A stretch of DNA of 64,000 bases from contig WGLS01000019.1 in assembly GCA_016125455.1 (NCBI GenBank), forward strand, positions 40,369-104,368, in the 5' to 3' direction. Source of the DNA: Alphaproteobacteria bacterium (GTDB lineage Bacteria; Pseudomonadota; Alphaproteobacteria; Caulobacterales; Parvularculaceae). Below the pieces are notes generated by a model. It was not told the DNA's origin. It saw only the letters and a list, made by a program, of their open reading frames with translations, and did no database searches. The position numbers and the translations under genes were made by a program. This document shows, one piece after another, positions 1-64,000 of this stretch. Numbering within the stretch: the stretch's first letter is position 1; every line of letters begins with the position of its first letter.

Positions 1-1
1 G

Positions 2-1612
2 ATGGTCGGCGCGCCGATCTTCCACGTCAATGGCGACGACCCGGAGGCTGTCGTGCACGCCGCGAAGGTCGCGACCGAATTCCGCCAGCTCTTCGGCGCC
101 GACGTCGTCATCGACATGTTCTGTTATCGCCGGTACGGGCACAATGAAGGCGACGAACCGAGTTTCACGCAACCGCTCATGTACCGGAAGATCAAGGATC
201 ACCCGACCACGAGCGACCTTTATGCGATGCGCCTGAAGGAAGAAGGGATCGTCGACGCAGGTTGGCTCGACGCCGAACGCGACCAGTTCCGGAACTTTCT
301 CGAGGAGGAATTCGATCAGGGATCGAGCTTCCGGCCGAACAAGGCCGACTGGCTCGACGGCCAGTGGTCCGGCTTCTGCCAGCCGCACGACGACGACCGC
401 CGCGGCGAGACCGCCGTTGACGCCGACGTGCTGAAGCGGCTTGGCGAGCAAATCTGTTCCTACCCGAAGAGTTTCAATATTCATCGCACCCTGAAGCGGG
501 TCATCGCGCAGCGCGCGGAAAGCTATCGCGACGGACAGGGCATCGACTGGGCAAGCGCGGAGGCGCTGGCGTTCGGCACGTTGCTGCTGGACGGCTACCA
601 GGTGCGGCTGTCCGGGCAGGACTCCCGTCGCGGCACCTTCTCGCAGCGCCATTCGGTATTTATCGACCAGGAAACGGAAAAGACGTACACCCCGCTTCGT
701 CATATCGACGGCGCGACGGCGTCTTTCGAGGTGCATGACTCGAATCTCTCGGAATTCGCCGTCATGGGCTTCGAATACGGCTATTCGCTCGCGAACCCGC
801 GCGCGCTCGTCCTTTGGGAAGCCCAGTTCGGCGACTTCGCCAACGGCGCGCAGGTGATGATCGATCAGTTCATCTCGTCTGGCGAACGCAAGTGGCTGCG
901 CATGTCGGGCCTCGTCCTCCTGCTGCCGCACGGCTTTGAAGGGCAGGGGCCGGAGCACTCATCCGCGCGGCTTGAACGGTTCCTGCAGATGTGCGCCCAG
1001 GACAATATGCAGGTCGCGAACTGCACCACGCCGGCAAACTATTTCCATATCCTGCGCCGCCAGATGCGGCGAAACTTCCGCAAGCCGCTCGTTATGATGA
1101 CGCCGAAGTCGCTCTTGCGGCACAAGAAGTGCGTCTCGACCATCGAGGAAATGAGCGCAGGATCGTCCTTCCACCGCGTTCTCTGGGACGATGCCGAGTA
1201 TCGCAAGGGCTCGACGGTCGAGATGCGGCCGGACGAAGAGATCAGGCGCGTGGTCATGTGTTCGGGCAAAGTCTATTACGACCTGCTCGAGGCGCGCGAG
1301 CAGCGTGGGATCGACGACGTTTACCTGCTCCGGATCGAGCAATTCTACCCCTATCCGGCGCAATCGATGCTGAAGGAACTGGCGAGGTTCCGGCACGCTG
1401 AAATGATCTGGTGCCAGGAAGAACCGAAGAATATGGGCGGCTGGACCTTTATTGAGCCGAACATCGAATGGACGCTCGACCAGATCGAGGCGACCCATCG
1501 CCGGCCGCGCTATGCCGGCCGCGCCGCCGCGGCGTCGCCAGCGACCGGCCTCATGTCCCGCCACAAGGCCGAGCTTGACGCATTTCTTGAAGAGGCGCTT
1601 GTCGTCGCCTGA
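2..1612 (+). CDS. sucA: 2-oxoglutarate dehydrogenase E1 component, C-terminal part (5' end outside window)
   Basis: This is the thiamine-diphosphate-dependent E1 subunit, which decarboxylates 2-oxoglutarate and passes succinyl groups to the lipoyl arms of SucB in the TCA cycle. About 536 residues are present. They cover the end of the TPP-binding domain (HNEGDEPSFTQP near the start), the transketolase-like pyrimidine domain (EFAVMGFEYGYSLANP) and the C-terminal OGDH domain ending in EEPKNMGG and RPRYAGR. The frame is open at base 2, so the ATG there is internal and not a start. The full family protein is about 950-1000 residues, so about 45 percent lies upstream. The gene ends 63 bases before sucB in the same direction, consistent with a sucAB operon. 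Confidence 0.95.
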   Translation: MVGAPIFHVNGDDPEAVVHAAKVATEFRQLFGADVVIDMFCYRRYGHNEGDEPSFTQPLMYRKIKDHPTTSDLYAMRLKEEGIVDAGWLDAERDQFRNFLEEEFDQGSSFRPNKADWLDGQWSGFCQPHDDDRRGETAVDADVLKRLGEQICSYPKSFNIHRTLKRVIAQRAESYRDGQGIDWASAEALAFGTLLLDGYQVRLSGQDSRRGTFSQRHSVFIDQETEKTYTPLRHIDGATASFEVHDSNLSEFAVMGFEYGYSLANPRALVLWEAQFGDFANGAQVMIDQFISSGERKWLRMSGLVLLLPHGFEGQGPEHSSARLERFLQMCAQDNMQVANCTTPANYFHILRRQMRRNFRKPLVMMTPKSLLRHKKCVSTIEEMSAGSSFHRVLWDDAEYRKGSTVEMRPDEEIRRVVMCSGKVYYDLLEAREQRGIDDVYLLRIEQFYPYPAQSMLKELARFRHAEMIWCQEEPKNMGGWTFIEPNIEWTLDQIEATHRRPRYAGRAAAASPATGLMSRHKAELDAFLEEALVVA

Positions 1613-1675
1613 TACGCATTCCGTCGATGCGGACGTCAATCCGCAATCTGACGATAACGGAGAACCAACGCAGCC

Positions 1676-3211
1676 ATGGCTACCGAAATCCGCGTGCCCG
1701 CCCTCGGCGAATCCGTCACCGAAGCGACGATCGCTCGCTGGCTAAAGAACGTCGGCGACAAGGTGTCGGCGGACGAGCCGATTGTCGAGCTCGAGACGGA
1801 CAAGGTGTCGGTTGAGGCGCCCGCTCCGGCGGCTGGCGTCCTGACGGCGATCTCCGCGCAGGAAGGGGATACAGTTGAGGTGAACGCCCTGCTCGGCACC
1901 ATAGACGACGCCGGCGCGGCGGCGGCGAACGGCGCCTCGAACGGGGCGGCCGGCAGCGCCTCAAACGAGGATGCCAAGGGCGCGGTCGCGGCGCCGGCTG
2001 CAAAGGGCGCCGCCGGCGAGATGATCGAAGTCGTCGTGCCGGAAGGCGGCGAAAGCGTGACAGAAGCGGACATCGGCGAATGGCTGAAAAAGGTCGGCGA
2101 CGCGGTAAAGCGCGATGAGGCGATCGTTTCCCTCGAGACGGACAAGGCGGCCATGGACGTGGTTGCGCCGGCCGACGGCGTGATCCGTGAACTGAAGGGC
2201 GCGGAAGGCGATACGGTCCCTGTCGGGGCCGTTCTTGCCATCATCGAGGTGGGCGCCGCTGCGGCCGCAACCGGCGAAAACCAGCCGACCCCGCGCGATG
2301 TCGCCAAAAAAGGACGCGAACCTGCGGCGACGAATGGGGACAGGCCTCTTTCGCCGGCGCCGCGCCGCGTCGTCGCGGAAAGCGGCCTCGACGCAGCGGG
2401 CATCGCCGGCACCGGCAAGGATGGCCGCGTGACAAAGGGCGACGCCCTTGCGGCCGCCGCCGCGGTGCCCAGGGCGGTCCGCGCGCCGGCCGAAGCTCCG
2501 CGGGCGCCAGGCGAACGCGAAGAGCGGGTCAAGATGTCACGCCTGCGCCAGACGATCGCCCGCCGCCTGAAGGAAGCCCAGGACACGGCGGCGATGCTGA
2601 CGACGTTCAATGACGTCGACATGGGCGCGGTCATGGACCTGCGCAAACAGTACAAGGACCTTTTCGAGAGGAAGCACGGCGTAAAGCTCGGCTTTATGGG
2701 CTTCTTCGTGAAAGCGTGCGTGCACGCGCTGAAAGAGCTGCCCGACGTCAACGCTGAAATTGACGGGACCGACGTCATCTACAAGAACCATTACGACATC
2801 GGCATCGCGGTCGGCACGGAGAAAGGCCTAGTCGTGCCGGTCGTGCGAGACGCCGACCTGAAGTCGATCGCCGAGATCGAAGCGGAAATCACCGATTACG
2901 GTCGACGCGCCCGCGCGGGCGACCTGAAGATCGAGGAGATGCAGGGGGGCACGTTCTCGATCACGAACGGCGGCGTCTATGGATCGCTGATGTCCACGCC
3001 AATTCTCAATCCGCCGCAGTCCGGCATTCTCGGCATGCACCGGATCGAGGAGCGGCCCGTCGCGATCAACGGCCAGGTGGTCATCCGTCCAATGATGTAT
3101 CTTGCGTTGTCCTATGACCACAGGATCGTGGACGGCAAAGGCGCGGTGACCTTCCTCGTTCGGGTCAAGGAAAATCTCGAAGATCCCCAGCGGCTCCTGC
3201 TGGACCTCTAG
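1676..3211 (+). CDS. sucB: Dihydrolipoyllysine succinyltransferase (E2 of 2-oxoglutarate dehydrogenase) with two lipoyl domains
   Basis: This is the E2 core of the 2-oxoglutarate dehydrogenase complex; it transfers succinyl from lipoyl-lysine to CoA. Two lipoyl domains are visible: residues 1-77 with the lipoylated lysine in ETDKVSVE (Lys43), and about 114-192 with ETDKAAMD (Lys157). An Ala/Gly/Asn-rich linker joins them. A peripheral-subunit-binding domain follows (about 225-262, [17 protein letters not shown]), then the catalytic acyltransferase domain with YDHRIVDG near the C terminus (His482, Asp486). At 511 residues it is about 100 longer than the usual single-lipoyl proteobacterial SucB. 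Placement after sucA and before lpdA supports succinyl rather than acetyl specificity. Confidence 0.95.
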
Positions 3212-3250
3212 GACCACGGGACCTGCGCCCGAAGGCGACGAGGCGAGCCT

Positions 3251-3964
3251 TCAGCTGCGCCGGAAAAGGCGACGGGCGATGGTGGCGCCGTCGCGCACGA
3301 TCGGCGTGCGGTCGAACCATCTGCCGCCTTCGAAAATGTCGGATCGCGAGGATCGCTGATCGCCTATCTTCGGCGCCGCAAGCCAACATGACAGGTCCGG
3401 ATTGTCCTTGCGGAACCAGCAATAGGCGCCATCGACGTGCATCGGCCCGCCTTGCGGCGATCCCGCCGGACGCGCGAGCATCGCCGCGAGATAGTCGCGG
3501 GCGCGGGCGATCGCGCCGCCCCGAAAGACAATGAAATGAGACGTACGGAACCCTTCGGTCGGGGCGATCCTGACGATTGGCCGCGCCGCGTCCGGCGTCG
3601 GGCGGATATCTTCATAGCCGCCATAGAAAATATCCCAGTCGACGTCGCGCAGGGCGCGCGCGATCCCGGCTGACCGGGTCTGGAAGTCCGGCGGGAATCC
3701 AAGGTCGTCCTCGAACACTGCGACTGCGTCGAGGCCGCGGCGCGCCGCTTCGCCGAGAACGCCGAGATGGCTCATGAAACAGCCGCGTGCGCCAATCGAC
3801 GGAAAATCGCCAGCGTCATCCGGGCGGACCGCGTCGAAGAACTCGACGCGCGCGTCATCGACCGACCGACCGGCCTTCTTCAGTTCGCGCGCCATCTCTG
3901 CGCGCCTGTCCGCCCTGGTCGGCAGGCTGATGATGAACGCGTGGTCGAAAAGGTCGAAAAACAT
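3251..3964 (-). CDS. Glycosyltransferase family 25 (LPS biosynthesis type)
   Basis: The protein begins MFFDLFDHAFIISLPTRADRR, the usual opening of GT25 proteins, which add sugars to lipooligosaccharide or collagen-like acceptors. FFDAVRP, GARGCFMSHLGVL and VAVFEDDLGF (a DxD-like acidic motif) match the family core, and it is short at about 237 residues. Upstream in-frame starts exist (ATG at 3991, TTG at 4051), but homology to the family opening begins at 3964. The gene lies on the opposite strand between sucB and lpdA, so it interrupts the E1-E2-E3 transcription unit. The acceptor and sugar cannot be read from the sequence. The family call is firm and the start is less so. Confidence 0.8.
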   Translation of the reverse strand: MFFDLFDHAFIISLPTRADRRAEMARELKKAGRSVDDARVEFFDAVRPDDAGDFPSIGARGCFMSHLGVLGEAARRGLDAVAVFEDDLGFPPDFQTRSAGIARALRDVDWDIFYGGYEDIRPTPDAARPIVRIAPTEGFRTSHFIVFRGGAIARARDYLAAMLARPAGSPQGGPMHVDGAYCWFRKDNPDLSCWLAAPKIGDQRSSRSDIFEGGRWFDRTPIVRDGATIARRLFRRS

Positions 3965-4126
3965 GCCGGCAGTCCGAAGCCTTCCTTGCATTGGCTTTGC
4001 GCTGGACGCCCGCGGGATTTCCGGTTCTTGAAGGTGTCGCGCGATCGCCAAGTTATGTAGAGGGAGCGTTAGGAATTCGCAAAGGTTGAGGGCGGATAGC
4101 CGCCGTCAGAGAGGAAGACGGACGAC

Positions 4127-5527
4127 ATGTACGACGTGGTCATCATCGGCGCCGGACCGGGCGGTTACAACGCGGCGATCCGAGCCGGACAGCTCGGCCT
4201 GAAGGCCGCCATCATCGAAAAGCGGGATACGAAAAAGCTCGGCGGCACTTGCCTCAATGTCGGCTGCATTCCTTCAAAGGCGCTGCTGCACGCCTCGGAA
4301 CTCTATGAGGCCGCCCTGAAGAACTTTGACCAGCTTGGCATCCGGACGGGCGGCGTCTCGCTCGACCTCAAGACCATGCTCTCCCAGAAGGACGACGCCG
4401 TTGACGGCCTCACCAAGGGCGTCGAATTCCTGATGAAGAAGAACAAGGTTGAGACTGTTCTGGGGGCCGGCGAGATCGTCGCGCCCGGCAAGGTGCGGGT
4501 CACCGCCGCGGACGGTTCGACGACGGAGCTTGAGACCCGCAACATCGTCATTGCGACCGGGTCGGAAGTAACGCCGCTGCCCGGCGTTGAGATCGACGAA
4601 AAACGGATTATTTCCTCAACGGGCGCGCTCGACATTCCGGAAGTGCCGGGCCATCTCGTGATCGTCGGCGGCGGCGTCATAGGCCTTGAGCTCGGCTCGG
4701 TCTGGCGTCGTCTCGGCGCAAAAGTCACCGTCGTTGAGTTCCTTGACCGCATCCTGCCGACAATGGACGGCGAGGTAGCGAAACAGTTTCAGCGCATCCT
4801 GAAGAAACAGGGCGTCGACTTCAGGCTGTCGGCGAAGGTTACGAGCGTCGCAACAAAAAAATCCGGAGTCGCCGTCACGATCGAACCTGCCGCGGGCGGG
4901 GCGTCCGAAGCCATCGAGGCGACGCACGTCCTCGTCGCGATCGGACGTCGTCCGTATACGGTTGGACTTGGTCTTGAAGCCGTGGGCGTCGCAACCGACA
5001 AGCGGGGCTTTATCGTGACCGATCGCTTCAGGACGAACGTCAAAGGCGTCTGGGCGATTGGCGACTGCGTCCACGGCCCGATGCTCGCCCACAAGGCCGA
5101 AGATGACGGCGTCGCCTGCATCGAGCTTATGGCGGGCAAGGCCGGACACGTGAATTATGACGCCGTGCCAAGCGTCGTCTACACCTATCCGGAAGTGGCG
5201 TCGGTCGGCAAAACCGAGGAGCAACTGAAGGAGGCGGGCGTCGCCTACAAGGTCGGCAAATTTCCGTTTTCGGCGAACAGCCGCGCCAAGACCAATCACG
5301 AGACGGATGGTTTCGTGAAGATCCTCGCCGACGCCGGATCCGACCTCTTGCTTGGCTGCCATATTGTCGGCGTCGGGGCCGGCGAATTGATCGCCGAAGC
5401 GGTAAGCGTGATCGAATTCGGCGGATCTTCCGAAGATATTGCGCGCACCTGCCACGCCCACCCGACGAGGTCAGAAGCGGTCCGCCAGGCGGCGATGGGC
5501 GTCGAAGGTTGGACCATGCAGGCGTGA
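4127..5527 (+). CDS. lpdA: Dihydrolipoyl dehydrogenase (E3)
   Basis: This FAD flavoprotein reoxidises dihydrolipoyl groups on E2 with NAD+. The N-terminal FAD motif GAGPGGYNAAIRAGQLG, the redox-active disulfide in GGTCLNVGCIPSKALLH, the NAD-binding GGGVIGLELGSVWRRLG, the second FAD segment WAIGDCVHGPMLAHKAE and the C-terminal active-site HAHPTRSEA are all present. Its 466 residues are normal for the family. An AG-rich ribosome site (GAGGAAGACGG) precedes ATG 4127. Association with sucAB suggests it serves the 2-oxoglutarate dehydrogenase complex, although E3 is often shared with pyruvate dehydrogenase and glycine cleavage. Confidence 0.96.
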   Translation: MYDVVIIGAGPGGYNAAIRAGQLGLKAAIIEKRDTKKLGGTCLNVGCIPSKALLHASELYEAALKNFDQLGIRTGGVSLDLKTMLSQKDDAVDGLTKGVEFLMKKNKVETVLGAGEIVAPGKVRVTAADGSTTELETRNIVIATGSEVTPLPGVEIDEKRIISSTGALDIPEVPGHLVIVGGGVIGLELGSVWRRLGAKVTVVEFLDRILPTMDGEVAKQFQRILKKQGVDFRLSAKVTSVATKKSGVAVTIEPAAGGASEAIEATHVLVAIGRRPYTVGLGLEAVGVATDKRGFIVTDRFRTNVKGVWAIGDCVHGPMLAHKAEDDGVACIELMAGKAGHVNYDAVPSVVYTYPEVASVGKTEEQLKEAGVAYKVGKFPFSANSRAKTNHETDGFVKILADAGSDLLLGCHIVGVGAGELIAEAVSVIEFGGSSEDIARTCHAHPTRSEAVRQAAMGVEGWTMQA

Positions 5528-5533
5528 CGCCAA

Positions 5534-5914
5534 TCAGTCGTAGCTGACGACCTCGTATTCGATGCCGTCCGCATCGAGAAAATAAAACCGCCGGCCCGGC
5601 GCGTAAGACCCGTGGTTCATCGGCGTCAGTCCGGCGGCCTTCGTTCTTGCCTCGACCGCGTCGAGGTCGCCGACGACGACGCCGACATGGTTAAGGGAGG
5701 CGAGCCGCTCGGGCGCGCGGCCGCCATCGCCTGGCCCGCCTGCCGGCGAATAGATCGCGACATAGTCGTCGTCCGATCCAACGTGTACGGTTCGGCCCCC
5801 ATTCAGCGCGGGGCCGGACCAGCGGATCGTCCATCCGAATACGTCGCAAAGCATCTGCGCGGTCGCGTCCGGATCGCTCGTCGTGAAGTTCACGTGTTCA
5901 AGCCGTGCCGTCAT
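5534..5914 (-). CDS. VOC/glyoxalase-family protein
   Basis: This is a single vicinal-oxygen-chelate domain protein of about 126 residues. It opens with MTARLEHVNFTTSDPDATAQML and ends with GRRFYFLDADGIEYEVVSYD, the paired beta-alpha-beta-beta-beta pattern of glyoxalase/bleomycin-resistance proteins. Candidate metal ligands are His in LEHVNF, His in LNHVGVV and the final Glu in EYEVV. ATG 5914 is preferred because AAGGAG sits about nine bases upstream. An in-frame ATG at 5956 overlaps the stop of the preceding small ORF and would add 14 residues. The gene lies downstream of a promoter carrying a perfect SoxR box, so a redox-stress or electrophile-detoxification role is inferred. The substrate is unknown. 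Confidence 0.8.
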   Translation of the reverse strand: MTARLEHVNFTTSDPDATAQMLCDVFGWTIRWSGPALNGGRTVHVGSDDDYVAIYSPAGGPGDGGRAPERLASLNHVGVVVGDLDAVEARTKAAGLTPMNHGSYAPGRRFYFLDADGIEYEVVSYD

Positions 5915-5955
5915 TTCTTCCATCTCCTTCATGTGGCGTCGTCTTGCGCCGGTCA

Positions 5956-6144
5956 TCAGTTGGCGACGAGCCGAGACGGCGCTCTATGGGGCCACTTGTC
6001 CGATGACGCATCGAAATCCGCGGCATGGCAGCTGTAGGCGTCCGCCCGCCAGCGGTCGCCCCATCGGATCTCACTCAGATAGTTCCGCGCCAATGCCGCC
6101 GGTCCGTCGCGAACGCACGTCGCCTCGGATTGGTCTTTTGTCAT
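5956..6144 (-). CDS. Small hypothetical protein, first gene behind the SoxR box
   Basis: This 62-residue ORF opens MTKDQSEATCVRDGPAALAR and is Asp/Arg/Trp rich, with no domain I recognise. Its ATG has a good ribosome site (ACGGAG, eight bases upstream). Its TGA overlaps an in-frame ATG of the VOC gene (ATGA), which suggests translational coupling. It lies about 50 bases downstream of the predicted start of the SoxR-box promoter on this strand. Those three points argue for a real gene, but no homology can be claimed. Confidence 0.45.
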   Translation of the reverse strand: MTKDQSEATCVRDGPAALARNYLSEIRWGDRWRADAYSCHAADFDASSDKWPHRAPSRLVAN

Positions 6145-6199
6145 GCCGGGAACTCCGTTTCCTGCAGCCGCGGGGTACGCGCGCGGCCAGCGCTTGAGG

Positions 6200-6230
6200 A
6201 AGATGCGTCCTCAAGTTAACTTGAGGTCAA
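6200..6230 (-). promoter_or_regulatory. SoxR box inside a 19-bp-spacer promoter
   Basis: Bases 6209-6226 read CCTCAAGTTAACTTGAGG, a perfect 18-bp palindrome equal to the known SoxR operator. On the minus strand a -35-like TTGACC (6230-6225) and a -10-like CATCTT (6205-6200) flank it with a 19-bp spacer. MerR-family activators, SoxR included, act on such over-long spacers. The orientation drives the small ORF at 6144 and the VOC gene. The box also lies just upstream of soxR, so autoregulation is likely. Confidence 0.85.
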
Positions 6231-6251
6231 TAGGCTGGAGGGAAATTTTTC

Positions 6252-6734
6252 ATGCCGACCCAGGGGACGGACGAAACGATTTCAATCGGCAATCTTGCGG
6301 CGCGAACCGGGGTCGCGGTATCGGCGCTGAGATTTTATGAAGAACGCGGCCTCGTGCGCCCGGTCCGCGACGGCGGCGGCCGGCGGCGTTTCCGTCGGTC
6401 GGACGTGCGGCGAGTATCGTTTGTCATTGCCGCCCAGCGTCTCGGTTTCGCGCTCAGCGAGATCGAGGCGCAGCTGGCGGCGCTCCCCAACGGCCGCACG
6501 CCGACGGTGCGGGACTGGGAAAGAATCGCGGCCGGCTTTCGCGCCGATATCAACGAGCGGATCGACCGGCTCGTCGACCTTCGCGACCGCCTTGCCTCCT
6601 GCATCGGCTGCGGCTGTCTCTCGCTGAAAAAATGCGCCCTCTACAATCCGCAGGACGCCGCTGGCGAGAAAGGCCCGGGGCCTCGATTTCTGCTCGGCGA
6701 GCGAGGCATGCCGGCCGGCGAAGGCGACCCCTGA
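6252..6734 (+). CDS. soxR: Redox-sensitive transcriptional activator SoxR
   Basis: This is a MerR-family regulator that senses redox-cycling compounds through a [2Fe-2S] cluster. The N-terminal winged helix-turn-helix (ISIGNLAARTGVAVSALRFY) is followed by a dimerisation helix. The cluster motif CIGCGCLSLKKC has cysteines 117, 120, 122 and 128, the exact CX2CXCX5C of SoxR. Its 160 residues are normal. GGAGGG lies ten bases before ATG 6252. No soxS is visible, as expected outside enterics, where SoxR activates its targets directly. The only visible target is the divergent unit next to it. Confidence 0.95.
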   Translation: MPTQGTDETISIGNLAARTGVAVSALRFYEERGLVRPVRDGGGRRRFRRSDVRRVSFVIAAQRLGFALSEIEAQLAALPNGRTPTVRDWERIAAGFRADINERIDRLVDLRDRLASCIGCGCLSLKKCALYNPQDAAGEKGPGPRFLLGERGMPAGEGDP

Positions 6735-6802
6735 GACGAAGCGATTCGCGCTTCCGCCGGATGCGGCGTAGAAGCGACGAAAGCGGAGGCGCGGAGGGGC
6801 GT

Positions 6803-7129
6803 ATGACGATCTTGCGATTGCTGATGGTGGCGACGATCTATTCGGTCATCATTCTCGAAGTATATTCCGGTGTCATTCGCGGCCCGCTTTGGTGGATCAT
6901 TCCCGGCGTGCTGGTGATTTCTCTGGTTGGCGCGCTGGTCGTATTCGGCGATCAGGTTGCCCCGATTGCGGGCGGCGCCGGCGCGCCGCCGAGCCTTGGG
7001 CGCTGGATCCTGATCGTCATTGCGGCCGTAATGATGGCGGGCTTCGCCTATTATTTCGGGCGCGAGGTCATTCCCGACCTGCTGACGAACACGCCGATGG
7101 ACGAGGTCCTGAAGGGCCCTGGCGAGTAA
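6803..7129 (+). CDS. Small membrane protein, unknown function
   Basis: This is a 108-residue protein starting MTILRLLMVATIYSVIILEVY, behind a GGAGGGG ribosome site. Three hydrophobic segments are visible: about residues 4-20, 28-46 and 68-85. A small Gly/Ala-rich loop precedes the third, and a short polar C terminus ends the protein. I do not recognise the family. The next gene starts nine bases downstream in the same direction, so the two small membrane proteins are probably co-transcribed. Location is inner membrane by inference. Confidence 0.6.
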   Translation: MTILRLLMVATIYSVIILEVYSGVIRGPLWWIIPGVLVISLVGALVVFGDQVAPIAGGAGAPPSLGRWILIVIAAVMMAGFAYYFGREVIPDLLTNTPMDEVLKGPGE

Positions 7130-7137
7130 GGCCGGCC

Positions 7138-7395
7138 ATGGCGATCACCGCGCCCGACCTGATCGGGCTGCTGGGCGCGGCGCTGATCGTCGTCGCCTAT
7201 GCCGCCTCCCAGGCTGACAGGCTCGATACGCGTGGCGTCGCCTATTCGGCCATGAACCTCGCCGGCGCGGCGGCGATTCTCGTTTCGCTCGCCTTTGCGT
7301 TCAACCTTGCGTCATTCGCGATCGAACTCGTCTGGCTTGTCGTCAGCGTCTATGGACTGTTCCGGGCGGTCCGTCGGCGGGATGGCGGTGACTAG
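7138..7395 (+). CDS. CBU_0592-type small integral membrane protein
   Basis: This 85-residue hydrophobic protein has LIGLLGAALIVVAYAASQ at the start, a central AMNLAGAAAILVSLAFAF and a third segment FAIELVWLVVSVYGLFRAV, ending in a basic tail. The order GxLLIVxAY, then NxxGA, then ExxWxxxSxYGLxR, resembles the CBU_0592 family of uncharacterised membrane proteins. ATG 7138 follows the preceding stop by nine bases. No biochemical function is known for the family. Confidence 0.7.
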   Translation: MAITAPDLIGLLGAALIVVAYAASQADRLDTRGVAYSAMNLAGAAAILVSLAFAFNLASFAIELVWLVVSVYGLFRAVRRRDGGD

Positions 7396-7556
7396 GTCCT
7401 TGATCTCACTCGCCAAAGCGGCGGAGAAGGCGCCTGAAGGGCTGGATTCGGCGCCTTATTGACGCCAAAGTCCCGGCTTTGTTGCAAGTTGGTTGCGCGA
7501 GCGGCCGCAGCTCGCGACGGGCCGAGGGGCGCCCGCGCCGCTCGAGTGGAGGTTCC

Positions 7557-9188
7557 ATGACGTTCATTCTCATCCTGACCGCGATTGGCTTTGTCGGCAT
7601 CGCAACTGCGCTGTTCCTCATGCGCAACGAGCCGAAAGGCCTCTACATTCTCTTCTTCGCGGAGATGTGGGAGCGTTTCTCCTATTATGGCATGCGCGCA
7701 CTTCTGGTCTTTTACCTGACCAAGCACTTCCTTTTCGATCAGAATGCCGCATACGGACTTTACGGCGCCTACACGACGCTCGTCTATATACTGCCGGTCA
7801 TCGGCGGCGCCATCGCCGACCGCTATCTCGGCCAGCGCCGGGCGGTGCAGATCGGCGCTCTCCTGCTGGTCGCGGGCCACGGCCTGATGGCGTTCGAGGG
7901 CGAGCCGGTGGCCGCCGGCGAGAGCCCCGATGTGGCTGTCATCAACATTTTCTATCTGGCGCTGGCGCTGATCATCACCGGCGTGGGCTTCCTGAAGGGC
8001 AACATCTCCGCTCTTGTCGGCCAGCTTTATCCAAAGACGGACAAGCGGCGCGATTCGGCGTTCACCTACTTCTATGTGGGCATCAACGCAGGCGCCTTCT
8101 TCGGCGCATTATACGCCGGTTACCTGGGTGAGACTTTCGGCTGGAAATACGGCTTTGGCCTAGCTGGCATCGGCATGCTGCTCGGCCTGGTCGTGTTCAT
8201 TCTGGGCAAGCCGCTCCTGCAGGGCGCGGGCGAGCCGCCGAGCATTGAGGAATTGAAGAAGCCGCGCTTCGCCGGCCTCAACGCGGAATGGCTCACATAT
8301 CTGGGCACCGTCGTCGCGGTCGCCGCCGTTTGGTGGATGGTGCGCGACCAGGGCACGGTCGGCACGCTGCTCTATGTCACGATGGCGCTCACCTACGCCT
8401 ACATTCTCTGGCGCGCCGTCGCGAAGCTTGAGCCGCACGCCCGCGACCGGATCTTCGCGGCGCTGTTCCTCATCACCATGAACGTACTGTTCTGGGGCCT
8501 GTTTGAGCAGGCGGGATCGTCGCTCAACGTCTACGCCGACGAGCAGGTAGACCGGACGCTGTTCGGCCAGGAGGTGCCGGCGTCGATCTTCCAGTCGCTC
8601 AACGCCATGTACATTATCTTCCTTGGTCCGATCTTCGCGGCGGTCTGGGCGTTCCTTGGGCGTCGCGGCATGGACCCGACTGCGCCGCAGAAATTCGGCC
8701 TCGGCATGCTGCAACTGGGCCTCGGCTTCCTCGTGCTTGTTTGGGGCGCGAACGCAGCTGGCGCCGGGCTGACGCCGGTCTTGTTCATCTTCCTTATCTA
8801 CCTGCTGCACACCACCGGCGAGCTTTGCCTTTCGCCGGTCGGCCTGTCCGCTATGACCCGCCTGTCCACCTCGAAAATGGTGGGCCTTATCATGGGCGCG
8901 TGGTTCCTCGCGTCGGGCGCGGGCAACTTTGTCGCCGGCCTGATCGCGCAGCTCACGACGGCGGAAGGGGAGGGAAGCGAAAACGTCGTCCTTGACGTCT
9001 ATTCCAATGTCGGTTGGGTCGCGATCGCGGTCGGCGTCGGGCTCATCGTCATCTCGCCGCTCATCAATCGGCTGATGCATCTCGACACGCTGAAGGACGA
9101 TCCGCATCCGCTCGCCGGCGAGAGCGAGATCGGCGAACCGATGGGGCCGGGGATTCATCCCGGTCGAAAAGGTCAGCTGGCGGAATAG
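7557..9188 (+). CDS. POT/PTR-family proton-coupled peptide symporter
   Basis: This is a 543-residue major-facilitator protein that imports di- and tripeptides with protons. Family hallmarks are present: FFAEMWERFSYYGMRALL in the first helices (the ExxERFxYYG proton-coupling motif), GGAIADRYLGQRR (PTR2 signature), FYLALALIITGVGFLKGNIS, and FYVGINAGAFFGAL. About 14 hydrophobic segments are visible, as expected for the bacterial DtpA/YdgR type. ATG 7557 is chosen because GTGGAGG precedes it. The longer in-frame extension to 7479 has non-protein-like composition. The gene is probably read together with the adenosyltransferase that follows 29 bases later. Confidence 0.92.
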   Translation: MTFILILTAIGFVGIATALFLMRNEPKGLYILFFAEMWERFSYYGMRALLVFYLTKHFLFDQNAAYGLYGAYTTLVYILPVIGGAIADRYLGQRRAVQIGALLLVAGHGLMAFEGEPVAAGESPDVAVINIFYLALALIITGVGFLKGNISALVGQLYPKTDKRRDSAFTYFYVGINAGAFFGALYAGYLGETFGWKYGFGLAGIGMLLGLVVFILGKPLLQGAGEPPSIEELKKPRFAGLNAEWLTYLGTVVAVAAVWWMVRDQGTVGTLLYVTMALTYAYILWRAVAKLEPHARDRIFAALFLITMNVLFWGLFEQAGSSLNVYADEQVDRTLFGQEVPASIFQSLNAMYIIFLGPIFAAVWAFLGRRGMDPTAPQKFGLGMLQLGLGFLVLVWGANAAGAGLTPVLFIFLIYLLHTTGELCLSPVGLSAMTRLSTSKMVGLIMGAWFLASGAGNFVAGLIAQLTTAEGEGSENVVLDVYSNVGWVAIAVGVGLIVISPLINRLMHLDTLKDDPHPLAGESEIGEPMGPGIHPGRKGQLAE

Positions 9189-9217
9189 TTGAATCTGTAA
9201 GCACGGAGCGTACGCAA

Positions 9218-9793
9218 GTGCCGGACCGTCTGAACACAATCGTCACTCGCGGCGGCGACGCCGGGGAGACCTCCCTCGGCGACGGATCGCGTCGCCCGAA
9301 GCACGATCCGCGCGTCTGCCTGCTAGGCGACGTCGATGAGCTCAACGCCTCGATCGGCGTCGTGCGCGCCCATGGGCCGGACGGCGACGTCGACGGCGTG
9401 CTTGAAGGCGTCCAGCATGACCTGTTCGATCTCGGCGGCGCATTGTGCTTTCCGGGCGCGACCTTGCTCAGCCCAGCCCATGTTCGCCGCCTCGACGATG
9501 CGGCCGCCGCGCTCAACGCGACCCTGCCGCCGCTGAAGGAATTCGTGCTGCCGGGCGGCGCGCCGATTGTCGCCTCCCTGCATGTGGCCCGGACGGTCTG
9601 CCGGCGCGTCGAACGCAATGCCTCGGCGTTTTTTTCAGGCGGAGAGGAGGCGGCGGGCCTTACCGCTGACGCGGCGGCGTATCTTAATCGGCTATCGGAT
9701 TATCTCTTCATCGCCGCCCGAACCGAAGCCCGCCGCGCCGGCGCCGGCGAAACGTTGTGGCAAAAGTCGAAAAGCATTGCGCCGGGAGAATGA
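9218..9793 (+). CDS. PduO-type ATP:cob(I)alamin adenosyltransferase
   Basis: It transfers the adenosyl group of ATP to cob(I)alamin to form coenzyme B12. Family signatures are the N-terminal ATP site TRGGDAGETSLGDGSR, GDVDELNASIGV, RTVCRRVERN and YLNRLSDYLFIAAR. The most plausible start is GTG 9218 (MPDRLNTIV), with CGGAG upstream; this gives 191 residues, the normal length. It links to the cobalamin theme of the cobS gene at 34.9 kb, though the two are not adjacent. Confidence 0.92.
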   Translation: MPDRLNTIVTRGGDAGETSLGDGSRRPKHDPRVCLLGDVDELNASIGVVRAHGPDGDVDGVLEGVQHDLFDLGGALCFPGATLLSPAHVRRLDDAAAALNATLPPLKEFVLPGGAPIVASLHVARTVCRRVERNASAFFSGGEEAAGLTADAAAYLNRLSDYLFIAARTEARRAGAGETLWQKSKSIAPGE

Positions 9794-9978
9794 CCGCGGG
9801 CGCCTTTTCGGCGCCAAGTCGTCCGGGGGTTCATTTTTCGCTTACGCTACCATGGTTGAGTGGCGTTTCCCGCCGCGCGGCCGATCGACGGGCCGCCTCC
9901 CGTCTTGACGATCTGTTTGATAAATTTACCAAAGTGTTCAACCGGCCGGTAAACTGTCAGGCCTAGACTTCGCCTGTT

Positions 9979-10656
9979 ATGTTGAGCGTCGGTGCGACAT
10001 CCCTGTCTCCGCCGCAAGTCGCGGCAGGGCGGCCTTCCATCCAACGGGAAACCGGGGGAGCGGACGGGTCTGCCGATGCGCCAACAGCGGCGCCCGCAAC
10101 CCAGCTGAGCGAAGAAGAGCAGCGGATTGTCGCGCAGTTGAAGGCCCGCGACCGCGAGGTGCGCGCTCACGAACAGGCTCACAAGGCTGTTGGCGGGCGA
10201 TATGCCGGGGCGATCAGCTATGAGTATGATCGCGGTCCGGACGGCAAGGCCTACGCCGTTGCCGGCGAGGTGCCGATTGATGCGTCGCCAGTTGCGGACA
10301 ATCCCAAAGCGACGATCGCCAAGATGGAGATTGTCATCGCAGCGGCCCTCGCGCCCGTCGAGCCTTCGGCTCAGGACCGCGCGGTTGCGCGGCAGGCCCA
10401 GTCCACCAAAATCGAGGCGGAGACCGAATTGCGCGCCCAAAGGCGCGAGGAGCGATTTGCGGCGCGCCCGGATTCCCTCAACGGGATTCTGCTCGACCGG
10501 TTCGAAGACGCGAAACGCGGCGCGCCGGGAGCGGAGACGAACGCTCTCGAGGCCTTTCGCGCCTATGCCCAGCAGATTGCAAGAGCGCCCGCAGAGATTG
10601 CGCAATTCGCTGGCGTGACAGGGGGCGGTCTGCGGTTTGGCGGCATCCTCGTCTGA
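9979..10656 (+). CDS. SprA-related putative metalloprotease (CJM1_0395-like)
   Basis: This 225-residue protein has an acidic, low-complexity N terminus. Its conserved core contains VRAHEQAHKAVGGRYAG followed by YEYDRGPDGKAYAVAGEVPID. That core matches the SprA-related family, whose HExxH-like HEQAH is read as a metalloprotease motif although activity is not established. The C-terminal third is predicted helical (REERFAARPDSLNG) and then Gly-rich. No signal peptide is evident. The gene stands alone between an adenosyltransferase and ompA. ATG 9979 lacks a clear ribosome site. Confidence 0.75.
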   Translation: MLSVGATSLSPPQVAAGRPSIQRETGGADGSADAPTAAPATQLSEEEQRIVAQLKARDREVRAHEQAHKAVGGRYAGAISYEYDRGPDGKAYAVAGEVPIDASPVADNPKATIAKMEIVIAAALAPVEPSAQDRAVARQAQSTKIEAETELRAQRREERFAARPDSLNGILLDRFEDAKRGAPGAETNALEAFRAYAQQIARAPAEIAQFAGVTGGGLRFGGILV

Positions 10657-10872
10657 CGCGCGCCTCGCCGACTGGATTATCTCGGTGGCGATATTGTCTC
10701 AGTTGCCTTGCAGACTGTCCGAATGATCTGACCCGAATGTTCCGGCCGGGGCGACTGATTCGGGGCGGATCCGACATCCGAAGACCGTGGAAAACGCCAA
10801 GGCCGCGACGATTCGGCCGGTTCGGGGGCTCAAGACTGACAGACCTGTCACAATCAATGTTTCGCAGATGCG

Positions 10873-10901
10873 TTGATGCAACATGATTAACCGGATATTA
10901 T
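10873..10901 (+). promoter_or_regulatory. Predicted sigma70-type promoter of the OmpA-family gene
   Basis: TTGATG (10873-10878) and TATTAT (10896-10901) are separated by exactly 17 bp, close to the housekeeping consensus. Transcription would begin near 10908 and leave a leader of about 115 bases before ATG 11025. In the rest of the 368-base gap from 10657, upstream of this site, I see no gene and no other clear signal. Confidence 0.6.
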
Positions 10902-11024
10902 CGAAACCGGTCGATTTGCGCTTGGGACGGCTGTTAGTCGCCGGACAAAACGTCTATGACCATCGCAAGAACGTCGGCTCGCACGGGCGCGCGTCTTGGT
11001 AGCTGCACCTTAGGAGGGGACTAC

Positions 11025-12170
11025 ATGAACCTGAAAGCAACTCTTTACGCCGCCGTCGCCGCCGTCGCGATCGCGCCGGCAGCGAATGCGTACGAAGGCT
11101 GGTACGGCTCCATCGGCGCTGGCTTGTCGTACAACCAGCCGGACCTCGACACCGAAGGCACCGGCGCCATCAATTTCGACACGGACGGCGACTACGACAA
11201 TGGCATCGGCATCTACACCGCCGTCGGCTATTCGTGGGACAGCGGCGTTCGCCTCGAGCTTGAGTATTCCTATCGCCAGAACGACGTTCGCCACTGGGCG
11301 GGCGACGGCCTCGGCTTCACCGGCTTCAACACCGCGAACAACAATTTCTCGGGCGAACTCGACGCTCACGCGTTGATGGTCAACGCGCTGTACGACTTCC
11401 AGGTCAATGACACCTTTACGCCGTACATCGGCGCTGGCGCTGGCGTCGCTTCTTTTGGCGGCGTGTTCTCCGGCAATGATCCGCTGTTCACAGGCGGCCC
11501 GGTGAATCTGTCGATCAGCGACAAGGGCGTTCGTCGCCTTGCCGGTCAACTGATCGCGGGCGTCAATGTGGCCCTCGCCGACAATCTTGGCCTCGACCTG
11601 TCTTACCGTTACTTCATCGCGGCGCGCGATCCGCGCTTCGACGGCAACATTAACGGCGTGGCGCAGACGGTCCGCACCGATTACCAGAACCATGGCCTGT
11701 TCGCTGGTCTGCGCTGGAATTTTGGCGCCCCGGCGCCGAAGGTCGAGTACAAGGATTGCTGGGACGGCTCGTCCGTGCCGGTCGCCAGCCCTTGCCCGCC
11801 GCAGCCGGTTGAAGATGTCGACGCCGTTCCCGGCCCGATTAGCTTCCCGATCTACTTCGGCTACGACAAGACGAACCTGACGTCCGACGCCATGACCGCG
11901 ATCCAGAATGCCGCGGCCCAGGCCCTTCAGAACGACATCAACCTCGTCGTCGTCTCCGGCAACACAGACACGTCGGGCAGCGCTGACTACAACGAGCGCC
12001 TCTCGGCTCGCCGCGCCCAGGTCGTCCGCGACGCCCTGATTGCCAATGGCGTACCGGCCGGCAGCATCCGGACGGAAGCGAACGGCGAGCGTAACCTCGC
12101 CAAGCCGACGCCGGATGGCGTCCGCGAGCCGCTGAACCGTCGCGCTGAAGTCGTCATCACCTTCCAGTAA
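11025..12170 (+). CDS. OmpA-family outer membrane beta-barrel protein
   Basis: This is a 381-residue exported protein. A signal peptide (MNLKATLYAAVAAVAIAPAANA) is followed by a barrel region of alternating strands rich in Gly/Tyr/Asn (GWYGSIGAGLSYN, VGYSWDSGVRLELEYSYR, LGLDLSYRYF). A short hinge with two cysteines comes next, then a C-terminal peptidoglycan-binding OmpA domain with SGNTDTSGSADYNERLSARRA. It links outer membrane to cell wall. A strong AGGAGGGG ribosome site, a near-consensus promoter and a strong terminator suggest high expression as a monocistron. ATG 11025 was chosen over an upstream in-frame start because of the ribosome site and signal peptide. Confidence 0.93.
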   Translation: MNLKATLYAAVAAVAIAPAANAYEGWYGSIGAGLSYNQPDLDTEGTGAINFDTDGDYDNGIGIYTAVGYSWDSGVRLELEYSYRQNDVRHWAGDGLGFTGFNTANNNFSGELDAHALMVNALYDFQVNDTFTPYIGAGAGVASFGGVFSGNDPLFTGGPVNLSISDKGVRRLAGQLIAGVNVALADNLGLDLSYRYFIAARDPRFDGNINGVAQTVRTDYQNHGLFAGLRWNFGAPAPKVEYKDCWDGSSVPVASPCPPQPVEDVDAVPGPISFPIYFGYDKTNLTSDAMTAIQNAAAQALQNDINLVVVSGNTDTSGSADYNERLSARRAQVVRDALIANGVPAGSIRTEANGERNLAKPTPDGVREPLNRRAEVVITFQ

Positions 12171-12220
12171 GAAGGTCGGCGATCCGGGACGGCCAGACCG
12201 TCCCGGTGCAACAGACAGTG

Positions 12221-12254
12221 AAACGCCCTGGCCTTCCGGTCGGGGCGTTTTTTT
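12221..12254 (+). terminator. Rho-independent terminator of the OmpA-family gene
   Basis: An AACGCCC arm is complemented by GGGGCGTT and followed by a run of seven T residues, 50-80 bases after the stop codon. A second GC-rich hairpin (CGGGACGG/CCGTCCCG) lies at about 12185-12206. Confidence 0.85.
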
Positions 12255-12389
12255 GACGTGTTGGTACTGTCGCGACCGATGCATCGCCAGTGACGGGCCG
12301 GTCTTTGCACCTTTGGTGCGGTCGCACAGCATCCACGGACCGAAAGGCGAGCGCTCCGCCAGCCGGCCGAATCCGGCGATCCGGGGCTG

Positions 12390-13106
12390 TTACCCGACGT
12401 TTTCCGAAGATGGAACGCCGTAGAGCCGCCAGAACGCATCAAGGCCGTTGGCGAGCTGTTCGTCGATCGCCGCGTCAATGTCGCCCGGCGGCGCCCCGAG
12501 AAGCATTTCAGAATAAAGCGGCTCGGTGATGAGCGCGCCGAGCTGGTGTACGGCGAGTTCCGGATCGGCGTCCGGCCGGACGACGCCCCGCGACTGAAGG
12601 CGCGCGACAATGTTGGCGGCGCCTTCGACCATGAAGTAGAGGCCGTTCTCCAAGTAGGCGCGGCCGAGTTCCGGTTTGCGAGACGATTCGAACGTCGCGA
12701 TCCGGCGCAGGGCGATCGCTTCCTTGTCGAGAATTGCCCGCAGGAAGGCCCGGGACAGTCCCTGCACGAATTCACGCGGCGTCGTGCCGCGTTCGGCCGC
12801 TTCGATATCAACGGGCAGGACTCGGCGGCACGTTTCCTCGATCGCCGCGCCGAACAGCTGTTCCTTGGAGGCGAACCTGTTGTACACGGTTCGCTTTGAG
12901 ACGTTCGCCGTCAGGGCGATGGCGTCCATGCTCGCGCCGTCAAAACCGTTGGCGAGAAAAACCGTTCGCGCGGCGGCGATGATCGCGGCTTCCTTTGCAT
13001 CGAACGGGGCGGACGGCTCGCTGGCGTCGTGGACCTCGCGTTCGCGCGGGCTGGCGTCGCGGCGCGACGTCACCGGGGCCGACACGTCACGTTGGCGGTC
13101 TGTCAT
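12390..13106 (-). CDS. TetR/AcrR-family transcriptional regulator
   Basis: This is a 238-residue regulator. After a disordered N terminus of about 35 residues, the DNA-binding domain reads AAIIAAARTVFLANGFDGASMDAIALTANVSKRTVYNRFASKEQLF, a textbook TetR helix-turn-helix. The C-terminal ligand domain resembles the AefR type (FVQGLSRAFLRAIL, RRIATFESSRKPEL). AAAGGGAG precedes ATG 13106. It is divergent from the penicillin-binding protein gene 160 bases away. Control of that gene or of itself is possible but not shown. Confidence 0.88.
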   Translation of the reverse strand: MTDRQRDVSAPVTSRRDASPREREVHDASEPSAPFDAKEAAIIAAARTVFLANGFDGASMDAIALTANVSKRTVYNRFASKEQLFGAAIEETCRRVLPVDIEAAERGTTPREFVQGLSRAFLRAILDKEAIALRRIATFESSRKPELGRAYLENGLYFMVEGAANIVARLQSRGVVRPDADPELAVHQLGALITEPLYSEMLLGAPPGDIDAAIDEQLANGLDAFWRLYGVPSSENVG

Positions 13107-13267
13107 TGCGCTCCCTTTGGACGGACGCCGCTCATAGCACTTTATCGCCGAAGGGTGAATGCAGCCCTTCCATGGCGGACTGGATCCGGCGTCGCCCCGG
13201 CTGGGCGCTTTTCTCTCGTTCTGCGCATTTACGGCTCATTAACAACGTGCCCCCGATGTCGTGGGTC

Positions 13268-15394
13268 ATGACAAACAGCCGAAAAACGCGAAACGGCCAG
13301 ACAAAGGGCAGGCGGAAAAAGGGCGGCCAGACAAAGGGCAGGCGTCCGACGAATCGTGCCCGGCATCCGGCCGCCGCAGGGTCCGGGGCATCATCCGGCG
13401 CTCCGCGAAAGGCCGGGACGCGGGCGGTCCGGAAACGCCCCGCTGCCTCGCGGGGCGCCGCGCGCCGCGGGCGATCGCCGTCGACGCGCAACAGAAGAGG
13501 CGCCCGCGCCCGACGGCCGCTGGCGCGGATCGCCGTTTATGCAGGGCATGCCGCGGCCTCGCTGATGATCATGGCCGTACTTGCGCTAGGCGGCGCCTAC
13601 CTGGTGATCCGGGATCTGCCGACAACGGAGGAATTGACGGTGCAGGCCGGCTCGCCGTCCTTCATCGCGAGCGACGGCGCGCCGATCCTTCAGGAGGGCC
13701 GCTATGTCGGCGCTGAGGTTGCGCTGGCGGATCTGCCGCCGCACGTCGTGCAGGCGGCCCTGGCGATTGAAGATCGCAATTTCTACCACCACGTCGGCGT
13801 CAACCCCCTGTCAATCGTCCGTGCATTGGTGGTCAATCTCCGTGAAGGCGACATCCGTCAGGGCGGATCGACGATTACCCAGCAGCTGGCCAAGAATCTG
13901 TTCCTTTCCCGCGACCGCACGATCATCCGTAAGCTGCAGGAAGCGTTTCTTGCGATCCGGCTGGAGCGCCGGTTCACCAAGGACGAATTGCTCGCGCTTT
14001 ATCTGAACCGCGCCTATTTCGGCGGCGGCGCCTATGGCATCGCCGCCGCCGCCGACCGCTATTTCGACAAGGCGCCGACCGAGCTGTCCGTGGGCGAAGC
14101 GGCTATCCTGGCCGGGCTGTTGCAGGCGCCGACAAGGTACGCCCCGAACGCTCATCCGGAAATTGCCGGCGAGCGCGCCCGCGAGGTGCTGGTGGCGATG
14201 GTCGACGCGGGGTTTCTTGATTATTTTGCCGCCGAGGAAATCGCCTCTCGGCCAATCCGCCTGCGGCGCGACCCGTTGTTTGCGGCGCCGTACTTCCTTG
14301 ATGCCGCCCGACGCGAAACCCGCGACCTGTTTGGCGACGATCGGCAAATGCCGGTCGACGCGATCGTCCGCACGACCCTTTCCGCAAGCGCCCAGAAGGC
14401 CCTGGTCGATGGAGTTGACGCCGGGATAAGCCTTGCGCGCTTGCCGGGCGACGTTGAGGTGGCGGCCGTCCTCATCGATGGCGCCGGCGCGGTGCGCGCA
14501 ATGATCGGGGGACGGGACTACGCGGCCTCGCAGTTCAACCGCGCCGTGGATGCCCGACGGCAGCCGGGATCGGCGTTCAAGCCGTTCGTGTTCCTTGCCG
14601 CGCTTGAGGCGGGCGCATCTCCTTACGACGTCGTGTCGGACACGCCGGTCGGCGTGGCTGGCTGGCGGCCGTCAAACTATGGCGACAAGTTCCACGGCGA
14701 CGTGTCGCTTACCGAGGCCCTCGCGGTATCCGCCAATGCCGCGACGATTCGGGTGCAGGAAACGATCGGCCGCCCTGTTGTGCGCGCTGCTGCTCGCCGG
14801 ATGGGCGTCTCCTCGCCGCTCAGCGACGGCCCCGCGCTGGCGCTTGGCGTCGACGTGATGACGCCGCTCGAGCTTGCCGCCGCTTATGCGCCATTCGCGA
14901 ATGGCGGCTACCGAGTAAAGCCATACTTCGTTGAGCGGATTGCGGATCCGCTCGGGCGGACGGTCGAGCGCCGCGAGGCGAGTTATTATGACCGCGCGGC
15001 GGAACCCTGGGCGATTGAACGGATGAAGGGCATGTTGCGGGCGGTGGTGACTGAAGGCACCGGCCGCGCTGCGGCGATTCCCGGCGTAGACGTCGGCGGC
15101 AAGACCGGCACAAGCCAGGAAAGCCGCGACGCCTGGTTCGTCGGCTACGCCCGCGGCTACGTGCTCGCGGTGTGGACCGGCCGGGACGACAACACGCCGA
15201 TGCAAGACATTACAGGCGGAGGCGCGGCGGCGGTTCTCTGGCGCGAAGCGATGGGCCGCGTTCTGGCGAGCGATGTCGAGCCGGCCGCCGCCGTCACGCC
15301 GGCTCTCATGTCCGCGCGCATCGTGCCGATCAACGAAGGCGGGCCATCGGTTGCACCGGTCGCTCCTCGACGCAAGCGATCGGCGCCTCGCTAG
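13268..15394 (+). CDS. Bifunctional penicillin-binding protein 1A family (glycosyltransferase/transpeptidase)
   Basis: It polymerises and cross-links peptidoglycan. From ATG 13268 it has 708 residues. A very basic cytoplasmic tail of about 95 residues is followed by one membrane helix (YAGHAAASLMIMAVLALGGAYLV). The GT51 domain comes next, with catalytic Glu in AIEDRNFYHHVG and GGSTITQQLAKNLFLS. The transpeptidase domain has SxxK in RQPGSAFKPF, SxN in SANAAT and KTGTS. Length is between MtgA and full PBP1a. The stop overlaps by four bases the stop of the convergent ygjP-like gene. In-frame starts further upstream (13256, or back to 12995 through the TetR region) are less likely. Confidence 0.9.
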   Translation: MTNSRKTRNGQTKGRRKKGGQTKGRRPTNRARHPAAAGSGASSGAPRKAGTRAVRKRPAASRGAARRGRSPSTRNRRGARARRPLARIAVYAGHAAASLMIMAVLALGGAYLVIRDLPTTEELTVQAGSPSFIASDGAPILQEGRYVGAEVALADLPPHVVQAALAIEDRNFYHHVGVNPLSIVRALVVNLREGDIRQGGSTITQQLAKNLFLSRDRTIIRKLQEAFLAIRLERRFTKDELLALYLNRAYFGGGAYGIAAAADRYFDKAPTELSVGEAAILAGLLQAPTRYAPNAHPEIAGERAREVLVAMVDAGFLDYFAAEEIASRPIRLRRDPLFAAPYFLDAARRETRDLFGDDRQMPVDAIVRTTLSASAQKALVDGVDAGISLARLPGDVEVAAVLIDGAGAVRAMIGGRDYAASQFNRAVDARRQPGSAFKPFVFLAALEAGASPYDVVSDTPVGVAGWRPSNYGDKFHGDVSLTEALAVSANAATIRVQETIGRPVVRAAARRMGVSSPLSDGPALALGVDVMTPLELAAAYAPFANGGYRVKPYFVERIADPLGRTVERREASYYDRAAEPWAIERMKGMLRAVVTEGTGRAAAIPGVDVGGKTGTSQESRDAWFVGYARGYVLAVWTGRDDNTPMQDITGGGAAAVLWREAMGRVLASDVEPAAAVTPALMSARIVPINEGGPSVAPVAPRRKRSAPR
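13295..13344 (+). repeat. In-frame 30-bp tandem duplication in the PBP N-terminal tail
   Basis: GGCCAGACAAAGGGCAGGCG occurs at 13295-13314 and again at 13325-13344, a 30-base period. This encodes two copies of a GQTKGRR-containing decapeptide in the basic cytoplasmic tail. It looks like a recent slippage or unequal-crossover duplication. Confidence 0.85.
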
Positions 15395-16128
15395 GCGTCG
15401 ACGCCCCAGCAGAACAGGTCAGGCCCGCGGCGCTTCAGCCACTCCTCCGCTCCCGTACGATCGACGCCCATTCGATCGACGAGCCGCCAGAATGCCGGTG
15501 AGTGGTTCATGTGGCGCAGGTGGGCGCATTCGTGCGCGGCGACATAGTCGAGGACAAAAGAAGGCGCGAGGATGAGGCGCCAGGAGAACGACAGCGCGCC
15601 GTCGCTTGAGCAACTGCCCCAGCGGGACTGTTGGTCCCTGACGGCGATCGGGCCGCGGCGTTCGCCGATGCGGGTCGAGAATTCATCCGTCATTGATGAC
15701 AGACGCTCCCGGGCCCGCCGCTTCAGCCAGTCAACGACGCGGCGGTTCAGATGTTCGGGCGCGCAGGCGACGGACAGTTCCCGGACGGACTCCTCAAAGG
15801 TCGCGCCGCGCCCGGCGTCGCGTCGCCGGATTGTCGCCATTTCGCCTTCCAGCGGGAAACTGACGCCATCTCCGAACGGGGTCGGGGCGGGCGTTTCGAG
15901 CAGTCGGCCGAGAATCCACAACCGTCGCGACCGGGCGAACGCCAATGCCTCGTTCGACGACGCGCGGACAGGCATGGTCACGATCGCCCGTCTGGTGCGC
16001 GGATCGACGCGCAGGATGTAGCGCCGCGCGCGCGCGTTCCGCCGCAGCTCGACGGCAATGTCGACGCCATCAATCTTGAACAGGCTTGGACCGGCGGTCC
16101 TGCGCGTGTTGGGCGGACGGGATGTCAT
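15391..16128 (-). CDS. YgjP-type zinc metallopeptidase (SprT-like, M48-related)
   Basis: This 245-residue protein has the YgjP/DUF45 layout: an N-terminal beta-rich region (DGVDIAVELRRNARARRYILRV), then QQSRWGSCSSDGALSFSWRLILAP, then the zinc motif VAAHECAHLRHMNHSPAFW. The motif is HExxH with a third His four residues on. Members are thought to be cytosolic peptidases, but substrates are unknown. ATG 16128 is preferred to the 67-residue upstream extension, whose composition is not protein-like. The gene is convergent with the PBP gene, overlapping by four bases at the stops. Confidence 0.85.
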   Translation of the reverse strand: MTSRPPNTRRTAGPSLFKIDGVDIAVELRRNARARRYILRVDPRTRRAIVTMPVRASSNEALAFARSRRLWILGRLLETPAPTPFGDGVSFPLEGEMATIRRRDAGRGATFEESVRELSVACAPEHLNRRVVDWLKRRARERLSSMTDEFSTRIGERRGPIAVRDQQSRWGSCSSDGALSFSWRLILAPSFVLDYVAAHECAHLRHMNHSPAFWRLVDRMGVDRTGAEEWLKRRGPDLFCWGVDA

Positions 16129-16394
16129 GCCGCGCCGGTCCACAAACCGGCAGCGCGAACGTCGGAAACTCCAGGCGCCATGAATGCTCCTGCGAAAACA
16201 TCGACCGGGGTCGTACGCCAGAAAGGCGGATCGCAAGCGAATGATACAGCCGTTTCCCGCTTTTGGTCGACCTTCGAATTTGACGTGGCGATGGCGCGCG
16301 CCGCAACCAGCCCGGCAAGGACGGCGCACGGTGTTCGTTTTGCGATTCCTCGACTAGTTTGACGCACGCCATGCCCCGAGCCCCGGAATTCCCG

Positions 16395-19154
16395 ATGTCC
16401 ACGACCATCGCCACCCAGGAGTCTGATGCGCCCGTCGCGTCGGAAGCATTTGCGGGCGCAACGCCAATGATGACGCAGTTCCTGTCGATCAAGGCCGCGG
16501 CGCCCGATGGCGCGCTCCTGTTCTACAGGATGGGCGATTTCTATGAGCTCTTCTTCGAGGATGCCGTCATTGCCTCGGATGCGCTTGACATCACCCTTAC
16601 GCGGCGCGGCAAACATCGCGGCGACGACATCCCGATGTGCGGCGTTCCGTTCCACAGCTACGAAACCTACCTCGCGCGCCTCATTCGCAAAGGGCATGTC
16701 GTGGCGATCTGCGAACAGGTCGAGGATCCGTCAGAGGCGAAGAAACGCGGCGCGAAGTCGGTCGTGCGCAGGGAGATTGTCCGTATCGTGACGCCGGGCA
16801 CCCTGACGGAAGACACGCTGCTTGAGGCGGGGAGCAATAATTTTCTGGCCGCTCTTGCGCCCGCTGGAACGCGCGGCGAGACGAATGGCGGGCCGACAGG
16901 AGAGGCGGGCGCGACCGGGGCCCTTGCGTTCGTCGATGTTTCCACGGGCGAGCTATTCGTCCAGGCGACCCGCGCCGACCGGCTCGCCGCCGACCTCGCC
17001 GCGGCGCCCATCCGAGAGCTGATCGTCCCGGAGGATGACGCGCTCACCCCGAACTGGCGCGCGGCGATCGCCGATGCGGAGCGCAAGGCGCCTGTCGGTC
17101 GCCTTCCGGCGGGAGAGTTCCAGTCGACCGCCGGCGAGCGCCGCATCCGGGAGACCTTCAGCGTCGCCGCCATCGAGGGGTTCGGCGACTTCGAAAAGGC
17201 TGAGCTCGGCGCCCTTGGGGCGGCTCTCGCCTATGTCGCGCTGACCCAGATCGACCGCATGCCGCCCTTGCGCGCGCCGGAGAGGCGCGTCGAGGGCGAC
17301 TTCGTGTCGATCGACGAGGCTACTCGCGCCTCGCTCGAAATTCTCGCAACGAACGCGGGCCAACGAAAGGGCAGCCTCGCCCACGCCGTCGATCGAACGC
17401 GTTCGGGCCCGGGCGCCCGCCTTCTTGCTGCGCGCCTGTCGGCGCCGTTGCGAGACGCGGCGCGCATCGCCGCCCGGCACGACGCCATTGCCTATTTTCT
17501 CGACCGGCCCCGTCTTTGCGAGGACGTGCACGGACTGATCGCCGGCGCGCCGGACATGGCGCGCGCTCTGTCGCGCCTCGGCGTCGGTCGCGGCGGTCCG
17601 CGGGACCTCGCCGCCATCCGTGACGGGCTCGCGGCGGCGATGGATATCTCTTCGCGTCTGCGCGGCGAATGGGACGGCGCGCCCGAAGCGCTGCGCGGGG
17701 CCGCCGCGCGCCTCGCGGACGATCGCTTCGGCGATCTCGGCGCGACGCTCAAGGGCGCGTTGAAGGAAACGCCGCCATTGCTGGCCCGGGATGGCGACTT
17801 CATCGCCCCCGGCCATGACTCCAGCCTCGACGAGTTGCGGACGCTGAAGGATGACGCCCGGCGGATCATGATTCGTCTCGAAGCGGACTACCGCGCCGCG
17901 ACGGGCGTAAAATCGCTGAAAATCAAGAATAACAACGTTCTTGGCTATTTCATCGAAATATCGCCGGCAAATGCCGGACCGCTTGCCGAAGGGGAGGGGC
18001 GAACGCAGTTCGTACATCGCCAGACCCTGGCAAGCGCCGTGCGATTCACGACAGGCGAACTTGCGGATCTCGATAGCCGGATCGCTCGGGCCAAGGACGA
18101 CGCCCTTGGGCGCGAGCTTGCGCTGTTCGAAGCCTTGCGGGCGTCGACGCTGTCGCTGGCGGCTGAAATCGCCGCCGCCGCCGTCGCGATCGCTGAGGTC
18201 GACGTTGCATGCGCCGGCGCGCGCCTCGCCGACGAATGGAACTATGTCCGCCCTCTGATTGATACGACGCTCGCGTTCGAGGTGACCGGCGGGCGGCACG
18301 CCGTCGTCGAGCAGTTCCTGGCGAGAGACGCAGGCCGGGCCGCCTTTACCCCGAACGACTGCCTTCTCGGGCGCGATGATGCGTCGTTCCTACGCCTTGT
18401 CACGGGGCCGAACATGGCCGGCAAGTCGACCTATCTCCGCCAGAACGCACTCATCGCGATCCTCGCGCAGGCGGGCATGTACGTGCCCGCGACGACCGCG
18501 CGGATTGGCGTCGCCGACCGGATCTACAGCCGCGTCGGCGCTAGCGACGATATCGCCAGGGGACGGTCGACGTTCATGGTGGAGATGGTCGAGACGGCGG
18601 CGATCCTTAATCAGGCGGGACCGCGCGCGCTTGTCGTGCTGGACGAAATCGGCCGCGGCACAGCGACGTTCGACGGCCTGTCGATCGCATGGGCGGCGGT
18701 GGAGCACCTGCACGACGTCAACCGCTGCCGGGCGCTGTTCGCGACCCACTATCACGAGCTGACGACGCTAGCCGAACGCCTGCCGGGCCTGAAGAATGTC
18801 TCGATGCGCGTGCGGGAGTGGCGCGGCGAGGTGATCTTTGCGCACGAGGTGGTCGACGGCGCTGCGGATCGTTCGTACGGCGTTGCGGTGGCGCGCCTCG
18901 CCGGCATGCCGAAAAGCGCGATCCGACGCGCCGGCGAAGTTTTGCGCATGCTTGAGGAAACGGGGGCCGGGGCGGTGCGTCTCGATGACCTGCCCCTGTT
19001 TGCGGACGCGGGCGACTCTCTTCCGCGAAAAAGCGATCCGATTACGGATGACGCCGTTCGGCAGGCGCTGCGTGCGCTCGATCTCGACGGCCTGGCGCCG
19101 CGAGAGGCGCTGGCCGAGCTCTACCGCTTGAAGTCGATGCTTGACGAACGATGA
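16395..19154 (+). CDS. mutS: DNA mismatch repair protein MutS
   Basis: It recognises mismatches and signals repair. About 919 residues from ATG 16395. The N-terminal mismatch-binding FYRMGDFYELFFEDA carries the Phe-x-Glu motif. The connector, lever and clamp follow (KSLKIKNNNVLGYFIEI). The ATPase domain has Walker A TGPNMAGKSTYLRQ near residue 671, Walker B and signature VLDEIGRGTATFDGLSIAWA, and FATHYHEL. Starts at 16371 (ATG) and 16359 (TTG) are also in frame. The stop overlaps the ATG of glnD by four bases, so the two are translationally coupled, as commonly seen in alphaproteobacteria. Confidence 0.97.
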   Translation: MSTTIATQESDAPVASEAFAGATPMMTQFLSIKAAAPDGALLFYRMGDFYELFFEDAVIASDALDITLTRRGKHRGDDIPMCGVPFHSYETYLARLIRKGHVVAICEQVEDPSEAKKRGAKSVVRREIVRIVTPGTLTEDTLLEAGSNNFLAALAPAGTRGETNGGPTGEAGATGALAFVDVSTGELFVQATRADRLAADLAAAPIRELIVPEDDALTPNWRAAIADAERKAPVGRLPAGEFQSTAGERRIRETFSVAAIEGFGDFEKAELGALGAALAYVALTQIDRMPPLRAPERRVEGDFVSIDEATRASLEILATNAGQRKGSLAHAVDRTRSGPGARLLAARLSAPLRDAARIAARHDAIAYFLDRPRLCEDVHGLIAGAPDMARALSRLGVGRGGPRDLAAIRDGLAAAMDISSRLRGEWDGAPEALRGAAARLADDRFGDLGATLKGALKETPPLLARDGDFIAPGHDSSLDELRTLKDDARRIMIRLEADYRAATGVKSLKIKNNNVLGYFIEISPANAGPLAEGEGRTQFVHRQTLASAVRFTTGELADLDSRIARAKDDALGRELALFEALRASTLSLAAEIAAAAVAIAEVDVACAGARLADEWNYVRPLIDTTLAFEVTGGRHAVVEQFLARDAGRAAFTPNDCLLGRDDASFLRLVTGPNMAGKSTYLRQNALIAILAQAGMYVPATTARIGVADRIYSRVGASDDIARGRSTFMVEMVETAAILNQAGPRALVVLDEIGRGTATFDGLSIAWAAVEHLHDVNRCRALFATHYHELTTLAERLPGLKNVSMRVREWRGEVIFAHEVVDGAADRSYGVAVARLAGMPKSAIRRAGEVLRMLEETGAGAVRLDDLPLFADAGDSLPRKSDPITDDAVRQALRALDLDGLAPREALAELYRLKSMLDER

Positions 19155-21898
19155 GCGTTGTCGATCCCGTCATTGCAGATGTAAACCGTCGGGTTGACCC
19201 ATTGCGGTCGGAGACGTGGACGGCGTTTCGCGCTGCAGCCGCCCGCATTGCAGGCGTTGCTGGCGACGCGACTGGCGCGGATTTGCCGCGCGCCCGCGCG
19301 GACGCGGCGCGCGCCCTCAAAGCTGCGCTGACGGCGGAGCTGAAGGCGGACTTTGATGCGGGCGTCCCGGGAGATGTGGTCGCGGCCCGTCGCGCAGCCG
19401 CCGTCGACGAGGCGCTGCGCCAACTGCTGCAAGGCCGAGACGACGTTGCGGTCACTGGCGTCGGCGGGTATGGCCGCGGCCTGCTTGCGCCGTTTTCCGA
19501 CGTGGATCTCCTGTTTCTCACCCGCGACGACCCGAAGGCGGCGCGCAGCGCCGTTGAGACGACGCTCTATGTATTGTGGGATGCGGGCCTCGTTGTCGGC
19601 AATGCAGCTCACGACGTCGCCGGGGCGGTGGCCGCCTGCAAGGCTGACGTCACTACCTGTACGTCGTATCTCGACGCACGCCTGGTCGCCGGCGATCCGC
19701 GTCTGCATGCGGCATTTTCCGAACGGTATGACGCCTACCGCCGCCGTTCGGCGAAACGCTTTACCAAGGAAAAGCTCGCCGAGTTCCGCGAGCGCCGACG
19801 CGACTATGACCGCGCCGGTCGGCACCTTGAGCCCAATCTCAAGGAGATGCGCGGCGGGTTGCGCGACATCGATACGGTTGGCTGGATCTATCGCTACCTG
19901 ACCGGCGTCGATCCATGGTCGGCCGACGGTCTTGAGGACCTTGTCGACGCGGAGGAGGCAGATCGACTGAAAAAGGCTCGGTCGCATCTCTGGTCGGTGC
20001 GGGGGCACCTTCATGACATCGTTGGCCGCGCCGACGACCAGGTCACGTTCGATCTGCAGCCTCTGCTGGCGTCTCGGCTTGGCTATGCCGACCGTCGGCG
20101 CGCCGCGGCGGCCGAACGATTGATGAAGCACCTGCGCCTGAATGCGCTGACGGCCGCGCGACTTGTGCGGGTCTGTCTCGCGCGACTCGAGGAGCGCACT
20201 GCTGAACTCGCCCACTGGCGGCCGCGCGGCACGCCCCAGCCCTTGCGGACCGACGAGATGCCGGGCCGCGTCAATGTCACGATGCGGACGAACCGGCTTG
20301 ACTTCCTGAACAAGGCCGAAGCGCGGCGCACCCCGGCCGACCTGTTCCGCATTTTCAGGGCGAGAGCGAAGCGACCAGATCTTGGCCTGCATCCCGACGC
20401 CATAGAGCTGATCGCGTCGTCCGCGCGGCGCCTGACGGATGACGTGCGCGGCGATGCCGAGATTGCCGAGTTGTTCCTTGCCATGATTGAACGCGCCCGG
20501 GAACCGCTGACGGTTCTTCAGGACATGTCAGAGTGCGGCCTGCTTGGCGCCTATCTGCCGAGCCTGCGGCGGGTCACGGGACAGGTCGAATACGGCCTCT
20601 ATCGTCGCTATTCCATCGAGGAAACGATCTTCCGGTCAATCGACGCCTATGCCGGCCTTCGCTATCGCGATCTTGCCGAGTCCCATCCGATCGCCGCGTC
20701 GCTGTTGAAGCGCAAGGCGCGCCGCCGGGCGGCGCTTGTAGCGATACTGCTTCAGGAGACGTCATGGGCCGTTGCTGATCGCTCGACGGAACACGTCGAA
20801 AGAGCGGCCCGGCGGATTGCGCGCCGGTTCCTGTCCGATGAACGACAGGTCGCCGACGTTGCGTGGTGCGCCGCGCGGCCCGACCGCCTGATCGTCGCGG
20901 CCGAACGCCGGAACATCGGCGCGGACGAAACCATCCTCGACTTCGCAGCGGACGTCGGTTCGGTCGCCCGGCTCGAGACACTCCTTGTACTGACAGTATG
21001 CCGGCATCTCGTGGTCAGCGAGAATCGCTGGAACGCGTGGACGCGCCGACAGGTGGGCGCGATGTTTTTCGGCGCGCGGGCGGCGCTTGCGGGCGGCGCG
21101 CCGGCGCTCGCGGCATTCCGGCGCGAGGAGGAGGCGGCGCTTGTCGCCGCTCTGCGCGAGGCCGCGCCGTTCTGGTCAGCGAAAGAGGCGCAGGCCTATG
21201 CGGCGCGACTTGTGGAGGTGGGCGCGTCGCGGTTGCCGGCCCGGCTCCTTGCGCAAGGGGCGTCGCTCTTGCATGGCGCCCGCAACGCCCGTCCGCCGGT
21301 TGCGGTCGACGTGCGCGCCGCAGCCGACGGCTTCGAGGCGGTCGTTACCGCCCCGGACCGAACGGGCCTGCTCGCAGACCTAGCCGCCGGCGCAGGCGAA
21401 GCGGGAGTCGCCGTGCGTCTGGTGCACGCCATGTCGCTTGACGGCCAGGCGCTTGATTTTTTCGTTCTCTCAACGCCCGGCGCGGCGGCCGGCGCCGGCG
21501 GGGAAACTGACCGCAGCGTTGTCGCCGCGCGGATTGAAGCCGCGTTCAGGAGCCGGGCTGCGAATGCGGAGCGGCGCGCGCCACGCACGGCGCAGCGAAT
21601 CGGCGACCGCCGGGCGCTCTTCGACGTGACGCCGAAAGTCGAGATCGACGCCGACGCCGCGCCCGGCCGCCTGCTGGTGGAGATCGAAGGGCGCGACCGG
21701 CCGGGCCTGCTGCACGATCTCGCCGCGGCGATCGCCGACGCCGGGGGCTCGATCGGCTCGGCGCATATCGCGACCTATGGCGAACGCGCCGTCGACGTTT
21801 TCTACGTCACGCCGATTGGCGAGGCGGAACGGTTCCGGGAAGACGTTCTCCAGGATATCGAACGCCGGCTCATGGCCGTCCTGTCGGAATGCGGCTAG
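19151..21898 (+). CDS. glnD: PII uridylyltransferase GlnD with degenerate HD (uridylyl-removing) domain
   Basis: GlnD senses glutamine and uridylylates or deuridylylates PII proteins. The 915 residues show an intact nucleotidyltransferase motif GVGGYGRGLLAPFSDVDLLF (Asp117, Asp119) and PNLKEMRGGLRDI. Two C-terminal ACT domains are present (PDRTGLLADLAAGAGEAG and GRDRPGLLHDLAAAIADAGG). The central HD domain is abnormal. Where the family has DxxHxYTVDEH, this protein has residues 482-492 GLYRRYSIEET; where the family has LLHDIAKG, it has 533-540 LLQETSWA. All expected metal-binding His/Asp residues are replaced. The transferase should work, but the uridylyl-removing activity probably does not. 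The gene is coupled to mutS and followed by murJ. Confidence 0.93.
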   Translation: MSVVDPVIADVNRRVDPLRSETWTAFRAAAARIAGVAGDATGADLPRARADAARALKAALTAELKADFDAGVPGDVVAARRAAAVDEALRQLLQGRDDVAVTGVGGYGRGLLAPFSDVDLLFLTRDDPKAARSAVETTLYVLWDAGLVVGNAAHDVAGAVAACKADVTTCTSYLDARLVAGDPRLHAAFSERYDAYRRRSAKRFTKEKLAEFRERRRDYDRAGRHLEPNLKEMRGGLRDIDTVGWIYRYLTGVDPWSADGLEDLVDAEEADRLKKARSHLWSVRGHLHDIVGRADDQVTFDLQPLLASRLGYADRRRAAAAERLMKHLRLNALTAARLVRVCLARLEERTAELAHWRPRGTPQPLRTDEMPGRVNVTMRTNRLDFLNKAEARRTPADLFRIFRARAKRPDLGLHPDAIELIASSARRLTDDVRGDAEIAELFLAMIERAREPLTVLQDMSECGLLGAYLPSLRRVTGQVEYGLYRRYSIEETIFRSIDAYAGLRYRDLAESHPIAASLLKRKARRRAALVAILLQETSWAVADRSTEHVERAARRIARRFLSDERQVADVAWCAARPDRLIVAAERRNIGADETILDFAADVGSVARLETLLVLTVCRHLVVSENRWNAWTRRQVGAMFFGARAALAGGAPALAAFRREEEAALVAALREAAPFWSAKEAQAYAARLVEVGASRLPARLLAQGASLLHGARNARPPVAVDVRAAADGFEAVVTAPDRTGLLADLAAGAGEAGVAVRLVHAMSLDGQALDFFVLSTPGAAAGAGGETDRSVVAARIEAAFRSRAANAERRAPRTAQRIGDRRALFDVTPKVEIDADAAPGRLLVEIEGRDRPGLLHDLAAAIADAGGSIGSAHIATYGERAVDVFYVTPIGEAERFREDVLQDIERRLMAVLSECG

Positions 21899-21959
21899 CA
21901 GGTCGCCTCGAACCGGCCGACAACGGCCCGGAAAGGTTCCTTCGGCCAAATTCGACGAC

Positions 21960-23558
21960 ATGCGCGCGCGTTTCCTGAAATCCCTCGCTACGGTCAGCGG
22001 CTTCACCCTGGCCAGCCGGCTGCTTGGATTTGCCCGCCAGATCCTGATCGCCGGCGTCATCGGAGCGGGCGGCAACCCGGTCGCCGACGCATTCTGGGCG
22101 GCATTTCGATTGCCGAACATGTTCCGCCGGCTGTTCGCCGAAGGGGCATTCCAGGCCGCGTTCATCCCCTTGTTCCAGGGCAAGCTCGCCGAGGAGGACG
22201 CCGTCGCCGCCAAGGAACAGGCGCGACGGTTCGCCGAGGAGGTCCTCGCCGGCCTTATCCTCGTCCTTGGCGTACTGACGGCCCTCGTTCTGGTGGCGGC
22301 GCCGGTCGCGATTTTCATGGTCGCCGGCGGTTTCGCCAACGATCCGGAAAAATTCGACCTGACGATCCTCTATCTGCGGATCATGTTCCCTTATCTCGCC
22401 TGCATGTCCGTCGTCGGGCTGTTGTCAGGCGTCCTTAATTCGCTCGACCGGTACATGGCCTATGCCGGCGCGCCGCTGATCCTCAATTTCTGCCAGATCG
22501 CCGCGCTTGTTCTTTATGCGGACGGACAGATCGAAATGACCGGCCTTGCGCTGTCGGTCGCGACGACGATCAGCGGCGTCCTTCAGGCGGCGCTGTTGAT
22601 CTGGGGCGCTGGCCGGCAGGGCTATCTGCCGAGGCTGCGGCTGCCGCGGATGACCGCGGACGTCCGGCGCCTCCTGGTTCTTGGCGCGCCGGGTTTCCTG
22701 TCCGCGGCGGCAGTGCAGATCAACATCTTCGTCGGCACCAACATTGCAAGCCGCGAACAAGGCGCCGTTTCGTGGCTGATGAACGCTGACCAGCTCTACC
22801 AGTTGCCGCTGTCGCTCATCGGAATTGCCCTCGGCACGGTTCTTCTGCCGACCCTTTCGAGGCGCGTGAAGGCCGGCGACGAGTCCGGCGCGGTGCGCGC
22901 GCTGAACCGGTCGATCGAGATTTCCGCGGCGCTGGTGCTGCCGGCCGCGATCGGATTTCTGGTGCTTGCCGAGCCGATTTGCGATGCGCTCTTCCGCAGC
23001 CTTGCAAGCGACGCGCTGAAGTTATTCGGCGGACGCGGGTCGAAGTTCACTGAAGCGGATGCGGCGATGACGGGCGCTGCGCTCGCGTACTACGGCATCG
23101 GCCTGCCGGCGTTTGTCTGGCAGAAGGTCTTCCTGCCGGCTTATTTCGCCCGCGAGGACACGCGCACGCCAATGATGTTCGCGATCTGGTCGATCATTGC
23201 CAATACGGTTCTGGCGCTCGTCCTGTTCCCGATCATGGGCTTTCTTGGCGTTGCGCTGGCGACGAGCCTGGCGGGATGGCTGCAGACAGTCCTGCTCGCG
23301 ATTGGCCTCGGCCGCGGGCGAAGGTTCCTGCCCGACCGTCGGCTCCTCGTGCGGCTGCCCGCGATCGCAGCCGCGTCGATCGCCATGGGCCTTGCGCTGA
23401 CATATGCCGCAACTTTTACGCCGGCCCTCGCCGAGATCACCTTCGGTCGATACTGGATCGCGGTAATCGTGCTCGTGGCGGGCGGCGGCGCGATTTATGG
23501 CGCGGCGCTGCTTGCGCTTGGCGGCGTGCGCATCAGCGACTACAAGGCCTCTTCCTAA
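21960..23558 (+). CDS. murJ: Lipid II flippase MurJ
   Basis: This 532-residue MOP-superfamily membrane protein flips lipid II across the inner membrane for cell-wall synthesis. The opening MRARFLKSLATVSGFTLASRLLGFARQ, followed by NPVADAFWAAFRLPNMFRRLFAEGAFQAAFIP, is diagnostic. About 14 hydrophobic segments follow, with LPLSLIGIALGTVLLPTLSR between helices. ATG 21960 begins 62 bases after glnD. The upstream in-frame extension overlaps glnD and is rejected. Gene order glnD-murJ-trpS is typical of alphaproteobacteria. Confidence 0.95.
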   Translation: MRARFLKSLATVSGFTLASRLLGFARQILIAGVIGAGGNPVADAFWAAFRLPNMFRRLFAEGAFQAAFIPLFQGKLAEEDAVAAKEQARRFAEEVLAGLILVLGVLTALVLVAAPVAIFMVAGGFANDPEKFDLTILYLRIMFPYLACMSVVGLLSGVLNSLDRYMAYAGAPLILNFCQIAALVLYADGQIEMTGLALSVATTISGVLQAALLIWGAGRQGYLPRLRLPRMTADVRRLLVLGAPGFLSAAAVQINIFVGTNIASREQGAVSWLMNADQLYQLPLSLIGIALGTVLLPTLSRRVKAGDESGAVRALNRSIEISAALVLPAAIGFLVLAEPICDALFRSLASDALKLFGGRGSKFTEADAAMTGAALAYYGIGLPAFVWQKVFLPAYFAREDTRTPMMFAIWSIIANTVLALVLFPIMGFLGVALATSLAGWLQTVLLAIGLGRGRRFLPDRRLLVRLPAIAAASIAMGLALTYAATFTPALAEITFGRYWIAVIVLVAGGGAIYGAALLALGGVRISDYKASS

Positions 23559-23582
23559 CTGACGCAACAGGCGAGCGGCGAC

Positions 23583-24599
23583 GTGGCGGATTATCAGGGA
23601 CCGGAGCGCGTACTTTCGGGCATTCAGCCCTCCGGCGGCATGCATCTCGGCAATTATCTGGGCGCCATCCGGAAATTCGTCGACCTGCAGGACAGGCATG
23701 ATTGCTTCTACTGCGTTGTCGACATGCACGCGATCACCGTGTGGCAGGCGCCTGCGAAGCTGAAAGCGCAGACGCGACACATCGCGGCGAGCTATCTCGC
23801 CGCGGGTGTCGATCCGGCGCGCGCCGTCGTTTTCCACCAGTCCGGCGTACGCGCGCACGCCGAGCTCGCCTGGATCTTCAACTGCGTCGCGCGGCTTGGC
23901 TGGCTCGACCGAATGACCCAGTTCAAGGACAAGGCCGGCAAGGACAAGGAGCGCGCTTCGGTCGGCCTTTACACCTATCCCGTCCTTCAGGCAGCGGACA
24001 TTCTCGTTTACAAGGCGACGCACGTGCCCGTCGGCGAGGACCAGAAGCAGCACCTTGAGCTGTCGCGTGACGTCGCCGGCAAATTCAATCACGACTACGA
24101 GGTTCCGAACTTCTTCCCGCTGCCCGAGCCGCTGATCAAGGGAGCCGGCGCGCGCGTCATGTCGCTGCGCGATGGGACCGCCAAGATGTCGAAATCCGAC
24201 TCGTCCGAGAATGCCTGCATTTTCCTGAACGACGACGCCGACGCGATCGCCCGCAAGATCAAGAAGGCGAAAACCGATCCGGAGCCGCTGCCGTCGGAAC
24301 CGGCGGGTCTTGAGGGGCGCCCGGAAGCGGCGAACCTCGTCGGCATTTACGCCGCCCTCGCCAAAAAGACGGATGCGGAAGTTCTGGCGGAATATGGCGG
24401 GCAGGGCTTCGGCGTCTTCAAGCCGGCCCTCGCGGACCTTGTCGTCGACAAGATCGCGCCGATCGGCGATGAGCTGCGCCGCCTCGAAGCGGACGAAGCC
24501 TATCTCGACGCCGTGCTGCGGGAGGGGGCGGCGAAGGCCGCGGCGGTCGCCGACCCGATCGTCGCCGACGTCAAGGAGATCGTCGGCTTCCTCGTCTGA
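23583..24599 (+). CDS. trpS: Tryptophan-tRNA ligase
   Basis: It charges tRNA-Trp. The class I signatures are clear: the HIGH-like [12 protein letters not shown] near the N terminus and KMSKS in [31 protein letters not shown] and [29 protein letters not shown] are family blocks. It has 338 residues, normal. The start is GTG 23583, 25 bases after murJ, and translates [13 protein letters not shown]; no ATG lies near enough to replace it. Confidence 0.96.
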
Positions 24600-24606
24600 G
24601 TATGCG

Positions 24607-25653
24607 TCACCCGCCGTCGCCGTCGAACATCTCGCGCAGGTTCACCGACGAGCGAACGCCGATGGCGTCAAAATTTTCCGCCAGCCAGTCCTCGGCGATA
24701 GCGCGGCCGCGGTCGCGCAGGTCGGTGAGGAATGACCAGTCGGTCGCAAACTTGCTGGCGACGGACAGGTTGACGAGGGCGAGGTCGCTGCGCACCGAAT
24801 GAACCCGGACGCTGCGGAGCTGATCGCGGCGTTCGTCCTTCAGCCAGCCGTCGTCGAGCAGCTTGTGCACGAAGCTGATGGCCCTCAGCTCACGGAGGAG
24901 CGAAGAGTTAAAGCTGATCTCGTTGATCCGGTTCATGATCTCCGGCGCGGTTTTCGGCACGTCGGGCCGCTCCAGCGGATTGACGTGGACGATGAGAATG
25001 TCGCTCGACTCCGCCTCATAGAAGAACGGATACAGGACCGGATTGCCCATATAGCCGCCGTCCCAGAACGCCTCGCCGTCAATCTCCACCGCCTTGAACA
25101 GGAACGGCAGGCACGCGGACGCGCATACCGCGTTCACGCAGGCGTCCTTCGTCCGGAAAACGTGCACCTTCCCGGAACGGACGTTCGTTGCGGACAGATA
25201 TAGTTTCGTGCGGGTGCACCGGCTGAGTTCGTCGAAGTCGATGCATTCCAGCAGGATGTCGCGGAGCGGATTGATGTCGAACGGATTGAACTGGTACGGC
25301 GAAAACGTCCGCGTCATGAAATCAAAGAACTGGTAGCCCGGATTATAGTCGAGCGGGACATTCCCGAACATCTCGCGCAACATCGAGTTGCCGGCCTTGA
25401 CCGGGCTGTAGAAGCCGCCGGCCTCGCTCATCCGTCGCCACAGTTCCGTTAGCTTTTCGCGGGCTGCGGGGCGGCCGCCGACATAAAGCCCATAGGCAAG
25501 GGCGGTCGCGTTCACGGCGCCGGCGCTCGCGCCGGAGATGCCCTCGATCGAGACGCGTTCGTCTTCGAGGAGGCGGTCAACGACGCCCCATGTGACCGCG
25601 CCATGCGAGCCGCCGCCCTGGAGCGCGAGGTTGATCTTCTTTGCTTCGGTCAT
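24607..25653 (-). CDS. Patatin-like phospholipase
   Basis: This is a 348-residue serine lipase of the patatin family. The oxyanion motif is LALQGGGSHGAVTWG, the nucleophile motif is GISGASAGAVNA (GxSxG), and the catalytic Asp lies in DGGYMGNP. Patatins use a Ser-Asp dyad to hydrolyse acyl lipids. ATG 25653 lies 11 bases after the stop of bdhA, so the two form an operon. The pairing hints at hydroxybutyrate or polyhydroxyalkanoate granule metabolism, but a phospholipase role is equally possible. Confidence 0.9.
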   Translation of the reverse strand: MTEAKKINLALQGGGSHGAVTWGVVDRLLEDERVSIEGISGASAGAVNATALAYGLYVGGRPAAREKLTELWRRMSEAGGFYSPVKAGNSMLREMFGNVPLDYNPGYQFFDFMTRTFSPYQFNPFDINPLRDILLECIDFDELSRCTRTKLYLSATNVRSGKVHVFRTKDACVNAVCASACLPFLFKAVEIDGEAFWDGGYMGNPVLYPFFYEAESSDILIVHVNPLERPDVPKTAPEIMNRINEISFNSSLLRELRAISFVHKLLDDGWLKDERRDQLRSVRVHSVRSDLALVNLSVASKFATDWSFLTDLRDRGRAIAEDWLAENFDAIGVRSSVNLREMFDGDGG

Positions 25654-25663
25654 GTCGGCGGCG

Positions 25664-26482
25664 CTACTGCGCGACCCAGCCGCCGTCGACCTGAAGCGCC
25701 GCGCCGGTGATCGACGCCGCATCGTCCGAACACAGAAAGACGGCCAGGGCGCCGATCTGTTCGACCGTCACAAATTCCTTTGTCGGCTGGGCGGCGAGAA
25801 TGACTTTCTGCACGACCTCTTCCTCGGTCATGCCGCGCGCCTTCGCCGTGTCCGGGATCTGTTTTTCCACAAGCGGCGTCTTCACATACCCAGGGCAGAT
25901 TGCGTTGCACGTGACGCCATGCTCGGCCCCCTCAAGCGCGATGGTCTTGGTAAAGCCGACGACGCCGTGCTTCGCCGAGACATAGGCCGACTTGAACGGC
26001 GAGGCGACGAGCCCGTGGGCGGAGGCGATATTGATGATGCGCCCGAACCCGCGGGCCTTCATGCCGCCGAACGCCGCCTTGGTGGCGTGAAACACCGACG
26101 ACAGGTTGATGGCGATGATCGCGTCCCACTTCGCTTCCGGGAACTCCTCGAGCGGCGAGACGTGCTGGATGCCGGCATTGTTGACGAGCACGTCGACCGA
26201 TCCGAAGGCCTCTTCGGCGCCCTCAACGAGCCGACGGATCGCTTCGGGCTTGGTCATGTCGGCCCCGTCGTATCGGACCTCGACGCCCGTATCCCTGGCG
26301 ATGCGCGCGCGGATCGCCTCGATCTCGCCGGCGTCGCCGAACCCGTTGAGGGTGACGTTCATGCCGGCGCGGGCGAGGGCCTCGGCGACGCCGAGGCCAA
26401 TGCCGCTCGTCGAGCCGGTAACGATGGCCGATTTCGCCTGGTCTTCGGGTTTGGACACTTTTTCGGACACCTTTTCGGACAT
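25664..26482 (-). CDS. bdhA: D-3-hydroxybutyrate dehydrogenase (SDR)
   Basis: This is a 272-residue short-chain dehydrogenase that oxidises 3-hydroxybutyrate to acetoacetate. The NAD motif TGSTSGIGLGVAEALA, NNAGIQHVSPLEEFP, catalytic YVSAKHG, and CPGYVKTPLVEKQIPD with the C-terminal GAALQVDGGWVAQ are characteristic of bdhA. The N terminus carries a short VSEK repeat before the fold. ATG 26482 is chosen because the extension to 26557 lacks protein character. It is followed by the patatin gene 11 bases on, and is divergent from the TPR gene. Confidence 0.92.
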   Translation of the reverse strand: MSEKVSEKVSKPEDQAKSAIVTGSTSGIGLGVAEALARAGMNVTLNGFGDAGEIEAIRARIARDTGVEVRYDGADMTKPEAIRRLVEGAEEAFGSVDVLVNNAGIQHVSPLEEFPEAKWDAIIAINLSSVFHATKAAFGGMKARGFGRIINIASAHGLVASPFKSAYVSAKHGVVGFTKTIALEGAEHGVTCNAICPGYVKTPLVEKQIPDTAKARGMTEEEVVQKVILAAQPTKEFVTVEQIGALAVFLCSDDAASITGAALQVDGGWVAQ

Positions 26483-26679
26483 TGGGGCGCGCTCCTTGGT
26501 CGTCGCCGGGCCATATGGGATGCAGGCGGGTTTAGTGTGCAGCGCAATAACGCGCAAATCACGTTCCCGGTTCCGCGCGACGTGATCGTTTGGCTGCGCG
26601 TAAGCCCTTGACGGCGCGCCCTGTTTCCAAAACCATTAACCAAGGTGGATTTCGGCTGACGGACAAGGGGGAACACGCA

Positions 26680-27312
26680 ATGTCGTTCAGTAATGGAGTG
26701 AAACGGTCCCGCGCAATGGTCGTTGCGGCCGGGTGGCTCGCCGGCGCCTGGCTCGTTGGCCATGGAGCCGCATCGGCCCAGACGGCCGTAACGACCATTG
26801 GCTCGACGGACGCCCGGATATGCTACGAGGAAGCGAACAGCCCCTATGGCTCAGCCGTGGAGCGATGCGACATTGCTCTGTCCAGGGACGATCTCAGCCG
26901 GCGCGACCGACGCGCCACGCTCGTCAATCGCGGCATCATCCGCAATCGCATCGGCCAGTACGAGCTCGCCATCGCCGACTTCAACGAGGCGCTCGACGGC
27001 GCCGACGAACTGGGCGAGGCGCTGCTGAATCGCGGCAACAGCCGCTATCTGCAAAAGGCCTACGCCGACGCGATCGTCGACTACCGCGCCGCGCTCGCCA
27101 GCGATTTCGGCAAGCCGGAAGTGTGCTGGTACAATATTGGCCTCGCGGAAAAGGCTTCCGGCAACGTCGCTGCGGCGCGTACGGCCTTTATCCAGGCGAC
27201 GGCCGCCGCGCCTAACTTCCAGCCCGCCCGCGAGCAGCTTGCCGACCTCAACGCCGCCGCCGCAGGCGTCGCCGGCACAGGGCCCGTCGTCGAGGACGGC
27301 GACGCGCAGTAG
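26680..27312 (+). CDS. Exported TPR-repeat protein
   Basis: This 210-residue protein has a signal sequence (MSFSNGVKRSRAMVVAAGWLAGAWLVGHGAASAQ) and at least three TPR-like helices: LVNRGIIRNRIGQYELAIADFNEAL, LLNRGNSRYLQKAYADAIVDYRAAL, and YNIGLAEKASGNVAAARTAFIQAT. Two cysteines (RICYEEAN and ERCDIAL) lie early in the mature part and may pair. TPR proteins act as periplasmic scaffolds, and the partner is unknown. ATG 26680 gives the signal peptide. The AAGGGGGAA upstream is a good ribosome site. Confidence 0.85.
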   Translation: MSFSNGVKRSRAMVVAAGWLAGAWLVGHGAASAQTAVTTIGSTDARICYEEANSPYGSAVERCDIALSRDDLSRRDRRATLVNRGIIRNRIGQYELAIADFNEALDGADELGEALLNRGNSRYLQKAYADAIVDYRAALASDFGKPEVCWYNIGLAEKASGNVAAARTAFIQATAAAPNFQPAREQLADLNAAAAGVAGTGPVVEDGDAQ

Positions 27313-27345
27313 GGGGATGGATAGGCGCTTTACGCGCTACACACC

Positions 27346-28065
27346 CTACCCCAAGCACTCCTCCAGAAATCCTTCCAGCGCGCGCCAGGCGCGGTCGGCG
27401 GCGCGTTTGTCGTAGACCGTGCCGAAGCCCGGATCGTTCGCCTGTGGATTGGTGAAGGCGTGCATGACGCCGCCATAGGCGTGGATCTGCCAGTCGGCGC
27501 CCGCCGCCGTCAGTTCGTCGCCGAGGGCGGTCATGTCGGCGGGCTTCGCCATCGGATCGTCATAGCCGTGGAAAGCGATGACCTTCGACTTGATTTTGTC
27601 GACCTTGCCCGTCTCCGGCGGCATGAAGAGGCCATGGAACGAGGCGACGCCCTTCACGTCAGCGCCGATGCGCGCGAGGTCGAGGGCGCAGAGCCCGCCG
27701 AAGCAGAAGCCCATGGCGGCGGCGTTTGCGGCGTCCGCTTCGGGCTGATCGCCCGCGACTTTCAGGGACGCCTTGAGGCGGGCATGCAGCTTCGCCCGGT
27801 CCGCCATGAAAGGCGTCATCAGCGCCTGGCATTCCTCCGTGGACGTTCCGACGACGCCCTTGCCGTAAAGGTCGAGGGCGAAGCCCGCATAGCCCATTGC
27901 GGCGAGGCGCGCCGCTGCGTCGACCTCAACGCCGGTGCGGCCGGCCCAGGCGTGGGCCACGAGGACGAGCGGGCGCGCGCCGGCGAGCGCGTCATCGAAG
28001 ACCAGTACGCCTTCGAGATTATTGCCGTCATGTTCGTACGGGACCGGACGTTTCTGGATCGCCAT
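27346..28065 (-). CDS. Dienelactone hydrolase family protein
   Basis: This is a 239-residue alpha/beta hydrolase. The dienelactone-hydrolase Cys-Asp-His triad is visible: the nucleophile in GFCFGGLCAL (GxCxGG), Asp in FHGYDDPMAKP and His in GGVMHAFTNP. VLVAHAWAGRT near the N terminus supplies the oxyanion region. The family cleaves lactones and related esters, but many members are not involved in chloroaromatic degradation, and no such pathway is nearby. It is convergent with the TPR gene (33-base gap). ATG 28065 was chosen; an upstream extension overlaps non-coding sequence. Confidence 0.9.
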   Translation of the reverse strand: MAIQKRPVPYEHDGNNLEGVLVFDDALAGARPLVLVAHAWAGRTGVEVDAAARLAAMGYAGFALDLYGKGVVGTSTEECQALMTPFMADRAKLHARLKASLKVAGDQPEADAANAAAMGFCFGGLCALDLARIGADVKGVASFHGLFMPPETGKVDKIKSKVIAFHGYDDPMAKPADMTALGDELTAAGADWQIHAYGGVMHAFTNPQANDPGFGTVYDKRAADRAWRALEGFLEECLG

Positions 28066-28229
28066 GGCGCGTCTCCTGTCTTGCTTGCGGACTATCTTCG
28101 GACTTCGTTGCTTGCGTTCGCCTCGCGAAGGGGGCGTGGTTGCTGCCGGCGCAAATGGCGTTCTAGCGCGCGACCGTGCGAAGAAAAATCCCCGCGCCAG
28201 TCCGACGCACTCCAGGCGAAAGATCGGCG

Positions 28230-29648
28230 CTAGTCCTGCCCGGCGCCGATGCGGCTGATCTTCAGCGTGTTCGTTTTGCCGGGGCGCCCGAACGGATAAC
28301 CCGCCAGGGTGATGATTCGCTCGCCGTCGGCGGCGCCATGCGCCCGCGCGATGGCGTCGGCATTGGTCGTCATCTCGTGGAAGTGCGAAATGTCCTCTGT
28401 GACCACCGGCGTCACTCCCCAGCACAGGGCGAGCCGGCGCGCCACGGTCTCGTCCGGCGTCGCGGCGAGGATCGCGCAGCGCGGCCGGTCGCGGCACAGC
28501 CGCCGCGCGGTCGAGCCGGTCTTCGTGTAGGCGACCGCGAAGCGGATCTCGAGCACTTCGGCGATGCGCCGCGCGGACAGGGTGATCGCGTCGGCGGTGG
28601 CGAGGTCGTCGTCAGCCGACAGCGAGGGCGCAAACGCCATGCTGTCAGGCTCGGCCTCGGTAGCGCGGATGATCCGGTCCATGATGGCGACGGCGGTCGC
28701 CGGGTGGCGGCCGACGGCTGTCTCGGCGGACAGCATGACGGCGTCCGCGCCCTGGTAGACGGCGGTCGACACGTCGGAGGCTTCGGCCCGGGTCGGGGCG
28801 GAGGCTTCGACCATGGATTCCAGCATGTGCGTCGCCACGATCACCGGCTTGCCGGCGGCGCGCGCGGCGCGGACGATCCGCCGCTGAATCCCCGGCACCT
28901 GCTCAGGCGGCAACTCCACGCCGAGATCGCCGCGCGCCACCATCAGCCCGTCGGCGAGTTCAAGAATGGCGGCAAGGTCCTCGACCGCCGACGGCTTTTC
29001 GATCTTTGCAATAATATCGGCGCGGCCGTCGATGATCGCCGTCGCCTCGGCCACATCGGCCGCACGCTGAACGAATGACAGCGCAATGAGATCGACGCCG
29101 CAGGAAAGCGCATGGTCGAGGTCGCGCCTGTCCTTGTCGGTAAGGGCGGAGATCGGCAACGCGCGGCCCGGCAGGTTCAGGCCCTTGCGGCTTTTCAGGA
29201 GGCCCGGCGTGTCGGCGCGCGCGGTCATCCGGTCGCCCGACTTTTCGACAACCGTCATCTGTATCTTGCCGTCGTCAAACTTCATCACGTCGCCGGGCTC
29301 AAGCGCCGCGAAGATCTCCGCATGGGGCAGGGGGATGACGCCGTTGGGCGCCGTCTCGCCGACGGCGACCGGATAGGTTTCCCCATACTTCAGCTTCAGG
29401 CCGTCTCCATCGAATGCGCCGACGCGGATCTTGGGTCCCTGCAGGTCTGCAAGGATGGCGATCGCCGCGCCATTGGCGCGCTCCGCCGCGCGGATCGCCT
29501 CGACGGTGCGGGTCAGCGCGTCGTGTTCGCCGTGACTGTAATTGAGGCGGAAGACGTCGACGCCGGTTTCGTTGAGCATCCTCAGCATTGATGGCGAGGC
29601 GCTCGCCGGTCCGACGGTCGCAACGATCTTGCAATAGCGCTTTCGCAT
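28230..29648 (-). CDS. pyk: Pyruvate kinase
   Basis: It converts phosphoenolpyruvate and ADP to pyruvate and ATP. Family signatures are KIVATVGPASASPSML, DVFRLNYSHGEHD, ILADLQGPKIRVG, IIAKIEKPSAVEDL, the active-site MVARGDLGVELPPEQVP, and PVIVATHMLESMVEASAPTRAEASDVSTAV. Its 472 residues are normal. ATG 29648 fits the canonical N terminus. It stands as a single gene with 130-160 base gaps on each side. Allosteric properties cannot be read. Confidence 0.96.
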   Translation of the reverse strand: MRKRYCKIVATVGPASASPSMLRMLNETGVDVFRLNYSHGEHDALTRTVEAIRAAERANGAAIAILADLQGPKIRVGAFDGDGLKLKYGETYPVAVGETAPNGVIPLPHAEIFAALEPGDVMKFDDGKIQMTVVEKSGDRMTARADTPGLLKSRKGLNLPGRALPISALTDKDRRDLDHALSCGVDLIALSFVQRAADVAEATAIIDGRADIIAKIEKPSAVEDLAAILELADGLMVARGDLGVELPPEQVPGIQRRIVRAARAAGKPVIVATHMLESMVEASAPTRAEASDVSTAVYQGADAVMLSAETAVGRHPATAVAIMDRIIRATEAEPDSMAFAPSLSADDDLATADAITLSARRIAEVLEIRFAVAYTKTGSTARRLCRDRPRCAILAATPDETVARRLALCWGVTPVVTEDISHFHEMTTNADAIARAHGAADGERIITLAGYPFGRPGKTNTLKISRIGAGQD

Positions 29649-29779
29649 CGGGCGTCCACTCTCGCGATTTCAGGCGCTGAGCGTAATGCGCGCCGCGACG
29701 CCTGCAAACCGAATTGGGCGAACGTCCGCCGCCGCGCGCATCGGCGTGCCGGCGCGCGCGGCGACAAGGGGCTTCGATA

Positions 29780-30202
29780 TCAGTTCGGCTTTACTTTCTC
29801 GAGGTAGAACGACTGGGTCGAGAAGCCGACGCGGGTGCAGGTGAAGCCGCCCGCACCGTCCGGCTGGAAGCTGAACGTGATAAAGCTGTAGGACGAATTG
29901 GCGCGCATTTCATCGAGCAGGTCCGGGTCCTGGGTCATGCAGATGACCCGCTCGCCGGCGGCGTCTTCGGCCTGGCAGAAGCCCGTGCGGAACGTGCCGC
30001 CGCCGGTTGATATTGTCCGGCTGCCGCAGCCGATAAAGACGTCGTTGTCCTTGTCGCCGCGGGCGGACACCTGGTCGCCCGACGCGATGTTGTTCGTCAG
30101 ATCGACGTCCACCGGAAACGGTTGAACGAAGCCGGCCTGTGCGACGGCGGAAAAGCCGATCGACGCCGCGGCGGCGAGTGCGGTCAGTTTCATTTTCTTC
30201 AT
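29780..30202 (-). CDS. Small secreted protein with four conserved-looking cysteines
   Basis: This is a 140-residue protein with a clear signal peptide (MKKMKLTALAAAASIGFSAVAQA). The mature part is about 117 residues, beta-rich in appearance, with cysteines in FIGCGSRT, TGFCQAED, RVICMTQD and GFTCTRVG that could form two disulfides. I recognise no family. AAGGAGAGAGACC precedes ATG 30202. It begins 31 bases after the gene ending at 30233 on the same strand and is probably in its operon. Periplasmic or surface location is inferred. Confidence 0.65.
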   Translation of the reverse strand: MKKMKLTALAAAASIGFSAVAQAGFVQPFPVDVDLTNNIASGDQVSARGDKDNDVFIGCGSRTISTGGGTFRTGFCQAEDAAGERVICMTQDPDLLDEMRANSSYSFITFSFQPDGAGGFTCTRVGFSTQSFYLEKVKPN

Positions 30203-30232
30203 GGTCTCTCTCCTTGCCACTATGAAGCTCGT

Positions 30233-30787
30233 CTAGAATCTTGCGTCGAGGCCGCCGACGGTAATCGCCCGGCTGAGGGCCGACAGGGCCGCCGACCGCT
30301 GAGAGGGCGGCAAGGAGGCCATCCGCGTCTGCAAGGCGGCCATTTCCGCTTCGGACATGGTTCCGCGGGCCGCGTAGGCCTGAATGTCTCGTTCGATGTC
30401 GCCGAGGATTCGCGTCGTTTCAGGGGTTTCCGTCTGGTTCGCCGCTTGCGTCGGCTCTCGCCTCGAAGCGTTCTGTTGCATGCCGGCGCCGCGCGCAGGC
30501 GCCGCATCGGGAAGCGCGGATGTTATTTCTGTACGGACGATTTGCGCGACGGCCGCTTCGATCTCGGCGATTGTTGCGCCGCCTGTTGCGCGCCCCGACG
30601 TTGTTCCTGCCTGCGCGGTTCCTGCCTGCGCGACGCCGCCGGCGCGCTGCGCGGTTGCGGGTCGGCTAAGGTCCGCCGTAAGCGCATCGACTTTCGCATC
30701 AAGCGCAAATGTCCGCGATGCGACGGCGACAAGAAGCGCCGTCTGAAACGCGAACGCTGCGCCAAGCGCCAGCCAGACCTGCCGCAA
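30233..30787 (-). CDS. Single-pass membrane protein with extracytoplasmic helical domain, unknown
   Basis: About 184 residues from a TTG at 30787, chosen because GGGGAG lies eight bases upstream and no ATG is available in frame. A TTG at 30859 is the longest alternative. The N terminus has one hydrophobic helix (VWLALGAAFAFQTALLVAVA), then an Ala/Thr/Gly-rich linker, then helical segments TIAEIEAAVAQIVRTEI and RILGDIERDIQAYAARGTMSEAEMAALQ. A membrane-anchored coiled or helical bundle is likely. It is unrecognised. The secreted protein gene follows 31 bases downstream. Confidence 0.55.
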   Translation of the reverse strand: MRQVWLALGAAFAFQTALLVAVASRTFALDAKVDALTADLSRPATAQRAGGVAQAGTAQAGTTSGRATGGATIAEIEAAVAQIVRTEITSALPDAAPARGAGMQQNASRREPTQAANQTETPETTRILGDIERDIQAYAARGTMSEAEMAALQTRMASLPPSQRSAALSALSRAITVGGLDARF

Positions 30788-30943
30788 GTGCCAATCTCCC
30801 CGTCCTGCGGTCCGGCGATGACCGGACGCGCGTTGCAACCTTAGGCGTTCATGTCGCAACCTGACAATCCGCCGCGCGCAGTTGCCCGGCGTCGACTGAC
30901 ATTACTTTCCGTACAGGCGGGGACGACGTGTCGATCCTGAAAA

Positions 30944-31906
30944 TCAGCGGCAAATGCGCTGCTTCGCCGCTTCATATTCGGCGGCGAGCTTGTCGACATA
31001 GGCGCTGACAGGGCCGCGCGAGGCGATCGCCCCGATGCCCTGGCCGCAGCCCCAGATATCTTTCCACGCCTTTGCGTCGGTGTTGCCGCCAGAGCCGAAA
31101 TTCATTTGTGAGGGATCGCTTTGCGGCAGGTTGTCGGGATCAAGGCCCGCCGCCTCGATCGACGGCCGCAGATAGTTGCCGTGCACGCCGGTGAAGAGGT
31201 TAGTGTAGACAATCTGGTCGGCGCCATTGTCGACGATCGCGTCCTTGTACCCGTCGGTCGCGTTCGCTTCGTCGGTGGCGATGAATGGCGACCCGATATA
31301 GCCAAAGTCGGCGCCCATCGCCTGCGCGGCGAGAACGGCGCCGCCCGTCGCGATCGAACCGGACAGGGCGATCGGTCCGTCGAACCAGTCGCGAATTTCC
31401 TGGACAAGGGCGAACGGCGAGATGACGCCAGCGTGGCCGCCAGCGCCGGCGGCAACGGGAATGAGCCCATCCGCGCCTTTTTCGATCGCCTTCCTTGCGA
31501 ACGTGTTGTTGATGACGTCGTGCAGCGCAACGCCGCCGTATGAGTGCACCGCCTCGTAGATTTCCTCGCGCGCGCCGAGTGAACAGATTGTAATCGGCAC
31601 CTTGTGCTTCACGCAGGTCTCGATGTCCTTCATCAGCCTGTCGTTCGAGCGATGGACGATCTGGTTCACCGCGAAGGGAGCGGCCGGCCGGTCGGGGTTC
31701 GCCTGATTGTGCCGGTCGAGCGCCTCTTCGATTTCGGTCAGCCACGCATCAAGCATTTCCTGCGGCCGGGCGTTCAGCGCGGGAAACGATCCAACGATGC
31801 CCGCCTTGCACTGGGCGATAACGAGCTTCGGATTTGAAACAATGAACAGTGGCGCGCCGATGACCGGAATCCGCAGCCGCGACTTGATTTCCTCGAACGT
31901 GGTCAT
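30944..31906 (-). CDS. Nitronate monooxygenase (2-nitropropane dioxygenase family)
   Basis: This is a 320-residue FMN enzyme oxidising alkyl nitronates or propionate-3-nitronate. The TIM-barrel landmarks are IPVIGAPLFIVSNPKLVIAQ at the start, INNTFARKAIEKGADGLIPVAAGAGGHAG (the AGGHxG FMN region), and SGSIATGGAVLAAQAMGADFGYIGSPFIATDEA near the C terminus. AAGGAG lies before ATG 31906. The physiological substrate is uncertain in most bacteria. It faces away from the subtilase gene across a 620-base gap. Confidence 0.9.
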   Translation of the reverse strand: MTTFEEIKSRLRIPVIGAPLFIVSNPKLVIAQCKAGIVGSFPALNARPQEMLDAWLTEIEEALDRHNQANPDRPAAPFAVNQIVHRSNDRLMKDIETCVKHKVPITICSLGAREEIYEAVHSYGGVALHDVINNTFARKAIEKGADGLIPVAAGAGGHAGVISPFALVQEIRDWFDGPIALSGSIATGGAVLAAQAMGADFGYIGSPFIATDEANATDGYKDAIVDNGADQIVYTNLFTGVHGNYLRPSIEAAGLDPDNLPQSDPSQMNFGSGGNTDAKAWKDIWGCGQGIGAIASRGPVSAYVDKLAAEYEAAKQRICR

Positions 31907-32529
31907 GCGCGCTTTCTCCTTGATGTTCCGGGGTTTTCCGGCGGTTCGTCGGCGCGTTGCCGCACGATTAGGACGATTGGCCAATTCCCTGGCGCGCACG
32001 ATAGGTCGCGCGACGGCGGCGCGCAATCCGCCGCGATCTCAGGCGCGAAAGGACGATCCCGCGCGCGGACCGCAGTTGTCCGCGCCGGCCAACGCTCGAT
32101 GAAGGGGATCGGCGCGAGGCGAATCGCCGGCGCACGCTGCGCGCGAAGTGTGCGCCGCGGCGTTCGTCGAATTGGGGAATTTCATTATATGGATTGTTCG
32201 CACAAGGATGACGCGACCCGGACATATGAGAATCGATGCCGGCTGCCGTTTCAAATGACTTTTGCGATAGTGCGCCTGATTCTTTGCAGTCGCTTTGCGC
32301 CCTTGTTGCTTTTGCGTCTTGCAGCTTCGCGCGCCTTCTGAAAACATGCGTGCCAAGGGGTCATATTCGGTGGCGTGGGCGACGCCGCGGCCTGTTTGCA
32401 AGCGCATTCTCTCATGCGCGCGCTATTGGGGTTGGGACGCTCCGACGTTGCGGAAGACTGGGGCCTTGAGTCATCCGCTGCGTATTTGCGGGGCACTTCA
32501 CCAACCTTAAGCGTAAAGAGGGACGTGTA
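31907..32529. other. Gene-free divergent region upstream of the subtilase
   Basis: No open frame here has protein-like composition. The stretch 32160-32345 is noticeably more AT-rich than its surroundings, as expected for promoter DNA, and the last bases carry a ribosome site (AGAGGG) before ATG 32530. No recognised operator or RNA structure was found. Confidence 0.5.
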
Positions 32530-34794
32530 ATGAAAATCAGACCCGTTGTCGCCGCGAGCTTTGCGGCGATGCTAATGGCGGCGCCCGGTGCGGCGTTGGC
32601 CGACAAGGGCGGCGCGCCAAACGATTCGGCGTCGGCGCGTGCGCGCGCGAAGCTCGGCGCCGCCCTGTCAATGATATCGATGAAGGCGGAAAGTTCTCTC
32701 GGGACCGGTCCTGGCGTGGCGGCGTCCGACGTCGTCCTCGACGCCAGCGTCGGCACGATCGCCGTCGATGGCCGCGACGAGGGCATCAAGCTCGCCAATG
32801 TCACGGCGGATGGCTACGTGCTGATAGATGCTGTCGCCGTCGGCGACGGCGACAGCCTTGCGGCGACCATGCGGGCGCTCGGCGCGCGTAACGTGACGGC
32901 CCGGGGCAAACTGGTCTCCGCGCAAATGCCGGCCGGCGCGCTCGATGATCTCGCGTCGGCGTCGACGTTCGCTTTCGCGCGGCCGGTGATCGCCGAAACC
33001 GACAAGAAGAAATGGTGGGGCGGCCATGGCGGCGGCGCGCCGAACTTCGGCCTCGTCCAGGGGCAGAATGACCGCGCCATGGGCACGGACATCGTTCGCG
33101 CCAATCTCGGCCTCACCGGCAAGGACATCAAGATCGGCGTCCTCTCCGACTCGTTCAGCTGCAGCGACCGCACGCAAACCGGCGGCTTGCTCTTTACGAC
33201 GACCGCGGAAGACATCGCCAATGGCGACCTGCCGCCGGCGGAGGATATCGAAATTCTGTCCGACATTGGCAGCGGCTGCATCGACGAAGGCCGCGCCATG
33301 GCGCAGCTGATCCACGACGTGTTGCCTGACGCCAAGATCGCCTTCCACACAGCGTTCAACGGCGAGGCGGACTTCGCCCAGGGCATCATCGACCTGATTG
33401 AAGTCGGGTCGGACGTCATCGTCGACGACGTCATCTATTTCACCGAGCCGATGTTCCAGGACGGGATCATCGCCCAGGCCGCCGACGAGGCGAACCGCCT
33501 CGGCATTCCTTACTACTCCTCGAACGGCAACCGCGCCCGGGACGCGCTCCAGTCGGATTACCGGCCGGTGGCGTTCGACGGCTCGACCTTCCACGACTGG
33601 GATCCGGGCCCGAATGCGGCGCCGCTGAACCCGATCCTGCTGAACGGGGCCTTGCAGACCAATCTCACCTTCCAGTGGGACAGCCCGAACTTCTCCGTGT
33701 CCGGACCTCCAGGCGCGCCGAATGACGTGGACGTCGTAATCTTCGACGTCCAGGGCAACCGGGTGTTTGACTGTTTTGAGCCGGGTGGCCAGTCACAGCC
33801 GAACGGACTTTGCCAGTTCAAGTTCACGAACGGCGGCGTGGAAATCGACGGCGGCAATGGCGGCGACGCCATCGAGCTTGTCTCGATCGTCGATTTCATC
33901 GGCGGCCAGGTCGTCCAGATCGGTCTTGAAACCCAGTCCGGCCCGCCCCCGGGCTTCTTCAAGTACGTGATCTTCGGCGGCGGCATTCCGGCGTCGCAGT
34001 TCCCGGTAACGGGCTCGCCCTCGGGCTTCGGCCACAACAATGCGGCGGGCGCGGAAGGCGTCGGCGCAGCCGCGTTCTACTTCACCGAAGAGTTCATCGG
34101 CGATCCGAACACGTTGCCGCTGCGCTCGCTCGCCGGCGAGCCGGAATGCATTCCGGCCTGCCTCAACGACTTCTCGTCCGCAGGCGGCACGCCGATCCTG
34201 TTTGACGTCGCCGGAAATCGTCTTGCGACGCCGGAAGTGCGGTTCAAGCCGGGGCTGACGGCGCCGGACGGCATCAACAACTCGTTCTTCATCTCGGACA
34301 CAAGCCGTGACGACGACGACGGCGACGGGCTTTTCAGCGAGCCCGGGGACCCCGAGAGCGGCGAGTTCCCGAACTTCTTCGGCACCTCGGCCGCCGCGCC
34401 GAACGCCGCCGCGGTCGCCGCGATGATGATCGAGGCGGAAGGCACCCAGCTCTCGCTCGGCTTCGGCGCCGACCGGATCTGGATGTGCAAGCCGTTCCGC
34501 AACAACCCGAACCGGTTCGGCGTGTCCATTCCGGTTCGTCTTGACACTGACAAGATTCGCAAGAACATCGACAAAGGCTATCTGATGGGCCGCTGTGATC
34601 GCTCCGAACCCGCGGTCATCCGCGACATCATGCGCTCAACGGCGGACGACATGATCGTGCGGGCGTCCAACTCGACCGGCGCAACGCTCCAGGTCTTTGC
34701 GAACGTCGGCCCTGCCGGCTTCGACTTCGACTCAGGCTTCGGCTACATCGACGCCGTTGCCGCCGTCGACGCCATCGTTGGCGACGACGACTAG
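32530..34794 (+). CDS. Secreted S8-type serine peptidase with sedolisin-like catalytic residues
   Basis: This is a 754-residue exported protein. A signal peptide (to about residue 24, ALADK) is followed by a propeptide-like segment and then the peptidase domain from about 185. The Asp block is IGVLSDSFSC (Asp207) and the Ser block is FFGTSAAAPNAAAVAAMM (Ser620). Where subtilisins have the catalytic His in HGT, this protein has DEGRAM (Asp252-Glu253-Gly254). Where they have the oxyanion Asn, it has VIVDDVIYF (Asp299/300). The Ser-Glu-Asp-Asp pattern is like that of sedolisins (S53). A region of about 290 residues separates the Asp/Glu blocks from Ser, including a beta-rich insert at about 370-480. 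A terminator follows. Confidence 0.85.
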   Translation: MKIRPVVAASFAAMLMAAPGAALADKGGAPNDSASARARAKLGAALSMISMKAESSLGTGPGVAASDVVLDASVGTIAVDGRDEGIKLANVTADGYVLIDAVAVGDGDSLAATMRALGARNVTARGKLVSAQMPAGALDDLASASTFAFARPVIAETDKKKWWGGHGGGAPNFGLVQGQNDRAMGTDIVRANLGLTGKDIKIGVLSDSFSCSDRTQTGGLLFTTTAEDIANGDLPPAEDIEILSDIGSGCIDEGRAMAQLIHDVLPDAKIAFHTAFNGEADFAQGIIDLIEVGSDVIVDDVIYFTEPMFQDGIIAQAADEANRLGIPYYSSNGNRARDALQSDYRPVAFDGSTFHDWDPGPNAAPLNPILLNGALQTNLTFQWDSPNFSVSGPPGAPNDVDVVIFDVQGNRVFDCFEPGGQSQPNGLCQFKFTNGGVEIDGGNGGDAIELVSIVDFIGGQVVQIGLETQSGPPPGFFKYVIFGGGIPASQFPVTGSPSGFGHNNAAGAEGVGAAAFYFTEEFIGDPNTLPLRSLAGEPECIPACLNDFSSAGGTPILFDVAGNRLATPEVRFKPGLTAPDGINNSFFISDTSRDDDDGDGLFSEPGDPESGEFPNFFGTSAAAPNAAAVAAMMIEAEGTQLSLGFGADRIWMCKPFRNNPNRFGVSIPVRLDTDKIRKNIDKGYLMGRCDRSEPAVIRDIMRSTADDMIVRASNSTGATLQVFANVGPAGFDFDSGFGYIDAVAAVDAIVGDDD

Positions 34795-34856
34795 GTCGCG
34801 ATAACCCGCCGTCGCGGCGCGGATTGCGTCGCGGCGGCGGAACAGGCGTGAATTGA

Positions 34857-34886
34857 AAACCCGCCGGGCGCGCCCGGCGGGTTTTT
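34857..34886 (+). terminator. Rho-independent terminator after the subtilase
   Basis: CCCGCCGGGCG is followed by its complement CGCCCGGCGGG and then six T residues. The stem is perfect and begins about 60 bases after the stop. It also separates the subtilase from the convergent cobS gene. Confidence 0.9.
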
Positions 34887-34926
34887 TCATGCGAGTAAAG
34901 ATGAATTGCGAGGCGAGGCGGGCGTC

Positions 34927-35907
34927 TCAGGCGACTTCGACCTGATAGGCGGCTTCCGGAAGATCCTCGCCAAACGCCCGCTGGTAGAATTCGGCGACCG
35001 CAGGGCGCTCCAGCTCGTCGCACTTGTTCAGGAACGTCACGCGGAAAGCGTAGCCGATGTCCTGGAAGATTTCGGCGTTCTGAGCCCAGGTGATCACCGT
35101 TCGCGGGCTCATCACGGTTGATATGTCGCCATTGATGAGCGCATTCCGGGTCATGTCCGCCACTCGGACCATGGCGTCGATCGCCTTGCGCCCTTCGGGG
35201 TTGTCATAGCGCGGGCACTTGGCGAGGACGATCTCGGTCTCGACATCGTGCGGCAGGTAATTCAGCGTCGTGACGATCGACCACCGGTCCATCTGGCCCT
35301 GGTTGATCTGCTGGGTGCCATGGTAGAGCCCTGTCGTGTCGCCAAGGCCGATCGTGTTCGTCGTCGCGAACAGCCGGAAGTAGGGGTTCGGGCTCAATAC
35401 CTTGTTCTGGTCGAGAAGGGTCAGGCGCCCCTCCGCCTCCAGCACCCGCTGGATCACGAACATGACGTCCGGCCGGCCCGCGTCGTACTCGTCGAAGACC
35501 AGCGCTACGGGGCGCTGGAACGCCCAGGGGAGGATGCCTTCCTTGAAGGCCGTCACCTGCTTGCCGTTCTCCACGACGATGGCGTCCTTGCCGATCAGGT
35601 CGATGCGGCTGACGTGGCTGTCGAGGTTGATGCGGATGCACGGCCAGTTGAGTCGCGCGGCGACCTGCTCGATATGGGTCGACTTGCCAGTGCCATGATA
35701 GCCCTGGATCATGACGCGCCGGTTGTGCGCGAAGCCGGCGAGGATCGCCCGCGTCGTCAACGGGTCGAACCGGTAGGAGGGATCGCGCGCTGGCACGTGC
35801 TCGTTCGCCTCGGAGAATACTGGCACGTCCATGTCAAAATCGACGCCGAACAGGTCGCGCGCATTTGCTGTCGCGTCGGGACCGGAGGCAAATTCGTTGT
35901 CTGACAT
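34927..35907 (-). CDS. cobS: Cobaltochelatase subunit CobS (AAA+ ATPase)
   Basis: CobS powers cobalt insertion into hydrogenobyrinate a,c-diamide together with CobN and CobT in aerobic B12 synthesis. The 326 residues contain Walker [14 protein letters not shown], Walker [17 protein letters not shown], sensor [30 protein letters not shown] and the C-terminal [11 protein letters not shown], all CobS-typical. AAAGGGAAGG precedes ATG 35907. A J-domain gene lies upstream, the usual alphaproteobacterial arrangement. However, no cobT follows: cobS ends 41 bases from the terminator of the convergent subtilase. Confidence 0.93.
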
Positions 35908-36026
35908 GGGAAACCTTCCCTTTTAGGACGGGCGATCAGGAATGCCGGAAACTGGCGGAAAGGACCTGGGCTGGCAAGGGGAGGGCGTGACGCACGGGAG
36001 CGGCGGATTACCGCGAAGGCAAGAGC

Positions 36027-36671
36027 TCAGCAGAAGCCCGCCTTCTTCAGGATCTGGTGGGCCTTCACGACTTCCTGCAGCTGGGTTTCCGCGCTGCGGT
36101 CGCCGCCGTTGGAGTCCGGATGATAGCGCCGGACGAGGTCGGCGTAGGCGCGGCGGATTTCGCCGCCGGACGCCGTCACCTTGAGATCGAGAGTCTGAAA
36201 CGCCTTGACCTGCAGGCGCGGCAGCTTGCGTCCGTCGCGGTATTCGCCGCGCGCTTGCCGCTGCACGGCGGACTGTTCCTTGAAGAGGCCATGCGCGTCG
36301 TCCATGTCCGCGGGTCCGCGGGCGTTCGCCGCCGCGCGCGCGCGTTCGTTCTTGCCCATCTGCCAGGTCGGCCGGTCGCCGTGCATGGAGGCAAGGCGCG
36401 CCTTTTCAGCTTCCTCCGCAGACAGGCCTTCGAAATAGTTCCAGCTCTTGTTGTGCTCGGCGGCGTGCCGGGCGCACAGCCAGATGCGCACGTTCGGCTC
36501 CCGGGGGCTCTTGGGCGCGGCGACGGCGGCCTTCTCGTCGCAGTCCTCCCGCTCGCAGGCGCGCGCGTCCGCTTCGGGTTCGACGCGCCGGCGCGTGCGA
36601 CCGCCGCCGCTGCGTGGCGGCTTCACCCTTATGTCGAAGCCGAGACGCGGCTTGTAATCAGAATCAGGCAT
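36027..36671 (-). CDS. J-domain (DnaJ-like) protein associated with cobS
   Basis: The 214-residue protein starts MPDSDYKPRLGFDIRVKPP. A middle region has two Cys pairs (ARACEREDC and IWLCARHA), and a WNYFEGLS segment follows. The C-terminal J-domain reads VKAFQTLDLKVTASGGEIRRAYADLVRRYHPDSNGGDRS, with the HPD tripeptide needed for DnaK stimulation. It commonly precedes cobS in alphaproteobacteria, and a role with Hsp70 in chelatase assembly is inferred only. It is divergent from bolA. ATG 36671 fits the family start. Confidence 0.85.
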   Translation of the reverse strand: MPDSDYKPRLGFDIRVKPPRSGGGRTRRRVEPEADARACEREDCDEKAAVAAPKSPREPNVRIWLCARHAAEHNKSWNYFEGLSAEEAEKARLASMHGDRPTWQMGKNERARAAANARGPADMDDAHGLFKEQSAVQRQARGEYRDGRKLPRLQVKAFQTLDLKVTASGGEIRRAYADLVRRYHPDSNGGDRSAETQLQEVVKAHQILKKAGFC

Positions 36672-36844
36672 GGGCGGGAGTATGGGAGTTGGCGGCCGCC
36701 GAAACAATCTTGACAACAGGGCCGCGCGCGTGCGCATCCATAACTCTTTTTATCGCGCGACCGTCCGGCGGGGGGCTCGCGCAGGCGCGCCGACGATTGC
36801 GCCCAGCGTCGCGCGGCCGACCGAGGAAACGAGGTTTACGGATC

Positions 36845-37123
36845 ATGAGCGTCGCCGAGCGAATTCGCGAGAAACTGAATGCCGCCCTGTCGCCGGAGAC
36901 CCTTGAGGTGAAGGATGAATCCCATCTTCACGCGGGCCATGCGGGCGCGCGCCCCGGTGGGGAATCGCATTTTCGCCTGCGGGTCGTCGCGGCGGCCTTC
37001 GAGGGCAAGACCCGCGTCGCCCGGCAACGGCTGGTGAACGCCGCCCTGAAGGATGAGCTCGCAGGGCCCGTTCACGCTCTCGCGATGGCGACGCTGACCC
37101 CGTCCGAGGCCGCCGCCGAATAG
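36845..37123 (+). CDS. BolA-family protein
   Basis: This is a small 92-residue protein with the BolA fold. It opens SVAERIREKLNAALSPETLEVKDESHLHAGHAG and continues ESHFRLRVVAAAFEGKTRVARQRLVNAAL, the class II KH-like signature. BolA proteins partner monothiol glutaredoxins in Fe-S and iron signalling or act as transcriptional regulators. ATG 36845 is preceded by a GAGGTTTACGG leader. It is divergent from the J-domain gene, a conserved neighbourhood. Confidence 0.92.
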   Translation: MSVAERIREKLNAALSPETLEVKDESHLHAGHAGARPGGESHFRLRVVAAAFEGKTRVARQRLVNAALKDELAGPVHALAMATLTPSEAAAE

Positions 37124-37221
37124 GGCTGGCGGCGGGCGCTCCCGGGCTGTCCGAAAATGGCGAATTGGCCGATTGCAGTGGCCGGGCTATGATCGAAGCG
37201 CGAAGGCAGGGAGAGGCGCCC

Positions 37222-37752
37222 ATGACCGACATCACCGACATCCGCGCAAGGTCGTTTCGCGGCGCATGCGCAGCGCTTGCGGCGCTGGCGCTAAGCGCGT
37301 GCGCGACGGCGAATGGCGTCGGCTATCAGCCAGCGGACGATAAGGGTTTCGGCTATTCCGACACCCGCATCGAAAGCGACCGCTTCCGGATCACGTTCGC
37401 CGGCGACGGCGCGACGCCGCCGGACGCGGTGGAGGCGTTTGCGCTGCGCCGCGCTGCGGAGCTCGCGCTCGCGAACGGCTTCGACTGGTTCCGCGTCGCC
37501 GGCCGCTCGACGGACCGGGACGTGAAGGGCGGGGCGAACATCGGCCTCGGCTTCGGGTCTGGCTCCTATGGGCGCGGGGGCGGCGTCGGCGTCGGGGTCG
37601 GCGGCGACGTGGGCCGTGTCGGCGCGCGCGAGTTCTTTACCTCGCGGCTTGAGGTGCTGATGGGCAAAGGGACGCCGCCGGACGATCCGGACGTCTATGA
37701 CGCGCGCTCCCTGCTGGAGAATGTCGGCGGAGAGGCCGCGCCGGCGGCGTAA
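37222..37752 (+). CDS. CC0125/CC1285-family lipoprotein
   Basis: This is a 176-residue predicted lipoprotein. The signal peptide ends in a lipobox, LALSACATANG (lipidation Cys near residue 24), and is followed by GYQPADDKGFGYSDTRIESDRFRITFAGDGAT, the core of the alphaproteobacterial CC0125/CC1285 family. A central Gly-rich stretch (GLGFGSGSYGRGGGVGVGVGG) precedes a short C-terminal domain. The function is unknown; location is outer or inner membrane, periplasmic side. GGGAGAGG precedes ATG 37222. Confidence 0.85.
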   Translation: MTDITDIRARSFRGACAALAALALSACATANGVGYQPADDKGFGYSDTRIESDRFRITFAGDGATPPDAVEAFALRRAAELALANGFDWFRVAGRSTDRDVKGGANIGLGFGSGSYGRGGGVGVGVGGDVGRVGAREFFTSRLEVLMGKGTPPDDPDVYDARSLLENVGGEAAPAA

Positions 37753-37863
37753 GGCGGCGCCGGTTGCGACCTCGAGCGACCACCGCCGATCGCGGCGCCG
37801 CGCATCGAGGGCCTAAGGCCCGCTGCGAGAGCAGGCAAAGCGAGAGCAAGCAAAGATCGTCTG

Positions 37864-37967
37864 CATCCTGAGGAGCGCGCAAGCGCGGCATGAAGGATGG
37901 GCCGCAAGCCAGCGGTTGGCCGCTCATCCTTTGCGACGCCGCATTTTCGCCGCGGCTACTCAGGATG
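37864..37967. repeat. Nested palindromic intergenic repeat (REP-like)
   Basis: CATCCTGAG (37864-37872) and its complement CTCAGGATG (37959-37967) bound a 104-base element. Inside it AAGGATG (37893-37899) and CATCCTT (37925-37931) form a second inverted pair. It sits between the convergent lipoprotein and Sel1 genes. The same CATCCTGA core recurs at 49.9-50.0 and 57.3-57.4 kb. Confidence 0.75.
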
Positions 37968-38033
37968 AAAGCGGCGATGCATCCGGGCGGATCGGCGGCC
38001 GGGGACTTGCGATTGTCCGGCGGCTCGAAACAG

Positions 38034-39494
38034 TCAGCGGCTTCGGGCCGCATTGTTGGCGACGCACGCGGCGGAGACGTCGCGCTCGCACAATTGCGTC
38101 CGCAGGTTTCTTGCGGCGTCAGCATTGCGGGGAAAGCCGTGGGTGCCCTCGCCGAGCGCATCCGCCAACGCAAGGCACCCATTGATGTCGCCAAGGTCGC
38201 AGCTGCGCTTGAGCGAGGCTGGCATCGCTTTCGCGAAATTCCCAGGCAGCGGCGCGCGCGCTCGGTACCACCAGAGGCCGTCCGAAAACGCCTTGCATTG
38301 CGCGGCTTCGCTGCGTTCGCAGGCCGGCCCGAGGATCGCCATTCCCTTCTGAAAGCTGGCGACAATCTGTTCGTTCGAATAGTTCGCCTGAATGTCGGGG
38401 TGCAGATAGCTCACGCAACTCGCGCCATTGTCCTGCGCGCAGCCCGCCTTCAGCAGCGCATCAATCGCGTTGAGTCTGATGCGGCGCTGCTCAGCCAGTC
38501 CAAGATCGTCCTGTCCGGCAAGCGCGAGCGCGGCCGGCGCGCAAAATTGCGCGGTCGAAGGTTTCGCCATCAGGCAAAGCTCGCCGGCCGCCTCCGCCGC
38601 CTCATTGCCGATCCCCGCGATGTCCTCGGCCACTCGCCTCGTCTCATCAGTGAGCGCATCGATCTCCGCGTCAGTCTCCTCGCTTGCGCTGAGCGCCGAA
38701 ATCAGCTTCGCCGCATCATCTGCAAACTGATTATTCTTATGGTCAACCGCGCGCTGCAGGAGCGCCTTCGCCTTCTCCGCGCTTCGAGGCGCGCCGAGGC
38801 CGCGCGCATGCAGGCGGCCAAGATAATAGCTAGCCTCGACGGACCCGCCGCCCGGCCGCGACGCGTCGATCGCGTAGAGGCGCGCCGCTTCGCTATAGTC
38901 TTGCGCAACGCCGCTTCCGGTCTCGTAGAGCCTGCCGAGCTTCCGGGCCGCGAGCCAGCTCCCGGCGTCGACCCCGCCTTTGTACCATTGCGCCGCTTGC
39001 GTAGCTGATGTCGCCACGCCTTCGCCCGCCAGATAGGCGTCGCCGAGGTAGACAAAGGCGTCGGGGACGCCGGCGTCAGCGGCCTTTCGGTACCAGGCTA
39101 TCGCCATGTCGATGTCCTGCGTCACGCCCCAACCGTTCTTGTAATTGCCGGCGGTGCGCCTCATGCCCTCCGGATGGCCGGCTTGCGCCGCCTTCAGGAA
39201 CCATGCGGCCCCTTGCGCATAGTCCTTCTCGACGCCCCGTCCGTACCAGTACAAATCGCCGAGACTGACATAAGCATCCGAAATCCCGGCCTCAGCCGCC
39301 GAAAGCAGCGCGTCCCGCGCTTCGGCGTAGCGCTTTTCCTGCAAGAGCGCCGCGCCGCGCGCGTATGCGTCGCTCCCCGGAGATGCGCGATCCCCCGCCT
39401 GCGCAAGCGATCCCGCTGTCATTCCGGCCGCCAGAATGAGGGCGGCGAGAGAAACAATCAGCATTCGAATGGCCGGAGCCTGAAAGACCTGCAT
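38034..39494 (-). CDS. Exported Sel1-repeat protein
   Basis: This is about a 486-residue protein from ATG 39494 (MQVFQAPAIRMLIVSLAALILAAG), with a signal peptide ending near SLAQA. At least six Sel1-like/TPR repeats follow, e.g. SDAYVSLGDLYWYGRGVEKDY, PEGMRRTAGNYKNGWGVTQDI, PDAFVYLGDAYLAGEGVATSA, and ASYYLGRLHARGLGAPRSAE. The C-terminal 200 residues are Cys-rich (about ten Cys) and contain further weak repeats ending in GDINGCLALADALGEGTHG. Sel1 proteins mediate protein interactions, and the partner is unknown. Starts at 39572 and 39464 are possible alternatives. Confidence 0.85.
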   Translation of the reverse strand: MQVFQAPAIRMLIVSLAALILAAGMTAGSLAQAGDRASPGSDAYARGAALLQEKRYAEARDALLSAAEAGISDAYVSLGDLYWYGRGVEKDYAQGAAWFLKAAQAGHPEGMRRTAGNYKNGWGVTQDIDMAIAWYRKAADAGVPDAFVYLGDAYLAGEGVATSATQAAQWYKGGVDAGSWLAARKLGRLYETGSGVAQDYSEAARLYAIDASRPGGGSVEASYYLGRLHARGLGAPRSAEKAKALLQRAVDHKNNQFADDAAKLISALSASEETDAEIDALTDETRRVAEDIAGIGNEAAEAAGELCLMAKPSTAQFCAPAALALAGQDDLGLAEQRRIRLNAIDALLKAGCAQDNGASCVSYLHPDIQANYSNEQIVASFQKGMAILGPACERSEAAQCKAFSDGLWWYRARAPLPGNFAKAMPASLKRSCDLGDINGCLALADALGEGTHGFPRNADAARNLRTQLCERDVSAACVANNAARSR

Positions 39495-39621
39495 TGGCGT
39501 CGATCCGGAGTTTTCGGGACGCTTATGCGCTGGCGGCCGCGTCCGACGGAGCTTTGAACGATATTCGGTCATCGTAGCGGCAAATGGCGGCCCTGGCCAG
39601 GCTGCGCCAGCGCTCAGGGGG

Positions 39622-40470
39622 TCACGCCGTCCGGCGTGCGCTTGCGGCGCCCGCCAATCGGATGAAGCCTGCAACATTGACGTCCTCGGCGCGATCGGTT
39701 GCGAGGAGGCCGGCCGCGCCCAGGATGTCCTCCGTATCAGAACCAAATATTGATTTCATTGAGCTGCGGAGCATTTTCCGACGCTGGGAGAAGGCGGCCT
39801 GCGTCGTGCGTTCAAGCGCGGCGAGGTCGAAGTCGATATCCTTCGGCGCAAAGACGACGACGGTCGAGTCCACTTTCGGCGGCGGCGTGAACGCGCGCGC
39901 CGGCAGGTCAAGCCCGCGGCGCGGCGCGCTCGCGGCCTGGGCGATCACCGACAATCGTCCGTAGACCTTTGATCCTGGCGCGGCGAGGATGCGGTTGGCT
40001 ACTTCCTTCTGGAACATCAGCGCCATGCCGGACCAGAACCGGGCCTCGGCGTTAAGCCGCAGCCATTTCACCAGAAGTTCCGTGGAAATGTTGTAAGGCA
40101 GGTTCGAGACGATCTTGATCGGCCCGCCCGCCGGCAGGATTGCGGGTTCGTTGACGGCGAGGGCGTCGCCCTCGACGATTTCGAGGCGGCTGTCGAATGC
40201 GGCCGCGACCGTCGACAGGGCGTCAACGCAGCGCGCGTCGCGCTCCACGGCGACAACGCGCGCGCCCGCTTCGAGGAGCGCCCGGGTGAGCCCGCCGGGA
40301 CCCGGGCCGACTTCGAACACGGTATCGTGCGGCCCGACGTCAGCGAGGCGGGCGATCTTTCGCGTGACATTGAGGTCTAGAAGGAAATGCTGGCCGAGCG
40401 ACTTTCGCGCGAGCAACCCGTGCGCCGCGATCACCTCGCGCAGAGGCGGCAGGTCATCCGCAGACGTCAT
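39622..40470 (-). CDS. rsmA: 16S rRNA dimethyladenosine transferase
   Basis: RsmA (KsgA) dimethylates A1518 and A1519 of 16S rRNA. The signatures are KSLGQHFLLDLNVTRKIA, SAM motif VFEVGPGPGGLTRALLE, EGDAL, the catalytic SNLPYNIS, and FSQRRKMLRSS near the C terminus. It has 282 residues, normal. Its ATG overlaps the stop of pdxA by four bases. It is the last gene of the lptFG-lptD-surA-pdxA-rsmA set. Confidence 0.96.
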   Translation of the reverse strand: MTSADDLPPLREVIAAHGLLARKSLGQHFLLDLNVTRKIARLADVGPHDTVFEVGPGPGGLTRALLEAGARVVAVERDARCVDALSTVAAAFDSRLEIVEGDALAVNEPAILPAGGPIKIVSNLPYNISTELLVKWLRLNAEARFWSGMALMFQKEVANRILAAPGSKVYGRLSVIAQAASAPRRGLDLPARAFTPPPKVDSTVVVFAPKDIDFDLAALERTTQAAFSQRRKMLRSSMKSIFGSDTEDILGAAGLLATDRAEDVNVAGFIRLAGAASARRTA

Positions 40471-41501
40471 GGCGTCGCCATCCGGGCGGCGAGTCGCAGG
40501 GCCGCGATGAGGCTTGCCGGGCTGGCGACGCCCTTGCCGGCAATGTCGAGCGCCGTGCCGTGGTCGGGCGACGTGCGCACGATCGGGAGGCCGAGCGTGA
40601 CGTTCACTGCCTCGTCGAAGGCGAGCGTCTTGACCGGGATCAATGCCTGGTCGTGCAGCATGCAGATGGCGGCGTCATAGCCCGCCCGCGCGGCCGCGTG
40701 GAACATCGTGTCGGCGGGCATGGGGCCAATGGCGTCGATGCCCGCGGCGCGCAAGCGGGCGACGGCCGGCGCGATGACGTCGCCATCTTCGCCGCCCATT
40801 CGGCCGTCCTCGCCGGCGTGCGGATTCAGGCCTGAAACCGCAAGGCGGGGACGGGCGATCCCGAACCGCGCGCCGAGTTCTTCCGCCGCGACGCTGGCAA
40901 CGTGGACAATCCGTTCAGCGTCAAGGGTGCGCGCGGCGTCGGCCACCGACAGGTGGATGGTCACGGGCACCGTGCGCAGGCCCGGTCCGGCGAGCATCAT
41001 CACGGGGCCGCGCGTGCGGCCCGCCGGCATCGGCGCGCCAGCCGTCAGTTCGCCAAGAAACTCCGTATGCCCCGGAAATCCGAAGCCCGCGGCCTGCAAG
41101 GCTGATTTCTGGATCGGGTTGGTGACGACGCCCGCGGCCTCGCCAGACAGGGCCAGGGCGACCGCCCGCTCGATCGAAGCGATCACCGCCGGCGCTGTTT
41201 CCGGGGAGGCGGTGCCGGGCCGCGCGCGGCGCGCGTCGACGCAATCGATGACCGGTATGGCGGATGGAAAGACGCTCGCCGCCTCGAGCGGCGAGGAGAT
41301 TGCCTGCGCCGGACCATGGGCCGCCATCAGGGCAAGGTCGCCAACGAGGCAGAAGGTCGGCCAGTCAGCCATGCGGTTGGCCGGCTTTTCCGATTGCGGA
41401 CCGGCTCGCAGCGTCCGCCAGGCCTTCGCGGTGATCTCCGGGCCGATGCCGCCGGGCTCGCCAAGCGTCAGGGCGAGGGGCCGCGCAGCGCCGTTCGTCA
41501 T
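40467..41501 (-). CDS. pdxA: 4-hydroxythreonine-4-phosphate dehydrogenase
   Basis: PdxA makes the pyridoxine precursor 3-amino-1-hydroxyacetone phosphate from 4-hydroxythreonine phosphate in the DXP-dependent vitamin B6 pathway. The 344 residues include LTLGEPGGIGPEI, GVVTNPIQKSAL, GFPGHTEFLGEL, GLNPHAGEDGRMGGED and MLHDQALIPVKTLAFDEAVNVTLGLPIVRTSPDHGTALD, with the metal-binding histidines. It overlaps surA upstream and rsmA downstream by four bases each. Confidence 0.96.
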   Translation of the reverse strand: MTNGAARPLALTLGEPGGIGPEITAKAWRTLRAGPQSEKPANRMADWPTFCLVGDLALMAAHGPAQAISSPLEAASVFPSAIPVIDCVDARRARPGTASPETAPAVIASIERAVALALSGEAAGVVTNPIQKSALQAAGFGFPGHTEFLGELTAGAPMPAGRTRGPVMMLAGPGLRTVPVTIHLSVADAARTLDAERIVHVASVAAEELGARFGIARPRLAVSGLNPHAGEDGRMGGEDGDVIAPAVARLRAAGIDAIGPMPADTMFHAAARAGYDAAICMLHDQALIPVKTLAFDEAVNVTLGLPIVRTSPDHGTALDIAGKGVASPASLIAALRLAARMATP

Positions 41502-42814
41502 TGCGTCGGCGGCCCCTGCTGCAACTTCAGGCGGACGTCCACCATCGTGCGGCGTTCAACGTCGCGCAGGTATTGCTGCGAGAGTTTCTCGAGCTGGCGC
41601 TGGATCAGGCGGCCCTCGATCGTCTTGCGCGACGGGATCCCGAAGCCTTCGTCCAGCTCGCAGACATAGGCGACATGAAGATAGCCGTCGGATTCGATGA
41701 TCGGGCTGAGATCGCCGCGGTCGAGCCCGTCGATGGCGTTGTGGAAGCGTTCATCGATGTCGCTGAGCTTGGCGTTCTCGACCAGCGCGACGCCGACATC
41801 AGGCCCGAGATCCTGGCGCAGGCCGCCCGAAGCGCCGCACGCGCGAGCCGTCGACAGTTTTTCAAGCGCCTGGCGCGCCGCCGACCTGCCGAGATCCACC
41901 GGGGCCGCTGCATAGGCGAGGGTGTACGACTTCTCGTCCTGCTGCACCGCTTCCCGCTTGCCGCGGACCGCGAGCACCATGAAGGCGCCTTCGGAAGGGA
42001 TCGGGTTGGTGACCGAGCCTTCGGGCAGTTCGCGAATGGCCTGGTCGAGTTCCGGCGGCAACTCGCCGGCGCGCACCCAGCCGAGATCGCCCCCGGCGGC
42101 CGCGGACGTGCAGGCGGAAAATTGCTGGGCGACAACGGCGAAGGGCACGCCTCTGCGCATCTGCTCGATAAGCTGCAAGGCGCCTTCGTAATACTGCTGG
42201 GCCTGTTCCGGGCCCGGCACGGGAATGCATATCTCCGACACGAGGAACTGTTCGGCGGTGGCTTCTTCGCGCATGCGTTCCAGAGTCGCGTCGATTTCCT
42301 CCTCGCTGACCCGCACGCGGCTGCCGAACCGACCCTGTACGATATCCGGCCAGACGCTCGACGCGGCAATCTGCTGGCGCATGCTTTCCGGGTCGACGCC
42401 GGCGGCGGAAATACTTTGCTTGAACTCGTCGAGCGAGAAGCCATTCTGGGCGGCGACCGCGGCCATTTCCTTGTCGATCATCGCCGGGTCCGGCGTGACC
42501 TCGAATTTTTCCGCTTCCTTGAGCTTCAGCTTCTCCTCGATCAGATCGCGCAGGGCGCGCTGCTGCACTGCGCCGAGCATCTCCGGCCGGATCTGTCCGC
42601 CAGACGACAGGATCATCATGCGCACGCGCTGGCTGACGTCGTAGGTGCTGATCACCTTGTCATCGACGATCGCCGCCACGCCGCTTTGCGCCGCGAGAGA
42701 CGGCGCGTCTTCGCCCTGTCCGGGCGCGCCGGCAGGCGCCTGCGCGGCGGCTGGAAGGGCGAGCGCAACAAGCGAAAGGGCAACGACGGCGAGACTGGCT
42801 CTACGCAATATCAC
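41498..42814 (-). CDS. surA: Periplasmic chaperone/peptidyl-prolyl isomerase SurA
   Basis: SurA escorts outer-membrane proteins, including LptD, to the BAM complex. This 438-residue protein has a signal peptide (ILRRASLAVVALSLVALALPAAAQA) and a SurA N-domain (GVAAIVDDKVISTYDVSQRVRMM, LIEEKLKLKEAEKFEV). One parvulin-like domain follows (LVSEICIPVPGPEQAQQYY to GDLGWVRAGELPPELDQAI), then a C-terminal segment. The start is a GTG at 42814 with GAGGTCC upstream. Location between lptD and pdxA is the classic order. Confidence 0.93.
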   Translation of the reverse strand: MILRRASLAVVALSLVALALPAAAQAPAGAPGQGEDAPSLAAQSGVAAIVDDKVISTYDVSQRVRMMILSSGGQIRPEMLGAVQQRALRDLIEEKLKLKEAEKFEVTPDPAMIDKEMAAVAAQNGFSLDEFKQSISAAGVDPESMRQQIAASSVWPDIVQGRFGSRVRVSEEEIDATLERMREEATAEQFLVSEICIPVPGPEQAQQYYEGALQLIEQMRRGVPFAVVAQQFSACTSAAAGGDLGWVRAGELPPELDQAIRELPEGSVTNPIPSEGAFMVLAVRGKREAVQQDEKSYTLAYAAAPVDLGRSAARQALEKLSTARACGASGGLRQDLGPDVGVALVENAKLSDIDERFHNAIDGLDRGDLSPIIESDGYLHVAYVCELDEGFGIPSRKTIEGRLIQRQLEKLSQQYLRDVERRTMVDVRLKLQQGPPTQ

Positions 42815-43054
42815 AATAAGGACCTCTAGGGCGTTTGGCTGTCATTTCGCCGGCGCTGGCCGGTCGCCATGGCTGAGCGGTCGTCAACGCCGACCGACTG
42901 GCCGCGAGGGCTATGGCATAGCCTATCCCGGCGCCGGCGCGAAGCGCCTCACGGCTGACGACTGCGCCCTCGTGACGCGGGAACGCTCGCCGTTCGCTCG
43001 TAAATAGGTTATTTGGGCCGCGCATCCAACGGCGCAAGGCGGAATCGGTCACGA

Positions 43055-45703
43055 TCATTCAACGAGCGTCCGCAGGGTGAACCGGAATCCGAAGGAATCA
43101 TTGCTTTGCAGCGACCGGTCGCGCGTCCGGTCGCGGGTGTAGAATACCTGGAACAGCGCGCAGTCGTCCTGGTAGGTCAGTCCGACCGTCTCCTGGATCA
43201 GCGTGTCGGTAACGAGGTTCTGACGGAAGCTGTAGTTCGCCCGCAAGTCATCGGTGATGCGGAAGACGACGGACGGCGTAAGCTCCTCGCGACGCGCAAG
43301 GCCGACCCGGTTGTCGGAATCGTCGAGGCGCGTATAGGTCGTCGTCGACCGGAACCGCCAGAAATTCAGGTAGGCGAGGGCGTCAATTCGCGTCAGCTCG
43401 CCGAAATCCTTGTCCAGCCGGAAGCGGCTCTGGGCCCCGATTATGTTCTTGTAGCGGATGTTCAGGGAGCCGACGATATCGGACCGTTCTTCCCCTATGC
43501 CGTTCGGGAAACTTGGCGCGCCGCCGGGGACGCGCTCCGGCGTGAAGGCCTGGGACTGCTGCAGGCGGAACTGCTGGCCGAGTTCCCCGGACACCTCCAG
43601 CCCGAGCGTCGTCGTCGCGGTCGTCGAAACGCCGATATTGATCCGCTGGCCATCCTCGAACGCGTCAAAGCCGTTCAACTTGTTCGCCTGGAAGAGGCTT
43701 GCAAAGTCAAACTCGATGCTGCGGCTGTCTTCATTGACGATCCGCGCGTCATTGAGGCCGGAGAGGCTCGCGACCGCCTGCACGCGCGGCTCAATCAGGA
43801 CGCTGAAATTTTCGCCGTGCCGCACCAGCGGATATGACCACTCGACCCCGACAGTCGGCGCAAATCGCGTCAGGACGTCAGACGTGACGCCCGGCGCAAA
43901 CGCGGCGAGCGGCGCGCCGTTCGTCGCCTCCGTGCCGCCGTCAATGTCGTCGTAGACAAAGACGTCGCCCCGCGCTTCGGCGAACGCGCGGAAACGATGG
44001 CCGCCCCTCGTGACTTCCTCACGCTCCCAGCCGACGGCCGCCGTCAGCCGACGGCTGTCGAGCCCGTCATTGCGGTTGAGCGCGGTGAAGTTCGCCTGCA
44101 CATAGGTCTCCCCGCCCGCCACCTGCCAGCCGCGGCCCTCATAGTCGATCCGCGGCAGAACGTAGGGCGACAGGGAGTCGAAGCCCGCGCGCCGGTTCGT
44201 CAGGTCCTGAAACACGAGGCCGTCGACCCGCAGCGAATGCCGGTCGCCGTTGTAGTCCACATAGGCGCTGCTCGTCAGACGGTTCGTCTGCGTCGTATCG
44301 AGATCCTTGCGCAGGTCGCCGCGGCGAAGGATGTTGTAGCGGCGCAGGTAAAGGTCGTCGGAGGCGCGTTCGACGTCATAGCCGACGCGAAGGTTCGGCC
44401 CGAATTCCCTGACGCCCTTCGCGAAGACATGCCACCGGATCGGCGGGGCTCTGGGGTCGTCCTCTTCATTGTTGAAGTCGATGAGGCCGCCGCTGAGGAC
44501 ATTATAGGCGCTGTCGTCCCGTCGGCGGTACTCGGCCTGCCACAGGATGCCGTCCTTTGTGGTGTACTTCGGAAAAAACGTGGCGTCCTGGGTGTTCGAA
44601 ATGGCGAGGTAGTAGGGGACCTCCAGATTGAAACCGACCCGGGTGTCGGCGCCGATGCGCGGCGACAGGAACCCAGACTGGCGCTCAACCGAAGGGTCCG
44701 GCCCCTGCAGGAATGGCGAATAAAGGATCGGCACGCCCTTCAATTCAAGAAAGGCGTTGTGAAAGCGCACGACCTGGCGCTCCTCGTCGCGGACGACCTT
44801 CAGCGCCTTGACGCGCCAGGTCGGCGTCTTGCCGTCGCCTTCCTCGGTGCAGACGCTGCAGGCGGTGTAGACGGCCTTGCGGAAGCGCGTGCGCGCGCCC
44901 TGCTCGCGCACGGCGGTGTCGGCCGCGACCCGGGCGTTCTCGGCCATCAGGGCGCTGAAATTATTGGCGACCCCATCGCGCAGGTCGCCGGTCAGCCGCA
45001 CCCGCCCGGCGAACGCCGTCTCGCGATTTTCATCCGTAATCGACACATTGCCTTCGGCGAAGACGATGTCCTTCGCCGGGTCATAGATCAGCCGGTCCGC
45101 GCGCAAGAAGCGGTTCCCGAAATAGGCGCGCACGTCGCCCTCGGCGACGATGGGACCATCCTCCGCGTCGCGCGTGACGGTGTCCGCTTCGAACAGGACG
45201 GTTTCTTCAGACGCCGCCGCCGCCGCCGCTGCGGGATCGGCGGCCTGCGCGTCAATAAGCCCTGGCGCGCGTTCCGGGGCGAGCGCTGAGGCATCCGGCG
45301 TCAGGCGGTCGAATGCCGCGGGGTCCGCCGCCGGGGGCGTGGGCGCTTCGGCGCCAATCGACAAAGGCGCGGCGGCTTCAGGCGCAGGCTGATCGGCGAG
45401 CGCCGCGAGCCGGTAGCTTGGCGCTGCCGACGGATTGCCCGGGGCCGACGCGCTGCTCGACGCGGCGCCGCGAAAGGAGACGGTCGGCGGCTCGAAAACA
45501 GGGTCCGCCCTCAGCGCCGGCGCAGCGCGATGGCCTTGCTGCGGCGCGGCAAACCTCGCTGGCTCGTTGAAACTCGTTGGCGCATCGAACCGGTCGTCGC
45601 CCGCGACCCCCTGGGCCCAGGCGCATTCAATCGCCAGGGGCGCCGCCGCGACCACTGCCAACCGACGGCGCGCGCGCGCGATATCCGGGGACCTGCGGGT
45701 CAT
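43055..45703 (-). CDS. lptD: LPS-assembly protein LptD
   Basis: LptD is the outer-membrane translocon that inserts LPS. The 882 residues comprise a signal region, an Ala/Pro-rich low-complexity segment (about 40-160), an OstA/LptA-like N-domain (LFEADTVTRDAEDGPIVAEGDVRAYF), then the barrel domain. YTACSVCTEEGDGKTPTWRVKALKVV has the paired cysteines expected to form disulfides with the C-terminal region. RFHNAFLELKGVPILYSPFLQGPDPSVERQSGFL is a strong family block. The low-complexity linker is longer than usual. The gene lies 173 bases downstream of lptG and 240 bases upstream of surA. Confidence 0.93.
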   Translation of the reverse strand: MTRRSPDIARARRRLAVVAAAPLAIECAWAQGVAGDDRFDAPTSFNEPARFAAPQQGHRAAPALRADPVFEPPTVSFRGAASSSASAPGNPSAAPSYRLAALADQPAPEAAAPLSIGAEAPTPPAADPAAFDRLTPDASALAPERAPGLIDAQAADPAAAAAAASEETVLFEADTVTRDAEDGPIVAEGDVRAYFGNRFLRADRLIYDPAKDIVFAEGNVSITDENRETAFAGRVRLTGDLRDGVANNFSALMAENARVAADTAVREQGARTRFRKAVYTACSVCTEEGDGKTPTWRVKALKVVRDEERQVVRFHNAFLELKGVPILYSPFLQGPDPSVERQSGFLSPRIGADTRVGFNLEVPYYLAISNTQDATFFPKYTTKDGILWQAEYRRRDDSAYNVLSGGLIDFNNEEDDPRAPPIRWHVFAKGVREFGPNLRVGYDVERASDDLYLRRYNILRRGDLRKDLDTTQTNRLTSSAYVDYNGDRHSLRVDGLVFQDLTNRRAGFDSLSPYVLPRIDYEGRGWQVAGGETYVQANFTALNRNDGLDSRRLTAAVGWEREEVTRGGHRFRAFAEARGDVFVYDDIDGGTEATNGAPLAAFAPGVTSDVLTRFAPTVGVEWSYPLVRHGENFSVLIEPRVQAVASLSGLNDARIVNEDSRSIEFDFASLFQANKLNGFDAFEDGQRINIGVSTTATTTLGLEVSGELGQQFRLQQSQAFTPERVPGGAPSFPNGIGEERSDIVGSLNIRYKNIIGAQSRFRLDKDFGELTRIDALAYLNFWRFRSTTTYTRLDDSDNRVGLARREELTPSVVFRITDDLRANYSFRQNLVTDTLIQETVGLTYQDDCALFQVFYTRDRTRDRSLQSNDSFGFRFTLRTLVE

Positions 45704-45875
45704 TGGGGGTTGGGAAACCTCGGCGAACTGGAGCTCCGCCGTACGCTATTGCTGCGCGTCAGCGCAACCGTCCAGTGTCCGCGCGGGCTCGCCCGCCACC
45801 CGGCCGGCATGGTCGCCGGCAAAGCTTCCCGGTGCGTCTCCGGAAGGGCGTCGTGCAGGGCAAACCGGGGCGCCA

Positions 45876-46970
45876 TCAGCCTTCCTCAACGTGCAGCAGG
45901 CCGGTCATGGCGACGACGGCGCCGAGCGCCGCCGGCGCCCACGCGGCAAGCGCCGCAGGCGCGGCGCCGGATTCGCCGAGGGCGCCGGCGATTTCCGTCA
46001 CGAAATAAAGGGCGAAGCCGACGACGACGCCCGCGATCACCATCTGGAACGCGCCGCCCGACCGCGCTGGCCTGAGCGAGAACATGGCGGCGATCATCAC
46101 CATCGCCATCAGCTTGACCGGCGTCGACAGAAGGTCATGGAACCGCATGTCGTATCGCACCCTGGGCAGGCCGGCGGCCTCCGCGACGTCGGCGAACCGA
46201 GGCAGGTCCCACACCGCGATGGTCTCCGGCACTGGCGTGCCGGCGCGCAGGTCGTCGATTCTAAGATTGGTCGGCACCACGTAGCTCGGCGTCTTGCGCG
46301 GCAGCTTGGCGGAAGGCGTCTTCAGCGCAGCTTCCTCAAGCCGCAACAGGCGATCGTCGAGGGTGGCGACAGGCGCGTCGATGCGTTCGAGAAACACCGA
46401 CTCCGGGGTCAGCCGCCACACCGTGACGCCGCGCAGCGTCGCCGTTTCATCCTCAAGCTGATCGGCGTTGACGATCAGGATTGCATCCCCGTCGCGCTGG
46501 CGCAGCCAGATGCCGTCGCCGAACACCCGCACAAGGCTCGTCTGCTTGCCGCTCTGCTGGTTCATCATGAACTCGCTCGCCGCCGTCATGCGGCTCGCCA
46601 TCGGGTCAACGACAGCGATCATGCAGGCGCCCGCGGCCCCGGCGAACAGCACTGGCGGGCCGATCAGGCGCCAGATCGACAGGCCAGCCGAGCGCATGAC
46701 GGCGAGTTCCGACTTCCTGTTGAGCTGGGAAAACATCCAGAAGCCGCCGAACAGGAAAATGAAAGGGGTCAGAAGCTGGCTCAGTCCCGGCGTCCGAAGC
46801 GCGGTCAACTGGACGGCAAAACCGAAGCTGCCGTCGGCGTACTTCTCCGCGAACCTCAGGTTTTCCATGAAGTCGGCCACGAAGATCAGCGCCGACAGGG
46901 CGAAGAACAGCGCGGTCATCGTCAGCGCGGCGCGAAAGATGAGGTACTTGAACAGCGTCCAGGGCGGCAT
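45876..46970 (-). CDS. lptG: LPS export permease LptG
   Basis: LptG pairs with LptF and the ATPase LptB2 to extract LPS from the inner membrane. The 364 residues open MPPWTLFKYLIFRAALTMTALFFALSALIFVADFMEN and include LTPFIFLFGGFWMFSQLNRKSELAVMRSAGLSIWRLI, the YjgP/YjgQ signature, with six predicted membrane helices around a periplasmic jellyroll. ATG 46970 lies three bases after the lptF stop. LptB is not in the window. Confidence 0.94.
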   Translation of the reverse strand: MPPWTLFKYLIFRAALTMTALFFALSALIFVADFMENLRFAEKYADGSFGFAVQLTALRTPGLSQLLTPFIFLFGGFWMFSQLNRKSELAVMRSAGLSIWRLIGPPVLFAGAAGACMIAVVDPMASRMTAASEFMMNQQSGKQTSLVRVFGDGIWLRQRDGDAILIVNADQLEDETATLRGVTVWRLTPESVFLERIDAPVATLDDRLLRLEEAALKTPSAKLPRKTPSYVVPTNLRIDDLRAGTPVPETIAVWDLPRFADVAEAAGLPRVRYDMRFHDLLSTPVKLMAMVMIAAMFSLRPARSGGAFQMVIAGVVVGFALYFVTEIAGALGESGAAPAALAAWAPAALGAVVAMTGLLHVEEG

Positions 46971-46973
46971 GGC

Positions 46974-48137
46974 TCAGGCTCCGCTCACGGCGAAACGCTT
47001 GCGCCGCCGGCGCCGGCGCGTCTGTCGGCGCAGCCGAGCGATGGCCCGTTCCCCGCGGAACCCGTCCGACAGAAGCGCGAACAGGATGAAGGTCGGGACG
47101 ATCGGCAAGGCGTAGAGCGTCCAGACCAGCGCGACGTTCTCGCCGGCGGCGCTCTGCGCGACGAACGCGGCGATCCTGAGGCCGGAGGCCGCGCCGACGG
47201 CGACCGCGATGCGCGTCAGGTAGCCGCGCCGGCTGTAGGGCCCGCCAAGCAGCGCATAAGCGGCCAGCAGCACATAGGCGATCGGATAGAACGGCGAGGC
47301 GAGGCGCGCATGCCCTTCGGCGATCAGCCGTCCGGCATTGCGCCGGTCCCATTCATTCGTCATGTCCGGATTGAACAGTTCGTGCGGGTACCTTTCGGTG
47401 ACTTCGAGTTGCACGCCGTTCCGCTGGGGCGCGAGGGACTCAACGTTCACCGCGGTCTGTTCGAAGACCACGATATCCGCCGCGCCGGTCTTTCGGTCGT
47501 ACGACTGTATGTTGCCGTCTGACAGAAACAGGTACGGACCGTCCTCGGTGTCGCGCAGAAGGCCGTAGCGGGCCATGTAGGTTTCTTCGTCGTCCGGGTC
47601 GCGATAATCGTTGACGATCAGGCCGCGAAACGCGCCGTTCGGCAGGGACTGTTCGACATAGACCGTAAAGCCGTCGCCGAATTTCGTGAACTCGCCGGCC
47701 CTGAGCGCCATCGCGGCGAGGTCGGCGCGGATCTCCGCCACCTGCCGCTTCAATTCGCGATAGCTGCGCGGCATAAGGTCGACATTGATCCACAGCGTTG
47801 CGAGCGCCGCGGCGAATGCGACAATCACCACCGGCGAGACAATCCGCAGCTTGCTGTAGCCGGCGGCGAACATCACCGAAATCTCGCTGTCGGCGTGCAG
47901 GCGCTGCAGGGTGTACAGCGTCGCGCCGAACACCGCGAACGGCAGGACAATGACGAGCAGGCTCGGGATAATCAGCAGCGTCAGCCAGATGAACGCCGCA
48001 ATGCCTTCGCCGTGTTCGATGACGAGTTCCAGCCGCTGCAAGGTCTGGGTCAGCCACACCACAAGCGTGATGACGATCGTGCCGAATATCAGCGGCGTGA
48101 TCATCTGGCGGAGGATATATCGGTCGATGCGGTTCAA
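46974..48137 (-). CDS. lptF: LPS export permease LptF
   Basis: This is the partner of LptG in the LptB2FG transporter. The 387 residues open MNRIDRYILRQMITPLIFGTIVITLVVWLTQTLQRLELVIE. They contain LPFAVFGATLYTLQRLHADSEISVMFAAGYSKLRIV, and the C-terminal FYPIAYVLLAAYALLGGPYSRRGYL helices. The C terminus is unusually Arg-rich (RLRRQTRRRRRRKRFAV), an inside-positive tail. It is first in the lptFG-lptD block, divergent from pepA across about 250 bases. Confidence 0.94.
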   Translation of the reverse strand: MNRIDRYILRQMITPLIFGTIVITLVVWLTQTLQRLELVIEHGEGIAAFIWLTLLIIPSLLVIVLPFAVFGATLYTLQRLHADSEISVMFAAGYSKLRIVSPVVIVAFAAALATLWINVDLMPRSYRELKRQVAEIRADLAAMALRAGEFTKFGDGFTVYVEQSLPNGAFRGLIVNDYRDPDDEETYMARYGLLRDTEDGPYLFLSDGNIQSYDRKTGAADIVVFEQTAVNVESLAPQRNGVQLEVTERYPHELFNPDMTNEWDRRNAGRLIAEGHARLASPFYPIAYVLLAAYALLGGPYSRRGYLTRIAVAVGAASGLRIAAFVAQSAAGENVALVWTLYALPIVPTFILFALLSDGFRGERAIARLRRQTRRRRRRKRFAVSGA

Positions 48138-48384
48138 TGGTTCCCAGCGCGGATGGTCGTCGACGGGCGACGCGGCGCATGGCGACTCGCCGGCCCCGGT
48201 TTGATCTAACGCGTTTCGGCGCGGGGGTCGACGTCGACGCCCGGCGCCGGAACTTCACCGCGGGCCTGCGTTGCCATCGGGCGGCGACCTCGCGTACGAG
48301 GCGGCGGAGGCCGGCGGCGAAAGGCGTATGTGCGCCATTCATGCGCCGCCGCGAGCGAGAAATGACGGCAAGGGAGCGACGGGC

Positions 48385-49875
48385 ATGAAGGTTACGTTTT
48401 CAAAAGCGGCGTTGCCGACGACGGGCGCCATTGCGATTCCCTGCCTCTCGGGCCGCAAGGCGAGCGACCCCTTCGCGGCCGTCGACGAAGCCTCGGGCGG
48501 CGCCCTTGGCAAGGCGGCGAAGGCGGCGGGTTTTGACGGCAAGCCGGGGCAGCTCCTGGACCTCGCCGGCCTCAACGGCTTCGAGGGACGCCGCGTCATC
48601 CTGATCGGCGTCGGCGACGGCGAGAAGTTCTCCGCGCTCGATGCCGAAGCCTTTGGCGGCAGGGCGATGGCCGCGATCCTCAGGACGCGGGAGAAGGCGC
48701 TGACGTTCGCGCTCCTTGGGGTCGCGCTGGGGGATCTTTCCGCGGCCGATCTCGCCGCCCGCGTCGCGCTCGGCGCGCGCCTGCGCCGCTACCGCTTCGA
48801 CAAGTACCGCACGACGCTGGAGAAAGACCAGATCCCGCAGCTCGCCAAGGTGACGGTCAACACCGACGCGGCGAGCGCGAAGGACGTCTACGCCGAACTA
48901 GAAAAGATCGCCGACGGCGTCGACCTCACCCGCGATCTCGTCTCGGAGCCGGCGAACGTTCTGTACCCTGAGAGCTTCGCCCAGCGCTGCCGCGAACTGG
49001 AAAGCCTCGGCGTGCGGGTCAAGGTGCTCGGCGAGAAGGAGATGGAGAAACTCGGCATGGGCTCGCTGCTCGGCGTCGGGCAGGGCTCCGTACGGGAATC
49101 AAAACTTGTCGCCATGGAATGGCTCGGCGGCGCGAAAGGCGAAAAGCCCGTCGCCTTCGTCGGCAAGGGCGTCACCTTCGACACCGGCGGCATCTCGCTG
49201 AAGCCCGGCCCCGGCATGGAGGACATGAAGTGGGACATGGGCGGCGCCGGCGCGGTGACGGGCGCGATCGCCGCGCTCGCCGGCCGCAAGGCGAAGGCGA
49301 ACGTCGTCGGCGTCATCGGCCTCGTGGAAAACATGCCCGACGGCAACGCCCAGCGGCCGGGCGACGTCGTCAAGGCGATGTCCGGCAAGACGATCGAGAT
49401 CCTGAACACCGACGCCGAAGGGCGCCTCGTCCTCGCCGACGCGATCTGGTGGACGCAGGAGACCTATCAACCGAAGGCGGTGATCGACCTCGCGACGCTG
49501 ACCGGCGCGATCCTCATCGCGCTGGCGTATGAGTTCGCCGGCCTCTTCACGGCCGATGACGACCTCGCCGCGAAAATCAACGCGGCGGGCGCAGCGACCG
49601 GCGACAAGGTCTGGCGCATGCCGCTGACGAAGGCGCACTATGACATGATCAAGTCCGACATCGCCGACATGAAGAACATTGGCGGGCGCGAGGGCGGCTC
49701 ATCCACCGCGGCGGCGTTCATCGGCAATTTCATCAAGGAAGGCGTTCCGTGGGCGCACCTCGACATCGCCGGCATGGCCTGGGCGAAGAAGGACGAGCCG
49801 ACCTGCCCCAAGGGCGGGTCCGGCTATGGCGTGCGCCTCCTCGATGAGTTCGTCCGCGCGAATTACGAGGGGTAG
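48385..49875 (+). CDS. pepA: Leucyl (cytosol) aminopeptidase
   Basis: This M17 metallo-exopeptidase releases N-terminal residues. The 496 residues have an N-terminal macro-like domain and the catalytic domain with VGKGVTFDTGGISLKPGPGMEDMKWDM, VIGLVENMPDGNAQRPGDVV and the signature NTDAEGRLVLADA. AHLDIAGMAW near the C terminus is also typical. ATG 48385 has GGGAG upstream. The usual alphaproteobacterial order places pepA next to lptF and upstream of holC; here holC is 11 kb downstream, with other genes in between. Confidence 0.95.
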   Translation: MKVTFSKAALPTTGAIAIPCLSGRKASDPFAAVDEASGGALGKAAKAAGFDGKPGQLLDLAGLNGFEGRRVILIGVGDGEKFSALDAEAFGGRAMAAILRTREKALTFALLGVALGDLSAADLAARVALGARLRRYRFDKYRTTLEKDQIPQLAKVTVNTDAASAKDVYAELEKIADGVDLTRDLVSEPANVLYPESFAQRCRELESLGVRVKVLGEKEMEKLGMGSLLGVGQGSVRESKLVAMEWLGGAKGEKPVAFVGKGVTFDTGGISLKPGPGMEDMKWDMGGAGAVTGAIAALAGRKAKANVVGVIGLVENMPDGNAQRPGDVVKAMSGKTIEILNTDAEGRLVLADAIWWTQETYQPKAVIDLATLTGAILIALAYEFAGLFTADDDLAAKINAAGAATGDKVWRMPLTKAHYDMIKSDIADMKNIGGREGGSSTAAAFIGNFIKEGVPWAHLDIAGMAWAKKDEPTCPKGGSGYGVRLLDEFVRANYEG

Positions 49876-49893
49876 GGAGGGTTCGTCCACCAT

Positions 49894-50037
49894 CCGTCAT
49901 CCTGAACAAGCGCCGCAACGCGCGCTCCCACCGTCATCCTGAACAAGCGCCCTCAGGCGCGCAGATTCAGGATCCATTCCGACGTCACGGCTGTGCGCCG
50001 GCGCCAGTCTGGATCCTGACCTTCGTCAGGATGACGG
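49894..50037. repeat. Intergenic CCGTCATCCTGA repeat cluster
   Basis: Two direct copies of CGTCATCCTGAACAAGCGC lie at 49895-49913 and 49932-49950. An inverted TCAGGATGACGG ends the cluster at 50026-50037. The last 31 bases (50007-50037) are, on the other strand, 29/31 identical to 57357-57387. The cluster lies between the convergent pepA and hydrolase-FGE genes. Confidence 0.8.
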
Positions 50038-50083
50038 CCGCGGGGCAGGATGAGCTCCGTTCCCGCTCCGCCGCGCGGTGCGT

Positions 50084-52552
50084 TCACTCCGCCGGCTCAA
50101 GCGACCTGGCGACACGGAAGCCTTTTCCACCGTCCCGGACCTTCGGGCCGCTCCTGCCGCGAAAGGCGGAGCGGAGGTCCTGCAGTCCGCGGAGCCAAGA
50201 GCCGCCGCGGGTCAGCCGGAAACACTCCGTATCCGATGTATCGCTTGAGTTGACCGGAGGCGGGCCGGGATTGCGGCGATAACAATCTTCGACCCATTCA
50301 GAGACATTGCCATGCATGTCATGGAGGCCAAATGGGTTAGCGGGGTAAGCGCCGACAGGCGCCGTGCGGCCAACGATAAAACCGAAATTGGCGTAATCAG
50401 GGCGCGCTTGGCGGCCCCACCAGTAAGCCGTCGTTGTGCCCGCCCGGGCCGCATATTCCCACTCATGCTCCCATAAGAGGCGGTAGGGCGATCCCTCGAC
50501 CTTTGAATTTAGCCAGGCGACATAGTCCTGGGCGTCGTTCCATGAAACAAGGGTGGCCGGGTGACGGCCACGATCCTCGTCTTGGTAGCTTGGCGTATGC
50601 GAAGCCCGCTCGCAGCCGCCGTTTGCGACGCATGCCTCCCATTCCGCGACGGTGACTTCGTACTTGCCGACGGCGAAGGGCGCGACCGTCAACCGTCGCA
50701 TCGGCCCTTCGTTGGGGAAGCGCCCCGGTTCGTCGGTCGGGGAGCCCATCGAATAGGTCCCGCCTGGCAGAACCACCAGTTCGGGGCAGCCCTCGCAATC
50801 CCGTCCTTTCGCGATCACCTGACCGTTGAGATACGGCGCCGGGGGTAGAATGAGACGGCGCTCCTCCGCCAGGTGATCATTGTTCGCGATGGGAACGGCG
50901 CGCAGCGCCAGGAATGCGACAGCGCCCATGAGCGCGATCAGACTCGCCGCGAGGCCTGTAAGCCCCAGCGCCCACCCCCGCAAAACCCGAGCGACGCCAG
51001 AGAGCCAGCTTTCGCCTTCATGGCGTTTTAGCGGCGCAATGAGGTCGGTCGATGCGCCGTCGGCCTCCAGCCGCTCTTTGACTTGATCCGCAATGACATC
51101 GGCGATCTCCCGGTGATCGAAATAGGTCGTGTGGATCAGCGCCTCCCAGGTCATCGCGTCTTCGGCGATTTCCCGAACGACCTCGTTCTGGTCGGCGTCG
51201 ACGGCGAACACGCCGGATTCATATTTGCCGAAGAGGGCGAGGCGCGTCTCCATCGAGTCAGCGCGCAGGCGCTCAGCGAGTTCGCCGTCCAGGACGAGCG
51301 GTTTCGTGCCGAATCGGTGCGAACGCGAAGAGACGTTGCCCGGATTGTGGTCGCCGTCCCGGCCGAAGGCGATGCCCTTCATTGCGCCGCCGACCGCCCG
51401 GTTCAATGGTCCGCGGCCGAGCTGTTCAAGACCGATGAAGGCGAACGTGCGATAGAGGAGATAGACGGCGACGAAAATAACGGGCGAGCCGGCGACGCCG
51501 AACAGGATCATCTGCTGCGCGATCGCTTCCAACGGCGCAGGCCCGAATCCGTAGGGCGGAAATTCAGGCGTCTGATCGAGATAGCGTTCAAGGCCCCAGT
51601 CGGCCGCTAAGGCGATCAAGCCCAAAACGGGCAGCATAAAGACCGCCCGCACGCCCCAAAGGACCCCGCCGGTACGCGAGCCGCGCCAGAGCGAGCCGCG
51701 CGCGAAGGGCTCAATGGGGAGCGCCTCGACCCGTTGCAGGAACGAGATCGCTTCGTCGAGCGGATGCCAGATGGAGAAGAGGCCGGCCTTCGGACGGCGG
51801 CGGCCGGCGCGCCTGATCCGCATCAGGCCGCGCCAGGCGATTGGGACGATGAAGATGAGCGCGACCAGGCCCGCGACGCCGACGCCGGTCAGCCAAGTCG
51901 CAATAACACCTTTGATTGCTTCAGCTTCTTGAACGCTATTTACAAACGAGCCGCGATCCAACCGTTCAAGCAGCGATTTCGGCGCGGCGATCAGGACCGC
52001 AACAAGCGCTGTGCTGAACAACGCCATGGCGAAAAACGCCCTCGCGCCGACGCCTTCGGCCAACGACACGCCGGATCGGAAAAACGGCGTCCCGACGGTC
52101 GATATCGAACGGAGGCGAAAGCTGGCCCTTGTATCCAGAAGGTGTTGCGGCTCAAACATCAGGCGTTTCAGCCAGCCCCAGCGCGTTCGCGAAGCAGGCG
52201 CGCCGCCGTTCCACGCCATCATCGCTGCGGCCTCGTCGGCGACATTGCCGCCATGGCTGTGGCCGATGACGTGGAGGCTGTCGTACTCCTTGGCGAGTTG
52301 GCGCAGCTTCTTGGCGAGCGCTCGCGCAGCCTCTTCGCGCGCCGTCGCGCTGTTCGCGCCGGACCAGATCAGCGGATGGATATCGGCCGCAACGCCGCGC
52401 GCCGCCAGTTCTTCGATCAGCCAGCCAGAAAACTCAGATCCCCGCTGCCACCATTTCGCGCCGTCCGGCCCGGGCTGACTGTCGCCCGTCCCGTGCACCG
52501 TGATCACGCCTGCGCGTTCGGTCGCCTTCGGCTTCGCTTCTTCCGCTTGCAT
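50084..52552 (-). CDS. Alpha/beta-hydrolase, multi-pass membrane, FGE-like domain fusion protein
   Basis: This is an 822-residue three-part protein. Residues about 10-150 form a serine hydrolase region with GVITVHGTGDSQPG and the nucleophile elbow VIGHSHGGN (Ser99). About five hydrophobic helices follow (for example FFAMALFSTALVAVLIAA, VGVAGLVALIFIVPIAW, GLAASLIALMGAVAFLAL). The last 230 residues are an FGE-sulfatase-like domain: VVLPGGTYSMGSPTDE, HPATLVSWNDAQDYVAWL, EHEWEYAARAG, NPFGLHDMHGNVSEWVED, RLTRGGSWLR, GKGFRVARS. The two catalytic cysteines of true formylglycine-generating enzyme are absent from the RGGSW segment. ATG 52552 is chosen with GGGGGGAAAG upstream; ATG 52675 would overlap the divergent gene. 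The function is unassigned. Confidence 0.85.
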   Translation of the reverse strand: MQAEEAKPKATERAGVITVHGTGDSQPGPDGAKWWQRGSEFSGWLIEELAARGVAADIHPLIWSGANSATAREEAARALAKKLRQLAKEYDSLHVIGHSHGGNVADEAAAMMAWNGGAPASRTRWGWLKRLMFEPQHLLDTRASFRLRSISTVGTPFFRSGVSLAEGVGARAFFAMALFSTALVAVLIAAPKSLLERLDRGSFVNSVQEAEAIKGVIATWLTGVGVAGLVALIFIVPIAWRGLMRIRRAGRRRPKAGLFSIWHPLDEAISFLQRVEALPIEPFARGSLWRGSRTGGVLWGVRAVFMLPVLGLIALAADWGLERYLDQTPEFPPYGFGPAPLEAIAQQMILFGVAGSPVIFVAVYLLYRTFAFIGLEQLGRGPLNRAVGGAMKGIAFGRDGDHNPGNVSSRSHRFGTKPLVLDGELAERLRADSMETRLALFGKYESGVFAVDADQNEVVREIAEDAMTWEALIHTTYFDHREIADVIADQVKERLEADGASTDLIAPLKRHEGESWLSGVARVLRGWALGLTGLAASLIALMGAVAFLALRAVPIANNDHLAEERRLILPPAPYLNGQVIAKGRDCEGCPELVVLPGGTYSMGSPTDEPGRFPNEGPMRRLTVAPFAVGKYEVTVAEWEACVANGGCERASHTPSYQDEDRGRHPATLVSWNDAQDYVAWLNSKVEGSPYRLLWEHEWEYAARAGTTTAYWWGRQARPDYANFGFIVGRTAPVGAYPANPFGLHDMHGNVSEWVEDCYRRNPGPPPVNSSDTSDTECFRLTRGGSWLRGLQDLRSAFRGRSGPKVRDGGKGFRVARSLEPAE

Positions 52553-52663
52553 CGGCTTTCCCCCCGGATCGCCCCATTGCCTCGCCTCGCCATAAGACTG
52601 GCAAACCCCGCCGATCGCAAGGTTGCGTTGGCCGTCCTTCGCGCCGACTGCTATGGTCTTGTT

Positions 52664-53086
52664 ATGCGCATCCATGTCCTCATCGCCATCGCCCTGTCCG
52701 CCATCGCCCTTGCGTCCTGCGCTTCGGGAGAAAAGGGCGCGCCGGGCCTAGCTGACGGGCGGCTCAGCCCCTGTCCGTCGAGTCCGAACTGCGTGGTCTC
52801 GGAGGCGGGCGCCGACGAGAAGCACGCGGTCGCGCCGCTGCCCGCCGAGGCGTGGGCGGAGGTGCCTGCGGCGGTCGCCGACCTGGGCGGAACGGTCGTC
52901 GAGCAGACCGACGACTACATTGCGGCGGAGTTCAAGAGCCGCATCTTCCGTTTCACCGACGACGTCGAGTTCCGCCTTGCGGACGACGCCGTGCACGTCC
53001 GCTCCGCCTCGCGCATCGGCTATTCCGACATGGGCGTGAACCGCAAGCGCGTCGAGGCCCTGCGCGCGGCGCTTGCCGGCGAGTGA
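52664..53086 (+). CDS. DUF1499 lipoprotein
   Basis: This 140-residue protein has a lipoprotein signal (MRIHVLIAIALSAIALASCASG, Cys19). The DUF1499 core reads LSPCPSSPNCVVSEAGADEKHAVAPL, then GGTVVEQTDDYIAAEFKSRIFRFTDDVEFRLADDAVHVRSASRIGYSDMGVNRKRVE. The family is widespread but uncharacterised. ATG 52664 is divergent from the fusion protein start at 52552. Its last 67 bases overlap the 3' end of the convergent acyltransferase gene. Confidence 0.9.
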   Translation: MRIHVLIAIALSAIALASCASGEKGAPGLADGRLSPCPSSPNCVVSEAGADEKHAVAPLPAEAWAEVPAAVADLGGTVVEQTDDYIAAEFKSRIFRFTDDVEFRLADDAVHVRSASRIGYSDMGVNRKRVEALRAALAGE

Positions 53087-54273
53087 GCCGGCTTCAGCCC
53101 GAACAGCGGCCTCAGCCAGCCGATCCGCCTGATGACGACCTCATGCAGGATTGCGCAGCCGCCAATGGTCGCTAGCGCCACGAGCGCGAATTCCGTCCCT
53201 GCACCGAGGCCCTGGCGCGTCAGCCAGTAGCCGGCGAGGACCGTCAGCGTCTGGTGGAGGATGTACCAGGGGAAAATCGCCTCGGTCATGTAGGTCAGGG
53301 CGCGGCCCGGCCTGTTGAGGCGGGCTTGCGCCAGCCCGAGCAGGGCGGCGATCGCAAGCCACGCATAAAGGACGCGCGCAATGCGCGCCGGCCAGGCGAG
53401 CGCCGCGTACGAACCATCATTCCCGAACAGCGCGTCCCAGTTCGACCAGACTGGCGTCAGGACCGCCGCAAAGCCGATCGCGAGGCCGAGCGCCGCCCAT
53501 CGCCCGCGGGCGATCGCGCTCCAGAAGCTCGGGTCCTTCGCAAGAATGTATCCGGTCAGGAACATGGTCAGGGAATGGGCATGGTTCGCCCAGTCGTCGA
53601 CGAGCGCATGGGTCGTCGGAAAATGGGGGTCAAGCGCCACGCGGAAAATGACATGGGGCAGCGCGGGCGCGATCAGCGCCGCGACGACGCCGCGCCGGCC
53701 GGCGAACGCCGCGGCCATCAGGCGGGCGCCCGGGCCGCTCGCCCAGCGAGACAGGGCCGGAAAGGCGGGCGCGAGCGCAACCGTGTAGATCATCAGGTAA
53801 ACGACGTACCAGAGGTGGTTGTAGGTCGGGGTTATGATCGAATAGCCGGAAGCGGGATTGAGGTAGCTCGGCCAGAAGGCGAGGAGACCGCCCGAAAACT
53901 CTCCTTTTTCAACAAGTTCCAGCCAGGACTGCGGCGGCACGATGAAGAGAACGCTGGCGAGGATCGGCAGGCCGAGCCGCGACAGCCGATCCGCCGCAAG
54001 GCGCGCCGGCCGGGTCCTGTCAGCGACGAACCGCAATGCGACGCCGGAGATGAAGAACAGCAGCGACAGCCGCCAGGGGCTGACGAGGCGCATCGCCCAT
54101 TCCGCTGCGGGCCCCGCATGGACGCTTTTCACGTGCCAGTCCCACGACACGTAGAACATGCCGACATGGTAGAAAATCAGGATCGCGAAGGCGATGACGC
54201 GCAGCCAGTCGAGGTCGTAGCGGCGGGCGTCGGTCGGTTCTGATCGGGCGTGGCCTGGCGTGATGGCGGTCAT
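53020..54273 (-). CDS. Acyltransferase family 3 membrane protein
   Basis: This is a 417-residue protein with about ten predicted membrane helices. The family opening DLDWLRVIAFAILIFYHVGMFY holds the catalytic-type His of acyltransferase-3 proteins, and FFISGVALRFVADR follows. Members O-acylate surface or periplasmic glycans, or serve unknown roles; the acceptor cannot be inferred. CGGAG is well placed before ATG 54273. It is divergent from a membrane LytTR regulator, a frequent pairing. The 3' 67 bases overlap the DUF1499 gene on the other strand. Confidence 0.88.
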   Translation of the reverse strand: MTAITPGHARSEPTDARRYDLDWLRVIAFAILIFYHVGMFYVSWDWHVKSVHAGPAAEWAMRLVSPWRLSLLFFISGVALRFVADRTRPARLAADRLSRLGLPILASVLFIVPPQSWLELVEKGEFSGGLLAFWPSYLNPASGYSIITPTYNHLWYVVYLMIYTVALAPAFPALSRWASGPGARLMAAAFAGRRGVVAALIAPALPHVIFRVALDPHFPTTHALVDDWANHAHSLTMFLTGYILAKDPSFWSAIARGRWAALGLAIGFAAVLTPVWSNWDALFGNDGSYAALAWPARIARVLYAWLAIAALLGLAQARLNRPGRALTYMTEAIFPWYILHQTLTVLAGYWLTRQGLGAGTEFALVALATIGGCAILHEVVIRRIGWLRPLFGLKPAHSPASAARRASTRLRFTPMSE

Positions 54274-54451
54274 TGCTGGAGTCTCCGTTCGATGCGGCGA
54301 TTGAGCAATGGCCCTGGTGGGCCCGCACGTCATCCGCGACGGGATGCAACGCGGCTGCGCGGGTCAAACGGCGCGGCGCGGGGATGAATCGCCGGCCGGC
54401 GGGGACGGGCGGCGCTACCGATTTGCGCCGGATCGTGGCAGCACTTGCGCC

Positions 54452-55312
54452 ATGCAAGCGGACCGGCCCCGGAACCTCGAACGCGACGCCGACGCCCGCG
54501 CGGACCGGCGCGCGATCGCGCTGATCGGATGCTTTCTGCTCGCGTCGTTCCTCATCGAGGCGACGTCGATCCCGCTGGAGGCGGCGCAGGCAGGTCGCAA
54601 GACCGTGCCCTTCGAGCCATGGGTGCGGGAGGCGGCGTCGCACGCCGTCACGTTCGGGCTGGTTTTCCTTATCCCGCGACTGCTCGACCGCGCGCCGCTG
54701 ACCGAAGCGACCTGGCGCTCGTCGGCCCCCGTCCATGTCGCAGCCTTCGCGGCATTCTCCACGGCGCACATCATCGGCTTTGTCGCCATTCGCAAGGCGC
54801 TCTACCCGGCGCTGTTCGGGTATCCTTACGAGTTTGGTCTCGGCGATCCGTGGGTCTGGGTCTACGAGGCCCGCAAGGACCTTTTCGCCTACGCCGCGTT
54901 CGTTCTGGGCTTCCAGGCGAGCCGCGCATTCGAGCAGCGCTCCATGGAGCTGTCCGTTGCCCGGGCGACGGCGCGGGCCGACCGGCGGCTCACGCTGAAA
55001 TGCGGCGGACGGACGTTCTATCTCGACGCGGACGATATTGTCTGGGCGAAGGCGGCGGCGAACTATGTCGACATCGGCGCGCGGGCCGGGGACGCAACGA
55101 AAGTCCATCTCGCTCGGATGACGCTCGCCTCGCTCGAACGGCTGCTTGCCGACGCGGGCGCAGGGCATGTGCGGATCCACCGGAGCTGCCTTGTCGCCCG
55201 GGCCGCGATTGCCGAAGTGAAGCCCGTCGGCGACGGCGACCTTGAGGTCCGGCTGGCTACTGGCGAGACATTCCCCGTCTCCCGAAGCCGGCGCGCGGCG
55301 GTCAGTCGCTGA
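54452..55312 (+). CDS. Membrane-anchored LytTR-family transcriptional regulator
   Basis: This is a 286-residue regulator. About four membrane helices occupy residues 25-155 (ALIGCFLLASFLIEATSI, AVTFGLVFLIPRLL, AAFAAFSTAHIIGFVAI, LFAYAAFVLGFQ). A C-terminal LytTR DNA-binding domain follows: LTLKCGGRTFYLDADDIVWAKAAANYVDIGA, then HVRIHRSCLVARAAIAEVKPVGDGDLEVRLATGETFPVSRSRR. Such membrane LytTR proteins may respond to a membrane or envelope signal. It is divergent from the acyltransferase gene over about 180 bases, the likely place of its operator. ATG 54452 is used. Confidence 0.88.
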   Translation: MQADRPRNLERDADARADRRAIALIGCFLLASFLIEATSIPLEAAQAGRKTVPFEPWVREAASHAVTFGLVFLIPRLLDRAPLTEATWRSSAPVHVAAFAAFSTAHIIGFVAIRKALYPALFGYPYEFGLGDPWVWVYEARKDLFAYAAFVLGFQASRAFEQRSMELSVARATARADRRLTLKCGGRTFYLDADDIVWAKAAANYVDIGARAGDATKVHLARMTLASLERLLADAGAGHVRIHRSCLVARAAIAEVKPVGDGDLEVRLATGETFPVSRSRRAAVSR

Positions 55313-55434
55313 CGGGGGCCTGCTGCCCCTTGTAGGCGCCGTCCCCTGCGACCCTGTTCCGCGGGGCCGCGCCTCGATATGAGGGGTGGGTTCTGGCATC
55401 ATGTTTAGGACAGATGCCCTAAGGGAGGATTTTG

Positions 55435-57231
55435 ATGAGCTACGCCACCCCCGTCCGCGACATGCAGTTCGCGCTCCGGCAGATGGCCGGCTATGGCGCG
55501 CTCGAAGGCGGCGCCTATCCAGAGCTTACCGGCGATCTTACGTCGGCCATCCTCGAAGAGATGGCCAAGTACTGCGACAATGTCGTCGCGCCCCTGAACG
55601 GCGAAAGCGATGCGAACGGCGCGCGGCTGGAGAATGGGGTCGTGCGCACCTCGCCGGGTTTCGCCGACGCCTATCGGCAATATGTCGAGGGCGGCTGGGG
55701 CTCGCTCGCGTTCCCCGAGACCGCCGGCGGGCAGGGGCTGCCCGGCACGCTCGCGGTCGCGCTTGTCGACGCCCTGAACGGCGCGTGCATGTCCTTCGCG
55801 ATCGGCACCACGCTGACGACCGGCGCCGTCAAGGCCATCGAGGCCGTCGGCACGGAGGAGCAGAAACGCCTGTTCCTGCCGAAGCTCGTCTCCGGCGAAT
55901 GGACCGGCACGATGAACCTGACTGAGCCGCAGGCGGGCTCCGACCTGTCGGGCGTCCGCACGAAGGCCGAGCCCGTCGGCGACGGGACCTACAGGATCAG
56001 TGGGCAGAAGATCTACATCACCTATGGCGAGCACGACATGGCGGACAACATCGTCCACCTGGTCCTCGCGCGCCTGCCCGACGCGCCGGAAGGGACCGGC
56101 GGCATCTCGATGTTCCTTGTCCCGAAGGTCCATGTGGACGCCGATGGCGGCCTCGGCGCGCGCAACGACGTCGCCTGCGTCGGCCTCGAAGAGAAGATGG
56201 GTCTCCACGGGTCGCCGACCTGCGTCATGGCCTTTGGCGAGCAGGGCGAATGCGTCGGCACGCTGCTCGGCGAGGAGAACAAGGGCCTCCGGAACATGTT
56301 CGTGATGATGAACTCCGCGCGGCTCGATGTCGGGGTGCAGGGCGTCGGGGTCGCCGAGCGCGCCTTCCAGCGGGCGCTCGCCTACGCCCTTGACCGCACG
56401 CAAGGGCGCGAGCCCGGCGTGAAGTCCGGCCCGCAGGTAGCGATCTACAAACACCCCGACGTGCGCCGCATGCTTTATTCCATGAAGTCGATGGTCGAGG
56501 CCTCGCGCGCCATCTGCTACGCGAACGCCGTCGCCTATGACCTCGCCCGCCATGGCGAGAGCGAGGATGTCCGCAAGCGGAACAAGGCGGTCGAGGAGCT
56601 CTTGACGCCGATCTCCAAGGCGTGGTCGACGGACCGGGCGAACGACGTCACGTCCCTCGGCGTGCAGATCCATGGCGGCATGGGCTATATCGAGGAGACC
56701 GGCGCCGCCCAGCACATGCGCGACGCGCGCATCGCCGCGATTTATGAAGGCACCAACGGCATACAGGCGATGGACCTTGTCGGCCGCAAGCTGCAAGGGG
56801 ATGGCGGCGCGGCGGCGAAGGCTTTCATCGCCGAGGCGCGGTCGGAAGCCGCGGCCGCCAAAGATGCGGGAACGGACGATCTCGCTCGCATGGCGACGCG
56901 TCTCGCGAAAGCCGCCGACGCGCTCGAAGCTTCGACGGACTGGCTCCTTTCTGCGGCGAAGCGCGACCAGGTTGACGTGCTCGCCGGCGCGACGCCTTAC
57001 CTGAGACAATTCGGCAGTGTCGCCGGCGGCATGTACCTCGCCCGCGGCGCGCGCGCCGCGACCGCCGCCATGGGCGAGGCCGGCGCCGACAAGGCCTACC
57101 TGTCGGGCCGCGTCGCCGTCGCAAGGTTCTATGCGGACAACACCCTTTCCGAGGCGTCGGGCCTGACCGAGGCGGTGACCGCTGGCGCGGATGCGTTGAC
57201 CGAACTCGACCCCGCCGTGCTGACCGGGTGA
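55435..57231 (+). CDS. Acyl-CoA dehydrogenase (DmdC-like)
   Basis: This is a 598-residue flavin enzyme forming trans-2-enoyl-CoA. The middle domain contains MNLTEPQAGSDLSGVRTKAEP and ISGQKIYITYGEHDMADNIVHLVLAR; the C-terminal helices contain GVQIHGGMGYIEETGAAQHMRDARIAAIYEGTNGIQAMDLVGRK. The extended C terminus of about 130 residues and overall length match the 3-methylmercaptopropionyl-CoA dehydrogenase type (DmdC) and related long-form enzymes. The actual acyl substrate is not determined. GGGAGGATTTTG precedes ATG 55435. It is not grouped with other beta-oxidation genes. Confidence 0.9.
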   Translation: MSYATPVRDMQFALRQMAGYGALEGGAYPELTGDLTSAILEEMAKYCDNVVAPLNGESDANGARLENGVVRTSPGFADAYRQYVEGGWGSLAFPETAGGQGLPGTLAVALVDALNGACMSFAIGTTLTTGAVKAIEAVGTEEQKRLFLPKLVSGEWTGTMNLTEPQAGSDLSGVRTKAEPVGDGTYRISGQKIYITYGEHDMADNIVHLVLARLPDAPEGTGGISMFLVPKVHVDADGGLGARNDVACVGLEEKMGLHGSPTCVMAFGEQGECVGTLLGEENKGLRNMFVMMNSARLDVGVQGVGVAERAFQRALAYALDRTQGREPGVKSGPQVAIYKHPDVRRMLYSMKSMVEASRAICYANAVAYDLARHGESEDVRKRNKAVEELLTPISKAWSTDRANDVTSLGVQIHGGMGYIEETGAAQHMRDARIAAIYEGTNGIQAMDLVGRKLQGDGGAAAKAFIAEARSEAAAAKDAGTDDLARMATRLAKAADALEASTDWLLSAAKRDQVDVLAGATPYLRQFGSVAGGMYLARGARAATAAMGEAGADKAYLSGRVAVARFYADNTLSEASGLTEAVTAGADALTELDPAVLTG

Positions 57232-57356
57232 GGGGCCTTGTCTGATGTCATGCCGGACGCCGAAAGGCGATCCGGGATCTCCCGAGGGCATTGCGGCCGC
57301 CGTTCAGGATGACGGGGGTGAGTCAAACGAAAAGGTCGCGGCATCCTGACCGGAGG

Positions 57357-57387
57357 CCGTCATCCTGACGCAAGTCAGGATCCAGAC
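57357..57387 (+). repeat. 31-bp palindromic repeat, second copy, within a repeat-rich gap
   Basis: CCGTCATCCTGAC, a short loop, then GTCAGGATCCAGAC. It is 29/31 identical to the reverse complement of 50007-50037. Neighbouring partial copies are GTTCAGGATGACGG (about 57302-57315), GCATCCTGAC (57341-57350), GGATCCTGAATC and GTTCAGGATAACGG (about 57419-57462). The gap 57232-57470 is otherwise gene-free. Confidence 0.8.
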
Positions 57388-57470
57388 CGGCGCTGCAGGA
57401 CAATCTCGGCGTCCCATGGATCCTGAATCTTCGGGCCTTGCGGCTCTCGTTCAGGATAACGGCGGGGGCG

Positions 57471-57518
57471 CTTGTTATTACTGTCGTTATAACGCATGTT
57501 ATCACTGACGTTATAACG
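57471..57518 (+). promoter_or_regulatory. Iterated operator upstream of the AbrB/Doc module
   Basis: Two 24-bp direct repeats (57471-57494 and 57495-57518) match closely and each ends in the palindrome CGTTATAACG (57485-57494 and 57509-57518). GTTAT recurs at 57474, 57486, 57498 and 57510, an exact 12-bp period. The position just before the antitoxin start suggests an autoregulatory operator. Confidence 0.8.
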
Positions 57519-57528
57519 GAGCCGCGCG

Positions 57529-57813
57529 ATGGCCGACGACAAGAGAACCGAAGGCATGGGCGAAGACGCCCGCGCCTTTGCGCCAGGCCGCACGCTGAAG
57601 CTGCGACCGGTCGGGAACTCTGTGGGGGTCGTTCTGCCTAAGGATCTGCTGGAGAAGCTTGGCGTTGGCGAAGGCGATGAACTCAGCGCGCAGATAACGC
57701 CGGATCATGTCTTGACGTTGAAAGTTACCTCCAAGGTCGAGCGTCAGGCCCGCGAATGGATTGATCGCGGCGCGAAGAAATACCGCGAAACGCTGCGCGT
57801 CCTTTCGAAATAG
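57529..57813 (+). CDS. AbrB/MazE-family antitoxin of a Doc module
   Basis: This is a 94-residue protein. The swapped-hairpin DNA-binding core reads LKLRPVGNSVGVVLPKDLLEKLGVGEGDEL, typical of AbrB/MazE/SpoVT antitoxins. A charged C-terminal tail (SKVERQAREWIDRGAKKYRETLRVLSK) probably wraps the toxin. GGAG lies eight bases before ATG 57529. It is followed 12 bases later by the doc-like gene. It should repress its own promoter through the iterated operator immediately upstream. Confidence 0.88.
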   Translation: MADDKRTEGMGEDARAFAPGRTLKLRPVGNSVGVVLPKDLLEKLGVGEGDELSAQITPDHVLTLKVTSKVERQAREWIDRGAKKYRETLRVLSK

Positions 57814-57825
57814 GGCGCGGCTCCC

Positions 57826-58209
57826 ATGGACTGTATCTGGATAACGCGAGACATCGCGCTCGCCGCGCACGCCCGCAGCCTCAAGGACCATGGCGGGGCC
57901 GACGGCGTGCGCGACGAAGGCATGCTCGACAGCGCGCTCGCCAGGCCCCAGAATCTGGCCGCCTATGGCGATCCCTCCGTGTTCGAACTGGCGGCGGCGC
58001 TCGCCTATGGCATCGTCAAGAACCATCCGTTCGTCGACGGCAACAAGCGGACGGGCTTTCTGTCCGCCTACGTCTTCCTCGGCCTCAACGGGTGGGAGCT
58101 TGAGGCCGGGCCCGATGAGGCGGCGGCGATCACCATCGACCTCGCGGCGGGCGAGATCGGCGAGGGTGACGTCGCGCGCTGGCTCGAAGCGAATTCGGCG
58201 CCGGTATAG
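57826..58209 (+). CDS. Doc-type Fic-fold toxin
   Basis: This is a 127-residue death-on-curing family protein. The active-site motif HPFVDGNKRTGF (His67, Asp71, Asn73, Lys74, Arg75) is the Doc variant of the Fic motif. Doc phosphorylates elongation factor Tu and stops translation. RDEGMLDSALARPQNLAAYG and ALAYGIVKN are standard Doc blocks. All key residues are present, so the toxin should be active. It is coupled with an AbrB-type rather than the Phd-type antitoxin of phage P1. Confidence 0.92.
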   Translation: MDCIWITRDIALAAHARSLKDHGGADGVRDEGMLDSALARPQNLAAYGDPSVFELAAALAYGIVKNHPFVDGNKRTGFLSAYVFLGLNGWELEAGPDEAAAITIDLAAGEIGEGDVARWLEANSAPV

Positions 58210-58370
58210 GGCGGGGAGGCGCGAGGCGGCGCGCCCGCTCCGGCCGGGATGACAGCGGGGGTCGCATTGCCGGCGCTGAGCGCCTTTCGCCTGCCGAGCG
58301 GATAGACCGCCTATTGTTTGATGTCGACCGACGGTTGATTGTTGCGGAAGCTAATCAAGGAAGACCAAGA

Positions 58371-59258
58371 ATGACCACGCTAAAAGGCAAGACCCTCTTC
58401 ATCACCGGCGCGAGCCGCGGCATCGGCCTCGCCATCGCGAAGCGCGCCGCCGCCGACGGCGCCAACATCGCCATCGCCGCGAAGACCGCCGAGCCGCACA
58501 AGCATCTTCCGGGCACGATCTATACCGCCGCGGAGGAGATCGAGGCGGCGGGCGGCAAGGCGCTGCCGCTCATCGTCGACATCCGCTCGGAGGAGCTCGT
58601 CGACGAGGCCGTGGCGAAGACGGTCGAGGCCTTTGGCGGGATCGACATCTGCATCAACAATGCGTCGGCGATCTCGCTGACCGGCACGCTCGACACGCCG
58701 GTGAAGCGCTGGGACCTGATGCACCAGATCAACGCCCGCGGCACGTTCCTGGTGACCCAGAAATGCCTGCCGCATCTGAAAAGGGCGGCAAACCCGCACA
58801 TGCTGACCCTGTCGCCGCCGCTCGACATGCGCCCGAAATGGTTCGCGCCCCACGTCGCCTACACCATGGCGAAATACGGCATGTCCCTGTGCGTCCTCGG
58901 CATGGCTGAGGAGTTCCGCTCCGCCGGTGTCGCGTGCAACGCGCTCTGGCCGCGCACGCCGATCGCGACTGCGGCGGTGGAGTTCGCTCTCGGCGGCGAC
59001 GCCATGGTGAAAGGCTCGCGCACCGTCGACATCCTGTCCGACGCCGCGCACATGATCCTGACGAAGCCAAGCCGGGAGTTCACCGGCAATTTCGTGATCG
59101 ATGACACCTTCCTGCATGCGCACGGCGTGACCGACTTCGAAAGGTACCGGGTCGACCCGTCGCGCAAGCTTTTCCCGGACTTCTTCGTGCCGGAGGAAGG
59201 CTATCCGGCGCCGCCGGGCGTCGCCGACACGCTGCATTCGGATATGATCGGCGGCTAG
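58371..59258 (+). CDS. Short-chain dehydrogenase/reductase (HSDL2-like)
   Basis: This 295-residue SDR has cofactor motif ITGASRGIGLAIAKRAAADGANI followed by AAKTAEPHKHLPGTIYTAAEEIEAAGGKALPL, which is characteristic of the HSDL2/NAD(P)-oxidoreductase group. NNASAISL and the catalytic YTMAKYG are present. The C-terminal extension (YRVDPSRKLFPDFFVPEEGYPAPP) is also typical. Lipid or fatty-acid-related substrates are suspected for the group. CAAGGAAGACC precedes ATG 58371. The sulfotransferase follows 59 bases later. Confidence 0.88.
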   Translation: MTTLKGKTLFITGASRGIGLAIAKRAAADGANIAIAAKTAEPHKHLPGTIYTAAEEIEAAGGKALPLIVDIRSEELVDEAVAKTVEAFGGIDICINNASAISLTGTLDTPVKRWDLMHQINARGTFLVTQKCLPHLKRAANPHMLTLSPPLDMRPKWFAPHVAYTMAKYGMSLCVLGMAEEFRSAGVACNALWPRTPIATAAVEFALGGDAMVKGSRTVDILSDAAHMILTKPSREFTGNFVIDDTFLHAHGVTDFERYRVDPSRKLFPDFFVPEEGYPAPPGVADTLHSDMIGG

Positions 59259-59317
59259 ATGTCGGCGGCGGGCGCGCTGCGGCGCGCCATTCATGAGGAA
59301 AATACGAGGGGCGAACC

Positions 59318-60223
59318 ATGACCGACGCGACAGCATGGCCGGTGAAGACGCGGGAGCTGCACAGCCATCATTTCGACTCAACGATCTGGAACGATTTTCA
59401 GTTCCGGGACGATGACATCATCATCTCGACCTACGCCAAGTCGGGCACGACCTGGATGCAGCAGATCATCGGCCAGCTGATCCATGGCGGCGACCCGGAC
59501 CTTGAGGTCGCGGAGATGTCGCCCTGGCTCGACCTGCGCCTGCCGCCGAAGGAGGTGAAGCTGCCCGTCGTCGAGGCGCAGACGCACCGCCGGTTCCTCA
59601 AGACGCACCTGCCGGTCGATGCGCTCGTCTTCTCGCCGAAGGCGAAGTACGTCTATATCGGCCGCGACGGCCGCGATGTGCTGTGGAGCTTCTACAACCA
59701 CCACGCCAACGCGAATGAGGCGTTCTACGACGCCCTCAACAATACGCCGGGGCGCGTTGGCCCGCCGATCGAACCGCCCCCGGACGATATCCATCAGTAC
59801 TATCGCGACTGGTTCGACGGCGACGGCTATCCGTTCTGGTCGTTCTGGGAGAACGCGCGCACCTGGTGGGCGATCCGCGATCTGCCGAACGTGCATTTCG
59901 TCCACTTCGCCAACCTCAAGGCCGACATGCCAGGCGAGATGCGGAAGGTGGCGGCGTTCCTCGACATTCCGATTGACGAGGCGCGGTGGGACCGGATCGT
60001 CGAATACTGCACGTTCGACTGGATGAAGGCGAACGCGAGCAAAGCCGCGCCCCTCGGCGGCGTCATGTGGCAAGGCGGCGCAGCAACGTTCATCAACAAG
60101 GGCGAGAACGCCCGCTGGCGCGATGTTCTGACCCCGGAGGAGGTCGCCGAATTCGACGCCCGCGCCGTCGCCGAGCTTGGGCTCGACTGCGCGGAATGGT
60201 TTCGCACGGGCCGCATGCCGTAA
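59318..60223 (+). CDS. PAPS-dependent sulfotransferase
   Basis: This is a 301-residue cytosolic-type sulfotransferase. The 5'-phosphosulfate loop is STYAKSGTTWMQQIIGQL, the catalytic His lies in RRFLKTHLPVD, and the 3'-phosphate site is YIGRDGRDVLWSFYNH. The Sulfotransfer_1 family transfers sulfate to hydroxyl or amine groups of small molecules. The acceptor is unknown; the preceding SDR may act on the same compound. ATG 59318 follows CGAGGGGCG. Confidence 0.9.
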   Translation: MTDATAWPVKTRELHSHHFDSTIWNDFQFRDDDIIISTYAKSGTTWMQQIIGQLIHGGDPDLEVAEMSPWLDLRLPPKEVKLPVVEAQTHRRFLKTHLPVDALVFSPKAKYVYIGRDGRDVLWSFYNHHANANEAFYDALNNTPGRVGPPIEPPPDDIHQYYRDWFDGDGYPFWSFWENARTWWAIRDLPNVHFVHFANLKADMPGEMRKVAAFLDIPIDEARWDRIVEYCTFDWMKANASKAAPLGGVMWQGGAATFINKGENARWRDVLTPEEVAEFDARAVAELGLDCAEWFRTGRMP

Positions 60224-60227
60224 GGGC

Positions 60228-60264
60228 GGGGCGCCTGTCCGGCCGCGGCGCCCCCGTGTTTTCC
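60228..60264 (+). terminator. Probable terminator after the sulfotransferase
   Basis: GGGGCGCC (60228-60235) pairs perfectly with GGCGCCCC (60247-60254), followed by CGTGTTTT. The T-run is short. The rest of the gap up to 60518 has two similar T-tracts (GTTCGATAAGTTTTT at 60367 and GTTCGATAGATTTTTTT at 60424) and a small GCGGGA/TCCCGC hairpin at 60443-60459, but no gene. Confidence 0.45.
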
Positions 60265-60518
60265 AACTTGTCAAAGAGCCCGCCGCGATTCTCGCGGCCG
60301 CCGCCGGCGGACCGGTTTCGATCCGTTTCGTCGACGCCCGCGAACGGTAAGCGGGGCGAGAACCCTGTTCGATAAGTTTTTCCGAAATCACCCTCAACGC
60401 CAGCAAACATGCAGGCGGGAGCCGTTCGATAGATTTTTTTGCGCGGGAGTTTTTCCCGCTCACCGGGCAGGCGTGACGGCGCTTGCGCCGCCGCGCGGGG
60501 CGGGCGACTTTAGCGGTC

Positions 60519-60977
60519 ATGGCGGAAGTCCTGTTCTACCATCTGGAGCGCGCGCGGCTCGAGACCGTGCTGCCGGAGCTGCTCGAGAAATCGTTGCAGC
60601 GCGGCTGGAAGGCGGTGGTGCGCGCAGGCGCGGCGGAGACCGTCGCCTGGCTCGACGAGAAGCTCTGGACATTCAGGGACGACAGTTTTCTTCCCCATTC
60701 GGCCGACCCTGATCCGAAGACCGCCGCGCGCCAGCCGATCTGGATCACTACGGGCGCCGATCGTCCAAACACGGCGGAAATCCTGTTCGTCGTCGACGGC
60801 GCACGCCTCGACATGGGCGAGATACCGGACTTCGCCCGGTGCGTGTTGATTTTCGATGGCGCCGACGAAGCGGCCATCGGCGCGGCGCGCGCGCTGTGGA
60901 AAGACATCCGCGGCGCCGGCCACGCGGCGACATACTGGCGCCAGGGCGATGCCGGACGGTGGGAAAAACAGGCGTGA
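60519..60977 (+). CDS. holC: DNA polymerase III chi subunit
   Basis: This is a 152-residue protein with the HolC pattern: EVLFYHLERARLETVLPELLEKSLQRGWKAVVRAG, then WTFRDDSFLPHSADPDPKTAARQPIWITTG, then EILFVVDGARLD and CVLIFDGADEAAI. HolC links single-stranded DNA-binding protein to the polymerase clamp loader. In many alphaproteobacteria it lies just after pepA; here about 10.6 kb of accessory and metabolic genes separate them. ATG 60519 is used; the 12-residue extension to 60483 is unlikely. Confidence 0.92.
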   Translation: MAEVLFYHLERARLETVLPELLEKSLQRGWKAVVRAGAAETVAWLDEKLWTFRDDSFLPHSADPDPKTAARQPIWITTGADRPNTAEILFVVDGARLDMGEIPDFARCVLIFDGADEAAIGAARALWKDIRGAGHAATYWRQGDAGRWEKQA

Positions 60978-61092
60978 CGCGCGAGGACGACGTTCGGCGG
61001 TCCGGCGCCTATATATTGATCCGACGTCTTGATATTGATCCGGCGACGGTGCGATGCGTCGACTGCGGCGGCCAGGCCGAGCGCTCCCGACA

Positions 61093-61974
61093 TCAGTCGG
61101 GCGTGCATGAGAGGGTCAGCCGGAACGGGCCGTCCGCCGGCGCCGCCGCGGGCAGGGAAATCTCGCGCAGCTGGATCGTCTGTCCACCAATGAACCGCCG
61201 CCGCCCGCCATCGGCGCCGCGCCACGCGCGGGCCTCGCCAGAGTTCTCAGCCGTTTCCGCATAGAACTGATGAAGCCGCGACGTCGATCTTTCAGGCCAG
61301 TGCGCGGACATGCCCGGCGCAACGGTCAGAAAACCGATCGCCTGGTCGGACCCCGCCATCGGAGCTGCCGCCTCGACATAAACCGATACGGCTGTCGCGC
61401 AATCGTTCCTGACCTCGACCGCCCGGCCGATGACGAACAGCTCGCCCACGGCGTCTCCGAATGCGTCCGCCTCGCGCTCCATCCATGCCTTGTCGGCGGC
61501 GTAGGCGGCGCTCGCGCAATAGCCGTCGCCTGATGCCGCCTTGCCCTCTTGATGCTGAAGATAATGCGTCATCTCATGGGCGAGCGTCGCGTTAAGGACG
61601 AGGCGCTGGGCCGGGTCTGCATACTTCACGTCGAGAAGAATGACATCATCCGCGCAGGACGTCGTCGCCACTGGGCCGCCCGCGACGCGCAACGGACAAA
61701 AGCCGATCTTCACGCCCTCGAACGCGTCCCGATCAAATACGCCAAGGTTCGTCAGCGCGAGGACGGCGCCGGCGATCTCCGGGTCATAGGCGCCGGACGC
61801 GGCGGCGCGGGCGTCGCACTCGGCGAGGAATGCCGGCGCCAGCGCGTCTGCCGGAAGGGCCTCCGCGAGCGCTTGCGCGCGCGCGATCGGCGAGGCGGAC
61901 AAGGCAAGCAAGGCCAGCGCGACGGCGATCCAGTTCCGGGTACGGACGCATTCGATGACGCGGCGCAGGATCAT
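61093..61974 (-). CDS. Secreted HExxH metallopeptidase-like protein, last gene of paralogue operon
   Basis: This is a 293-residue protein with a signal sequence (ILRRVIECVRTRNWIAVALALLALSASPIARAQA). The zinc motif is LAHEMTHYLQHQEG (His133, Glu134, His137), followed about 30 residues on by WMEREADAFGDAVGE, which supplies a third Glu/Asp ligand as in DUF4157-like gluzincins. Cysteines in GFCPL, TSCADD, DGYCASA and RNDCATA suggest disulfides. Its first 20 residues are nearly the same as those of the membrane protein starting at 63475, although the rest is unrelated. ATG 61974 overlaps the upstream stop by four bases. Confidence 0.75.
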   Translation of the reverse strand: MILRRVIECVRTRNWIAVALALLALSASPIARAQALAEALPADALAPAFLAECDARAAASGAYDPEIAGAVLALTNLGVFDRDAFEGVKIGFCPLRVAGGPVATTSCADDVILLDVKYADPAQRLVLNATLAHEMTHYLQHQEGKAASGDGYCASAAYAADKAWMEREADAFGDAVGELFVIGRAVEVRNDCATAVSVYVEAAAPMAGSDQAIGFLTVAPGMSAHWPERSTSRLHQFYAETAENSGEARAWRGADGGRRRFIGGQTIQLREISLPAAAPADGPFRLTLSCTPD

Positions 61975-62741
61975 TTTGCGGCCTCCAGATAATCCTCCAG
62001 TTGCGATTGCAGCGCCTGCGCGCGCCGGTCAGCGCTTTCGATATCCCCGAAATGGAATATCGAGAAGGTCGCCAGAATTCGAATGGTCGCCGCGAGTTCC
62101 GGATCGCCGGACACCAGTTGGAAGTAGTCATCCGGCCGCACAGGAAGATAGGGCGCAAGCCCATGTCTCGCGCCGACCCTCATGGCGTCTGCGCGGATTG
62201 AGATCAGCTTGTCATTCTGGCTGGCGACGCTTTCGGTGAGATTGCGATACACCTGAATCGCCTTCACCAGACTTCTGTCGCGAATGATGCTGATTTCCCC
62301 CGAGCCGACAATGGCGTCATAGGTCGATGTGCTCGGCGTCGGGAAATATCCGACCACGACGCTGGTCCACAGGTTCTTGGTTTCCAGCTCCGCCTGTCCG
62401 GCCAGGTCGAGGATGTCCGTGTCATAATCAACAATGTCGGAATTCGGCAGGTCGTAGTCAAAACTGATTGAGGGCAGGCCAGCTTTTTCAAGGGAGATGC
62501 GGGCTGCTGCGACCCGTTGCGCGCCAAGCGCCATCGCGTTTCCATATTGCGTCCTGTCGATCTCGAGATCCGCCAGCATGTCGGCGACAATCTGCATTTC
62601 GCGCGACTTGTCGGCGCGCTGATTGCTCCACTGCTGGACCTGCAGGCCGAGAAACACGCCGAGCACGACGATCATCGTCTCGACGAAGACCGTGAACCAG
62701 TCCTGCCGGCGGAAGGCGGCGGCGAGACGGCGCAGGATCAT
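61971..62741 (-). CDS. Single-pass membrane protein, DUF6090-like paralogue
   Basis: This is a 256-residue protein. It opens with a basic/aromatic start MILRRLAAAFRRQDWF, one membrane helix VETMIVVLGVFLGLQVQQW ending in the QxxxW-SNQR motif, then a long helical extracytoplasmic part. TYDAIVGSGEISIIRDRSLVKAIQVY is the family block (a STxDxLxxSGxxxLIxNxxL pattern). The GIxxxxQxxxWNxxR helix end resembles DUF6090. The function is unknown. It overlaps the neighbours on both sides by four bases (ATGA), so the operon is tightly coupled. Confidence 0.7.
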   Translation of the reverse strand: MILRRLAAAFRRQDWFTVFVETMIVVLGVFLGLQVQQWSNQRADKSREMQIVADMLADLEIDRTQYGNAMALGAQRVAAARISLEKAGLPSISFDYDLPNSDIVDYDTDILDLAGQAELETKNLWTSVVVGYFPTPSTSTYDAIVGSGEISIIRDRSLVKAIQVYRNLTESVASQNDKLISIRADAMRVGARHGLAPYLPVRPDDYFQLVSGDPELAATIRILATFSIFHFGDIESADRRAQALQSQLEDYLEAAK

Positions 62742-63475
62742 CGTGCAAGTTCCTCCGCAACGAGCGTTTCGATGTCGCGCGCGAGCGTCAGCTGGATCCT
62801 CAGAATCTCGTAATGATTGGCCTTCGCCCCGAGGATGAGCTTCAGTCCGGCTTCGACGCTTTCATCCGTCGTCAGTTTATCGATATTGAAATCTGTAATC
62901 ACATAGGTTTCGGAAACCGGATTCGAGAAATCGACCCGGGCGTCGAACGACGGCGCGATGCTTTGATAACCCAACAGCAATTCCTGCCAGCCGCCGCGCC
63001 AGACGTCACGGGCGATTGTCGCGAACTCGTCATAGGCGAAGAGGGCGTCGCGCAGGTCCTCATTTCGCAGTAGCGTCAGTTCGCCATTCGAGATCATTTG
63101 CCGGAAGGCCGCTGGCGAGCCCGACGGAACGCGGCCGGCGCGCAAGTTTCGCAGGGCCTGCCGGATCTGATCCGGATCATGATATTCCAGTATGCCTGCG
63201 TTCGCCGTCTGCGCCAGGGAGATCAGAAACGCCGTGCTTTCGCTGCTTTGCCTCGCCACCTCGATCCCGGTCTCCAACCGGTCGAGAATGACTGTCATTT
63301 CTGAGTCCAGACGCGTCAGATAAACCCGCTCCTTGGCGAGGTTTTGCCGCGCCCCGTTCCACTCGGTGATCTGGAACGCAATCAGAATGCCGGCGACGAC
63401 GATGACAAAGTCGAGCGCGACGGCGGTCCAGTTCTGGGTGCGGACATGTTCCATGACGCGGCGCAAAAGCATCAT
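62738..63475 (-). CDS. Single-pass membrane protein, DUF6090-like paralogue
   Basis: This is a 245-residue protein with start MMLLRRVMEHVRTQNWTAVAL, membrane helix DFVIVVAGILIAFQITEW followed by NGARQNLAKERVYL. It has a mostly helical extracytoplasmic domain with AFRQMISNGELTLLRNEDLRDALFAYDEFA, the same block as in its neighbours. It is a paralogue of the genes at 61971 and 63472, diverged apart from these two regions. ATG 63475 overlaps the TGA of the truncated gene upstream. Function unknown; topology inferred as N-in with the large domain in the periplasm. Confidence 0.7.
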   Translation of the reverse strand: MMLLRRVMEHVRTQNWTAVALDFVIVVAGILIAFQITEWNGARQNLAKERVYLTRLDSEMTVILDRLETGIEVARQSSESTAFLISLAQTANAGILEYHDPDQIRQALRNLRAGRVPSGSPAAFRQMISNGELTLLRNEDLRDALFAYDEFATIARDVWRGGWQELLLGYQSIAPSFDARVDFSNPVSETYVITDFNIDKLTTDESVEAGLKLILGAKANHYEILRIQLTLARDIETLVAEELAR

Positions 63476-63860
63476 CGGTCCTTGATTTCCGCTTGGACAG
63501 CGGCAAGCAGCGTCTCTGCGTCTGCTTCAATGCGGTCGAGACGGCTATATTGCCAGTGGGCGAGAAAGCCCGCCATTTTGACGAAGCCAAGAAAAGCTTT
63601 GTCCGACTTCGCCCGATCAATCGTCTCCTCAAGGCTCGCCCGGTCCGTCATGCCGACGCCGTTGTCGCGCGCCCAGTCGAGCATGCCTTTCGCTTGCGTC
63701 AGGCCGATATCGTCGTCGCCGCGCTGGCGGTCGACGCGGTCGTAATAGGCGGTCAGGTCTTTCACCAGCGCCCGATTGGAAATAACGCCGATTTTGCCGG
63801 TCTGGACCAACTCGTCAAAAGTGCTGGTGGCGCTGACCATGAAGAAATAGGAAGTAAGAT
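63472..63860 (-). pseudogene. DUF6090-like paralogue truncated at its 5' end by an IS630-type element
   Basis: About 125 codons of the C-terminal half remain. They include the family block STFDELVQTGKIGVISNRALVKDLTAYYDRV and a C-terminal FVKMAGFLAHWQYSRLDRIEADAETLLAAVQ. The LRR-QNW leader and membrane helix seen in its two neighbours are missing; in their place the frame runs into the IS end. An open frame to 63963 exists only because it reads out of frame through the transposase 3' end. The stop overlaps the next gene by four bases, so it was the earlier first or internal gene of the operon. Confidence 0.8.
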
Positions 63861-64000
63861 TAGAGCGGATTCCATTCAATCTGCATCGTATCCGCAAGCG
63901 GCGAAGTAGTTGGCGCATTCGTTGGGGCTGAACAGGCTGACGAGGTGTCCGATGGTGTTCCACAGGGCATCTACGGTGCGTTCGGCAGCTTTTCGCAGGA
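63861..64000 (-). mobile_element. IS630-family insertion sequence, 3' end (continues beyond window)
   Basis: A transposase C terminus ends 15 bases from a boundary at a TA dinucleotide (63861-63862), the target duplicated by IS630-family elements. The presumed terminal inverted repeat begins around AGAGCGGATTCCATTC. The other end lies outside the window, so the repeat cannot be checked. Confidence 0.7.
63876..64000 (-). CDS. IS630-family transposase, C-terminal 40 residues
   Basis: Read on the minus strand from 63998, the frame gives LRKAAERTVDALWNTIGHLV followed by SLFSPNECANYFAACGYDAD and a TGA. That matches the usual C-terminal end of IS630/Tc1-like DDE transposases (ERTVDALWxxIGxLLxxFxPxECxNYFxxxGY). 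The catalytic residues lie outside the window. This frame is too short for an ORF list, and a different longer frame overlaps it. Confidence 0.85.
   Translation of the reverse strand, partial: LRKAAERTVDALWNTIGHLVSLFSPNECANYFAACGYDAD

Follow-up and report, generated by a model that had tools for sequence, protein, structure and literature searches.

An open reading frame encoding an 822-amino-acid protein is located at positions 50084..52552 on the reverse strand of the window, the 64,000-nucleotide stretch of contig WGLS01000019.1 (assembly GCA_016125455.1, here G000) that was analyzed. Its neighbors include lptF/lptG, an M17 aminopeptidase, DUF1499, an acyltransferase, and LytTR, and an LptD-like frame was recognized by eye farther out in the window. 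An upstream ATG in the same frame (position 52675) would extend the protein to 863 residues; the 822-residue start was favored, given that relatives begin near this position in the alignment and a purine-rich stretch lies just before it. Fifteen other proteins containing both halves aligned to the window protein at 38–62% identity. Differences from the copy in a second genome (G020) were distributed over codon positions 1/2/3 as 218/187/439 (789 codons compared), mostly at the third position. Given these two lines of sequence comparison, the frame is considered a genuine gene.

The initial annotation had described this frame as a three-part fusion of a serine hydrolase, membrane helices, and a cysteine-less domain like that of the formylglycine-generating enzyme (FGE), and all three parts were confirmed using alignments, an AlphaFold model, and Kyte-Doolittle hydropathy. 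Hydrolase part 1 (residues 12–160, 52073..52519; this and all following features on the reverse strand) contains an HGT motif at residues 20–22 and the nucleophile elbow GHSHGG, with Ser99 as predicted catalytic serine (codon 52256..52258). The first two transmembrane (TM) helices follow, TM1 at residues 172–190 (51983..52039) and TM2 at residues 221–239 (51836..51892). Hydrolase part 2 (residues 250–285, 51698..51805) comprises a strand at 253–262 and a DEAI motif, and its predicted catalytic acid is Asp266 (codon 51755..51757). TM3 (residues 297–315, 51608..51664) and TM4 (residues 348–366, 51455..51511) enclose a predicted periplasmic loop of 32 residues (51512..51607). Hydrolase part 3 (residues 380–496, 51065..51415) carries a LIHTTYF motif and the predicted catalytic His474 (codon 51131..51133). 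It is followed by TM5 (residues 538–556, 50885..50941), the extra helix of the fused forms, and by the PvdO/FGE-like domain (residues 584–819, 50096..50803), which is predicted to be periplasmic. Hydrolase parts were delimited from the AlphaFold model and its superposition on lipases, and TM1 to TM4 by Kyte-Doolittle and the same model. Conservation was determined from 82 alignment rows, not chosen by motif, drawn from 120 listed protein matches of 153 found; serine and aspartate were each present in 80 of the 82 rows, with gaps in the other two, and the histidine in all 82.

The sequence and the AlphaFold model predict a canonical alpha/beta hydrolase fold in which serine, acid, and histidine follow in that order, the features that define the superfamily. 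The hydrolase first proposed from the GHSHGG motif held up as a predicted fold (AlphaFold, VIA-align). Four of the five helices sit within the hydrolase, as two hairpins separating the Ser99, Asp266, and His474 parts; the fold is predicted to come together from three segments, with a TM hairpin between each and the next. The split model still superposes on LipA-type lipases using VIA-align. LipA-type lipases and carboxylesterases have the catalytic order Ser-Asp-His. Solved members of these groups (3d2c, 1isp, 1auo, and 6nkc) share the fold with the window hydrolase, but their chains of 171–218 residues leave no room for a pair of TM hairpins between the catalytic segments. The hydrolase rows of VIA-align were tied within 1–2 Z and made no choice among lipase, carboxylesterase, and acyl-protein thioesterase. 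VIA-align is the basis for the assigned fold, since the best 50 Foldseek entries for the full model were all of the FGE fold and a stand-alone hydrolase model gave one match at E ≤ 0.001.

Profile searches of the hydrolase returned little. All Pfam scores of the window protein were below their cut-offs (Thioesterase 16.8 against 26.4, Lipase_3 14.6 against 22, Mbeg1-like 14.5 against 21.1, DUF900 10.9 against 20.5), and nothing exceeded the cut-offs in an NCBIfam search of the hydrolase. Single relatives barely cleared one Pfam cut-off each (L020 for Lipase_3, P0022 for Mbeg1-like, P0053 for Abhydrolase_6), and a PDB profile search from stand-alone hydrolases gave weak lipase matches alone, with a best E of 0.004. 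Among the 120 listed protein matches, 18 had both halves, the window protein included, and 102 had the hydrolase half alone. Judging from these FGE-less relatives, the hydrolase constitutes a separate family.

Where a true FGE has two active-site cysteines after its GGS motif, the window protein reads GGSWLRGLQDLRSAF; the pair was absent there, as initially noted, and was found in 0 of 18 fused proteins. The domain nonetheless retains the conserved core of the FGE family in the alignment. A true FGE was ruled out by the missing pair, and a separate two-cysteine protein sits beside sulfatases: L024:5219-6175, on contig C3 of G000, is an FGE-like protein with both cysteines adjoining two sulfatases, and is likely the true FGE of this genome. 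An FGE usually, though not strictly, has a sulfatase client encoded in its vicinity. All three sulfatases of G000 are on contig C3 and none is close to the fusion gene, in agreement with the earlier remark that no sulfatase lies nearby.

The nearest relative of the domain is PvdO, although its score of 168.7 bits against the NCBI equivalog cut-off of 500 led us to reject membership in PvdO (dihydropyoverdine dehydrogenase) itself. The nearest solved relative, PvdO 5hha, is a periplasmic FGE-fold protein of pyoverdine maturation that likewise lacks the FGE cysteine pair in the aligned stretch; it was solved as a separate protein, whereas the window domain is part of a fusion. The domain could, like PvdO, be an enzyme, which is a point against the receptor reading developed below. 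It would then catalyze a periplasmic step, either an oxidation like that of PvdO or some other reaction of the FGE superfamily, and the hydrolase would serve the same pathway from the cytoplasmic side. We consider such a two-enzyme protein unlikely, given the cysteine motif missing from all 18 fused proteins, the low PvdO score, and the attachment of a like module to TIR-type domains. Moreover, PvdO's own chemistry is unsettled, since in excerpts of PMC6206403 the purified protein was inactive and had no detectable cofactor.

The TIR-type proteins just mentioned include two from the same genome that carry the FGE module behind a TM helix: L015, a clear TIR protein (TIR_2, E 9.9e-27), and L014, the N terminus of which received no Pfam name. 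TIR-like and TIR N termini matched in a profile-profile comparison (probability 99.2 over 120 columns). In the Parvularculaceae sample, 27 open reading frames had at least 150 residues ahead of the FGE domain, the hydrolase fusion of G020 being excluded; 26 had exactly one TM helix before this domain, and all 27 matched the profile of TIR or of TIR-like domains, with 15 of them contributing rows to these profiles. A search from L015 found 3834 proteins among 7997 scored. Among the 120 relatives listed, 81 had a TIR Pfam domain (the query itself being a TIR protein), and between residue 100 and the FGE start exactly one TM helix was present in 106 and none in 14.

In Parvularculaceae and relatives, the TIR-TM-FGE proteins ("SUMF1/EgtB/PvdO family") resemble the window protein in having an N-terminal domain, a TM segment, and a PvdO-like FGE domain opening with a motif of the Cys-x-x-Cys-Pro type. 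They differ in output, which is TIR or TIR-like and not a hydrolase, and in having one TM helix ahead of the FGE domain in 26 of the 27 frames. The window protein shows the same one-chain effector-TM-FGE arrangement, that is, an N-terminal output domain, a TM segment, and a PvdO-like FGE domain across the membrane, with the sidedness predicted; effector-TM-FGE is a layout and not a described family. Eight TIR-like proteins (L014, L118, L123, L127, L128, L167, L168, and L114) keep the TM-FGE layout and seemingly lack E73, a glutamate with a catalytic role that is invariant in seven TIR rows. From these alignments, they may be non-enzymatic TIR derivatives.

Membrane topology was predicted from helix counts, loop charges, and cysteine placement. 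Five TM helices were predicted in the window protein. In 30 stand-alone relatives, none had a TM helix past the His motif and 25 had four ahead of it; five preceded the FGE domain in 15 of 16 fusions (threshold 1.6). The mean K/R share near TM ends was 0.30 in the TM2–TM3 loop, 0.11 before TM1, and 0.12 in the TM4–TM5 loop, compared with 0.05 in the TM1–TM2 and 0.03 in the TM3–TM4 loop. By the positive-inside rule, loops rich in K/R lie on the cytoplasmic side, and the observed distribution matches this rule with a cytoplasmic hydrolase. The same placement is supported by the triad, which must assemble on one side of the membrane. For TM5, the flanking charges of the window protein alone do not decide (3 K/R in 30 flanking positions of the TM4–TM5 loop against 5 after TM5, the latter including the protein's end), so its orientation was set by helix counting.

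The window protein has no cysteine ahead of TM5 and six behind it. Across 16 fusions, the C-terminal part held six or eight cysteines in every case and the N-terminal part none in seven; the one to five N-terminal cysteines of the other nine count against the topology argument for a receptor. PvdO works in the periplasm according to excerpts of PMC6206403. Taken together, the helix count, loop charges, cysteine placement, and periplasmic site of PvdO favor a predicted periplasmic FGE part joined to a cytoplasmic hydrolase. The odd helix count and the sidedness proposed in the initial annotation are supported by these features and by the need for a one-sided triad, and an even count was not found.

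The hydrolase is multiplied in some genomes. In G000, the window gene and seven paralogues make eight copies, and another genome (G015) has about eight when fragments are counted. Among 36 hydrolase frames from Parvularculaceae genomes, 24 carried exactly two TM helices in the Ser–Asp interval, two more in the Asp–His interval, and none beyond His, and the rest were off by one or two. These 36 frames, and most L rows of alignment A5, were chosen for the triad motif in order, so that triad conservation and the Ser-Asp-His order within them hold by construction. The largest inter-TM gap after Asp, which corresponds to the predicted periplasmic TM3–TM4 loop, was measured in 35 of the 36 (L157, with too few TM helices, was left out) and ranged from 2 to 560 residues, with 260–560 residues in ten. 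In frames with long inserts, the profile match breaks at about model positions 270–320.

Several of these inserts were inspected individually. The paralogue L017:5174-8368 (contig C20 of G000), a 1064-residue hydrolase, contains WD40-like repeats between TM3 and TM4 (E 7e-10), a location from which this domain is predicted to be periplasmic. Three other paralogous hydrolases (L018:4268-6736, L019:3716-6070, and L021:5302-8199) have roughly 330–460 residues in the predicted periplasmic TM3–TM4 region, and no Pfam domain was found in that region. The inserts of L018 and L144 were 60% identical, those of L136, L149, and L141 were related to one another, and those of L019, L133, and L155 linked weakly to these; the inserts of L017, L021, and L145 matched no other insert at E 1e-3, and none of the inserts matched the FGE profile. 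Since several inserts are related to each other, the large inserts represent fewer than ten independent events.

Homologs of the hydrolase were present in at least 18 of 120 genomes of an order sample (in two families) and at least 3 of 240 genomes of a class sample, the window's own genome included; both figures are lower bounds, with at most six candidates per genome scored in the class survey. The second of these families, f155, had nine genomes with a match, eight of them with a single copy. Such a pattern would suit a housekeeping envelope enzyme that constantly turns over inner-membrane lipids or acylated proteins, with the FGE-like domain serving as a tether to a periplasmic partner and conveying no signal. 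The eight copies of G000, the similar number in G015, and the large inserts in ten of 35 measured frames argue against it, as does the presence of the FGE module on TIR-type proteins, which resembles sensing.

The full fusion is rare. Hydrolase and FGE halves occurred together in 3 of 60 sampled Parvularculaceae genomes. Both parts were placed in quick trees with SH-aLRT support only, the hydrolase tree from 80 of the 82 rows (P0009 and P0018 were too short). In this tree, 15 fusions formed one group (SH-aLRT 90) and P0017 grouped with a stand-alone protein (99). In the FGE tree, P0017 fell in a 13-row set (96) that otherwise consists of TIR-type or short unresolved rows, as labeled by crude regular expressions that were wrong for some rows (L015, a clear TIR, appeared as TIR-like, and the fusions L131 and L103 as other). 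The remaining fusions formed two sets (92 and 99) separated by an open fork, and the FGE domains of these 15 fusions may therefore derive from more than one source. Judging from these trees, the hydrolase and the FGE domain were probably joined at least twice.

Gene neighborhoods were compared for the fusions and for stand-alone hydrolases, the latter from other, mostly alphaproteobacterial genomes. Twenty of 26 stand-alone loci (L026-L051) were counted, the six others being dropped where the gene caller had missed the hydrolase. Their 119 neighbors included chorismate synthase (8), class I methyltransferase (8), AMP-binding (7), PNPOx (6), and TIR_2 (3) proteins. Because stand-alone copies often adjoin housekeeping genes, the hydrolase has a role that does not need the FGE sensor. 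These recurring neighbors, and the position of the window gene near lptF/lptG, the M17 aminopeptidase, and the acyltransferase, also speak for the housekeeping enzyme outlined above. The three fusion loci, however, have differing neighbors, and with the multiplied copies and inserts already described, we judge that explanation rather unlikely. At three of the 20 stand-alone loci, TIR-TM proteins with other C-terminal parts lie at most three called genes from the hydrolase (L029:5323-6369, L033:5226-6776, and L040:5525-7660).

A different explanation, that of a conflict receptor, would have the FGE-like domain sense an invader's product in the periplasm and a freed hydrolase harm the cell's own membrane, in defense against phages or competitors. 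It draws on the G020 locus, where the fusion is flanked by an integrase and an NYN protein (PADLOC HEC-09) on one side and by ResIII, PDC-S11, and a type III methylase on the other, and on TIR as the partner of sister FGE modules. In excerpts of PMC7159879, PMC10907252, and PMC9612521, FGE-fold domains are also put forward as sensors in conflict systems or appear in lists of their effector parts (as an invader sensor or an effector domain in the first two). Alpha/beta-hydrolase domains, paired with caspase-like ones, occur in such systems in the excerpted portions of PMC7159879, a likeness by domain class that implies no kinship to the window hydrolase. Only one of the three fusion loci is island-like, however; the window has its Lpt, aminopeptidase, and acyltransferase genes, and G015 has, by eye, BlaI-like and sucC/sucD-like genes. 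A defense-island gene was rejected as a demonstrated assignment for this reason. PADLOC 2.0 returned 0 families for the window protein at E up to 1, and among the 119 stand-alone neighbors its models gave single matches, except for mad2 (10/119).

The FGE domains of conflict systems and diversity-generating retroelements (DGRs) differ from the window domain in sitting on NTPase-centered systems and in often being diversified by a reverse transcriptase (excerpts of PMC7159879 and PMC10907252). RVT_1 had 0 matches in G000, a draft of 37 contigs at 96% completeness, with the control positive in 3 of 14 genomes. A DGR-diversified sensor or DGR variable protein was accordingly rejected for this draft genome, and the same result tells against the conflict receptor, which on balance seems quite improbable. 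FGE-like T6SS immunity proteins have reportedly been described (Lopez et al. 2021). As to a possible T6SS-immunity-like role of the window protein, VasE/TssK gave no match in G000 (control positive in 1 of 14 genomes); this makes self-protection less likely and has no bearing on guarding.

Between these alternatives, we lean toward a one-chain transmembrane receptor in which the predicted periplasmic FGE-like part would control a lipase/esterase-type hydrolase on the cytoplasmic face. In the sequences, it draws on the order of parts, the conservation of Ser99, Asp266, His474, and the HGT motif, the absence of the FGE cysteine pair, the FGE-less relatives, and the TIR-TM-FGE relatives. Counting against it are the rarity of the full fusion, the in-frame stop in the G015 copy, the undecided charges around TM5, the kinship among several large inserts, and the sensor-independent role of the stand-alone hydrolases. 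The FGE-like domain, as a binding module and not an enzyme, would bind a periplasmic cue; TM5 would relay binding to the hydrolase, predicted to lie on the cytoplasmic side of the inner membrane, and alter its activity at the inner leaflet. The substrate would be a membrane-located acyl ester or thioester, either an inner-leaflet lipid or an acylated protein. The hydrolase core would mostly act as a stand-alone membrane enzyme; in some Parvularculaceae, it would have multiplied and acquired varied periplasmic parts, placed in the TM3–TM4 loop or, as in the window protein, behind TM5. The receptor reading follows from this pattern, in which various outside parts occur on one inside enzyme and one outside part occurs on two inside outputs. 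The initial interpretation was partly supported, namely with regard to the predicted cytoplasmic hydrolase, the odd helix count, and the predicted periplasmic FGE-like domain, but it missed the four helices that split the hydrolase, the PvdO-like nature of the FGE part, and the FGE module on TIR-type proteins of the same genome.

More speculatively, there might be a class of receptor hydrolases, each a lipase-type enzyme around two membrane hairpins, with periplasmic sensors pluggable into the TM3–TM4 loop or behind the fifth helix. This class and TIR receptors would have the FGE-like sensor in common, and a given kind of outside signal could then lead to a membrane hydrolase or a TIR output, a layout that recalls Toll-like receptors.

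Among the described counterparts are metacaspase-FGE fusions, 33 sequences that likewise combine an enzyme with an FGE domain; a cyanobacterial variant has two TM helices between the two (excerpts of PMC3501461). The output there is a cysteine protease, with an even helix number in the cyanobacterial variant, whereas the window protein has a predicted serine hydrolase and an odd number. No characterized family with the exact architecture was found in Pfam, NCBIfam, PADLOC, or open-license PMC literature, in keeping with the initial view of this frame as a candidate undescribed system, and no description of a TM-split hydrolase with an FGE domain was found in that literature. The kind already known is an effector joined to an FGE-fold sensor, and the hydrolase output type is new. 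If the receptor reading is true, a membrane-split serine hydrolase is added to the bacterial outputs coupled to FGE/C-type-lectin-fold sensors, and the protein offers a small one-protein system for how a periplasmic signal reaches an enzyme across the membrane.

The results also bear on annotation, suggesting that in these bacteria the name "formylglycine-generating enzyme family" has been given to many proteins other than FGEs. Of 120 listed relatives of the TIR-FGE protein L015, just one had the two-cysteine motif. P0009 of Parvularcula sp. IMCC14364 bears the family name, yet it starts inside the hydrolase region and is without the cysteine motif. In the fusion gene of that strain (L131:7089-9482, genome G015), a stop codon in frame falls between TM3 and TM4, and the C-terminal 476 residues are annotated as a formylglycine-generating enzyme family protein. 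Elsewhere in the window, a MazE-type antitoxin followed by a Fic/Doc protein lies at 57529-58209 on the forward strand, likely a toxin-antitoxin pair.
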